From NCBI GenBank assembly GCA_029261775.1, contig JAJDAR010000073.1, positions 1-35,849 of the forward strand: a DNA stretch of 35,849 bases. Direction: 5' to 3'. Source of the stretch: Deltaproteobacteria bacterium. Its GTDB lineage: Bacteria; Myxococcota_A; UBA9160; UBA6930. The first letter of the stretch is position 1; each line of letters begins with the position of its first letter. The notes under the pieces are model-generated. The model saw only the letters and a list, made by a program, of their open reading frames with translations. It searched no databases and was not told where the DNA came from. This document shows, piece by piece, positions 1 to 35,849 of the stretch. The position numbers were made by a program, and so were the translations under genes.

Positions 1-1
1 G

Positions 2-2923
2 CTCGTGGCGCCTCCGGGACAGGCGCAGCCCGAGCGCGGTCGGATCCTCCGTGGCCTCGAGATGCAGCCGCTGCGGGGCCAGCCGGGTGGCATGGAGGTG
101 CGCATCCGCACCGGCGTACCCGTTCGATACGTCCGCCACGCGCCGCACGGACGCACCGATCGCGTCACCATCCAGTTCACGCCCCTGGTGCGCAACGCAG
201 AGGATCTGCTCGCGCGGGCCGGCAGCGAGGCGCTGCACCCCCCGCCGGGGGCGCCGATCGCGCTCGAGGAGGTCCGCTACCAGGGCAGCCAGGCGGGCGA
301 CGGCGTCCTGGAGTTGCGCTTCTCCGAACGTGTCGACGTCGAGGCCGGGCAGGGTTCCGATCTTCGCAGCCTCGTGGTCAAGGTGGTCCCGTCCGGTGCG
401 CAGAGGCGAGCCGCTGCGCAGGGCGATCCCCGCGCGCCCGCCTCGGCCTCGCCGGCTCCGCCCCAACCTCGGTCCGAGCCGCTGCCGCCCGTCCCGCCGA
501 AGCCCGAGACGGCCGCGACCGCGAGGCCCTCCCTTCCTGATTCGAGGGAGCGCTCGTCCCTTTCCCATCCCGATCTTCCGCCTCCCAGTCAGCGCGACGG
601 CGTGACGATCCTGCTGTCGGACCCGGAGCCGCCCACGCGCACGACGAGCCCCGCGCGTTCCCGGCCGGCGCCCTCGGAGCTTGTCGTCGCCCGGCGCGAG
701 TCGACTCCGACAGCGGAGCTCGAAAGGCCCGTCGTTTCGCCAGAGCGCGACGGAACGGCCGCGGACCCGGAGGAGCGGCCTCGGGTCGATCCTGCGCCCG
801 CACCCATCGCCGACGCGGTGGAGCTGAGCCATTCCTTTGCGTTGCAGCTCTTTGCCGGGCCCGAGACGGCCGACTTCCCGCCGCTGCCCGGGGCTCAGCT
901 CACCGGCTTCCGTCTGTACGCGGTGCCCTTCGAGCGGGAGGGGCAGGCCTGGCGGCGTCTGCGTCTCGGCTTCTTCGCCACGCGTGAGGAAGCCGACCGG
1001 CTGCGGCGCGAGCTCGCGCCCCACAGTCCGGATGCCTGGATCGTCGAGGTCGAGATGGAGGAGCGTCTGGCATCGGGGGAGGCCTCCGTCGACGCGACGG
1101 GCCTGGCCGCCGCGCCGGCTGCCGATCCGGCGGAGGTGCCTCCCGACGTGGCACCTCCGGCGACCGCCCCCACCTCCGGCGTGCCCGTTGCACGGACGGC
1201 CAACCCGACACCCGATCCGGTCGTCCCGGACGAGCGCCCCGAGCCGCGTCCCTTCCAGACCGAAAGCAGCGTCGAGCAGAGTGACCTTCCACCTCCCCCC
1301 TCGCAGCTGAGCCCGGAGGAGGCAGAGGCCGTCACCCGCTTGCTCGCCGAAGCGCGGGACGCGCTTTCTCGCGGGGAGCACGATCGCGCCGTCCAGCTCT
1401 TCACGCAGGTGCGCGGCTTTCCCGAGAACGAGCACAGCCCGGAGGCGCTCGAGTGGCTCGCCCTGGCACGGGAGCGCAAGGGCCAGGAGGCCCACGCCCG
1501 GGCCGAGTACGAGGACTACCTGAAGCTCTACCCCGAAGGGGAGGGCGCCGCGCGTGTGCGCCAGCGTCTCGACGCCCTGCTCACGGCCCGAAGCACGCCG
1601 CAAGAGCCGCTGCGCCAGGCCGCGCCCGATCGGGCGCCCCGCCTCTTCGATTCCTTCGGCAGCCTGTCCACGTCGTACCGGCGCGACGAGCGGATGACCG
1701 ACGACGGCGGAGACGTCGTGGTCGACTCCTCGGTGTTCAGCGACGTCTTCGCGGCGGCGCGCGGCGAGACCGAAGCCTGGGATCTTCGCAGCGAGTTTGC
1801 CGGCAGCCATGTCCAGGACTTCCTCGACGAGAGCGGCGAGTACCGCGTCAACACCCTGTTCGTCGAGGCTCTGGGCCGCTCCCGCCCCTGGGGCTTCGGC
1901 TTCGGTCGACTGCCGGGCAATCGGAGCGGTGTGATCGGGCGCTATGACGGTGGCCGGGTCAGCTATGCGGTGAGTCCCAGCTCCCGCATCTCGGCCGTCG
2001 CGGGCTTTCCCGTCGAGCCCTTCGTGACCAGTCGCCTCGACACCGACCAGCAGCTGCTCGGCCTGAGCTTCGAGGCCCTCGAGTGGTGGGAAGGGCTGGA
2101 TGTCGAGCTGTTCGCCATCCAGCAGTGGGCCGAGGGCTTGACCGACCGCACCGCGGTCGGCGCGGAGTTCAGCTACACCGACGGCGTCCGCTTCGTCGCA
2201 GGCCAGCTCGACTACGACGTCCACTTCACCGAGCTGAACACCGCGTTCGTGATCGGGAGCTGGCAGCTCGACCCGGCGACCCACCTGAACCTGTTCCTCG
2301 ACTGGCGCAAGCTCCCCTTCCTGGCCACCCGGAACGCGCTGTTCGGCCAGCCCGAGGACGATCTCGACGACCTCCGGGACCGCTTCGGCACGAGTGCCTT
2401 GTCGGGCCTGGCCGAGGACCGCACCGCGCGATCCCGGAGCGCCACCCTGGGCATCACCCGCCAGCTGACGGAGCGCCTCCAGCTGGCGGCGGACCTGGGT
2501 GTATCCGACCTCTCCGGGACGCCCGCCTCGGGCGGCATCGACTCCTTCGAGGGCACGGGCCGTCAGATCCAGGGCTTCGTGCAGCTGATCGCCACGGAAG
2601 TCTTGCGCACGGGAGACGTCGGCAACGTGGGGCTGCGGATCGTGACGGCGCGCGACGTGGACGTGCTCGGGTTGTTGGTGGGCTGGCGCTCCCCGCTCTG
2701 GCGCAAGTTCCGCTTCAACCCCTTGATGGATCTCACCTGGCGAGGGCCCGACCGGGGCGCCTCCGTCATCACGGCCCGCCCGGGCCTGCGCGTCGACTAC
2801 CGGGTCGGGCCCTTCACGCTGGACTTCGACGGCCGCTACGAGTGGTCGGACGGCGAGCGCTTCCCCGGGGTCGAGGACGAACAGGGCTACACCCTGCTGT
2901 TCGGCGTCCGATACGACTACTGA
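2..2923 (+). CDS. SPOR/TPR envelope protein with C-terminal barrel-like region, 5' partial
   Basis: The frame is open to the left edge and no signal peptide follows the first possible GTG at 5, so the true start lies outside the window. Counted from that GTG: residues about 15-125 form a beta-rich region resembling an AMIN-type domain; about 130-275 is a proline-rich linker; about 277-348 looks like a SPOR domain (hydrophobic QLFAG start, then an F-A-T-R-E-E-A helix), a fold that binds peptidoglycan; about 435-526 is TPR-like, with alternating helices and a YEDYLKLYPEGEGA segment; about 560-972 is rich in alternating aromatic strands and ends in V-R-Y-D-Y, as outer-membrane barrels do. I infer an envelope protein linking peptidoglycan to the outer membrane, perhaps for assembly or export of a surface product. 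The barrel call is weaker than the SPOR and TPR calls. No partner gene is visible. Confidence 0.7.
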   Translation, partial: LVAPPGQAQPERGRILRGLEMQPLRGQPGGMEVRIRTGVPVRYVRHAPHGRTDRVTIQFTPLVRNAEDLLARAGSEALHPPPGAPIALEEVRYQGSQAGDGVLELRFSERVDVEAGQGSDLRSLVVKVVPSGAQRRAAAQGDPRAPASASPAPPQPRSEPLPPVPPKPETAATARPSLPDSRERSSLSHPDLPPPSQRDGVTILLSDPEPPTRTTSPARSRPAPSELVVARRESTPTAELERPVVSPERDGTAADPEERPRVDPAPAPIADAVELSHSFALQLFAGPETADFPPLPGAQLTGFRLYAVPFEREGQAWRRLRLGFFATREEADRLRRELAPHSPDAWIVEVEMEERLASGEASVDATGLAAAPAADPAEVPPDVAPPATAPTSGVPVARTANPTPDPVVPDERPEPRPFQTESSVEQSDLPPPPSQLSPEEAEAVTRLLAEARDALSRGEHDRAVQLFTQVRGFPENEHSPEALEWLALARERKGQEAHARAEYEDYLKLYPEGEGAARVRQRLDALLTARSTPQEPLRQAAPDRAPRLFDSFGSLSTSYRRDERMTDDGGDVVVDSSVFSDVFAAARGETEAWDLRSEFAGSHVQDFLDESGEYRVNTLFVEALGRSRPWGFGFGRLPGNRSGVIGRYDGGRVSYAVSPSSRISAVAGFPVEPFVTSRLDTDQQLLGLSFEALEWWEGLDVELFAIQQWAEGLTDRTAVGAEFSYTDGVRFVAGQLDYDVHFTELNTAFVIGSWQLDPATHLNLFLDWRKLPFLATRNALFGQPEDDLDDLRDRFGTSALSGLAEDRTARSRSATLGITRQLTERLQLAADLGVSDLSGTPASGGIDSFEGTGRQIQGFVQLIATEVLRTGDVGNVGLRIVTARDVDVLGLLVGWRSPLWRKFRFNPLMDLTWRGPDRGASVITARPGLRVDYRVGPFTLDFDGRYEWSDGERFPGVEDEQGYTLLFGVRYDY

Positions 2924-3081
2924 CGCCAACCCCCCGTAGCGTCTCGCGTCCCCGCATCGCAGGCCCTCCTGCGGAGGCGGTCCGCGAAGGGCCGGGACGG
3001 TCGGTGTCAGCTTCGTGACCCGCCTCCATCCGGTCGGCCCCTCCGGGGCTCGTCGGGATCGGGGCCCAGCCCGAGGATCCC

Positions 3082-4410
3082 GTGGGCAGCTTGGACGCAG
3101 GTTGGATCTCCCCCGTCGCCATCTACCTGGTGCCGCTGGGGCTGATGTTGCTGCTGTACTTCCAGCGCATGCGCCGGAGCGAGCAGAAGGCCATCCGGGC
3201 CCTGCGCCGCAGCCAGGACACGGGACGCGACGAGCCGGTCTCGATGCATCCGGTGATCAACGGCAACCGCTGCATGGGCTGTGCTGCCTGCGTCGAGGCC
3301 TGCCCCCAGGGCGACGTGCTCGGTGTGATCGGTGGGCAGGCCGACCTGGTGAATCCCAGCCACTGCATCGGACACGGCGCCTGCGCGCGCTCGTGTCCGA
3401 CCGATGCGATCCGGCTCGTGATCGGGAGCGAGCGTCGCGGCGTCAGCGTGCCGGTCCTGACGCCCGACTTCCAGACCAACGTGCCGGGGGTCTTCGTCGC
3501 CGGAGAGCTCGGCGGCATGGGCCTGATCCGCAACGCGGTCGAGCAGGGACGCCGCGCGATCGAATCGATCCGCAAACTTCCCGGGCAGGGAGAGGGAGAC
3601 CGGCTGGACGTCGTCATCATCGGCGCCGGGCCCGCCGGGTTCAGCGCCTCGCTGACCGCACTCCAGCACGAGATGCGAAGCGTGACCTTGGAGCAGGATC
3701 GCCTCGGCGGTTCGATCGCCCACCACCCTCGAGGCAAGATCATCGTCATGCACCCGGTCGACATCCCGCTCGTCGGGAAGGTGGACATGCGGGAGACGCC
3801 GAAGGAGGAGCTCCTCGAGTTCTGGGAGCGCGTGCGCCGCGAGACCCGGCTTCGGGTGCGCGAGAACGAGCCCGTCGAGGCCATCGCGCGCGCGGAGGGC
3901 GAGGGCTTCGTGGTCCGGACTGCACAGGGGGCCTACGAGACTCGTGCCGTGCTTCTCGCGGTCGGTCGAAGGGGCACGCCCCGCAAGCTGGGTGTGCCCG
4001 GAGAGGACCAAAGCAAGGTCGTCTACCGGCTGGCGGATCCGCGCCAGTACCAGGGCAAGCGCGTGCTCGTGGTCGGCGGCGGGGACAGCGCGCTCGAGGC
4101 GGCCACGGCCCTGGCCGCTGTGGACGGCGCGAGGGTGACCCTCTCCTATCGCGGTCCGAGCTTCCGCCGCGCCGGTCCGGGCACCTTCGAGCAGCTCGAA
4201 GAAGTGCAGGCGCGAGGAAGAGTGGAGGTCCTGATGAGCTCCACCGTCCAGGAGATCGGATCCGACAGCGTCGTGCTGCAGACCGAGGGCGGCCGACGCG
4301 ATCTCCCGAACGACTCGGTGATCGTCTGCTGCGGAGGTGTCATGCCCAACGACTTCCTGCGAAAGATCGGCGTGGAGATCGAGACACGCTACGGGACCCC
4401 GATCTCATGA
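3082..4410 (+). CDS. membrane-anchored ferredoxin-flavoprotein oxidoreductase (permuted TrxR-like fold)
   Basis: 442 residues from a GTG preceded by GAGG. A membrane segment (about 10-27) anchors the protein, with the basic side after it. A dicluster ferredoxin region follows: C64-C67-C70-C74 is a full 4Fe-4S motif. The second motif has C95, H98, C101 and C105, so His replaces one Cys. Residues about 127-160 carry the T-x-x-P-G-V-F-V-A-G-E and A-V-E-Q-G motifs that normally end a thioredoxin-reductase-like flavoprotein. Only after these come the FAD motif GAGPAG (about 181-186) and the NAD(P) motif GGGDSA (about 332-337). The chain stops shortly after the PNDFL segment, where the missing C-terminal piece would be expected. 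I see no CxxC redox pair. It probably moves electrons between NAD(P)H, FAD and Fe-S centres at the membrane; the substrate is unknown. Its stop overlaps the start of the ankyrin gene. Confidence 0.8.
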   Translation: MGSLDAGWISPVAIYLVPLGLMLLLYFQRMRRSEQKAIRALRRSQDTGRDEPVSMHPVINGNRCMGCAACVEACPQGDVLGVIGGQADLVNPSHCIGHGACARSCPTDAIRLVIGSERRGVSVPVLTPDFQTNVPGVFVAGELGGMGLIRNAVEQGRRAIESIRKLPGQGEGDRLDVVIIGAGPAGFSASLTALQHEMRSVTLEQDRLGGSIAHHPRGKIIVMHPVDIPLVGKVDMRETPKEELLEFWERVRRETRLRVRENEPVEAIARAEGEGFVVRTAQGAYETRAVLLAVGRRGTPRKLGVPGEDQSKVVYRLADPRQYQGKRVLVVGGGDSALEAATALAAVDGARVTLSYRGPSFRRAGPGTFEQLEEVQARGRVEVLMSSTVQEIGSDSVVLQTEGGRRDLPNDSVIVCCGGVMPNDFLRKIGVEIETRYGTPIS

Positions 4411-6377
4411 GCGGGCTCAGGGCGCTGTGTCTCGCGCTGGCGGTGTCGCTGCTGGCGAGCGGCGCGATCGCCCTCGACCCGCGCGACGAGCTCCACCTCG
4501 CGATCCGCACCCGCGACTTCGACCGCGCTGCGAGCCTGGCGAAGCAGCGTGCGAAGGCAGGTGACGTGGACGCGCAGTATCAGCTGGGTGTGCTGTATCG
4601 CTCCGGTCGCGGCCTCGAGCGCGACGACGAGAAGGCCTTCCGCTGGTTCCTCGCCGCCGCGAAGGCCGAGCATGTCAAGGCGTGCCACCAGGTGGGGCTG
4701 GCCTATCGCGACGGCACCGGCGTGGAGCGCGACCTCGACCAGGCCTACCTCTGGCTCGACGCCGCCGCGAAGGCCGGCGACCTGCGCGCTGCGCGACTCC
4801 TGGCAGGCAGTCGGGGGCGTGGGGAGCTCGCGCCGGCTCGGCTCGCCGCCGCAGACCAGTCCCCCGACGAACGGCTCTGGCAGGCGCTGGTGGCTCGGGA
4901 CCCCGGGGCTCTGCGCCTTGCGCTGCAGGCGGGAGCGGCGCCCGATCGTCTGGATCCCGAGCGCGGTCTTCCGTTGCTGACGGCAGCGGCCGCCGGTCCA
5001 GAGCTGGTTGCGACACTCCTCGAGGCCGGCGCGAACGTCTCGCTGGCGGGCCAGGACGAATCCACCGCGCTGCACGCCGCGACGCGGGTAGGGCAGACCG
5101 AGGTCGCCGTGCGGCTCATCGAGGCCGGGGCCTCGCTCTCGATCGTCGACGATCAGGGGGCGACGCCGCTCCACCTGGCGGCCCGCCACGGCCACGCGTC
5201 GCTGGCGCAGCGACTGACCGAGCTCGGTGCCGATCTGGCCGCTCGGGATCGCGGCGATCGAACGCCGCTCGAGCTGGCGCTGCGCAGCGGTCACTCCCAG
5301 CTGGCGCGGCAGCTGCGCCGCGCGGGCTCTCCTGCGGCCAGGACGGCCGATGACACGCGACGCTCGCCGGCCTGGATCGCCCGCCAGTCCGCGCCCGAGG
5401 AGGGCTGGACGCCGCTCATGGCCGCCGCCTGGCGCGGGGACGACGAGCTCGTCGCCGAGCTCCTGGCCGGCGGCGCGCACCCGGGCGAGGCCGGTCCCGA
5501 GGGACACACCGCCTTGACCCGCGCCGCCTGGGCCGGGGAGGCCTCCATCGTCCGGCGCCTGCTCGCGGCGGGATCCGACGTGGCTGCGACCGCGGGCCCG
5601 GGACGCCAGGCCCTGAGCTGGGCTGCCGGGGAAGGACACGCGGAGGCCCTTGCCGTGATGCTGTCGGCGGGGGCGGAGGTGGACGCCAGCGACGATCGAG
5701 GACGCACGGCGCTCAGCTGGGCTGCCGCAGGGGGGCACGCCGACGCCCTCGCGGCCCTGCTGGCCGTCGGAGCCAACGACTTGCACCAGGATGACGAGGG
5801 CCAGGCCCCGCTCCACCTGGCCCTTCGTGCGGGCAGCGGGGACACCGTCGCACGGCTCCTCGGGGCTGGCGTCGAGGTCGATGCCCAGGCGGTCTGTCGC
5901 GCGGCCGCCGAGCCCGAGGGTGACGTGTTCCGCGCACTGATGGCCCACCGCGGCCATCCGGGTCAGGTCTGCGACGGCAACCTGCCGCTCCTTGCCGTCG
6001 CCGCGGCTTCGGGGCGCGCCGATCGGGTCGCGACCCTGCTGAGCGCGGGAGCGGACGTGGGCGGCGCGAGCCCGGGCGCCGACACGGCCCTGATCCTGGC
6101 GGCGGGCCGCGGACACCTGGAGATCGTGCGACAGCTCGTTGCTGCAGGCGCCGAGCTCGATCACCGCGGCTTCCGTCGGCACACGGCCCTGATGCGAGCT
6201 GCCGAGTCCGGACACGACGAGCTGACCCGCTGGCTCGTCGAGCAGGGAGCCCGCGTGAACGTCCGCAATGTCGAGGGCGACACCGCGATCGATCTGGCGG
6301 GTCGGGCGGGCCATGAGGCGATCGGCGAGTTCCTCTCGCAGCCGCCGGCGAGCGCCTCCTGGACCGACGCCTTCTGA
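4407..6377 (+). CDS. secreted Sel1/ankyrin-repeat protein
   Basis: 656 residues. The ATG shares ATGA with the stop of the flavoprotein gene, so translation is probably coupled. The same frame is open far upstream, but that part overlaps the flavoprotein gene and is not coding. Residues 1-22 are a signal peptide (hydrophobic core ending A-I-A-L-D). About 45-135 hold two Sel1-like repeats (GVLYRSGRGLERD and GLAYRDGTGVERD). From about 155 to the end there are roughly twelve ankyrin repeats with T-A-L-x-x-A-A and G-A-x-V cores. One around 490-530 is degenerate, with extra cysteines. Such proteins bind partners rather than catalyse. The coupling suggests a periplasmic partner or protector of the flavoprotein; bacterial ankyrin proteins next to catalase or other redox enzymes have been described. 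The specific partner is inference. Confidence 0.85.
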   Translation: MSGLRALCLALAVSLLASGAIALDPRDELHLAIRTRDFDRAASLAKQRAKAGDVDAQYQLGVLYRSGRGLERDDEKAFRWFLAAAKAEHVKACHQVGLAYRDGTGVERDLDQAYLWLDAAAKAGDLRAARLLAGSRGRGELAPARLAAADQSPDERLWQALVARDPGALRLALQAGAAPDRLDPERGLPLLTAAAAGPELVATLLEAGANVSLAGQDESTALHAATRVGQTEVAVRLIEAGASLSIVDDQGATPLHLAARHGHASLAQRLTELGADLAARDRGDRTPLELALRSGHSQLARQLRRAGSPAARTADDTRRSPAWIARQSAPEEGWTPLMAAAWRGDDELVAELLAGGAHPGEAGPEGHTALTRAAWAGEASIVRRLLAAGSDVAATAGPGRQALSWAAGEGHAEALAVMLSAGAEVDASDDRGRTALSWAAAGGHADALAALLAVGANDLHQDDEGQAPLHLALRAGSGDTVARLLGAGVEVDAQAVCRAAAEPEGDVFRALMAHRGHPGQVCDGNLPLLAVAAASGRADRVATLLSAGADVGGASPGADTALILAAGRGHLEIVRQLVAAGAELDHRGFRRHTALMRAAESGHDELTRWLVEQGARVNVRNVEGDTAIDLAGRAGHEAIGEFLSQPPASASWTDAF

Positions 6378-6403
6378 ACGCCCCTCTCCCGGGGCGCTAG
6401 AAG
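6371..6403. terminator. bidirectional hairpin between convergent genes
   Basis: CGCCCC and GGGGCG (6379-6384 and 6391-6396) pair around a 6-base loop. An outer CTTCT/AGAAG pair (6371-6375 and 6399-6403) extends it. The stop codons of both flanking genes lie at the outer junction. There is no T tract, so it is only probably a terminator. Confidence 0.5.
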
Positions 6404-6813
6404 AGGCCCGGCCAGCGCTGCTCGACGTGGTAGCCGCGCTTCTCGCCGTCCACCGCGTGTACGAGAGCCTGGTTGACCCGGAAGCCGGAGCCGTTCGGGA
6501 CCACCAGGAAGTCCACGTCGACCTCACGTCCGTCGGCGTCGACGAAATCCGCGCAGCTCACGTAGAAGTGGCCCTTGCTCACGATCCCGGCGTGGAGCTC
6601 GCGCAGCTTCAGACGCAGCAGGTCGCCCGACACGGGGTCGTAGTGGAGCATCGAGCCGTCCGCGGAGCGCTGCCCGTCGATGAAGCGGGTCATCGCAGCC
6701 TTCACGCCGGACCGGGTCTCGCCCTGGATGCTGGGATCGTCGGCCGCGAGGGCCCCCGGGGCGACGAGCCAGGCGAGGACGAGGATCAACGGGGAGAGCT
6801 TCGTGCGGGACAT
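6397..6813 (-). CDS. small secreted protein of unknown function
   Basis: 138 residues. The start is the ATG at 6811-6813 because a near-perfect Shine-Dalgarno (AAGGAGGT) lies 8-9 bases upstream and a signal peptide follows directly (S-R-T-K, then a hydrophobic run ending A-L-A-A-D). The mature part is about 115 residues, mixed alpha/beta, with a single cysteine in Y-V-S-C-A-D-F and an ending H-V-E-Q-R-W-P-G-L-F. I do not recognise the family. It is probably periplasmic. It is the only minus-strand gene between the ankyrin gene and tesB and may be monocistronic, since about 150 bases separate it from the tesB stop. Confidence 0.75.
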   Translation of the reverse strand: MSRTKLSPLILVLAWLVAPGALAADDPSIQGETRSGVKAAMTRFIDGQRSADGSMLHYDPVSGDLLRLKLRELHAGIVSKGHFYVSCADFVDADGREVDVDFLVVPNGSGFRVNQALVHAVDGEKRGYHVEQRWPGLF

Positions 6814-6960
6814 CTGAGGGACCTCCTTGGATCGGCGCGCACGTTGGATGGCGCCGTCCGATCCGTACGACGGAGGCCTGTCCCCAGTTACGCCGGTTCC
6901 CCGCGGCCCCGGCCACCCGGCCACCTGGTTCCGGGGACGAGCCGGAGCTCGGCGCTGGCC

Positions 6961-7848
6961 TCAGGCGGGCTCGGCGCCGTCCGGATCACCGCCGGGATGC
7001 AGGCGGATCAACCCCTCCTGCGTGCAGGAGGCGACGAGGCGGCCGTCGCGGGTGAACACGTTGCCACGGTTGAAGCCGCGGCCTCCGGAGGCGCTGGGGC
7101 TGTCCTGGTGGTAGAGCAGCCATTCATCGGTGCGGAAGGGGCGGTGGAACCACATCGCGTGGTCGAGGCTCGCGCTCTGGAAGCGCGGGTGCGTCCAGGG
7201 GATGGCATGCGGGCGGACGCTCGTGTCGAGGAGGGTCATGTCCGAGGCGTAGGCGAGCACGCAGCTGTGCAGGGCCGGATCGTCAGGCATCGGCCCGGAG
7301 GTGCGGAACCAGACGCTGTGGCGCGGCTCCGCTTTCTGCGGCTCGAACTCGTCGACGGGATCGACCGGCCGCAACTCGATGGCGCGCTTGCGCAGGAAAT
7401 GATCGCGCCACTCGGGCTTGATGCGATCGATCCCCCGGGCGCGCAGCTCCGCTTCGTCGGGAAGCTCCTCGGGCCCCGGCACGTCCGGAAACGCCTCCTG
7501 ATGCTCGAGGCCCACTTCGGGTACCTGGAAGGAGGCCGCCAGGTTGAAGATCGCCCGCCCGTGCTGGATCGCGACGACCCGCCGGGTCGTGAAGCTGCGG
7601 CCATCGCGGATCCGATCCACGTCGTACAGGATCGGGATCTTGGGATCCCCCGGCCGCAGGAAGTAGCCGTGCAGCGAGTGCACCGGCCGATCCTCGACGG
7701 TGCGCAGGGCCGCGGTGAGCGCCTGCCCGAGCACCTGGCCGCCGAACACCCTCTGCCAGCCGGTCTGGGGCGAGAGGCCGCGGAACAGATTCACCTCGAT
7801 CGTCTCGAGGTCGAGCAGGCCGAGCAGATCGGCGAGCGATTCGTCCAT
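6961..7848 (-). CDS. tesB: acyl-CoA thioesterase II
   Basis: 295 residues, the usual TesB length (about 285-300). It hydrolyses acyl-CoA to free fatty acid and CoA and has a double-hotdog fold. Visible family features are the N-terminal L-L-D-L-E-x-I-E-x-N-L-F-R-G start, G-W-Q-R-V-F-G-G-Q-V, H-S-L-H-G-Y-F-L-R-P-G-D, the second-domain S-L-D-H-A-M-W-F-H-R-P-F, and a C-terminal R-G-x-x-F. The start is the ATG at 7846-7848, with an AGAGG upstream; longer frames upstream are arginine/proline-rich non-coding sequence. It is divergent from a methyltransferase gene across about 120 bases. A second TesB-like gene lies at 25863-26675, so the organism appears to invest in acyl-CoA metabolism. Confidence 0.9.
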   Translation of the reverse strand: MDESLADLLGLLDLETIEVNLFRGLSPQTGWQRVFGGQVLGQALTAALRTVEDRPVHSLHGYFLRPGDPKIPILYDVDRIRDGRSFTTRRVVAIQHGRAIFNLAASFQVPEVGLEHQEAFPDVPGPEELPDEAELRARGIDRIKPEWRDHFLRKRAIELRPVDPVDEFEPQKAEPRHSVWFRTSGPMPDDPALHSCVLAYASDMTLLDTSVRPHAIPWTHPRFQSASLDHAMWFHRPFRTDEWLLYHQDSPSASGGRGFNRGNVFTRDGRLVASCTQEGLIRLHPGGDPDGAEPA

Positions 7849-7967
7849 GCCTCTGCGGATAACGAACGCCGCCGGGATTCGCGACTCCCGAGCCCGCCTG
7901 CGCCCGTTTCCCAGGCCGGCACGCGGCTGCGGTTGCGGCGGCGGCCGGCGCGTGCGAAAAGCGGTGC

Positions 7968-8618
7968 GTGGCACGTGCCTGGCAGGTTCTCGATCGGGTC
8001 TCCACCCGCGACGGCGTGCTCGAGCTGCGCCAGCGCGCTGACGACGACTTCCTGATCACCCAGGACGGGCGCGTGCTGATGAGTTCCGCCGCGCGCCGCT
8101 CCGAAGAGGCCCTGGGCCGCCTCGGCGTCGAGGGCCTGACGCCGGGAGCGCGGGTGCTGATCGGAGGTCTGGGCATGGGCTGCACGTTGCGCGCGGCGCT
8201 GGATGCACTGCCTCCACGAGGCGGCATCGTCGTGGCGGAGCTCCACGAGCCGGTGGTGCGCTGGTGCCGGGGGCCGCTCGCGCCGCTCACGGCAGCCGCC
8301 GTGGACGATCCCCGCGTCCGCGTGGAGCTCGGGGATGTCGCCGCCGCGATTCCGAAGGGCGCGCCGTGGGATGCCATCCTCCTCGATCTGTTCGTCGGAC
8401 CCGCTCCGGGAGCGGTTTCCGGGGACGATCCGCACTTCGGGACGCGCGCGCTGCGGCAGACCCACCAGGCGCTCGCGCCTGGCGGACGGCTGCTGATCTG
8501 GTCCGAGGATCCAGACCCGGCCTTCGACCGGCGTCTGGTCGCCGCAGGCTTCGCGGTGCGACGGGAGCGTCCGGGCCGGGGCGGGCGGCGCCACGTGGTC
8601 TACATCGCCTCGCGCTGA
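7968..8618 (+). CDS. spermidine-synthase-like SAM-binding protein
   Basis: 216 residues with a class I methyltransferase/spermidine-synthase-like Rossmann core: glycine-rich V-L-I-G-G-L-G-M-G-C-T motif I (about 63-73), an acidic residue after the second strand (V-V-A-E-L), D-A-I-L-L-D-L-F (about 135) and a late A-P-G-G-R-L-L-I-W-S strand. The N-terminal segment D-F-L-I-T-x-D-G-R-V-L-M-S-S resembles the beta-hairpin lid of polyamine synthases. It is shorter than true spermidine synthases (about 280), so the polyamine substrate is doubtful; a small-molecule methyltransferase is equally possible. The GTG start is chosen because coding character begins there; no clear ribosome site is present. 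It is followed closely by an SDR gene. Confidence 0.65.
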   Translation: MARAWQVLDRVSTRDGVLELRQRADDDFLITQDGRVLMSSAARRSEEALGRLGVEGLTPGARVLIGGLGMGCTLRAALDALPPRGGIVVAELHEPVVRWCRGPLAPLTAAAVDDPRVRVELGDVAAAIPKGAPWDAILLDLFVGPAPGAVSGDDPHFGTRALRQTHQALAPGGRLLIWSEDPDPAFDRRLVAAGFAVRRERPGRGGRRHVVYIASR

Positions 8619-8656
8619 AGCGTGGCGCGCGACGTGTGGTGCGCGAGGGTCGAGCG

Positions 8657-8662
8657 TATGAT
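8657..8662 (+). promoter_or_regulatory. -10 element for the SDR gene, leaderless type
   Basis: TATGAT lies 7 bases before the ATG at 8670. If used as a -10 box, transcription would begin at or next to the start codon. No convincing -35 is seen. An alternative ATG at 8658 lies inside the box and has GAGGGT upstream. Confidence 0.4.
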
Positions 8663-8669
8663 CCCGCCC

Positions 8670-9431
8670 ATGGGACGCATGGACGGCAAGGTGGCGTTGG
8701 TGACCGGTGCGGCCTCCGGCCTCGGCAAGGCGACCGCACTTCGGCTCGCCGAAGAGGGCGCGCGCGTGCTGTGCACGGACGTGGACACCGAGGGGGGCGA
8801 GGCCGTCGCGAAGGAGATCGGCGCGAGCGCGCATTTCCAACGCCACGATGTCACGAGCGAGGCGCAGTGGGAGGCGGCCCTCCACGAGGTGACGGAGCGC
8901 TTCGGCGGCCTGCACGCGCTCGTCAACAACGCGGGCATCGTGATCGTGCGCTCGATCGAGGACACCTCCCTCGAGGAGTGGCGCCGGCAGATGGCCGTGA
9001 ACCTCGACGGCGCCTTCCTGGGCTGCAAGCACGGCCTGCGGGCGATGCGCGAGGGCGGGGGATCGATCGTCAATCTCTCCTCGGTCGCCGGACTCGTGGG
9101 CCAGCCTCCCTTCGTGGCCTACAGCGCGAGCAAGGGCGGGGTTCGCCTGCTGACCAAGAGCGTCGCCGCCCACTGTCTGCAGCTCGCGTTGCCGGTGCGC
9201 TGCAACTCGATCCATCCCGGCGGGATCGACACCCCGATGACCCGCAGCCTCGGCGAGAAGATCCCCGGGGCGGGACCGACGACCCTGGCGGTGCTCGACA
9301 AGATGGACGTCAGCGGGCCGCTCGGTCGTCCCATCGACGTGGCCAACCTGGTCCTGTTCCTCGCCTCCGACGAGTCGCAGCTGATCAACGGCGCAGAGAT
9401 CGCCATCGATGGCGGGCTCGTGGCGCTCTGA
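8670..9431 (+). CDS. short-chain dehydrogenase/reductase (SDR), steroid-dehydrogenase type
   Basis: 253 residues, classical SDR length. The cofactor motif T-G-A-A-S-G-L-G follows the start; D-V-D near residue 40 suggests NAD(H) rather than NADP(H). N-N-A-G, the catalytic Ser in N-L-S-S-V-A-G, and Y-S-A-S-K (catalytic Tyr and Lys) are all present. The C-terminal I-N-G-A-E-I-A-I-D-G-G is typical. It oxidises or reduces an alcohol/ketone, and its general look is that of 3-alpha/20-beta-hydroxysteroid dehydrogenases; the substrate cannot be told. Start choice: ATG 8670 is 7 bases after a TATGAT box; ATG 8658 is possible and would add four residues. It is followed 80 bases later by a second SDR. 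Confidence 0.88.
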   Translation: MGRMDGKVALVTGAASGLGKATALRLAEEGARVLCTDVDTEGGEAVAKEIGASAHFQRHDVTSEAQWEAALHEVTERFGGLHALVNNAGIVIVRSIEDTSLEEWRRQMAVNLDGAFLGCKHGLRAMREGGGSIVNLSSVAGLVGQPPFVAYSASKGGVRLLTKSVAAHCLQLALPVRCNSIHPGGIDTPMTRSLGEKIPGAGPTTLAVLDKMDVSGPLGRPIDVANLVLFLASDESQLINGAEIAIDGGLVAL

Positions 9432-9488
9432 ACCTCGCCGGGCGGACGGGTCCCGCGCTCGCACCGTGGTGGGTGCGCGGATCCGGGG

Positions 9489-9507
9489 TAGGCTCGCACG
9501 CGGAGGT
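9489..9507 (+). promoter_or_regulatory. -10 box and Shine-Dalgarno for the second SDR
   Basis: TAGGCT at 9489-9494 resembles a -10 element, and GGAGGT at 9502-9507 sits 4 bases before the ATG at 9512. Together they define a short-leader transcript. Confidence 0.4.
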
Positions 9508-9511
9508 GCTC

Positions 9512-10273
9512 ATGGGCGCAGAGCGATTCACGGATCTGTCGGGCGACGTCGCCGTCATCACCGGCGCGGGCCGTGGGATTGGCGAAGGCACCGCCAAGGT
9601 GCTCGCGGAAGCGGGTGCGGCCGTCGTGGTGGCGGCCCGTCGGGGGGCCGAGATCGAGCGGGTGGCCAAGGAGATTCGCGAGGCCGGCGGCCGCGCGCTC
9701 GCCGTGCCGACCGACGTGACCGACGACGAGGCCGTGGACGCGCTCGCGCGCGCGGCGATCGAGGCCTTCGGGTCCCTCGACATCTGGGTGAACAACGCCG
9801 GCGGCTCCCCCGTCCAGGCGCCGCTGGTCGAGCTCGATCGGGAGGAGTGGGATCGCACCCTGGCGCTGAACCTGACCTCCGTCTGGGTCGCGACGGTGAC
9901 GGCGGCACGGCACATGCGCGAGGGGGGTCGGATCGTGAACGTCTCCTCACGCGCCGCGGAGATCACCATGCCCGGCAGTGGCCACTACGGGGCCGCGAAG
10001 GCGGGCGTGAACAACCTGACGCGCACCCTGGCCGCCGAGCTCGGCCCCCGCATCCGGGTCAACGGCATCGAGCCCGGCGCCGTCCCGACCGAGGTCATGA
10101 TGACGGCCCTCGGCCTCGAGGACGCGCAGCTCGGCGCCCTCGAGAAGAACCTGCGCCTGCCGCTGCGGCGTCTGGGGACACCCGAGGATCTCGGTGCCGG
10201 GGTCCTCTACCTGGTGTCCCCGGCCTCGAGCTGGGTCACCGGCCACATCCTGGTCGTCTCCGGAGGCATGTGA
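9512..10273 (+). CDS. short-chain dehydrogenase/reductase (SDR)
   Basis: 253 residues. The motifs are T-G-A-G-R-G-I-G (cofactor), A-A-R-R after the second strand (suggesting NADP(H)), N-N-A-G-G, N-V-S-S and Y-G-A-A-K. The ending V-T-G-H-I-L-V-V-S-G-G-M is usual for the family. The start is fixed by GGAGGT just upstream. It follows another SDR in the same direction but has its own -10-like box, so the two may be separate transcripts. The pair differ in predicted cofactor preference, which would fit an oxidation/reduction couple such as epimerisation of an alcohol; that is inference. Confidence 0.88.
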   Translation: MGAERFTDLSGDVAVITGAGRGIGEGTAKVLAEAGAAVVVAARRGAEIERVAKEIREAGGRALAVPTDVTDDEAVDALARAAIEAFGSLDIWVNNAGGSPVQAPLVELDREEWDRTLALNLTSVWVATVTAARHMREGGRIVNVSSRAAEITMPGSGHYGAAKAGVNNLTRTLAAELGPRIRVNGIEPGAVPTEVMMTALGLEDAQLGALEKNLRLPLRRLGTPEDLGAGVLYLVSPASSWVTGHILVVSGGM

Positions 10274-10275
10274 GC

Positions 10276-10316
10276 CGAGCGGCGCGCCTGCGGTCGCGTC
10301 GGCCCGCGGCCGCTCG
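10276..10316. terminator. hairpin between convergent genes
   Basis: CGAGCGGC (10276-10283) and GCCGCTCG (10309-10316) form a perfect 8-bp stem around a 25-base GC-rich loop. The outer TGAG/CTCA of the two stop codons can also pair. There is no T tract. Confidence 0.4.
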
Positions 10317-10325
10317 CCCGGGACC

Positions 10326-11225
10326 TCAGGACGCCGACACGCTCCGCGGTCGCCCGACGTAGGCGAGCCCGAGCAGGCCCAGCGTGACGAGCAGGAACGT
10401 GCTCGGCTCGGCCACCATCGCCGCCAGGCTGTTCTGGTGGAGCCAGCTCACCTCGTCGGCGTTGAGGGCGGATCTCCAGACGGCGGCCTCGTCCAGCCGG
10501 CCGCGCCACGCGGCCTTGGCGCCGTTGCCGATCAGGAAGCGCGTCTGGTCGGAGAGCGCACCGCTGATCGGACTGCCTGTGGCGTCGATCTCCGCGCTCA
10601 CCTCGGAGGGCGCGTCGAGCACGCCGTCCACGTAGAGGGCTGCGCCCACACCGCTCTCCCAGACGAACACGACGTGCTGCCAGCTCGTGGTCTGGTAGCC
10701 GCCGGCCGACTCGTACTGGGTGTTGGTTCCGCCGATGTGCAGGCCGAACTTGATCAGCTCCTTGGTGCCGCCGTTTCCGTTGAGCCACCCCGACTCGTCA
10801 TAGCGGCCGCCGAAGCGATCCGCGTTGTCCGGGTTGGCACCGCCGAAGAAGGCGCGGTTCTGGCCGGTGGCCGCGGAACGCACCCACATCGAGATCGAGA
10901 GCGCCGTGCTGCCGTTCAGCACGCCGGCGAGGGTCGCCATCTCGGCCCAGTCCCCGGAGCCGTCGAGCAGCAGCGAGCCGTTGCCCCCGTAGGCGAAGGG
11001 CGAGTCCGCGTCGAAGCCTGCGCCGCCGACGAGGACCCCGTCGGCACCGCCGAAGGCGGCAGCCGCCGAGCTGCCCGCACCGTCGTCGAAGAGCCAGCCC
11101 CAGTCGGGGCCGCCGGGCTGTACGGGAGCCGAGAGGCACGGCGTCGCCGCGAGGAGCAGCAGGAGGATCCGGAGGGCTCCGGCGAGCACCCATCGGGGGC
11201 GGCGGGTGGGAGCGTGGAAGGACAT
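10326..11225 (-). CDS. LamG-domain PEP-CTERM surface protein
   Basis: 299 residues. There is an N-terminal signal peptide (basic T-R-R-P-R, a leucine-rich core, then A-T-P-C-L-S-A). The central about 40-265 is a concanavalin/LamG-like beta sandwich: [28 protein letters not shown] and G-R-L-D-E-A-A-V-W are all typical strands. The last 29 residues are a sorting tail: A-E-P-S, a 16-residue hydrophobic segment, then G-R-P-R. This matches the PEP-CTERM signal recognised by exosortase, with Ala in place of the first Pro. The protein should be exported and processed at the envelope, possibly in an exopolysaccharide matrix. The ATG at 11225 lacks a clear ribosome site; an in-frame ATG about 10 codons earlier is possible. 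Confidence 0.82.
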
Positions 11226-11347
11226 GGGGATCGATGAGTGCAATCGGCATTCCATGCCGACGATGCGCAACCAGGGCGCAGGCTCGGGTTCATCGACGAG
11301 CAACGCGCCGGCAAGCGGACGCCGAATCGCCAGGAGGAGAGGCGGCT

Positions 11348-11390
11348 GCCCCGCAACTCGCGGCGGGGCGACAACGAGGTTGTCGCCCCG
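11348..11390. promoter_or_regulatory. overlapping inverted repeats upstream of the HDOD gene
   Basis: A perfect 12-bp inverted repeat with a 3-base centre spans 11364-11390 (core GACAAC-GAG-GTTGTC). Its left arm can instead pair with GCCCCGC at 11348-11354. The element sits between divergent genes, about 70 bases before the HDOD start. It could be an operator palindrome or a structured 5' leader with two exclusive folds. No known riboswitch core is recognisable. Confidence 0.45.
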
Positions 11391-11458
11391 GAGATCGGGG
11401 GTTTCCTCGATCCACGCCGAGGACGGATCGGCCGATAGGACCGGCTCGGGAGGTCGGG

Positions 11459-12418
11459 ATGAAGCGACGCGGCAAATCGAAGACCGAGGAAGGCTATGGA
11501 CGGGGCGAGGCGGCGATCGATTTCGACGACGACGTCCTGATCGACGAGGCAGCCCTCAAGGAGAAGCTGCTCGGTGTCTTCCGCGCACCGGGCTACGAGC
11601 CGCCGGAGCTCCCCGCCACGGCTCAGCAGGTGCTGTCGCTCTCCCAGAGCCCGGACGTCGAGATCGGCCAGATGGTCGAGCTGCTCGAGCAGGATGCGAT
11701 GCTGGCCGCGCGGGTCATCCGGCTCGCGGGCTCGGCGGTGTACTCGGGCGCGGTCAAGATCGAGAGCCTGCAGAACGCGATCATGCGTCTCGGGCTCGGG
11801 ACGGTGCGCGACATCGTCATGCAGGTGGCCATGAACCTGCGCGTCTTCCGATGCGAGGCCTACACCGCGCCGATGGAGCGGCTCCGGCTGCACAGCCAGG
11901 CGACCGCCCACCTCTCGCGACTGGTCTGCAAGTACAGCAGCGTCGAGGCCGAGTTCGCCTTCCTGTGCGGTCTGCTGCACGACGTCGGGATCGCCGGGAT
12001 CCTGGTCGCACTCGGCGACGTGCCTCGCAAGAAGTCGCCTCCGGACCTCGCCGTGCTGTGGCCTGCGATCCACGCGGCCCACACCGAAGCGGGCTCGATG
12101 ATGGCCAAGCTCTGGGAGTTTCCGCAGGAGCTGCCCTGGGTGCTCGAGGCCCATCACCGCGTCGAGATCCAGGGTCATCCGCACCCGATGGCCGCGGCCG
12201 TCTGCCTGGCGGATCACCTGGCCAGCGAGCTGGGCGCGGGGCTGGTGCCCCGCGAGGAGGACAAGTCGGACGACCCGCTGGCGATGCATCCCGGCACGGA
12301 CCGGACCGGTCCCGTGGCGCTGGACCGGGCCCGCGAGGCCCTGGGCCTGACGGACAAGAGCTGGGCCCTGATCGAGGTGGAGGCGCAGAAGGTGCTGCAG
12401 GACCTGGCGACCGGCTGA
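11459..12418 (+). CDS. HDOD-domain regulatory protein
   Basis: 319 residues. The ATG at 11459 follows GGGAGGT. Residues about 45-250 form an HDOD domain: L-P-A-T-A-Q-Q-V-L near the start, a helix ending [23 protein letters not shown], and L-L-H-D-V-G at about 172-177, where an HD pair is kept. HDOD proteins are usually non-enzymatic signalling adaptors tied to c-di-GMP, chemotaxis or stress pathways. The first 30 residues are charged and low-complexity (K-R-R-G-K-S-K; D-F-D-D-D). No receiver, GGDEF or EAL domain is attached. The upstream region contains a striking palindrome. It converges on the GNAT gene with 4 bases between the stop codons. Confidence 0.8.
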
Positions 12419-12428
12419 CCGCTCAGCC
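12413..12428. terminator. hairpin built from two convergent stop codons
   Basis: GGCTGA (12413-12418) pairs with TCAGCC (12423-12428) around CCGC. The arms contain the TGA of the HDOD gene and the TGA of the GNAT gene. The stem is short (6 bp) with no T tract, so termination strength is uncertain. Confidence 0.4.
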
Positions 12429-13013
12429 CGCGAAGTCCGCTGCCCCGATCCGGTACAGCACGTGGCGTCGCAGGCGGTGGCCGGGCGGGACCGACGGGTG
12501 GTCGAAGTCCTCGGACGGGTCCCGGGTCATCCCGATCTTCTGCATGACCCGTTGGGAAGCGCGGTTCACGACGCTCGTGAAGGACACGATCTGCTCGAGC
12601 CCCGCTGCGTGGAAGCCGTGGGCGAGCGCGGCCCGGGCCGCCTCCGGGGCGTACCCGCGCCCCCAGCAGGCGTGGGTCAGCCGCCATCCCACCTCGACGC
12701 AGGGCGTGAACGCCGCGTCGAAACGCGGGACCGACAGACCTACGAAGCCGGCGAACGGGATCTCCGCCGGAACCTCGACCGCCCACAGGCCGAAGCCGCG
12801 AGCGCGCATCTCCTCGCGGATCCGCGCCGCGAACGCATCGCTCTCGGCCCGGTCGAGTCGCGCCAGCAGGTTCTCCATCACGTGCGGGTCGTCGTTCATG
12901 GCCGCGAAGGGCGCGAGGTCCGCGTCCCGGAAAGGCCGCAGCCGCAGTCGTGGCGTGGTCAGGACCGGTCCCGCATCCGCGTCCGGGGCCGCAGCGGAAC
13001 CCGGCTCCGCCAT
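12423..13013 (-). CDS. GNAT acetyltransferase, RimJ/RimL type
   Basis: 196 residues. The family opening L-T-T-P-R-L-R-L-R-P-F-R-D-A-D is clear at about 19-33. The acetyl-CoA loop is G-R-G-Y-A-P-E-A-A-R at about 117-126, and the Asn of F-T-S-V-V-N-R-A-S is the usual RimJ/L C-terminal motif. It acetylates a small molecule or a protein N terminus using acetyl-CoA in the cytoplasm. It is the last gene of a three-gene unit: its ATG overlaps the stop of the GFA gene as TGATG, so the two are translationally coupled. The first 18 residues are Ala/Pro-rich and probably disordered. Confidence 0.87.
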   Translation of the reverse strand: MAEPGSAAAPDADAGPVLTTPRLRLRPFRDADLAPFAAMNDDPHVMENLLARLDRAESDAFAARIREEMRARGFGLWAVEVPAEIPFAGFVGLSVPRFDAAFTPCVEVGWRLTHACWGRGYAPEAARAALAHGFHAAGLEQIVSFTSVVNRASQRVMQKIGMTRDPSEDFDHPSVPPGHRLRRHVLYRIGAADFAG

Positions 13014-13891
13014 CAGATGTCGCCCGCCTCGTGGACGGTCAGGCCGTCCCGGATCTCGTGCCACGGGGCCTTGGAGCCGGTGTAGATGTGGGACGCGGGT
13101 CGGATGACGGGGTCGTCGTCGAGTCCACCCATCGGCACGACCGCGATCCCGCGTTCGGCGCTGATCCGGGGCACCCCGCTGCTGCAGATCTCGCAGAAGG
13201 CTACGGCGAAGTAGCGCGCTTCCGGCAGCTTGTAGGTCCGCACGCGGTCCTCCCCTGCTTCGAACCGGACGCCCGCGGCCTCGAGGAACAGGTTCGTCGT
13301 GTGGGCCGCCGAGCGCGCTTTGCGACAGCGCCTGCAGTGGCAGTGGCGGGCGAGAGTGGGACTCGACTCGAGCCGGTAGCGCACGGCGCGGCACAGGCAG
13401 CTGCCGCGCACGCCCCCCGGCTCGCCCCAGGCCGGAGGGTCCGGCTGGGCTGGAATGTCGAAGCCGGGCGGCGTGGTGTCGAAGGCGGGCACCGCATCGT
13501 CGAAAAAGGACCAGGCGGGTCGGGACGCGACGAAGATGTGGGCGAGCGGTCGAACACCGGGATCGTCGTCCAGACAGCCCGCCGGCATGGCGACCCGCCC
13601 CTCTCGGGCCTCCCCCGGAACCAGGGACCCGCAGGTCGGACAGAAGGCCCGCCGGTTCCCCTTCGAGGATGCATGGAACGCGATCTGGCTCTCGCCCCGC
13701 GCGAAGCCGAACCCTTCGGCGGCCGCGACCACGTAGGTGCCGAAAGCGGCGCCGTGGATCTTCCGGCACATCGAGCAGTGGCAGTGGGACATGAGCTCGA
13801 GCGGCGGCTCGGCCTGCCACGCGATGCCGCCGCACAGGCAGCTGCCTCGAATCGGTGCTCCCGGGGGACGCGCCCCGGACCCATCATCCAT
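13013..13891 (-). CDS. tandem GFA-domain (CENP-V/GFA) zinc protein
   Basis: 292 residues with two copies of the GFA fold. Domain 1 (about 15-115) has C-L-C-G-G, C-H-C-S-M-C-R-K and C-P-T-C-G-S. Domain 2 (about 165-275) has C-L-C-R-A, C-H-C-R-R-C-R-K and C-E-I-C-S-S. Both keep the seven-cysteine zinc pattern of the family that includes glutathione-dependent formaldehyde-activating enzyme; most relatives have a single domain of about 130-160. The substrate is unknown, and formaldehyde activity is not assured by family alone. The ATG at 13891 overlaps the upstream NTF2 gene by 8 bases. The fusion may make an intramolecular dimer. Confidence 0.85.
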   Translation of the reverse strand: MDDGSGARPPGAPIRGSCLCGGIAWQAEPPLELMSHCHCSMCRKIHGAAFGTYVVAAAEGFGFARGESQIAFHASSKGNRRAFCPTCGSLVPGEAREGRVAMPAGCLDDDPGVRPLAHIFVASRPAWSFFDDAVPAFDTTPPGFDIPAQPDPPAWGEPGGVRGSCLCRAVRYRLESSPTLARHCHCRRCRKARSAAHTTNLFLEAAGVRFEAGEDRVRTYKLPEARYFAVAFCEICSSGVPRISAERGIAVVPMGGLDDDPVIRPASHIYTGSKAPWHEIRDGLTVHEAGDI

Positions 13892-14309
13892 CGGCCAGGA
13901 GGGCACCGTGTGCGGCCATCCACTCGCCCATGGCCTTCAGCGCGTCGGGATCGAAGTCGCCGCCGAGCTCGCGGATGCGATCCCCGTCGAAGACCGCCGT
14001 CTCCACACCCGAGATCGCCAGGTCGGGCGCACCCGCTTTCGTGTACCGCACGGTCCAGCGCATCGTGAGGGTGTCGCCGTCGACGCTCGGCGGATCGAAG
14101 TCGGGGATGCGGCTGTCCATGCGCCGGTCGAAGCCATCGACGCTGGTCTTCAGCCGCTCGAGGACGGCGGGTCGTCCGCGCGCCACCTCGCTGCCGGCGG
14201 CGTAGCTGGCGTCCTCGGTGAAGTACGCCTCGAGGCGGGACCAGTCGTCGTCCTCGTAGGTCTCTTCGAAAGCGTCGGCGTAGGCCTGGTAGCGATCCTG
14301 GATGCCCAT
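13884..14309 (-). CDS. NTF2-like/SnoaL-type protein
   Basis: 141 residues, the normal size of a single cone-shaped NTF2-like domain. An N-terminal helix pair with W-S-R-L-E-A-Y-F-T-E-D-A-S-Y is followed by the beta sheet (L-T-M-R-W-T-V-R-Y and V-E-T-A-V-F-D-G-D-R-I). The ATG at 14309 is preceded by GGAGG at 7 bases and a TACCGT -10-like box about 24 bases upstream. It is the first gene of the unit that continues, by 8-base and 1-base overlaps, into the double GFA and GNAT genes. NTF2-like proteins are often isomerases, dehydratases or ligand binders; no catalytic residues can be assigned. Confidence 0.82.
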   Translation of the reverse strand: MGIQDRYQAYADAFEETYEDDDWSRLEAYFTEDASYAAGSEVARGRPAVLERLKTSVDGFDRRMDSRIPDFDPPSVDGDTLTMRWTVRYTKAGAPDLAISGVETAVFDGDRIRELGGDFDPDALKAMGEWMAAHGALLADG

Positions 14310-14363
14310 GGCAGCTCCTCCCGAGCGCAGGCCGAGACGGTACCCGAAGTCGGGAGGGCGGCT

Positions 14364-15458
14364 CTAGCCTCGCCGCTTTCCCAGCACCTCGCGCCGGAAG
14401 GCCCGGATCACGGGGACCCGGTCGAGCCAGGGCGAGGCGTCCGCGCGCGACGCGTCGACCTCGCTCGGCGGTCCGGCGAAGCCCTTCGGGATCTGGCTCA
14501 CGAACTCCGGCGGATCTTCGCTGTCGTCGAGGAAGTGGTACTCGTAGCCCGGCAGCAGCACGTCCTCGTCCGTCGCGACGTCCACGGTGCGGACGCCGAA
14601 GCTCGAGAGCTCCGCGGCCGTGCCCTGGAGCGTTCCGATCCAGACCTGGCGGGGACCGGCGAAGAAGCCGTACTGGACCCTCATGTTGCGCGAGAGGACC
14701 CGGTGCCGGCGCACGAGCCCCCCGTACAGCCGACTCTTCAGATCGGCCACCTCCAGGACGCCGCGCCGGAAGTCGGGCTCGTAGCCCTTGGCGATCGCCA
14801 GCGAGGTCGGATCGGTGCGCCGCCGGAAGCGGGCGACGCGCCGCCCACCGTGGATGCGGTTGCGCGGGTCGGCCCAGGCTCGGCGACGCGGCTCGCTGAA
14901 ATCGCGATACGGCTGGACCCGGTCGTCCGGGCCGCCGCGCAGCACCAGCACGGGTGCGTCGTCGTCGCGACGCAGACGGCCGGAACGGGCGATGAGCGAC
15001 TCGACGGCCGTCTGCATCTCGAGGGGCAGGTCGGTGGTCGCCTCGTCGGATTCGATCAGCTCGTCGCCGTCGACCTCCCGGACCTGCACGTCGCCCTTGC
15101 CGATCCAGTTCTCGCCCTCGGATCGCACCACGTGGGAGGCGGAACGCCAGACGAGCGAGACATCCTTGTAGAGCAGGCGCGCGAAGGCCCGACCCCCCTG
15201 GACCAGGTAGGCGACGAAGAACCGGATGTCCTCGTTCTGGCGGACCTTCGTCAGGTAGAAGGTCGTGTCGAAGAGCCGCACACGAAACTTCGGCCGGTAG
15301 GTCGCGACCAGATCGGCCGGGTCGTGCCGGCCCTCGCCCCCGATCTGCAGGTCGAGGCCGTCGTCCAGCGCCTTCTCGAAGGCGCGGGTGACCGCGCGTG
15401 GGGAGAGTTCGTCCGGCGCCACACTGGGCACGACGCGGAGGGGGATCGGGCCGCTCAC
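14364..15458 (-). CDS. conserved-looking protein of unknown function
   Basis: 364 residues from a GTG with GGAGG upstream. There is no signal peptide or membrane segment. The first half is beta-rich with many aromatic strands (F-R-V-R-L-F-D-T-T-F-Y-L-T-K, I-R-F-F-V-A-Y-L-V, F-A-R-L-L-Y-K-D-V-S-L-V-W-R-S-A-S). The second half has Y-E-P-D-F-R-R-G-V-L-E-V, R-V-Q-Y-G-F-F-A-G-P-R-Q-V-W-I-G-T-L-Q-G and a very basic tail. I do not recognise the family and assign no function. It lies upstream of, and on the same strand as, the NTF2-GFA-GNAT unit, 54 bases before the NTF2 start. It may belong with that unit, though the NTF2 gene seems to have its own promoter. Confidence 0.7.
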   Translation of the reverse strand: MSGPIPLRVVPSVAPDELSPRAVTRAFEKALDDGLDLQIGGEGRHDPADLVATYRPKFRVRLFDTTFYLTKVRQNEDIRFFVAYLVQGGRAFARLLYKDVSLVWRSASHVVRSEGENWIGKGDVQVREVDGDELIESDEATTDLPLEMQTAVESLIARSGRLRRDDDAPVLVLRGGPDDRVQPYRDFSEPRRRAWADPRNRIHGGRRVARFRRRTDPTSLAIAKGYEPDFRRGVLEVADLKSRLYGGLVRRHRVLSRNMRVQYGFFAGPRQVWIGTLQGTAAELSSFGVRTVDVATDEDVLLPGYEYHFLDDSEDPPEFVSQIPKGFAGPPSEVDASRADASPWLDRVPVIRAFRREVLGKRRG

Positions 15459-15556
15459 GAGGGCCTCCGGATGGAAGAGGGGCGTTCCCCGTGGGGATTC
15501 GCCGATTTGAACCTGGCGGCAGGCAGCTGCGACCCATGAGCAGGGAGACCCAGCAC

Positions 15557-15742
15557 ATGACCGCTCACGAGATCGTCGCCAGCCAGCCGAGCCGACCCGT
15601 CCACACGACCCTGCTCGCCCTCGTGACCCGCCTCGAGCAGGTCGCGGACGATGAGAGTGCGGTCGTCGAGGCGGTCCAGAGCCTGACCCGGTCCGGCCGG
15701 GTGGTGCTCACCGGAAACTTCCGCGGCTGCAGCCTGGACTAG
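15557..15742 (+). CDS. small protein of unknown function (61 residues)
   Basis: A short frame starting at an ATG with GGGAG 9 bases upstream; an ATG at 15536 would add 7 residues. The composition is protein-like: an amphipathic helix (L-L-A-L-V-T-R-L-E-Q-V), then D-D-E-S-A-V-V-E-A-V-Q-S-L and a strand R-V-V-L-T-G-N-F-R-G-C-S-L-D at the end. The L-x-G-N-F-R-G ending looks like a conserved motif, but I cannot name the family. It has no signal peptide. It is divergent from the 364-residue gene and convergent with the selenoprotein gene, its stop codon forming part of a shared hairpin. Confidence 0.55.
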   Translation: MTAHEIVASQPSRPVHTTLLALVTRLEQVADDESAVVEAVQSLTRSGRVVLTGNFRGCSLD

Positions 15743-15778
15743 CTCCATGTCCGGTGCGTCGCTCCCGACGGGAGCTAG
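15739..15778. terminator. hairpin spanning both convergent stop codons
   Basis: CTAGCTCC (15739-15746) and GGAGCTAG (15771-15778) are a perfect 8-bp inverted repeat. The TAG of the small plus-strand gene and the TAG of the minus-strand selenoprotein gene each lie in an arm. A bidirectional terminator is likely, though there is no T tract. Confidence 0.5.
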
Positions 15779-16116
15779 CCGAGCGCTTCCGCGTACACGT
15801 CCTCGTGGAAGCCCACGATCACGGTCTTGCCGGCGCGGATGCACGGGGCCCGGAGGTTGCCGGTGGGGCCGAGCATGGCGTCCACGCAGTCCTTCGGTGC
15901 CTTGCCGCCGGGCTTGAAGGTCTCGACCTTCTTGCCCTTCGCCACGATCACCTTGCTGCTCGCCTTCGCCAGGGCCGCCGCGTCCGCGCGGCCGAGCTTC
16001 CGGGAGGCGGGCACCTGCTCTCGGGCCTCGAGCCCATGGGCGTCCAGGAACTTGGACGCTCGTGTGCAGGACGTTCAACCCTTGCGGTGGTAGTACCAGT
16101 CGATCCTCTTGGCCAC
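15775..16116 (-). CDS. ArsC-family selenoprotein, UGA at 16075-16077 read as selenocysteine
   Basis: 113 residues if the in-frame UGA is Sec. Translation starts at the GTG at 16114-16116, 4 bases after GGGAGG. It gives a start with D-W-Y-Y-H-R-K-G, then U14-T-S-C17, then a continuous ArsC/Spx-like fold to the stop at 15775. The downstream part has K-V-I-V-A-K-G-K-K-V, L-G-P-T-G-N-L-R-A-P (the cis-Pro region of thioredoxin-fold ArsC proteins) and T-V-I-V-G-F. UxxC takes the place of the catalytic CxxC. Family knowledge: ArsC-like selenoproteins are known from sequence surveys. A hairpin fitting a bacterial SECIS follows the UGA. The role is probably thiol/selenol redox; arsenate reduction is not shown. 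A TAGCAT -10-like box lies 23 bases before the start. Ordinary gene calling would report only the 79-residue tail. Confidence 0.85.
16040..16059 (-). promoter_or_regulatory. SECIS-like hairpin of the ArsC-type selenoprotein
   Basis: On the minus strand GCGTCC (16059-16054) and GGACGC (16045-16040) form a perfect 6-bp stem with the 8-base loop AAGTTCCT. The stem begins 15 bases after the UGA, so the loop starts about 22 bases after it, inside the 16-37 base range known for bacterial SECIS elements. The loop contains the GU that SelB recognition usually needs. Confidence 0.65.
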
Positions 16117-16242
16117 GACGCCTCCCTTCGAGGGACCGGATGCTAGCGGGACCAGCGATCGGATCCAGCGAAGGCGGGCAGGACCCGCGAGGCAGGCGAT
16201 GCGGGGATGCCGTGGACACCGCGATTGCGCCACTCTCGGGCC

Positions 16243-17400
16243 ATGGGCGTCGGGATCGGCTTGATCGGGTGCGGGGTGATGGGCCGGGTGCTGGCCAAGC
16301 TCGTGGAAGATCGCTCTCCGGAGCTCCGCGTGACCGCGCTCTTCGATCCCGACGATCGTTCCTGCCAGGCGACGCAGTCCGTCTTCCCCGACGCGCGCCG
16401 CCTTCCCGACGTCGGCCAGCTCGTCGGCGATCCAACCGTGGACTGGGTGATGATCGCCAGCTGGAACCGCCACCACGCGGCGCAGTGTCTGGCCGCCCTG
16501 AGTGCAGGCAAGCACGTGTTCTGCCAGAAGCCGCTGGCGACCCGCATGGAGGACCTCGTCGCGCTGGCTCGCGCCCGCGCGGGGAGCGACCGGTCGCTCG
16601 TGATCGGCTTCACCTTGCGCTTCGCCGAGCACTACCGGCGGATCCGGGCGCTCGTCGAGCAGGGAGCCATCGGGCGGCTCGTGAGCCTGGAGCTCAACGA
16701 GACCCTCGACTTCAATCACGGTGGCTACATCATGGGAGACTGGCGGCGGCTGCGCGCGAACGCCGGCACCCACCTGCTCGAGAAGTGCTGCCACGACGTG
16801 GACCTGCTGCATTGGATCAGCGGCTCGCGGCCTCGCCGCGTCGCCTCGTTCGGCGGTCTGGCCGTGTTCACGCCGGAGAACGAGCCGCTGATGGACCGCC
16901 TGGGTCGGGACGTCGAGGGGCGTCAGGCCTATCGGACCTGGGGCGGTCTCGTGGCGAAGAACCCGTTCACGGCGGACAAGGACATCGTCGACCACCAGGT
17001 CGCGATCCTCGAGCTCGAGAGCGGGGCCCGCGCGACCTTCCACACGAACTGCAACGCCGGCCTGCCCGAGCGCAGGATGCTGCTGCTCGGTACGGAGGGC
17101 GCCCTGCGCGCCGATCTCCACAGCGGGGTGATCGAGCTCGGGCGCATCGGCTTCGAGAGCGAGGTGGAGCGACACGATGCGCCGGCGAGCGACCGGCACG
17201 GGGGCGGTGATCTCGTGCTCGCCGAGAGCCTGGCGGCCTGCATGCTGGGGGCTCCGGCGCCCCGGCCGGGCTTCGAGGAGGGACTGGACGCGACGGTGAG
17301 CTGTCTGGCCATCGACCGGGCTCTCGACACCGGGAAGGTCGTCGACCTGACGCCCTGGTGGCGGGAGGTCGAGGAGGCCGGGGCTTCGAGGCCCCGCTGA
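16243..17400 (+). CDS. Gfo/Idh/MocA-family oxidoreductase
   Basis: 385 residues, within the family's usual 330-400. The N-terminal Rossmann motif is G-L-I-G-C-G-V-M-G (about 5-13). The C-terminal alpha/beta domain carries H-L-L-E-K-C-C-H-D-V-D-L-L, where H185 and D186 fit the usual catalytic or substrate-binding H-x-x-D region. The normally conserved E-K-P is Q-K-P here (C-Q-K-P-L-A, about 99-104), keeping the Lys. It oxidises or reduces a sugar or related polyol with NAD(P)(H); the substrate is unknown. The ATG at 16243 is the first after the shared upstream region with the divergent selenoprotein gene. No ribosome site is obvious. Confidence 0.85.
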   Translation: MGVGIGLIGCGVMGRVLAKLVEDRSPELRVTALFDPDDRSCQATQSVFPDARRLPDVGQLVGDPTVDWVMIASWNRHHAAQCLAALSAGKHVFCQKPLATRMEDLVALARARAGSDRSLVIGFTLRFAEHYRRIRALVEQGAIGRLVSLELNETLDFNHGGYIMGDWRRLRANAGTHLLEKCCHDVDLLHWISGSRPRRVASFGGLAVFTPENEPLMDRLGRDVEGRQAYRTWGGLVAKNPFTADKDIVDHQVAILELESGARATFHTNCNAGLPERRMLLLGTEGALRADLHSGVIELGRIGFESEVERHDAPASDRHGGGDLVLAESLAACMLGAPAPRPGFEEGLDATVSCLAIDRALDTGKVVDLTPWWREVEEAGASRPR

Positions 17401-17551
17401 GTCCGCGCACCTGCCGGGCGCCCTCTCTCGCCACCCTTTGGCAGCAGGCCCCGTCCTTTCGGCCCCATCTCGGACGTCACTCCGTAGGATACGGGTTCGC
17501 CCCGTGCGCCCGGATCCTCGGCCCACGCCCACCCTCCCGAAAGGAGATCCC

Positions 17552-17926
17552 ATGTCCAACATCGAGATCGGTACCCGCCTCGTGAAGCTCTGCCAGGAAG
17601 GCAAGTCCCTGCAGGCGGTCGAAGAGCTGTACGACGAGAAGATCATCAGCCTGGAAGCCCAGGGCAGCGACGCGCTGCCCGCGCGCATGGAAGGCATCGA
17701 TGCCGTGCGGGGCAAGAACCAGTGGTGGTTCGACGCGCACGAGGTCCACAGCGAGGTGGCGACCGGGCCCTTCTGTGGTCACCGGGACGATCAGTTCGCC
17801 GTGAAGTTCGATCTCGACGTCACGCTGAAGGAGAGCGGCGCGCGCAGCCAGATGTCCGAGTTCGCGCTCTACACCGTCAAGGACGGAAAGATCGTGCAGG
17901 AGGAGTTTCTGTACCAGATGGGCTAG
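17552..17926 (+). CDS. SnoaL-like/NTF2-fold protein
   Basis: 124 residues. The ATG is preceded by AAGGAG at 6 bases, and a TAGGAT -10-like box lies about 60 bases upstream. The fold is a single NTF2-like domain: an N-terminal helix with L-V-K-L-C-Q-E-G-K, then L-Y-D-E-K-I-I-S-L-E, a W-W-F-D-A-H-E-V-H strand, and the closing sheet F-A-V-K-F-D-L-D-V-T-L-K-E-S and F-A-L-Y-T-V-K-D-G-K-I-V-Q-E-E-F-L-Y. It differs clearly from the other NTF2-like protein in the window. The ligand or reaction is unknown. It seems to be a single-gene transcript, converging on the DUF1353 gene. Confidence 0.82.
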   Translation: MSNIEIGTRLVKLCQEGKSLQAVEELYDEKIISLEAQGSDALPARMEGIDAVRGKNQWWFDAHEVHSEVATGPFCGHRDDQFAVKFDLDVTLKESGARSQMSEFALYTVKDGKIVQEEFLYQMG

Positions 17927-17941
17927 TCGCGGTCCGCCGGT

Positions 17942-18370
17942 TCATGTCCCCTGGCGTTCGCGATACCGACGCCAGGGGGCCCAACCCGCCGCGCGCACCC
18001 CGGCCCACATCGTCCAGGCGTCGAAGGGGTCGATTCCGAGCAGGCGCAACGCCTCGTGGAAGACGTCGTCGGCCTCGGCCCGGCTGAAGCCCCGGCCCGT
18101 CTCGCCGGTGGCCTCGATCCGGTACGGCACCGCCGGCCCCTCCTGGTAGAGGTAGTCGTGGACGACCGCGGCCCAGGCGCTCTCGAGCTTGGTCGGATCG
18201 ACGATCGCGCGCAGCAGCCGGGGCACGCTGGCGAAATCCGTCTGGAAGCCCGGCGGCACCGTCAGCACACGGCCCGTTCCGGAGCGGTAGCGGAAGGGGT
18301 CGGCCAGCACGAACAGGTCCTGGCCGGGCAGGGGCGCACCCACCAGGTCGTCGAGGAAGGCGGCCGTCAT
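17942..18370 (-). CDS. DUF1353-family protein with a duplicated start region
   Basis: 142 residues from the ATG at 18370. The central F-Q-T-D-F-A-S-V-P-R-L-L-R and A-A-V-V-H-D-Y-L-Y-Q-E-G are the two hallmarks of DUF1353, whose biochemical role is unknown and which occurs in phages and bacteria. A 30-bp exact tandem duplication covers the start, so an in-frame ATG at 18400 would give 152 residues beginning with the first eight amino acids twice. Neither ATG has a clear ribosome site. The last codons lie inside a hairpin that may terminate the neighbouring plus-strand gene. No phage genes are nearby. Confidence 0.75.
   Translation of the reverse strand: MTAAFLDDLVGAPLPGQDLFVLADPFRYRSGTGRVLTVPPGFQTDFASVPRLLRAIVDPTKLESAWAAVVHDYLYQEGPAVPYRIEATGETGRGFSRAEADDVFHEALRLLGIDPFDAWTMWAGVRAAGWAPWRRYRERQGT
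17948..17978 (+). terminator. hairpin after the SnoaL-like gene
   Basis: CCCCTGGCGT (17948-17957) and ACGCCAGGGG (17969-17978) form a perfect 10-bp stem with an 11-base loop. It starts 21 bases after the stop of the plus-strand gene, inside the end of the convergent DUF1353 gene. There is no T tract. Confidence 0.4.
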
Positions 18371-18407
18371 CGGTCCATCGTCGAGGAAGGCGGCCGTCAT
18401 CGGTCCA
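18348..18407. repeat. exact tandem duplication, 2 x 30 bp
   Basis: Units 18348-18377 and 18378-18407 are identical. They cover the start codon and first eight codons of the DUF1353 gene. The period is a multiple of three, so the frame is kept across both units. Confidence 0.95.
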
Positions 18408-18474
18408 GGGTGGACATTCTCGCGGGCGGCTTCAAGAGCCGGGCGGATCGCGCGTCGGGTGGCACACTTCCGGG

Positions 18475-19434
18475 ATGCCGAGGCGTCTGCGCAATCTCCT
18501 GCTGGCACTCGCCGCGGTCGCAGCGACGAGCCTGGTCGCGCTGGTCTGGGCCGGCTCCAGCCGGATCGGCAGCCCTCCGTGGTATCAGATGCGCTCGCCC
18601 GAGCTGGGCCTGCGGCCGATGGCCGGCGATCCCTGGGGCGAGGACGGTTGGCAGGGGATCCATCGCGATCCCCAGTCGGATCTCGGTGTCGCGTTCGAGG
18701 ACGTGTCCTTTCCGGCAGTCGATGGCAGCACCTTGCGCGGGTGGTTGGTGCCGGGAACGCCGCAGGCCGAGGTCGCGATCGCGACGGTGCACGGGGCGGG
18801 CTCCGATCGGCGCGACTTCCTCCGCCACCTGCCGGTCTTCCACGACCTCGGCTATCCGGTCCTGCTCTTCGACTGCCGCGAGCACGGCATCAGCGACGGC
18901 GAGGCTCGCGGGATCTCCTACGGCGTTCGCGAGCATCGCGACGTCACGTCGGCGGTGAGGTACCTGAAGGAGGATCGGGGCTACGGCCGTGTCGCCGTCG
19001 TCGGCACATCGCAAGGGGGCGCGAGCGTGCTCCTCGCGGCCGCGCGGGATCCAGCCATCGACGCCGTCGTGGCGGAGAATCCCTTCACGACCCTGCGTGA
19101 GCTCATGCGGCACGCGCTGCGCGATCAGCCTCCGCCCTCCGACTGGCTCCTCGAGGCCGTGATCGTGACCCACCTGCTGCGCACCGGCGGTCGCGGGCTC
19201 CCGAGCCCGTTGGAGGCGGTCGCCGCGATCCGCCAACCGCTCTACCTCATGCACGGGACGGCCGACCGGGTGATCCCCTACCAGCACAGCGAGCGCCTGC
19301 ACGCGGCGGCGCCGGGCTCGCAGCTGTGGCTGGCCGAGGGGGCGGTCCACGCCGCCCTCTACAACCGCTACCCGGAAGAGTGGACCCGGCGGGTCCGCGG
19401 CTTCCTGGCCGGGACGGTGGGTCTGCCCCGCTGA
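18475..19434 (+). CDS. membrane-anchored or secreted alpha/beta hydrolase
   Basis: 319 residues. An N-terminal hydrophobic segment (about 7-26, after P-R-R-L-R-N) is a signal anchor or signal peptide. The alpha/beta hydrolase core has an H-G-A-G oxyanion segment (about 104-107), the nucleophile elbow G-T-S-Q-G-G (Ser about 180), a catalytic Asp in H-G-T-A-D-R-V-I-P (about 263) and a catalytic His in E-G-A-V-H-A-A-L-Y (about 293). The closest general type is the family of serine aminopeptidase-like S33 or Bem46-like hydrolases at the cytoplasmic membrane. The substrate is unknown. The ATG at 18475 lies close after the divergent DUF1353 start region. Confidence 0.85.
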   Translation: MPRRLRNLLLALAAVAATSLVALVWAGSSRIGSPPWYQMRSPELGLRPMAGDPWGEDGWQGIHRDPQSDLGVAFEDVSFPAVDGSTLRGWLVPGTPQAEVAIATVHGAGSDRRDFLRHLPVFHDLGYPVLLFDCREHGISDGEARGISYGVREHRDVTSAVRYLKEDRGYGRVAVVGTSQGGASVLLAAARDPAIDAVVAENPFTTLRELMRHALRDQPPPSDWLLEAVIVTHLLRTGGRGLPSPLEAVAAIRQPLYLMHGTADRVIPYQHSERLHAAAPGSQLWLAEGAVHAALYNRYPEEWTRRVRGFLAGTVGLPR

Positions 19435-19449
19435 GGCCGCTGCGAAGAG

Positions 19450-19474
19450 ACCCCGGCCCTGTGGGACCGGGGCC
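19450..19474. terminator. hairpin between hydrolase gene and tRNA-Thr
   Basis: CCCCGG-CCC pairs with GGG-CCGGGG with a one-base bulge and a 3-base loop. On the minus strand it follows the tRNA 3' end by about 9 bases and is trailed by TCTCTTC. It probably ends both the tRNA and the hydrolase transcripts. Confidence 0.55.
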
Positions 19475-19482
19475 TCTCGCAG

Positions 19483-19558
<76 letters not shown>

Positions 19559-19580
19559 GAGACTCGCCTGGCGACCCCGG

Positions 19581-19610
19581 AACCTAGCCATCCCGCCGAC
19601 CCGCTGGCAA
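19581..19610 (-). promoter_or_regulatory. sigma-70-type promoter of tRNA-Thr
   Basis: On the minus strand TTGCCA (19610-19605), an 18-base spacer and TAGGTT (19586-19581) give a good housekeeping promoter. It places the start about 16 bases before the mature tRNA. The same TTGCCA -35 appears before clpB. Confidence 0.65.
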
Positions 19611-19653
19611 TCCACCGGCCCCGGCAGGAGCGGACCGGGGCCGCGCGGGCCGG

Positions 19654-19659
19654 TATGCT
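19654..19659 (+). promoter_or_regulatory. -10 element of ilvE, leaderless type
   Basis: TATGCT lies exactly 9 bases before the ATG at 19669, and no Shine-Dalgarno fits between. No good -35 is seen. Confidence 0.45.
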
Positions 19660-19668
19660 GCGCCCTCG

Positions 19669-20619
19669 ATGCCGCACCTCGAAGCCCCCGACCGCAGGAT
19701 CTGGCTCGATGGGCGCCTCGTGCCCTGGGCCGAGGCGACGGTCCACGTGCTGTCGCACAGCCACGCCCGGGGGTCGTTGGTCTTCGACTACATGAGCGTG
19801 AACGAGACGCCGCGAGGGCCTGCGATCTTCCGGCTCGCCGATCACGTGGCCCGCTTCCTCCACTCGGCGGAGCTCGTGGGGCTGCCGCTCGAGCGCGGCG
19901 CCGAAGAGCTGATCCGCGCCTGCAAGGAGGCTGTCCGGGCGAACCCCGGTGCGGCGGTCGTGAAGCTCCACGCCTATCTGCCCTCCGTCGAGATCGACGT
20001 CGTGCCGGCCGACGATCACGTAGCGGTGGCGATCGCGGCCTTCCACCCGCGCAAGGACGTGCTGGCGCACAAGCCCGGGCCGCTGCCGCGGACGCCCGAG
20101 ACGGTGCGGATCTGGCTGGAGAAGGAGCGCCGCCAGCGCCGGCCGGACATCATGCACCCCCATGCCAAGGTCGCCGCGAACTACACGTCGCCGATGGCCG
20201 CCAAGTGGCAGGCCCGCAAACGCGGATACGACGAAGTGCTGCTGGTCGACGAGCGCGGCTTCGTCGCCGAGGGTCCGACGACGAACTTCTTCCTGGTCGA
20301 CACGGAGGGCACCCTGCGTACACCGCCGGAGGAGTCCGTCCTGCTCGGCGTCACGCGGCGTTCGATCCTGGCGATCGCCGAGGCCGACGGGATCCCGTTC
20401 GTGGAGGAGCCGATCACCGAGGCGGCGCTGTTCGGCGCGGCCGAGGCCTTCCTGACCGGAACGAGCGCCGGTGTCTGGCCGATCGCCTCGGTCGACGACC
20501 GCACGATCGGGTCGGTCTGCCCCGGGCCCGTGAGCCTGGGCCTGCGCCGCCACTTCAAGGAGGTGGTGGCGGGCAAGGACCCGGCCTTCGCCAGCTGGCT
20601 GAGCTACGTCAACGAGTGA
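19669..20619 (+). CDS. ilvE: class IV aminotransferase, branched-chain type
   Basis: 316 residues, normal for the family. PLP-dependent transamination of branched-chain amino acids with 2-oxoglutarate is the likely reaction. The N terminus (I-W-L-D-G-x-L-V-P-W-A-E-A-T-V-H-V-L-S-H) matches branched-chain aminotransferases. The PLP lysine is K167 in H-A-K-V-A-A-N-Y, and E-G-P-T-T-N-F-F (about 201-208) binds the cofactor. D-amino-acid transaminase and aminodeoxychorismate lyase share this fold, so the substrate is not certain. The ATG lies 9 bases after a TATGCT box without a ribosome site. trpS follows after 24 bases and is probably co-transcribed. Confidence 0.82.
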   Translation: MPHLEAPDRRIWLDGRLVPWAEATVHVLSHSHARGSLVFDYMSVNETPRGPAIFRLADHVARFLHSAELVGLPLERGAEELIRACKEAVRANPGAAVVKLHAYLPSVEIDVVPADDHVAVAIAAFHPRKDVLAHKPGPLPRTPETVRIWLEKERRQRRPDIMHPHAKVAANYTSPMAAKWQARKRGYDEVLLVDERGFVAEGPTTNFFLVDTEGTLRTPPEESVLLGVTRRSILAIAEADGIPFVEEPITEAALFGAAEAFLTGTSAGVWPIASVDDRTIGSVCPGPVSLGLRRHFKEVVAGKDPAFASWLSYVNE

Positions 20620-20643
20620 AGAGTTCGAGATCGACGTGAACCC

Positions 20644-21627
20644 GTGACCCAACGCATCCTCTCCGGCATCCAGCCTTCGGGCGAGCTGCACCTCGGCAAC
20701 TACTTCGGTGCCATGCGCCAGCACGTCGACCTGCAGGAGCGCGGCGAGGGCATCTATTTCCTGGCCGACTACCACTCGATGACCTCGGTTCGCAGCGCCG
20801 CCGAGCGCAGGCAGGCGGTCGTGGACCTGGCCCTCGACTATCTGGCCTGTGGTCTCGACCCGTCCCGGGCCATCCTCTACCGCCAGTCCGATCTGCCGGA
20901 GACGACGGAGCTGGCGTGGATGCTGACGACCGTCACGCCCATGGGCCTGCTGCTCCGCGCCCACTCCTACAAGGACAAGGTCGAGCAGGGCCTCCAGCCG
21001 GACCACGGGCTCTTCGCCTATCCCGTGCTGATGGCCGCGGACATCCTGCAGTACAACCCCGACCTGGTTCCCGTCGGCCAGGACCAGAAGCAGCACCTGG
21101 AGATGACCCGGGACATCGCCGTCAAGTTCAACCAGGCCTACGCCTGCGAGGTCTTCGAGCTGCCGGAGCCCCACATCCTCGAGGACGTGGCGGTCGTGCC
21201 CGGAACGGACGGGCGCAAGATGAGCAAGAGCTACGGCAACGTCCTGCGGATGTTCTGGCCACAGAAGAAGCTCAAGAAGGCGGTGATGGCCGTGGTCACG
21301 GACTCGACGCCGGTCGAGGACCCGAAGGAGACGGAGCAGGCGGTGTTCCAGCTCTGGTCGCTCTTTGCCAGCGAGCCCGAGCGCGACGAGATGTTCGCGC
21401 GGGCCGCCGCCGGTGGCCTCGGCTACGGCGACGTCAAGAAGGATCTCCTGCAGCGCATCCTGGCCTTCTTCGGACCCATGCGGGAGCGACGCGAGGAGCT
21501 CGCGAAGCACCCCGACGACATCGAGGACGTGCTGCGCCAGGGGGCCGCCCGCGCCCGCGAGCTCTGCACCCCCATCCTCGAATCCGCCCGCCAAGCCGCC
21601 GGCGTCGGCCCCCGCCACCCCCGCTAG
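20644..21627 (+). CDS. trpS: tryptophanyl-tRNA synthetase
   Basis: 327 residues, typical for bacterial TrpRS. It charges tRNA-Trp using ATP. Class I signatures are present: H-L-G-N-Y-F-G-A (HIGH-type, about 16-23) and K-M-S-K-S-Y-G-N (about 197-204). S-G-I-Q-P-S-G-E-L opens the enzyme as in other TrpRS. L-V-P-V-G-x-D-Q-K-Q-H and the M-T-x-D-I-A helix also fit. The start is a GTG 24 bases after ilvE without a clear Shine-Dalgarno, so translational coupling to ilvE is likely. There is no leader or T-box-like element between them. It converges on the kinase gene. Confidence 0.95.
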   Translation: MTQRILSGIQPSGELHLGNYFGAMRQHVDLQERGEGIYFLADYHSMTSVRSAAERRQAVVDLALDYLACGLDPSRAILYRQSDLPETTELAWMLTTVTPMGLLLRAHSYKDKVEQGLQPDHGLFAYPVLMAADILQYNPDLVPVGQDQKQHLEMTRDIAVKFNQAYACEVFELPEPHILEDVAVVPGTDGRKMSKSYGNVLRMFWPQKKLKKAVMAVVTDSTPVEDPKETEQAVFQLWSLFASEPERDEMFARAAAGGLGYGDVKKDLLQRILAFFGPMRERREELAKHPDDIEDVLRQGAARARELCTPILESARQAAGVGPRHPR

Positions 21628-21691
21628 GGCCATTCTCTCAAGTTGTTCGGAACTCAAGAGAAGTGCCGGGCCATTTTCTTGAGTTGTTTGG
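21628..21691. terminator. AT-rich repeat hairpins between trpS and the kinase gene
   Basis: Two 23-base copies (21628-21650 and 21669-21691, 19 of 23 identical) flank an inverted copy at 21651-21662. The middle segment can pair with either side. The right-hand stem (21651-21662 with 21674-21685) is 12 bp with one G-T pair; the left-hand stem is interrupted by a 2x2 mismatch. It lies between convergent stops and probably terminates both genes. Confidence 0.55.
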
Positions 21692-21695
21692 GGGG

Positions 21696-24374
21696 TCAGC
21701 GGTCGAGGAGCTTGCGGAGGCGGGTGGCGACCTGCGTCGCGTTCTGGGGGCGGTCGTCCGGATCCTTGGCGAGGAGCTGGAGCAGGAGCTCCGCGAACGC
21801 GTCGGGTAGCTCCACGCCATGGATGCGCGGGTCGGGGGCCGGTGTGCTGCGGTGGTGCTCGGCGATGTCCCCGTCCTCGAAGGGCCGGTGCCCCGTCACC
21901 ATCTCGAAGAGGGTGACGCCGAGCGAGTAGAGATCGGCGCGTCGGTCGATGTCGTCTGCGCCCCGGCTCTGCTCCGGCGCCATGTAGTACGGCGTTCCGC
22001 CCGTCACGGTCGTCGCCTTGCGAACCTCGGCGGCCATCTTGGCGAGCCCGAAGTCCATGATCTTCACGATGCGTTCGTCCGTGAAGAACAGGTTCGCGCT
22101 CTTCACGTCGCGATGAACCAACCCTCGTTCGTGGGCGTAGCCCAGGCCGGCGCAGGCCTGGATGGCGAGGCGGCCGGTGTCGGCCCAGCTGAGCGAGCCA
22201 CGCGCGCGCACCAGCTGCAACAGGTTGGCCCCGCGCAGCAGCTCCATGGTGATGAAGTAGATGCCGCCCTCGACGTCCACGTCGTGGACCGTGACGATGT
22301 TCGGGTGGTTCAGGCCGGCCGCGGCCTGCGCCTCGTGGAGGAAGAGCTCGACGGCGCGCGGATGATCCTTCAGGTTCTCGGGCAGCCGCTTCAGCGCGAT
22401 CTCCCGATTCAGGCGACGATCGGTGACGCGGTAGACCACGCCCATGCCGCCGCTGCCGATCTGGTCGTGCAGCTCGTAGCGGCTGGCATCGCCGAAGGCC
22501 TTGCCGCGCAGGCTCAACGAGCTGGTCGAGATCGAGAGCTCGGCAGCGCGGCGGCGCATCGCCTCGATGCGGGTGGTCAGGTTCGCGACTTCGTCCGGAT
22601 GCTCGCTGCGCAGCTCCTCGAGCAGCGTGACGGACCGGTCGGGCCGGCCGGCGCGGTCCAGGAGGTCCGCGTGCCAGACGCGAAGCTTCGGCGTGAGCTC
22701 GTTCTTGTCGCGGATGCTCACGGCCTCGTCGGCCTTCTGGATCGCGAGCTCGTCCTTGCCCTGCTTCTGGAAGGCCTCGGCCAGGATGCGACAGCACTGG
22801 AAGTAGCGGTCGTGGCGGCGCTCGACGCGGTGGAAGTTGCGGATCGCGCGCTCGACCTGGTCGTGCTGCATGGCCATGCGGCCGGCCTCGAAGAACTCGC
22901 CCTTCTTCTCGAGCACGTCGATCAGACGCGGCACCTCGCCCGCCTCCCGGTAGCAGATCAGCGCCGAATCCAGGTCGCCGGCATCCATGTAGGCCTTGCC
23001 CGCACGCAGCAGGTCGCCGTCGGCGTTGTACATCTCGGCCGCGCGCTCGAGGTCGCCGGCGGTCTCGAAGTGGCGCGCTGCGTCCTCGAAGCGGCCGTGC
23101 TCCGCCCACAGCTCGCCCGCCTCCAGGTGGCGACCGGCCTGCGCGAAACGCGCCGCGGCCTCCTCGATCGCCCCGAGCCCCTGGTGGAAACGCGCCGCCA
23201 ACAACGCCGCGCGTTCCGCCTGCCCTGCCTTCTCGAGGGCGCTCGCCGCGACCGAGAGCTCTCCACGCAGGTAGGGTTCGACCGCGGACTCGCAGTTCTG
23301 GAACACGAGGGCGCCCTCGTCACCCAGATCGAAGACGAGCGTCATCGGGTCGAAGTCCTGGACCTCGATCGTCTTCTCGGCCGCCCTGCCGTGACCGGCC
23401 GCGAGGATCTCGTGCCGGCCGGGCTGGAGCCGCAGCTTCGCGCTGCCGTCCTTGGCGAGGCGGATCGAGTCCGGGTCGCCTCCGACGGCGATCCGGCCGC
23501 GCACGGGCCGTCCCTCCTGGATCAGGCGGACCTCGACGGCGCACGCCTCCGGCGCCCAGTCGAAGGCCACCCGGGTGACGCGCTTGCGAACGATCCGGAT
23601 CTCGAGCTCGCGCTGAAGGACCTCGCCGTCGTCGAGCCGCCCCTCCATGCAGACCCACCACTCCCGGGCCGGAACTCCGCGGAAGAGCGTCTCGCGGGAG
23701 ACGTGATGGTGCTCGAGGTCCGTCGACGGCCCGGCGCTCGGCTCGAAGTCCGGGGGCAGGCGCCGCGTCGGCGGGCGCGTCCGCAGCAGCCGAACGCTGA
23801 AGGTGCCCGAGCGCCCCGATGGCAGCTCGATCTCGACCGACAGGTCGCCACTGCGTTTGAGCAGACTGCGCACACCGAGGATCAGGGCCAGCAGCAGGGC
23901 GAGGGCAGCGCCCAGGAAGGCGGCCAGCTCGGCCGGACGCTCCTCGATCATCTCTTCGAGAGGGGAGCGATCCAGGCGGGCGCGGGGCGGCGCAGGGGCG
24001 GGCCGGACCACGGGCGCCTCCGCCTCGGGTCCGCTCCGATCCTTCTCGTAGACCTGCGCGAGCTCCTCGTACAGTTCCTTTCGGCCGGGAGCCTTCTCGA
24101 TCGCCTCGCGCAGCGCGGCGGCCGCTTCGTCGAAGCGACCCTCGCGGCGATGCCGCTGGGCCTTCGCGCGGAGGCCCGCGATCGCGCGATCGTCGGTCGG
24201 CTCCGACTGCGCGGAGACCGCAGAGGGCCACAGCCACGCACCCAGGAGCAGGCTCGCGAGCAGGATCCGCGCGCGCCGCTGGGTCGGCGCGCGGCGACGC
24301 GCGGCCCGCGCGCACAGCCCCCCGCTGTGCGGTCCCGCGGGCTCCCCGCATGCCTGCCTCCAACCCTGCGTCAT
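21696..24374 (-). CDS. membrane Ser/Thr protein kinase with TPR region
   Basis: 892 residues. A signal-anchor-like segment (about 37-56) and a short helical TPR-like stretch come first. A second membrane segment (about 150-172) follows, then a beta-rich region (about 175-350) and a long series of TPR-like helix pairs rich in E-A-A-R-x-F-x-x-A-G (about 360-620). The C-terminal Hanks-type kinase domain (about 630-892) has G-S-G-G-M-G-V-V-Y, the Lys in I-A-L-K-R-L, H-R-D-V-K-S-A-N and D-F-G-L-A-K, so it should be active. The topology puts the N-terminal piece outside and the TPRs and kinase inside. The order is unusual, since many bacterial kinases have the kinase domain first. The ATG at 24374 has no clear ribosome site; a GTG one codon earlier is possible. 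DAHP synthase lies 90 bases upstream on the same strand. Confidence 0.85.
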   Translation of the reverse strand: MTQGWRQACGEPAGPHSGGLCARAARRRAPTQRRARILLASLLLGAWLWPSAVSAQSEPTDDRAIAGLRAKAQRHRREGRFDEAAAALREAIEKAPGRKELYEELAQVYEKDRSGPEAEAPVVRPAPAPPRARLDRSPLEEMIEERPAELAAFLGAALALLLALILGVRSLLKRSGDLSVEIELPSGRSGTFSVRLLRTRPPTRRLPPDFEPSAGPSTDLEHHHVSRETLFRGVPAREWWVCMEGRLDDGEVLQRELEIRIVRKRVTRVAFDWAPEACAVEVRLIQEGRPVRGRIAVGGDPDSIRLAKDGSAKLRLQPGRHEILAAGHGRAAEKTIEVQDFDPMTLVFDLGDEGALVFQNCESAVEPYLRGELSVAASALEKAGQAERAALLAARFHQGLGAIEEAAARFAQAGRHLEAGELWAEHGRFEDAARHFETAGDLERAAEMYNADGDLLRAGKAYMDAGDLDSALICYREAGEVPRLIDVLEKKGEFFEAGRMAMQHDQVERAIRNFHRVERRHDRYFQCCRILAEAFQKQGKDELAIQKADEAVSIRDKNELTPKLRVWHADLLDRAGRPDRSVTLLEELRSEHPDEVANLTTRIEAMRRRAAELSISTSSLSLRGKAFGDASRYELHDQIGSGGMGVVYRVTDRRLNREIALKRLPENLKDHPRAVELFLHEAQAAAGLNHPNIVTVHDVDVEGGIYFITMELLRGANLLQLVRARGSLSWADTGRLAIQACAGLGYAHERGLVHRDVKSANLFFTDERIVKIMDFGLAKMAAEVRKATTVTGGTPYYMAPEQSRGADDIDRRADLYSLGVTLFEMVTGHRPFEDGDIAEHHRSTPAPDPRIHGVELPDAFAELLLQLLAKDPDDRPQNATQVATRLRKLLDR

Positions 24375-24447
24375 CACAGAGCGAATCGGCGGATCCGAGG
24401 GGCTGGTTGAGGGCTCGCTGCGTGTGCGCTTCGGGTTCCGACAATGA

Positions 24448-24467
24448 CTGGGGGATTGTCCCCTCAG
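24448..24467 (-). terminator. hairpin at the end of the DAHP synthase gene
   Basis: On the minus strand CTGAGGGGA pairs with TCCCCCAG (one bulge) around CAA, overlapping the TGA stop. There is no T tract, so read-through into the kinase gene is possible. Confidence 0.35.
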
Positions 24468-25570
24468 GCGGCTCGGGGGCCGGAGCCGGCGACGATCGAC
24501 GGGGCCAGCCGCCGTTCCCGCCCCAGCGCCGCCCGGACCGCCGCCGCCGCCTCTTCGAGCAGGAGTTCCGTCTCCTCCCAGCCGAGACAGGCGTCGGTGA
24601 TCGAGAGGCCGGGCTCGCGCGGGGAGGCGTGCCAGTCCTGACGACCCTCGCGGAGGTTGCTCTCGATCATCAATCCCATCAGGCCCGGCTGCCCAGCGCG
24701 CACCTGCTCCAGCACGGCTCGACAGACCCCGGTCTGGCGACGCGGGTCCTTGCCCGAGTTGTCGTGGGAGCAGTCCACCATCACGCCGCGCGCCAGGCCC
24801 TGGGACCGCAGCTGCAGGGCGGCCTCGGCCACGTGGTCAGCGCCGTAGTTCGGCCCCGAGCGACCGCCGCGCAGCACGATGTGCCGGTCCGGGTTGCCCC
24901 TCGTCTCGACGACGGCGATGGCTCCGTCGGCATCCACGCCCAGGAAGTGGTGGGCGTGGGCCGCCGAGACCATCGCGTCGAGCGCCACCTGGAGACCGCC
25001 CTCGGTCCCGTTCTTGAAGCCGACGGGCATCGACAGGCCGCTGGCCATCTCGCGATGGGTCTGGCTCTCGGTCGTGCGCGCGCCGATCGCCACCCAGGCG
25101 AGCAGGTCGGCGAGGTACTGCGGGATGACCGGGTCGAGCACCTCGCTGGCGCAGGGCAGGCCGATCTCGCCGATCTCGAGCAGCAGCTTCCGGGCGCGGC
25201 GCAGGCCCGTCTCCAGATCGCCGCTGCCGTCGAGATGGGGGTCGTTGATCAGGCCCTTCCAGCCGACGGTCGTGCGGGGCTTCTCGAAGTAGGTCCGCAT
25301 CACGACGAGCAGCTCGGGGAGACGTCCGGCCAGCTTCGCGAGACGCTCCGCGTAGGCGAGGCTGCCGTCACGATCGTGGAGCGAGCAGGGCCCCACTACG
25401 AGCACGAGCCGCTCGGGATCGCGGCCGTGCAGCACGTGGCGAAGCTGCTCGCGGGCTTCGAGCACGCGGGCCCCCACTTCGGGAGGCACCGGGAACGCCT
25501 CCCGCAACGCTCCGGGCGAGGTCAAGCGCGAGAGGCTCGCGAGATTCCGGTCGTGGAGGGGCTCGGGCAT
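24464..25570 (-). CDS. aroF: 3-deoxy-7-phosphoheptulonate (DAHP) synthase, class I, AroF-like
   Basis: 368 residues, normal for AroF/G/H. It condenses phosphoenolpyruvate and erythrose 4-phosphate, the first step of aromatic amino-acid synthesis. The metal-binding Cys lies in G-P-C-S-L-H-D (60-66). R-T-Y-F-E-K-P-R-T (92-100), G-A-R-T-T-E-S-Q (about 163-170), K-N-G (186-188) and D-C-S-H-D-N-S-G-K-D (266-275) complete the active site. Segments such as E-V-L-D-P and T-H-R-E-M-A-S-G-L-S-M-P are closer, from memory, to the tyrosine-sensitive AroF than to AroG or AroH; the effector is not proven. The ATG follows AGGAGA. The gene is preceded by a leader peptide and terminator consistent with transcription attenuation. 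Confidence 0.92.
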   Translation of the reverse strand: MPEPLHDRNLASLSRLTSPGALREAFPVPPEVGARVLEAREQLRHVLHGRDPERLVLVVGPCSLHDRDGSLAYAERLAKLAGRLPELLVVMRTYFEKPRTTVGWKGLINDPHLDGSGDLETGLRRARKLLLEIGEIGLPCASEVLDPVIPQYLADLLAWVAIGARTTESQTHREMASGLSMPVGFKNGTEGGLQVALDAMVSAAHAHHFLGVDADGAIAVVETRGNPDRHIVLRGGRSGPNYGADHVAEAALQLRSQGLARGVMVDCSHDNSGKDPRRQTGVCRAVLEQVRAGQPGLMGLMIESNLREGRQDWHASPREPGLSITDACLGWEETELLLEEAAAAVRAALGRERRLAPSIVAGSGPRAA

Positions 25571-25610
25571 GGGGTCTCCTGGGCCCGGACGCAGCCGGGC
25601 GATCGGCCAA

Positions 25611-25643
25611 AGAAAAAGCCCCGAGAGGTGAAGCTCTCGGGGC
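25611..25643 (-). terminator. intrinsic terminator (attenuator) before the DAHP synthase gene
   Basis: A perfect 10-bp stem (GCCCCGAGAG with CTCTCGGGGC, 25618-25627 and 25634-25643), a 6-base loop and a following TTTTTCT on the minus strand make this the only textbook terminator in the window. It lies 25 bases after the leader-peptide stop and 40 bases before the DAHP synthase ATG, so it must be read through for expression. Confidence 0.9.
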
Positions 25644-25668
25644 CGCGAAGTGGGGACTGTCGATGGAC

Positions 25669-25761
25669 TCAGTCGCCGAACTCCTCCACCCCGGAGGCAA
25701 AGAAGCTGCCCCAGGTAAACCAGCGATAGGCGCGCGTGGCGGAGTGATGGCTCATCGACAT
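25669..25761 (-). CDS. aromatic-rich leader peptide of the DAHP synthase attenuator
   Basis: 30 residues from the ATG at 25761 (an ATG at 25755 would give 28). It contains Y12, W14, F15, W17, F20, F21 and F28, seven aromatics in 30, with the segment Y-R-W-F-T-W-G-S-F-F in the middle. This is the usual design of a ribosome-sensing leader: codons of the pathway's products, a stop, then a terminator before the biosynthetic gene. The triplets CGGGG-T just after the F-F codons can pair with the 5' arm of the terminator, so a ribosome stalled at the Trp codons could favour an antiterminator. That pairing is short (5-6 bp) and tentative. A promoter directly upstream fits. Confidence 0.75.
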   Translation of the reverse strand: MSMSHHSATRAYRWFTWGSFFASGVEEFGD

Positions 25762-25770
25762 CGTCTGGCC

Positions 25771-25799
25771 TGTGTACCGCACGGTCCCGAGCCCTGCAA
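25771..25799 (-). promoter_or_regulatory. promoter of the DAHP synthase leader
   Basis: On the minus strand TTGCAG (25799-25794), a 17-base spacer and TACACA (25776-25771) resemble a sigma-70 promoter. The -10 ends 9 bases before the leader-peptide ATG, so the transcript would be nearly leaderless. Confidence 0.45.
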
Positions 25800-25817
25800 A
25801 TCCGGCGCGCCGACGCC

Positions 25818-25890
25818 CAGCTGGCGCGACCCTCATGCGAGCACCGCCAGCTGCCGCGACCCTCATGCGAGCACGGCCAGCTGCCGCGAC
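25818..25890. repeat. tandem repeat, 30-bp period, about 2.4 copies
   Basis: Units 25818-25847 and 25848-25877 differ at two positions; a 13-base partial third copy ends at 25890. The array spans the stop codon and last codons of the thioesterase gene. Confidence 0.9.
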
Positions 25891-26675
25891 TGGGCGAGCA
25901 GGACACCGTCCCGGGACCAGATCTCGCCGTCCTCCTCGAGGAAGCCCTCGCGGGCCTCGCGGGTCCGGAAGATCGCCAGCACGAAGTCGTCGGCGTTCGC
26001 TGGCGGCAGGCTGGCCCGGACGTGCACGGTGAGGTCGACGGTCGGAACGCCCATCGAAGTCTCGAGGTCCCGGGTCGCGAACACGGCCGGTGCCCAGGCG
26101 TCCGCGTAGGCCGCCATCAGCGCGTCGTCGAGAGGGCGAGGCTCCACGAGGCGGATCCAGCCGCCGCTCAACGCCTCGCGCCCCCGAACCTCGCTCCAGG
26201 GTCCGCTGCCGATCGCCGGGCGCTCGTCGTACAGGGCGTGGATCGGAACGGCCGACTTCGCCTTGCGCGGCTCCAGCTCTTCGGGGGGGAGCACCTCGGG
26301 CATGGTTGCATGGTGTAGCTCACCGGCCTGCCGGGGTTTCGAGAACGCAGCGATCGCCAGCGCCTGCGGGCGACCCGCCTGGATCATCCGGGCGGTGACG
26401 CTGGTCAGGGAGCGGCCCACCCGCTCGACCGTGGTGTGGATCTCGGCCGGACCCACCGACGGCGGGCGCAGGAAGTGCACGGTCAGCGAGCGGAGGCCCC
26501 GGCTCGGGTCCGCGACCGCCGCCTCGAGCGCGCGCACCAGGACGGCCGCCAGATAGCCACCGTTGGGGCCCCGCACGATCCACCAGGCCGGGTCGAGCCG
26601 GGCCTGGTAGCGGCCCGGGCCGAGCGCCTCCACCGCCGTGTCGCGGTCGAATCGGGTCGGGACGGAAGGGCTCAT
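25863..26675 (-). CDS. TesB-like acyl-CoA thioesterase family protein
   Basis: 270 residues from the ATG at 26675. A double-hotdog layout is visible: N-terminal hotdog with W-W-I-V-R-G-P-N-G-G-Y-L-A-A, S-L-T-V-H-F-L-R-P and V-E-R-V-G-R-S-L-T; C-terminal hotdog with D-L-T-V-H-V-R-A-S-L and D-G-E-I-W-S-R-D-G-V-L-L-A-Q-S-R-Q, the last being a strong family signature. It presumably hydrolyses acyl-CoA; the chain length is unknown. The sequence is quite unlike the TesB at 6961-7848. The start lies 9 bases after a TACCCT box. Its 3' end is part of a 30-bp tandem repeat, which left an echo of the last codons downstream of the stop. Confidence 0.85.
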   Translation of the reverse strand: MSPSVPTRFDRDTAVEALGPGRYQARLDPAWWIVRGPNGGYLAAVLVRALEAAVADPSRGLRSLTVHFLRPPSVGPAEIHTTVERVGRSLTSVTARMIQAGRPQALAIAAFSKPRQAGELHHATMPEVLPPEELEPRKAKSAVPIHALYDERPAIGSGPWSEVRGREALSGGWIRLVEPRPLDDALMAAYADAWAPAVFATRDLETSMGVPTVDLTVHVRASLPPANADDFVLAIFRTREAREGFLEEDGEIWSRDGVLLAQSRQLAVLA

Positions 26676-26684
26676 CGCGGGCCC

Positions 26685-26690
26685 AGGGTA
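26685..26690 (-). promoter_or_regulatory. -10 element of the thioesterase gene, leaderless type
   Basis: TACCCT on the minus strand lies 9 bases before the ATG at 26675. CTGGAA sits 17 bases further upstream as a weak -35. Confidence 0.4.
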
Positions 26691-26741
26691 GTGGAAAAGA
26701 TCAGGAATTCCAGGCATCTACAAGGACTCGTTCGTCCGAAT

Positions 26742-26766
26742 GAAAACGACATTGATTTTCGTTTTC
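26742..26766. promoter_or_regulatory. AT-rich palindromic operator upstream of bfd (Fur/Irr-like site)
   Basis: GAAAACGA (26742-26749) and TCGTTTTC (26759-26766) are a perfect 8-bp inverted repeat with a 9-base AT-rich centre. It stands out in a GC-rich background. It overlaps a possible promoter (TTGATT at 26752, GATCCT at 26774) for bfd. An iron-responsive regulator is the natural reader, but the site is not a close match to the Fur consensus. Confidence 0.5.
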
Positions 26767-26785
26767 GTTATGCGATCCTGATCAG

Positions 26786-26992
26786 GTGCTCGTCTGTCAC
26801 TGCCACGGCCTATCCGATCGGGAGATCCGCCGCACCGTCCGGGACGGCGCGGACTCCTGCGGGCAGGTCACCCGCCAGTGCGGGGCGGGCGGGGGATGCG
26901 GCGGCTGCCAGCCGCTGATCCACGAGATCGTCGAGCAGGAGCGCGAGGCCGCCTCCCGGACGCTGGGTCTCGACCGCGCCGCCGCTCGCTAG
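26786..26992 (+). CDS. bfd: bacterioferritin-associated ferredoxin
   Basis: 68 residues, the usual Bfd size. The 2Fe-2S cysteines are in V-C-H-C-H-G (C4, C6) and the C-x-x-C of G-G-C-G-G-C (about 38-41). Bfd docks on bacterioferritin and passes electrons inward to release stored iron. L-S-D-R-E-I-R-R-T-V after the first cysteines and the glycine-rich loop are typical. The GTG start at 26786 immediately precedes the conserved L-V-C-H-C-H. The palindromic operator upstream and bfr 100 bases downstream support an iron-controlled unit. The C-terminal 15 residues are poorly conserved in the family. Confidence 0.9.
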   Translation: MLVCHCHGLSDREIRRTVRDGADSCGQVTRQCGAGGGCGGCQPLIHEIVEQEREAASRTLGLDRAAAR

Positions 26993-27094
26993 CGCCGCGG
27001 CGTCGGCCTTTCCGGTCTCGCCCCGGCTGCACGAGCGTGGGATCCTCTGCTCCGACGGGACCACGCATCGGATCCACGGATCCTGGAGGAAGGC

Positions 27095-27568
27095 ATGCCG
27101 CAAGGTGACGCTGGCGTGATCGAAGCGCTGAACGAGATCCTCACCGCGGAGCTGACCGCGATCAACCAGTACTTCGTGCACGCCAAGATGCTCGAGAACT
27201 GGGGCTACAAGCGACTGGCCAAGGTCAAGTGGGACGAGTCCGTCGACGAGATGAAGGACGCGGACCGCTTGATCGAGAGGATCCTGTACCTCGAGGGCAC
27301 GCCGAACATGCAACGCCTTTCTCCCGTGCGCGTGGGCGAGGACCCGATCGAGCAGCACCGCCTCGATCTCGAGATGGAGTTGGCCGCCGTGAAGCGATAC
27401 AACGACGCCATCGCGCTGGCCCGCGAGAAGGCCGACAACGGCACGCGCGAGCTTCTCGAGCGTCACTTGAAGAGCGAGGAGGAGAGCGTCGACTGGCTGG
27501 AGTCGCAGCTGCACCTCGCCGGGCAGCTCGGCACCGAGGCCTATCTGGCCGAGCAGCTGCACGAGTAG
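27095..27568 (+). CDS. bfr: bacterioferritin, heme-type subunit with altered ferroxidase site
   Basis: 157 residues, the standard length, with GGAGGA 7 bases before the ATG. The four-helix core is clear (L-N-E-I-L-T-A-E-L-T-A-I-N-Q-Y-F at 12-27). The heme-binding methionine is kept (M53, equal to E. coli Met52). Of the six ferroxidase ligands of E. coli Bfr, Glu18, Glu51, Glu94 and Glu127 have counterparts here (E19, E52, E95, E128), but His54 is D55 and His130 is S131. Some bacteria mix a catalytic subunit with a heme-only subunit; this looks like the latter, and the partner is not in the window. It follows bfd in the same direction. Confidence 0.9.
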   Translation: MPQGDAGVIEALNEILTAELTAINQYFVHAKMLENWGYKRLAKVKWDESVDEMKDADRLIERILYLEGTPNMQRLSPVRVGEDPIEQHRLDLEMELAAVKRYNDAIALAREKADNGTRELLERHLKSEEESVDWLESQLHLAGQLGTEAYLAEQLHE

Positions 27569-27580
27569 GACGCCGCGTCC

Positions 27581-27690
27581 GCGGGCTCACCCCGCGAGAC
27601 CCTTCCGTGAGCCGGGCTCGCCCCGCGAGATCCTTCCGTCAGCGCGGCTCGTCCCGCGAGATCCTTCCGTCAGCGCGGCTCGCCCCGCGC
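27581..27690. repeat. tandem repeat, 30-31-bp period, about 3.6 copies
   Basis: Units at 27581-27610, 27611-27641 and 27642-27672, plus a partial fourth to about 27690, share a core of GGCTC-CCCGCGAGA-CCTTCCGT. The array begins 12 bases after the bfr stop and runs over the stop codon of the convergent methyltransferase gene. There are no spacers, so it is not CRISPR. Confidence 0.9.
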
Positions 27691-28440
27691 GAGCTGTCGC
27701 AGGCGTTCGCCGGCCACCATCGCCATCGCGGCCTGCAGGTTGTACGAGGGGATGAAGCCGTGCATGGGCAGGCGCAGCACCTCGTCGCAGGCGTCGAGCA
27801 CCGCGCTGGGGATGCCGTGCCGCTCGCCGCCCAGCACGAAGAGGGCGGGCCCCGTCAGGTCGAGGTCCCACGGCGCCAGCGTCCCCACGTCCTCGATCGC
27901 GAGCACACGGCGCCCGGCCGCCCGCGCGTCCGCGAGGGTGGACGCGGCCGGCTCCCAGAAGACGGGCATGAAGCGGTCCGCGCGCATCGAGGCGCGGAGC
28001 GCTTCCCGACGTCCCTCGTGGAGGAAGCTGCCGTCGATGAAGACCCCTGCCGCGCCCGACACCTCCGCCGCGCGGATCGCAAAGCCGGTGTTGCCGGGAT
28101 AGGCGAGGCCGACCAGCGACCACACGCAGCCGCCGGCGCCCAGCACGTCGGCCCGGGAGTCTCCGGGGTCCGGGCCGACCAGCGCGAGGACGTCGGGAGG
28201 GGGATCGAGCTTGCCGAGCCGCCAGAGCGAGTTGGCGCTCGTCGTGCGGACCTCGATGCCTGCGGCCCTCGCGCGCACGATCACGGCGCGCGCCGCAGGA
28301 TCGGCGGGAGCCTCCGCCGTGAGGAGCAGGCGCACGGGCCGGCCCGCGTCGAGCGCGGCCTCGATCTCCGCTGCGCCCGCCAGCTGCACACGGTTCCGAT
28401 CGGGGTCGGCCGCGGCCTCGTTCAGCGGGTCGTCGTGCAC
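27670..28440 (-). CDS. SpoU/TrmH-family RNA 2'-O-methyltransferase
   Basis: 256 residues from a GTG 7 bases after the upstream methyltransferase stop. The N-terminal about 1-95 resembles the L30e-like substrate-binding domain of RlmB/TrmH-type enzymes. The SPOUT domain has motif 1 G-N-T-G-F-A-I-R-A-A-E (116-126), motif 2 V-L-G-G-E-R-H-G (202-209) and motif 3 L-P-M-H-G-F-I-P-S-Y-N-L-Q-A-A (224-238), which form the knotted SAM site. It methylates the 2'-OH of an rRNA or tRNA nucleotide; which one cannot be read from sequence. Coupling to a Trm9-like gene and the neighbouring elp3 suggest a tRNA anticodon target, as inference. Motif 3 has Y-N-L where many relatives have L-N-V. Confidence 0.82.
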   Translation of the reverse strand: MHDDPLNEAAADPDRNRVQLAGAAEIEAALDAGRPVRLLLTAEAPADPAARAVIVRARAAGIEVRTTSANSLWRLGKLDPPPDVLALVGPDPGDSRADVLGAGGCVWSLVGLAYPGNTGFAIRAAEVSGAAGVFIDGSFLHEGRREALRASMRADRFMPVFWEPAASTLADARAAGRRVLAIEDVGTLAPWDLDLTGPALFVLGGERHGIPSAVLDACDEVLRLPMHGFIPSYNLQAAMAMVAGERLRQLARGEPR

Positions 28441-28447
28441 GGGGCCT

Positions 28448-29164
28448 TCACTGCGCGGGCGTCCACAGGAAGTAGGCGTTGGCCCGCCCCTCGGGCCCGT
28501 CGTCGAGGTATCGAAGGCGGAGCGGCAGCCCCGGCGCCTCCTCCATCCGGTCGAGCTCCGCGTCGTCCGGGAAGTGGCCGTAGCGGAGGCGACCCTTGCC
28601 TTCACCGAAGCTCGTCAGCCGGTCGCCGTCCTCGGTGTCGGCCCCGTCGATCCCGACCTCCTCGAAGGGAACGCGGCGTTTCTCCTCGTCCCCGATGCGT
28701 CGCCAGAAGGCCAGGGCCAGGGTGCCGCCCGGAGCGACTCGCCCCGCGAGCGTGCGGAGCAGGGCCAACCGGCGATCCTCCCCCGGGACGTGATGCAGGA
28801 CGGCGATCAGCGTCACCAGGTCGAAGGGCCCCGGCGGCAGCGCGTCCGGCGTCTCTTGCACGTCGAGCCGGACGAGCCGGCGCACGCGCGGTCCGTCGGC
28901 GCGCGACGTCGCGAGCGCCAGCAACTCGGGCGACGCATCGACACCCGTGTACTCCGCGTCGGGCTGCTGCTCGGCCAGCAGCGCCGCGAAGCGCCCGTGG
29001 CCGCAGCCGACGTCCAGGACCTGGCGGGGAGGGCGGGGCAGCTCGCGGAGCAGGCGCTGCATGCCCGGCCACGGCCGGGTGCGCTTCGCCGCGAACAGCT
29101 CCGCGTGGGTCCGGTAGAATCGGTCATTGATGGCGCGCAGCGCGCGCACGGTCTCGGGGGCCAT
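28448..29164 (-). CDS. Trm9/ALKBH8-like SAM methyltransferase
   Basis: 238 residues. Motif I V-L-D-V-G-C-G-H-G-R-F (49-59), the acidic G-V-D-A-S (74-78) and L-I-A-V-L-H-H-V (119-126) show a class I methyltransferase. The N-terminal R-F-Y-x-x-x-A-x-x-F-x-x-x-R-x-x-P-W-P segment (15-33), the H-H after motif IV and the late R-Y-G-H-F-x-x-x-x-E-L (194-204) match, from memory, yeast Trm9 and human ALKBH8. Those enzymes methylate cm5U at the tRNA wobble position to mcm5U. The ATG at 29164 lies in CCATGG, where the divergent elp3 frame has an ATG too. The 2'-O-methyltransferase gene follows with a 7-base gap. Other small-molecule methyltransferases share the core, so the tRNA role rests on the N- and C-terminal similarity and the elp3 context. 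Confidence 0.7.
   Translation of the reverse strand: MAPETVRALRAINDRFYRTHAELFAAKRTRPWPGMQRLLRELPRPPRQVLDVGCGHGRFAALLAEQQPDAEYTGVDASPELLALATSRADGPRVRRLVRLDVQETPDALPPGPFDLVTLIAVLHHVPGEDRRLALLRTLAGRVAPGGTLALAFWRRIGDEEKRRVPFEEVGIDGADTEDGDRLTSFGEGKGRLRYGHFPDDAELDRMEEAPGLPLRLRYLDDGPEGRANAYFLWTPAQ
29115..29120 (+). promoter_or_regulatory. -10 element of elp3, leaderless type
   Basis: TAGAAT lies 9 bases before the ATG at 29130 and inside the coding region of the divergent methyltransferase gene. No good -35 is visible. Confidence 0.4.
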
Positions 29165-30848
29165 GGAGCGAGCCAGTCTATCGGCAGGGGTGAGCAGCGG
29201 CGACCAGGAACCGGTCCCCGTGGCGGACACCCTCGTCGCGATCCTCGGCGAGCTCGTCGGCGCGTCCGGGCGGGGTCCGATCGAAGCCGATCGGCTCGAC
29301 ACCGTGTTGCGTCGCCACCCCAAGGACGGGCGAGGCTTCCACTCGAAGAAGGAGATCCTCCGCGCGTTCCGCGAGACGTCGTCCCTGTGGCCGATCGATG
29401 AAGACACCTTCGCCGAGCGCCTGCGCACCTGCCCGACCCGGTCGCAGTCGGGGATCCTCCCCGTCACGGTCCTGACGAAGCCGTTTCCGTGCCCGGGTCG
29501 CTGCGTCTTCTGCCCGGACGACGTGCGCATGCCCAAGAGCTACCTGTCCGACGAGCCGGGCTGCCAGCGCGCGCTCGCCCACGACTTCGATCCCTACCGC
29601 CAGACCTGGAGTCGGCTGGCCGCCTACCACGAGATGGGGCACCGCACCGACAAGGTCGAGCTGATCGTGCTGGGCGGCACCTGGTCCTCCTATCCACAGC
29701 GCTACCAACGCTGGTTCGTCGCCCGCTGTTTCGAGGCCTTGAACGACTTCGGCGACGCTCGGGATCTCCGGGGGCCCGCTCGCGAGGCCGCGCCGGAAGA
29801 CGCGCCCTGGGATCGCGTCGCCGCGGCGCATCGGGCGAACGAGAGTGCGGGGACCCGCTGTGTGGGGCTCTCGCTCGAGACCCGGCCCGACCACGTGTCC
29901 GCGGCCGAGGTGCTGCGGCTTCGCAGGCTCGGCGTGACGAAGGTCCAGCTCGGCCTGCAGAGTCTCTCCGACGAGGTGCTCGCCGCCAACCGCCGCGGCC
30001 ACGACGTGGCCTGCTCACGGCGCGCGATGACCCGGCTGCGACGCGCCGGCTTCAAGCTCCACGTGCACTGGATGCCGAACCTGGTGGGGGCCGATCCCGA
30101 GAGCGACCGCCGCGACTTCGCGAGGCTCTTCGAGGACCCCGCCCTGTGCCCCGACGAGCTCAAGATCTACCCATGCAGCCTGCTCGAGACGGCGGAGCTG
30201 ATGCAGGTGCACGCCCGCGGCGAGTGGGCGCCCTACGGGCACGAGGAGCTGGTGGCCCTGCTGGTCGATTGCCTGCCCCGCGTGCCCGCGTGGTGCCGGG
30301 TGACCCGCGTGATCCGGGACATCCCGTCGCCCGACATCGTCGTCGGCAACCGCCAGACGAACCTGCGCGAGGTCGTGGAGGCCCGGATCCGCGAGTCAGG
30401 CGGGAGACTCGAAGAGATCCGCAGCCGCGAAGTTCGCGGCGAGCGGATCCCGGCGGCGACGCTCGGGTTCTCCGAGCGCGTCTACCCGAGCCAGGTCGGC
30501 GAGGAGTGCTTCCTGGAGATGAGCACTCCGGACGGTCGGATCGCCGCGTTCCTTCGGCTCACGCTTCCGGAACCCGCCGCGACCGGTGATGCGCCGGAGG
30601 AGCTGGCGGGAGCGGCGCTGCTCCGCGAGGTGCACGTCTACGGTCCGGCCGCTTCACTGGGCGAGCGCTCGGACGGTACCGTGCAGCACGCCGGTCTGGG
30701 GGCCGAGCTCGTGCAGCGTGCGGCCCGCCGCAGCCGCGCAGCCGGCTTCGACTCCCTGGCGGTGATCTCCGCCGTCGGGACGCGCGGCTGGTACCGTCGG
30801 CTCGGGTTCCGGGACGGCGTCGACTACCAGCATCTGCCCTTGTCCTGA
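29130..30848 (+). CDS. elp3: Elp3-family radical SAM tRNA uridine(34) acetyl/carboxymethyl transferase
   Basis: 572 residues. The radical-SAM cluster motif C-P-G-R-C-V-F-C (about 121-128) follows T-K-P-F-P. The Elp3 hallmark P-K-S-Y-L-S-D-E-P-G, V-E-L-I-V-L-G-G-T-W and L-E-T-R-P-D-H motifs are present. The C-terminal GNAT domain (about 460-572) has Q-H-A-G-L-G-A-E-L (519-527) for acetyl-CoA and I-S-A-V-G-T-R-G-W-Y-R-R-L-G-F. Elp3 makes cm5U at wobble U34 from acetyl-CoA and SAM radical chemistry; single-subunit bacterial and archaeal Elp3 proteins can act alone. The ATG at 29130 follows a TAGAAT box by 9 bases; the ATG at 29163 would remove 11 residues and share CCATGG with the divergent methyltransferase start. 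It converges on clpB. Confidence 0.92.
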   Translation: MARSARTVSGAMERASLSAGVSSGDQEPVPVADTLVAILGELVGASGRGPIEADRLDTVLRRHPKDGRGFHSKKEILRAFRETSSLWPIDEDTFAERLRTCPTRSQSGILPVTVLTKPFPCPGRCVFCPDDVRMPKSYLSDEPGCQRALAHDFDPYRQTWSRLAAYHEMGHRTDKVELIVLGGTWSSYPQRYQRWFVARCFEALNDFGDARDLRGPAREAAPEDAPWDRVAAAHRANESAGTRCVGLSLETRPDHVSAAEVLRLRRLGVTKVQLGLQSLSDEVLAANRRGHDVACSRRAMTRLRRAGFKLHVHWMPNLVGADPESDRRDFARLFEDPALCPDELKIYPCSLLETAELMQVHARGEWAPYGHEELVALLVDCLPRVPAWCRVTRVIRDIPSPDIVVGNRQTNLREVVEARIRESGGRLEEIRSREVRGERIPAATLGFSERVYPSQVGEECFLEMSTPDGRIAAFLRLTLPEPAATGDAPEELAGAALLREVHVYGPAASLGERSDGTVQHAGLGAELVQRAARRSRAAGFDSLAVISAVGTRGWYRRLGFRDGVDYQHLPLS

Positions 30849-30893
30849 CGGACGCCTCGCACCGGGCCGCGGTCGGCCGCTCGGCGTCAGGAC
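30842..30893. terminator. hairpin containing both convergent stop codons (elp3/clpB)
   Basis: GTCCTGACG (30842-30850) and CGTCAGGAC (30885-30893) form a perfect 9-bp stem. The TGA of elp3 and the TGA of clpB each lie within an arm. The loop region holds a further GC-rich stem. There is no T tract. Confidence 0.5.
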
Positions 30894-33478
30894 TCGGCCC
30901 GGAACTCCAGCGCCTCGCCCGAGAGCCGCGCATCGGCGACGACCTTCGTGCCGGGCGGGAACTCGCCCTCGAGGATCTTCATCGCCAGCGGGTCCTGGAC
31001 CATGCGCTGGATCACCCGCTTGAGCGGCCGGGCGCCGTAGTGGGGGTCGTAGCCCTTGTCGGCGAGCAGCGTCTTGGCCTCCTCGGTGAGGGTCAGCTCC
31101 ACCTTCCGGTCGGCGAGCAGTGCGCGCACTCGCTCGAGCTGGATCTCGACGATCCGGCCGAGGTGCTCTCGGCGCAGCTGGTGGTACAGGATCACGTCGT
31201 CGACGCGGTTCAGGAACTCGGGCTTGAAGTGCGCCCGCAAGGCCTCCATCACCTGGCCTTCGGCCTCTGCCTCCTCGCCCTCGCGCATCTCGACCAGATA
31301 CTGGCTGCCGATGTTCGAGGTGAGGATCAGGACGGTGTTGCGGAAGTCGACCGTGCGGCCCTGGCCGTCGGTCAGGCGCCCGTCGTCCAGGATCTGGAGC
31401 AGGGCGTTGAAGACGTCGGGGTGAGCCTTCTCGATCTCGTCGAAGAGCACGACGCTGTAGGGCCGGCGCCGCACTGCCTCGGTCAGGTAGCCGCCCTCGT
31501 CGTAGCCGACGTAGCCGGGGGGCGCGCCGATCAGCCGTGAGACGGAGTGCTTCTCCATGAACTCGCTCATGTCGAGGCGGACCATGGCCTGCTCGTCGTC
31601 GAACAGGAAGTTCGCGAGGGTGCGCGCCGTCTCGGTCTTGCCAACGCCCGTCGGGCCCAGGAAGAGGAACGAGCCGATCGGCCGGTTCGGGTCCTGCAGC
31701 CCGGCGCGTGCGCGGCGCACTGCGTTCGAAACGGCCGTCAGCGCCTCGTCCTGACCGATCACCCGGCTCCGCAGCTCGTCCTCCATGTGGAGGAGCTTCT
31801 GCTGCTCGCCCTCGAGCATCTTGCTGACGGGGATGCCGGTCCACTTCGAGACGATCTCCGCGATCTCTTCGGTCGTGACCTCCTCGGTGAGCACCGAGCC
31901 GTCCTTCTGGAGGTCTTCGAGGTGGCTCCCTTCGCTCTCGAGGTCCTGCTCGAGCTGACGCAGCAGGCCGTACTGGATCTCTGCCGCCCGTTCGAGGTTG
32001 CCGCTGCGCTGTGCGCGCTGCAGCTCGGCCGAGAGCTCCTCGCGCTGCTCCTTGAGCTCGCGCACCTTCGAGATGGCCCCCTTCTCGTTCTCCCAGCGCG
32101 CCTGCAGCGCGCCGGCCTGATCCTGGATCTCGGCGATCTCCTGCCCCACGGCCTCGAGGCGCTCCGCGCTCGCCGGATCGGTCTCCTTCTTGAGCGCCTC
32201 GCGCTCGATCTCGAGCTGGGTCCGCTTGCGGAGCAGCTGGTCGAGCTCCTCGGGCATCGAGTCGATCTGGACGCGGACGCGGCTGGCGGCCCCGGCCACC
32301 AGGTCGATGGCCTTGTCCGGCAGGAAGCGGTCCGCGATGTAGCGGTGCGAGAGGCTCGCGGCGGCGACCAGCGCGGCGTCCTGGATGCGTACGCCGTGGT
32401 GCACCTCGTAGCGCTCCTTGAGCCCGCGCAGGATCGAGACGGTGTCCTCGACCGTCGGCTCTCCGACCATCACCGGCTGGAAGCGGCGCTCGAGCGCGGC
32501 GTCCTTCTCGACGTACTTGCGATACTCGTCGAGAGTCGTGGCGGCGACACAGCGGAGATCACCGCGGGCGAGGGCGGGCTTCAGCATGTTGGCCGCGTCG
32601 GCCGCGCCCTCGGCGGCACCGGCCCCGACGATCGTGTGCAGCTCGTCGATGAAGAGGATGATCTGGCCGTCCGCCTCCTGCACCTCGCGCAGCACGGCCT
32701 TCAGGCGGTCTTCGAACTCGCCGCGGTACTTCGAGCCCGCGATCATCGCGCCGATGTCGAGGGACACGACCCGCCGATCGAGCAGGCTCTCGGGGATGTC
32801 GCCCGCGACGATACGCTGGGCCAGGCCCTCCACGATGGCCGTCTTGCCCACTCCGGGCTCGCCGATCAGCACGGGGTTGTTCTTGGTGCGCCGCGAGAGC
32901 ACCTGGATGACGCGACGGATCTCCTCGTCGCGGCCGACCACGGGGTCGAGCTTGCCGGTCCGGGCGACGTCCGTGAGGTCCCGCCCGAACTTCGCGAGCG
33001 CCTGGTACTTCGACTCCGGATCCGGATCCGTCACCCGGGAGCTGCCGCGCACGGTCGCCAGGGCCTGCTCCACGGCGGCCCGGTCCACGCCGGCCTCGCG
33101 CAGGACACGGCCACAGTCGTCCTGCTTCTCTTCGACCAGCGCAAGCAGCAGGTGCTCGGTGGAGACGTACTCGTCCTTGCGGGCGTCGGCCTCGTCGAAG
33201 GACCGGTCCAGGACCCGCTGCAGGGACGGAGAGATCGTGGGCTGGCTGCCGCCGTGCACCTTGGGGAGCGCCTCGAGCAGCTGCTCGACGTCGGCTCCGA
33301 GCGCGTCGAGGGACACGCCGATCTTCTGGAGGATCGGCACCGTGCTGCCCTCGGCCTGGGCGAGCAACTCGCGCAGCAGGTGCGCCGGTGCGATCTGGTT
33401 GTGGCCGCGGCCCGTCGCCTGACTCTGGGCTTCGGACAGGGCCTCCTGGCTCTTCAGGGTGAGCTTGTCGAATCGCAT
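30887..33478 (-). CDS. clpB: ClpB disaggregase (Hsp100)
   Basis: 863 residues, normal for ClpB. The N-terminal Clp-N repeats (1-145) precede NBD1, with Walker A G-E-P-G-V-G-K-T at about 206 and Walker B I-L-F-I-D-E-L-H. The coiled M-domain (about 405-530, rich in E, K, Q and L) marks ClpB rather than ClpA or ClpC. NBD2 has G-P-T-G-V-G-K-T at about 609 and [10 protein letters not shown]. No I-G-L/F ClpP-binding loop is seen. It unfolds aggregated proteins with DnaK. The ATG lies 6 bases after a strong TTGCCA-N16-TAGGGT promoter, with no ribosome site. A sigma-32-like CTTGAA/CCCCAT pair is not visible. Confidence 0.97.
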
Positions 33479-33484
33479 GCGCGG

Positions 33485-33512
33485 ACCCTAAGCACACACC
33501 GCGCCATGGCAA
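33485..33512 (-). promoter_or_regulatory. promoter of clpB
   Basis: On the minus strand TTGCCA (33512-33507), a 16-base spacer and TAGGGT (33490-33485) form the strongest housekeeping-type promoter in the window. The ATG begins 6 bases after the -10, so the message would be leaderless. Confidence 0.6.
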
Positions 33513-33578
33513 ACGGCCGGGCCCGCGGGCGGGGCCCCGGGGGAATCCCCGAGGCCGCCGGGCCGGGTCGCAGCGGGC

Positions 33579-35075
33579 TCAGCCCGCGGGCTTGAGCGCG
33601 ACCAGCTGCTCGGATTCGCCGCGGCGGACCACCAGGATCGCGCCCGCCTTCTTCTCCGTGATCCGATCCCGGAAGGTCTTGATGTCGTCGACCCTGTGGC
33701 GATTCACCTCGACGATCAGATCGCCGCGCCGCAGGCCGGCCTCCTCCGCCGGGCTCTCGGGCTCGACGCCACTCACCACCACGCCCGCGGCCTCGTCGTC
33801 GACGCCGAGCCGCGCGGCGATCTCCGGGGTCAGGCGCTGCACGGCGAGGCCGTAGGAGCCGGTCTCCTCGTCCTCTCCGGGCTTGGAGGTCGACGCCACC
33901 TCGTCGCCGTCGAGGTCGGCGAGGCGCACGTTGAAGGTCTTCCGCTTGCCCTCGCGCACGACCACGACCTTGGCGTCGGTCCCGACCGGGGTCCCCGCCA
34001 CGAGCTTCGGGAGCTTCTCCATGCTCTCGACGGGCTTGCCGTTGAACTCGACGATCACGTCGTAGCGCTCGATGCCGGCCGCGGCCGCCGGGCTCTCGGG
34101 CTCGACCCCATCGACCAGCGCGCCCTCGCGTCCGTCGAGCTCGAGCAGCTCCTCGAACTTCTCGTCGACCGGCCGGATGCGGACTCCGAGGTAGCCGCGG
34201 GAGACGCGGCCCTTGGTCTCGAGCTGCGGCAGGATGCCCTTTGCGACGTTGATCGGCACGGCGAAGCCGATCGTGTTCGCCTGCGGATTGATGGCGGTGT
34301 TGATGCCCACGACCTCGCCGCGCAGGTTCAGCAGCGGGCCTCCCGAGTTGCCCGGATTGATGGCGGCATCGGTCTGGATGAAGTCGTCGAAGCGGCGCGT
34401 CTCGTCGCGATTGATCTGGCGATGCTTGGCGCTGACGATGCCCGCCGTGACGGTGTGCTCGAGCCCGAAGGGGTTGCCGATCGCCACGACCCAGTCGCCG
34501 GGCCGGATCCGGTCCGAGTCACCGAAGGGGAGGGCCTCGAGATCTTTCTTGGGCTCCACCTTGATGAGGGCCAGATCCGTCTTTGCGTCGCGCCCCACGA
34601 CCTCTGCTTCGAGCACGGAATCGTCGTTGAAATGCACTTCGATCTTGTCCACGTCTTCGACCACGTGGTTGTTGGTGACGATGTAGCCGTCCGAGCGGAT
34701 CACGAAGCCCGTGCCGAGCGCGGGCACGTTGCGCCCGCGGCCCTGGGGGATCCCGAAGAACTCCTCGAGGGGGTGGCGCGGCCCGCGCTGCGCCCCCAGC
34801 TTGCGCTTCGTCTGGATGTTCACGATCGCGGGCGACGCACGCTCCGCGAGATCGGCGAAGCTGCCGGGTGCTCCACCCGGAGGCGATACCGCATCGAGCG
34901 TTGCACCCTCCTGCCAGAGCGCCGGCTCGGACGCCGCGGTGTCGTTGCCTCGACCGAACAGGTCGACGGCCTGGGCGACGTTGTCTCGCACGTTGATGTG
35001 GACGTCGACGACACCCGCCGCCAGCAGAAGTCCGACGGCGAGGCCGAGGGTCAGGATCCAACGCAATCTTCGCAT
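33579..35075 (-). CDS. degP: Do-family periplasmic serine protease (DegP/DegQ-like)
   Basis: 498 residues. A signal peptide (M-R-R-L-R-W then a hydrophobic run to A-A-G) exports it. The trypsin-like domain holds the triad: His in T-N-N-H-V-V-E-D (about 138), Asp in K-T-D-L-A-L-I-K-V (about 168) and Ser in N-P-G-N-S-G-G-P-L (about 243). Two PDZ domains follow (about 296-385 and 410-490), each with a G-V-x-x-x-S-P-A-x-x-A-G motif. It degrades or refolds damaged periplasmic proteins. The start is supported by the signal peptide; GGAG lies 12 bases upstream. A second HtrA-like gene lies just upstream on the same strand, and clpB lies about 100 bases downstream, a loose protein-quality-control cluster. 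Confidence 0.93.
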   Translation of the reverse strand: MRRLRWILTLGLAVGLLLAAGVVDVHINVRDNVAQAVDLFGRGNDTAASEPALWQEGATLDAVSPPGGAPGSFADLAERASPAIVNIQTKRKLGAQRGPRHPLEEFFGIPQGRGRNVPALGTGFVIRSDGYIVTNNHVVEDVDKIEVHFNDDSVLEAEVVGRDAKTDLALIKVEPKKDLEALPFGDSDRIRPGDWVVAIGNPFGLEHTVTAGIVSAKHRQINRDETRRFDDFIQTDAAINPGNSGGPLLNLRGEVVGINTAINPQANTIGFAVPINVAKGILPQLETKGRVSRGYLGVRIRPVDEKFEELLELDGREGALVDGVEPESPAAAAGIERYDVIVEFNGKPVESMEKLPKLVAGTPVGTDAKVVVVREGKRKTFNVRLADLDGDEVASTSKPGEDEETGSYGLAVQRLTPEIAARLGVDDEAAGVVVSGVEPESPAEEAGLRRGDLIVEVNRHRVDDIKTFRDRITEKKAGAILVVRRGESEQLVALKPAG

Positions 35076-35113
35076 GGAAGGTCATCTCCGTGGCTCGCCA
35101 GGATCCGGCCCGT

Positions 35114-35176
35114 CCCCAGGGCAGGGGAGCGCGCCGGAGACCCTGGGGCCGAGCAGTAGGACGCTCTCGGGCGTCC
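35114..35176 (-). terminator. two hairpins between the HtrA-like genes
   Basis: GGACGC/GCGTCC (35159-35164 and 35171-35176) and CCCCAGGG/CCCTGGGG (35114-35121 and 35141-35148) are perfect inverted repeats in the 123-base gap. They may separate the two protease transcripts. Neither has a T tract. Confidence 0.35.
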
Positions 35177-35198
35177 GGGGGTTCCCCGCGCCTCGGTC

Positions 35199-35849
35199 TC
35201 AGGTGAGAGGGACGTTGACATGGTATCGGCGCGGACCCCTTCGAACCACGATCAGCGCGCGGAGCTGCCCCCGCAGGTCGACCACGGCGCGCCGCAGCTG
35301 GCCGGGATCGCCGAGAGGCCGCCCCGCCAGGGCCAGGATCCGGTCGCCGGCCTCGAAGCCCACCCGGGCGGCGCCGCTGCCCGGGCGGACCGCCGCGACC
35401 ACGAAGTGGCCCTCGGCCGGCTCCAGGCGCAAGCCCGTGAGCTGCTCGGCCAGGGCGACCACCGCGTCCCCTCCGATCTCGCTGGCGACGATCTCGACCG
35501 AGCGGGAGCGGCCCCCCCGGTGGACCACGAGCTCGTGTTTCTGGCCGGCTGTACTCCGCTCGAGCAGCTCGTAGACCTCGCGGGCGGAGCGGACCGGGCT
35601 TTCTCCCAGCCGGGTGATCACGTCGCCGCGCTGGACCGGCCCCCCGTGGGCCGGACCGTCGGGTCGGACCCGGTTGACGACGGCCCCGCGCAGGTCGTCG
35701 GGCAGGCCGAGCAGCTCCGAGAGCTTCGGATCGAGGTCCTGCAGGTCGAGCCCCAGCCAGACCGGCACGACCTCGCCCTTGGTGATCAGCTCGCGGACGA
35801 TGCGCTTGGCCACGTCGATGGGGATCGCGAAGCCGATGCCCTGGGCGCC
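35199..35849 (-). CDS. second HtrA-like protease, N-terminal part outside the window
   Basis: 217 codons are visible, open to the right edge. The first visible residues, G-I-G-F-A-I-P-I-D, are the end of an HtrA protease domain (the equivalent segment in the neighbouring protease is T-I-G-F-A-V-P-I-N). Two PDZ domains follow, the first with W-L-G-L-D-L-Q-D-L-D (about 32-41) and V-N-R-V-R-P-D-G-P-A, the second ending with the chain. The two proteases have similar architecture but diverged sequence, so this is probably an old paralogue rather than a recent duplication. The catalytic triad cannot be checked. Confidence 0.8.
   Translation of the reverse strand, partial: GAQGIGFAIPIDVAKRIVRELITKGEVVPVWLGLDLQDLDPKLSELLGLPDDLRGAVVNRVRPDGPAHGGPVQRGDVITRLGESPVRSAREVYELLERSTAGQKHELVVHRGGRSRSVEIVASEIGGDAVVALAEQLTGLRLEPAEGHFVVAAVRPGSGAARVGFEAGDRILALAGRPLGDPGQLRRAVVDLRGQLRALIVVRRGPRRYHVNVPLT

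Follow-up and report, generated by a model that had tools for sequence, protein, structure and literature searches.

The minus strand of positions 15775 to 16116 almost certainly encodes a genuine bacterial selenoprotein that belongs to the ArsC-related family NF041106, with an in-frame UGA that would be read as selenocysteine (Sec). The gene lies in a stretch of 35,849 nucleotides (the window) from a Deltaproteobacteria bacterium, the genome assembly of which amounts to 5.33 Mb in 578 contigs and is 93% complete. The protein is a new sequence member of a family that is already catalogued.

Gene and Reading Frame

The ArsC-like gene runs from a GTG start codon at 16116-16114 to a TAG stop codon at 15777-15775, coding for 113 amino acids with one in-frame TGA. 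The frame has the form V(M)AKRIDWYYHRKG-UGA-TSCTRASKFLDAHG...EALG-TAG, in such a way that the segment MAKRIDWYYHRKG is followed by the UGA, by TSC, and then by an uninterrupted frame up to the stop, as the first-pass annotation had described. The coordinates given in that annotation were right but the strand was left unstated, and the gene belongs to the minus strand; the plus-strand reading of 15775-16116 was rejected, as it yields no ArsC-like selenoprotein. The strong Shine-Dalgarno that had been claimed ahead of the GTG is present as AAGGGAGG at positions 16121-16128 of the minus strand, 4 nt upstream of the start codon, and the homologues mostly have a start codon at the position equivalent to GTG 16116. 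The UGA is codon 14 (16075-16077, minus strand), and codon 17 (16066-16068, minus strand) encodes a Cys presumed to be the resolving residue, both forming the UxxC motif (UTSC) that had been predicted. Elsewhere in the window, an open frame of 1120 amino acids, containing numerous ankyrin repeats as well as Sel1 repeats, occupies positions 3015-6377 of the plus strand.

Family Assignment and Fold

With the UGA read as Sec, the protein matched the NCBIfam model NF041106 at 114.1 bits over the full length of the profile (positions 1-107 of 107), the curated cut-off being 85 bits, and a search of the genome with this model gave 106 bits at the ArsC-like gene, with one in-frame TGA. No difference in kind was found with respect to this family (ArsC_rel_Se_1, "ArsC family (seleno)protein"), with which the protein shares the full-length match, the UxxC motif and the presence of Sec or Cys at the active-site position. 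The glutaredoxin-linked ArsC arsenate reductases (PF03960) share with it the fold and the Arg-x-Pro loop region, but they use a single catalytic Cys instead of UxxC, and the score against the Pfam model was 14.5 bits, below its gathering cut-off of 24.

Selenoproteins resembling ArsC were described in publications of 2006 and 2008 (PMC1794560, PMC2398784), an "Arsenate reductase-like protein" with UxxC is listed in a review (PMC9312934), and an entry of the same name and motif appears under accession NF041106 in PMC13188914. The marine-metagenome ArsC selenoproteins (PMC2398784) have Sec in an ArsC fold, as here; among them, Arsenate reductase 2 has UxxC like the present protein, whereas ArsC 1 has UxxS. 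The novelty implied by the first-pass annotation was not upheld, the family being already modelled by NCBI and listed in reviews; as NCBI models the family, its current annotation has a model able to call the gene.

The assignment to an ArsC-type fold, also made at first pass, was corroborated as ArsC/Spx-type by the NF041106 match, by a profile of 23 sequences that found Spx and ArsC-related proteins among the solved structures, and by a predicted structure (pLDDT 91.6) whose nearest solved structure is Spx, with a TM-score of about 0.55. An alternative is that Sec is inserted, yet the product is a Spx-like redox-sensing regulator that binds RNA polymerase, and not an enzyme. Spx proteins are the best solved relatives (E 1.4e-9), and Spx/MgsR proteins (TIGR01617; PDB 7f75, 1z3e, 3gfk) share with this protein the ArsC-type thioredoxin fold, a G-LR-P close to the C-terminus and the place of the redox pair, the CxxC of Spx being located where UxxC is found here. 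They differ in that Sec occupies the position at which Spx has Cys and in that the TM-score is only around 0.55. Against a regulator of this kind, which seems unlikely to us, the match to the NCBI Spx/MgsR model TIGR01617 reached 20.6 bits, far under the cut-off of 75.05.

Conservation of the UGA Codon

Fifty homologous loci were fetched from other genomes, with record titles naming Deltaproteobacteria, Myxococcota, Planctomycetota, Acidobacteriota, Poribacteria and others, and TGA was found at the same codon in all of them. In 379 genomes of the phylum there were 78 matches over the NF041106 cut-off, 77 of them with exactly one TGA; the lone exception (genome G365) is a natural Cys form, CETC, within KVIDWYYHRRSCETC. 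Homologues were expected at first pass to have Cys or Sec at this position, and what they have is TGA, or Cys in that one genome. Cys17 is found in nearly all the homologues and is replaced by Ser (UxxS) in L021 and L024 (Krumholzibacteriia), and the residues Y9, R11, Sec/Cys14, G83, G86 and L88-R-A-P91 are invariant. Judged by this comparison, the conservation of the frame and of the UGA is far beyond chance.

These data bear on the possibility that a Cys codon (TGC or TGT) was mutated or misread as TGA, in such a way that the locus would be a pseudogene or a sequencing error. A single base separates TGC from TGA, and metagenome-assembled contigs do contain errors, such as the frameshifted copy in the same-genus genome G003. 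Against this, the same TGA is present in 50 independent loci and in nearly every above-cut-off match of the phylum, and the conserved frame is intact on either side of it; with the TGA conserved in this manner, we regard the explanation as refuted and its probability as very small.

Two further observations were made among the related loci. The gene in the G003 genome (L106) is broken by its frameshift past the UGA region, through either assembly error or decay. Two divergent Myxococcota-like sequences (L102 and L104, from genomes G243 and G173), which read FYGRAUTGC..., scored around 61-63 bits against NF041106, below the cut-off; in them too, an in-frame TGA lies within a UxxC motif and is accompanied by a similar hairpin, and they may constitute a separate selenoprotein subfamily.

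Selenocysteine Machinery of the Genome

The first-pass annotation predicted a complete selenocysteine machinery, and the genome was searched for it. The genes selA (525 bits) and selD (276 bits), both without internal TGA, and selC, a tRNA-Sec with a UCA anticodon, were found whole, selB being represented by its start only; a second match over the cut-off of the tRNA-Sec model was a tRNA-Ser. When a profile HMM and the SelB protein of the same-genus genome G001 were used as queries, a whole selB was absent from the assembly and only other translation GTPases were retrieved, which counts against the selenoprotein reading. In G001, selB lies directly after serS. In the present genome, serS is located at the end of contig C163 (7,982 bases), and the final 41 bases of this contig read MSTSDRVPLILGT and align with the start of the G001 SelB, MPAEHQRPPLILGTAGHIDHGKTT, in such a way that the first 13 codons of selB are found straight after serS, where the contig ends. 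As this order is that of G001, and as SelB scores above the cut-off in four of four same-genus genomes, these data argue strongly that the missing remainder of selB is most likely due to an assembly break. The SelB search of the present genome (G000) also lacked an EF-Tu-like match as large and as high-scoring as those found in many relatives, and the assembly may be without tuf as well, a further sign of gaps.

That UGA is a general sense codon in this genome and does not specify Sec, as its position within an intact frame could suggest, is the least probable of the alternatives, to a degree that we consider negligible. It is refuted by the use of TGA as an ordinary stop (it is the terminal stop in 7 of 7 neighbouring genes checked); selA and selD are free of it internally, and the genome has the tRNA-Sec(UCA).

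Hairpin Downstream of the UGA

Under the preferred reading of the UGA as Sec, a SECIS element would be expected, and a SECIS-like hairpin, GCGUCCA-AGUUCC-UGGACGC, was found at positions 16040-16059 of the minus strand. Its conserved stem, GCGUCC(A)/(U)GGACGC, begins exactly 15 nt past the UGA and has 6-7 bp, in agreement with the first-pass annotation, and closes a loop AGUUCC. Shortly after the UGA there is thus a hairpin that has G-U in its loop, and alone it is not significant here: in this sequence by itself it was not beyond chance with respect to synonymous recoding (p 0.15), nor exceptional with respect to dinucleotide shuffles (z -1.15). No Rfam family was matched by the hairpin, the sole Rfam match of the window being a tRNA. 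A tRNA-Thr (CGT) lies at positions 19483-19558 of the minus strand.

Among the homologues, the same stem was found in a close group of 16 sequences, two of its pairs showing G-C/G-U and A-U/G-C changes. A second stem class was detected in 15 distant sequences, a 19-nt hairpin with a GUU loop at equal distance from the UGA, with compensatory changes at pair 3 (G-C, C-G, U-A), pair 5 (A-U, G-C) and pair 8 (G-C, A-U); the Planctomycete sequences show a different folding at this region. With synonymous recoding, 46 of 47 sequences were more stable than the mean, with a mean z of -1.5, these sequences being related and their z-values not independent. It is therefore credible that the hairpin acts as a SECIS, the structural evidence being supportive and not decisive, because this stretch is constrained by the protein sequence and the sequences are related.

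Discussion

We propose that the mRNA hairpin immediately 3' of the UGA would recruit SelB with Sec-tRNA(Sec), which, on comparative evidence, would insert selenocysteine at residue 14. The product would be a small protein with a thioredoxin fold of the ArsC/Spx type. Sec14 and Cys17 sit where the first helix of this fold begins, and in the LRAP loop both R89 and P91 are invariant; this arrangement suggests that Sec14 is the nucleophile and that the intermediate is most likely resolved by Cys17 through formation of a selenenylsulfide, which would then be recycled by a thiol reductant. The protein is most likely a cytosolic reductase of the thiol/disulfide or peroxide/metalloid type. The clustering of the neighbourhoods of 54 loci showed neighbours common only within small groups and no conserved operon partner hinting at a substrate, the clusters common to many loci consisting of the ArsC-like gene and of its shadow frames. 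A bolder proposal, to which we give a minor chance, is that Sec is all but obligatory in this family and serves a Sec-specific chemistry, the protein possibly being a Spx-related Sec-based redox sensor.

With this finding, a catalogued selenoprotein family gains a well-supported member, and existing knowledge is left unchanged. The gene illustrates how the start and the active site are lost when a sequence is read without regard to Sec, and the family to which it belongs shows a strong preference for Sec over Cys, in 77 of the 78 members of the phylum and in 50 of the 50 wider loci.
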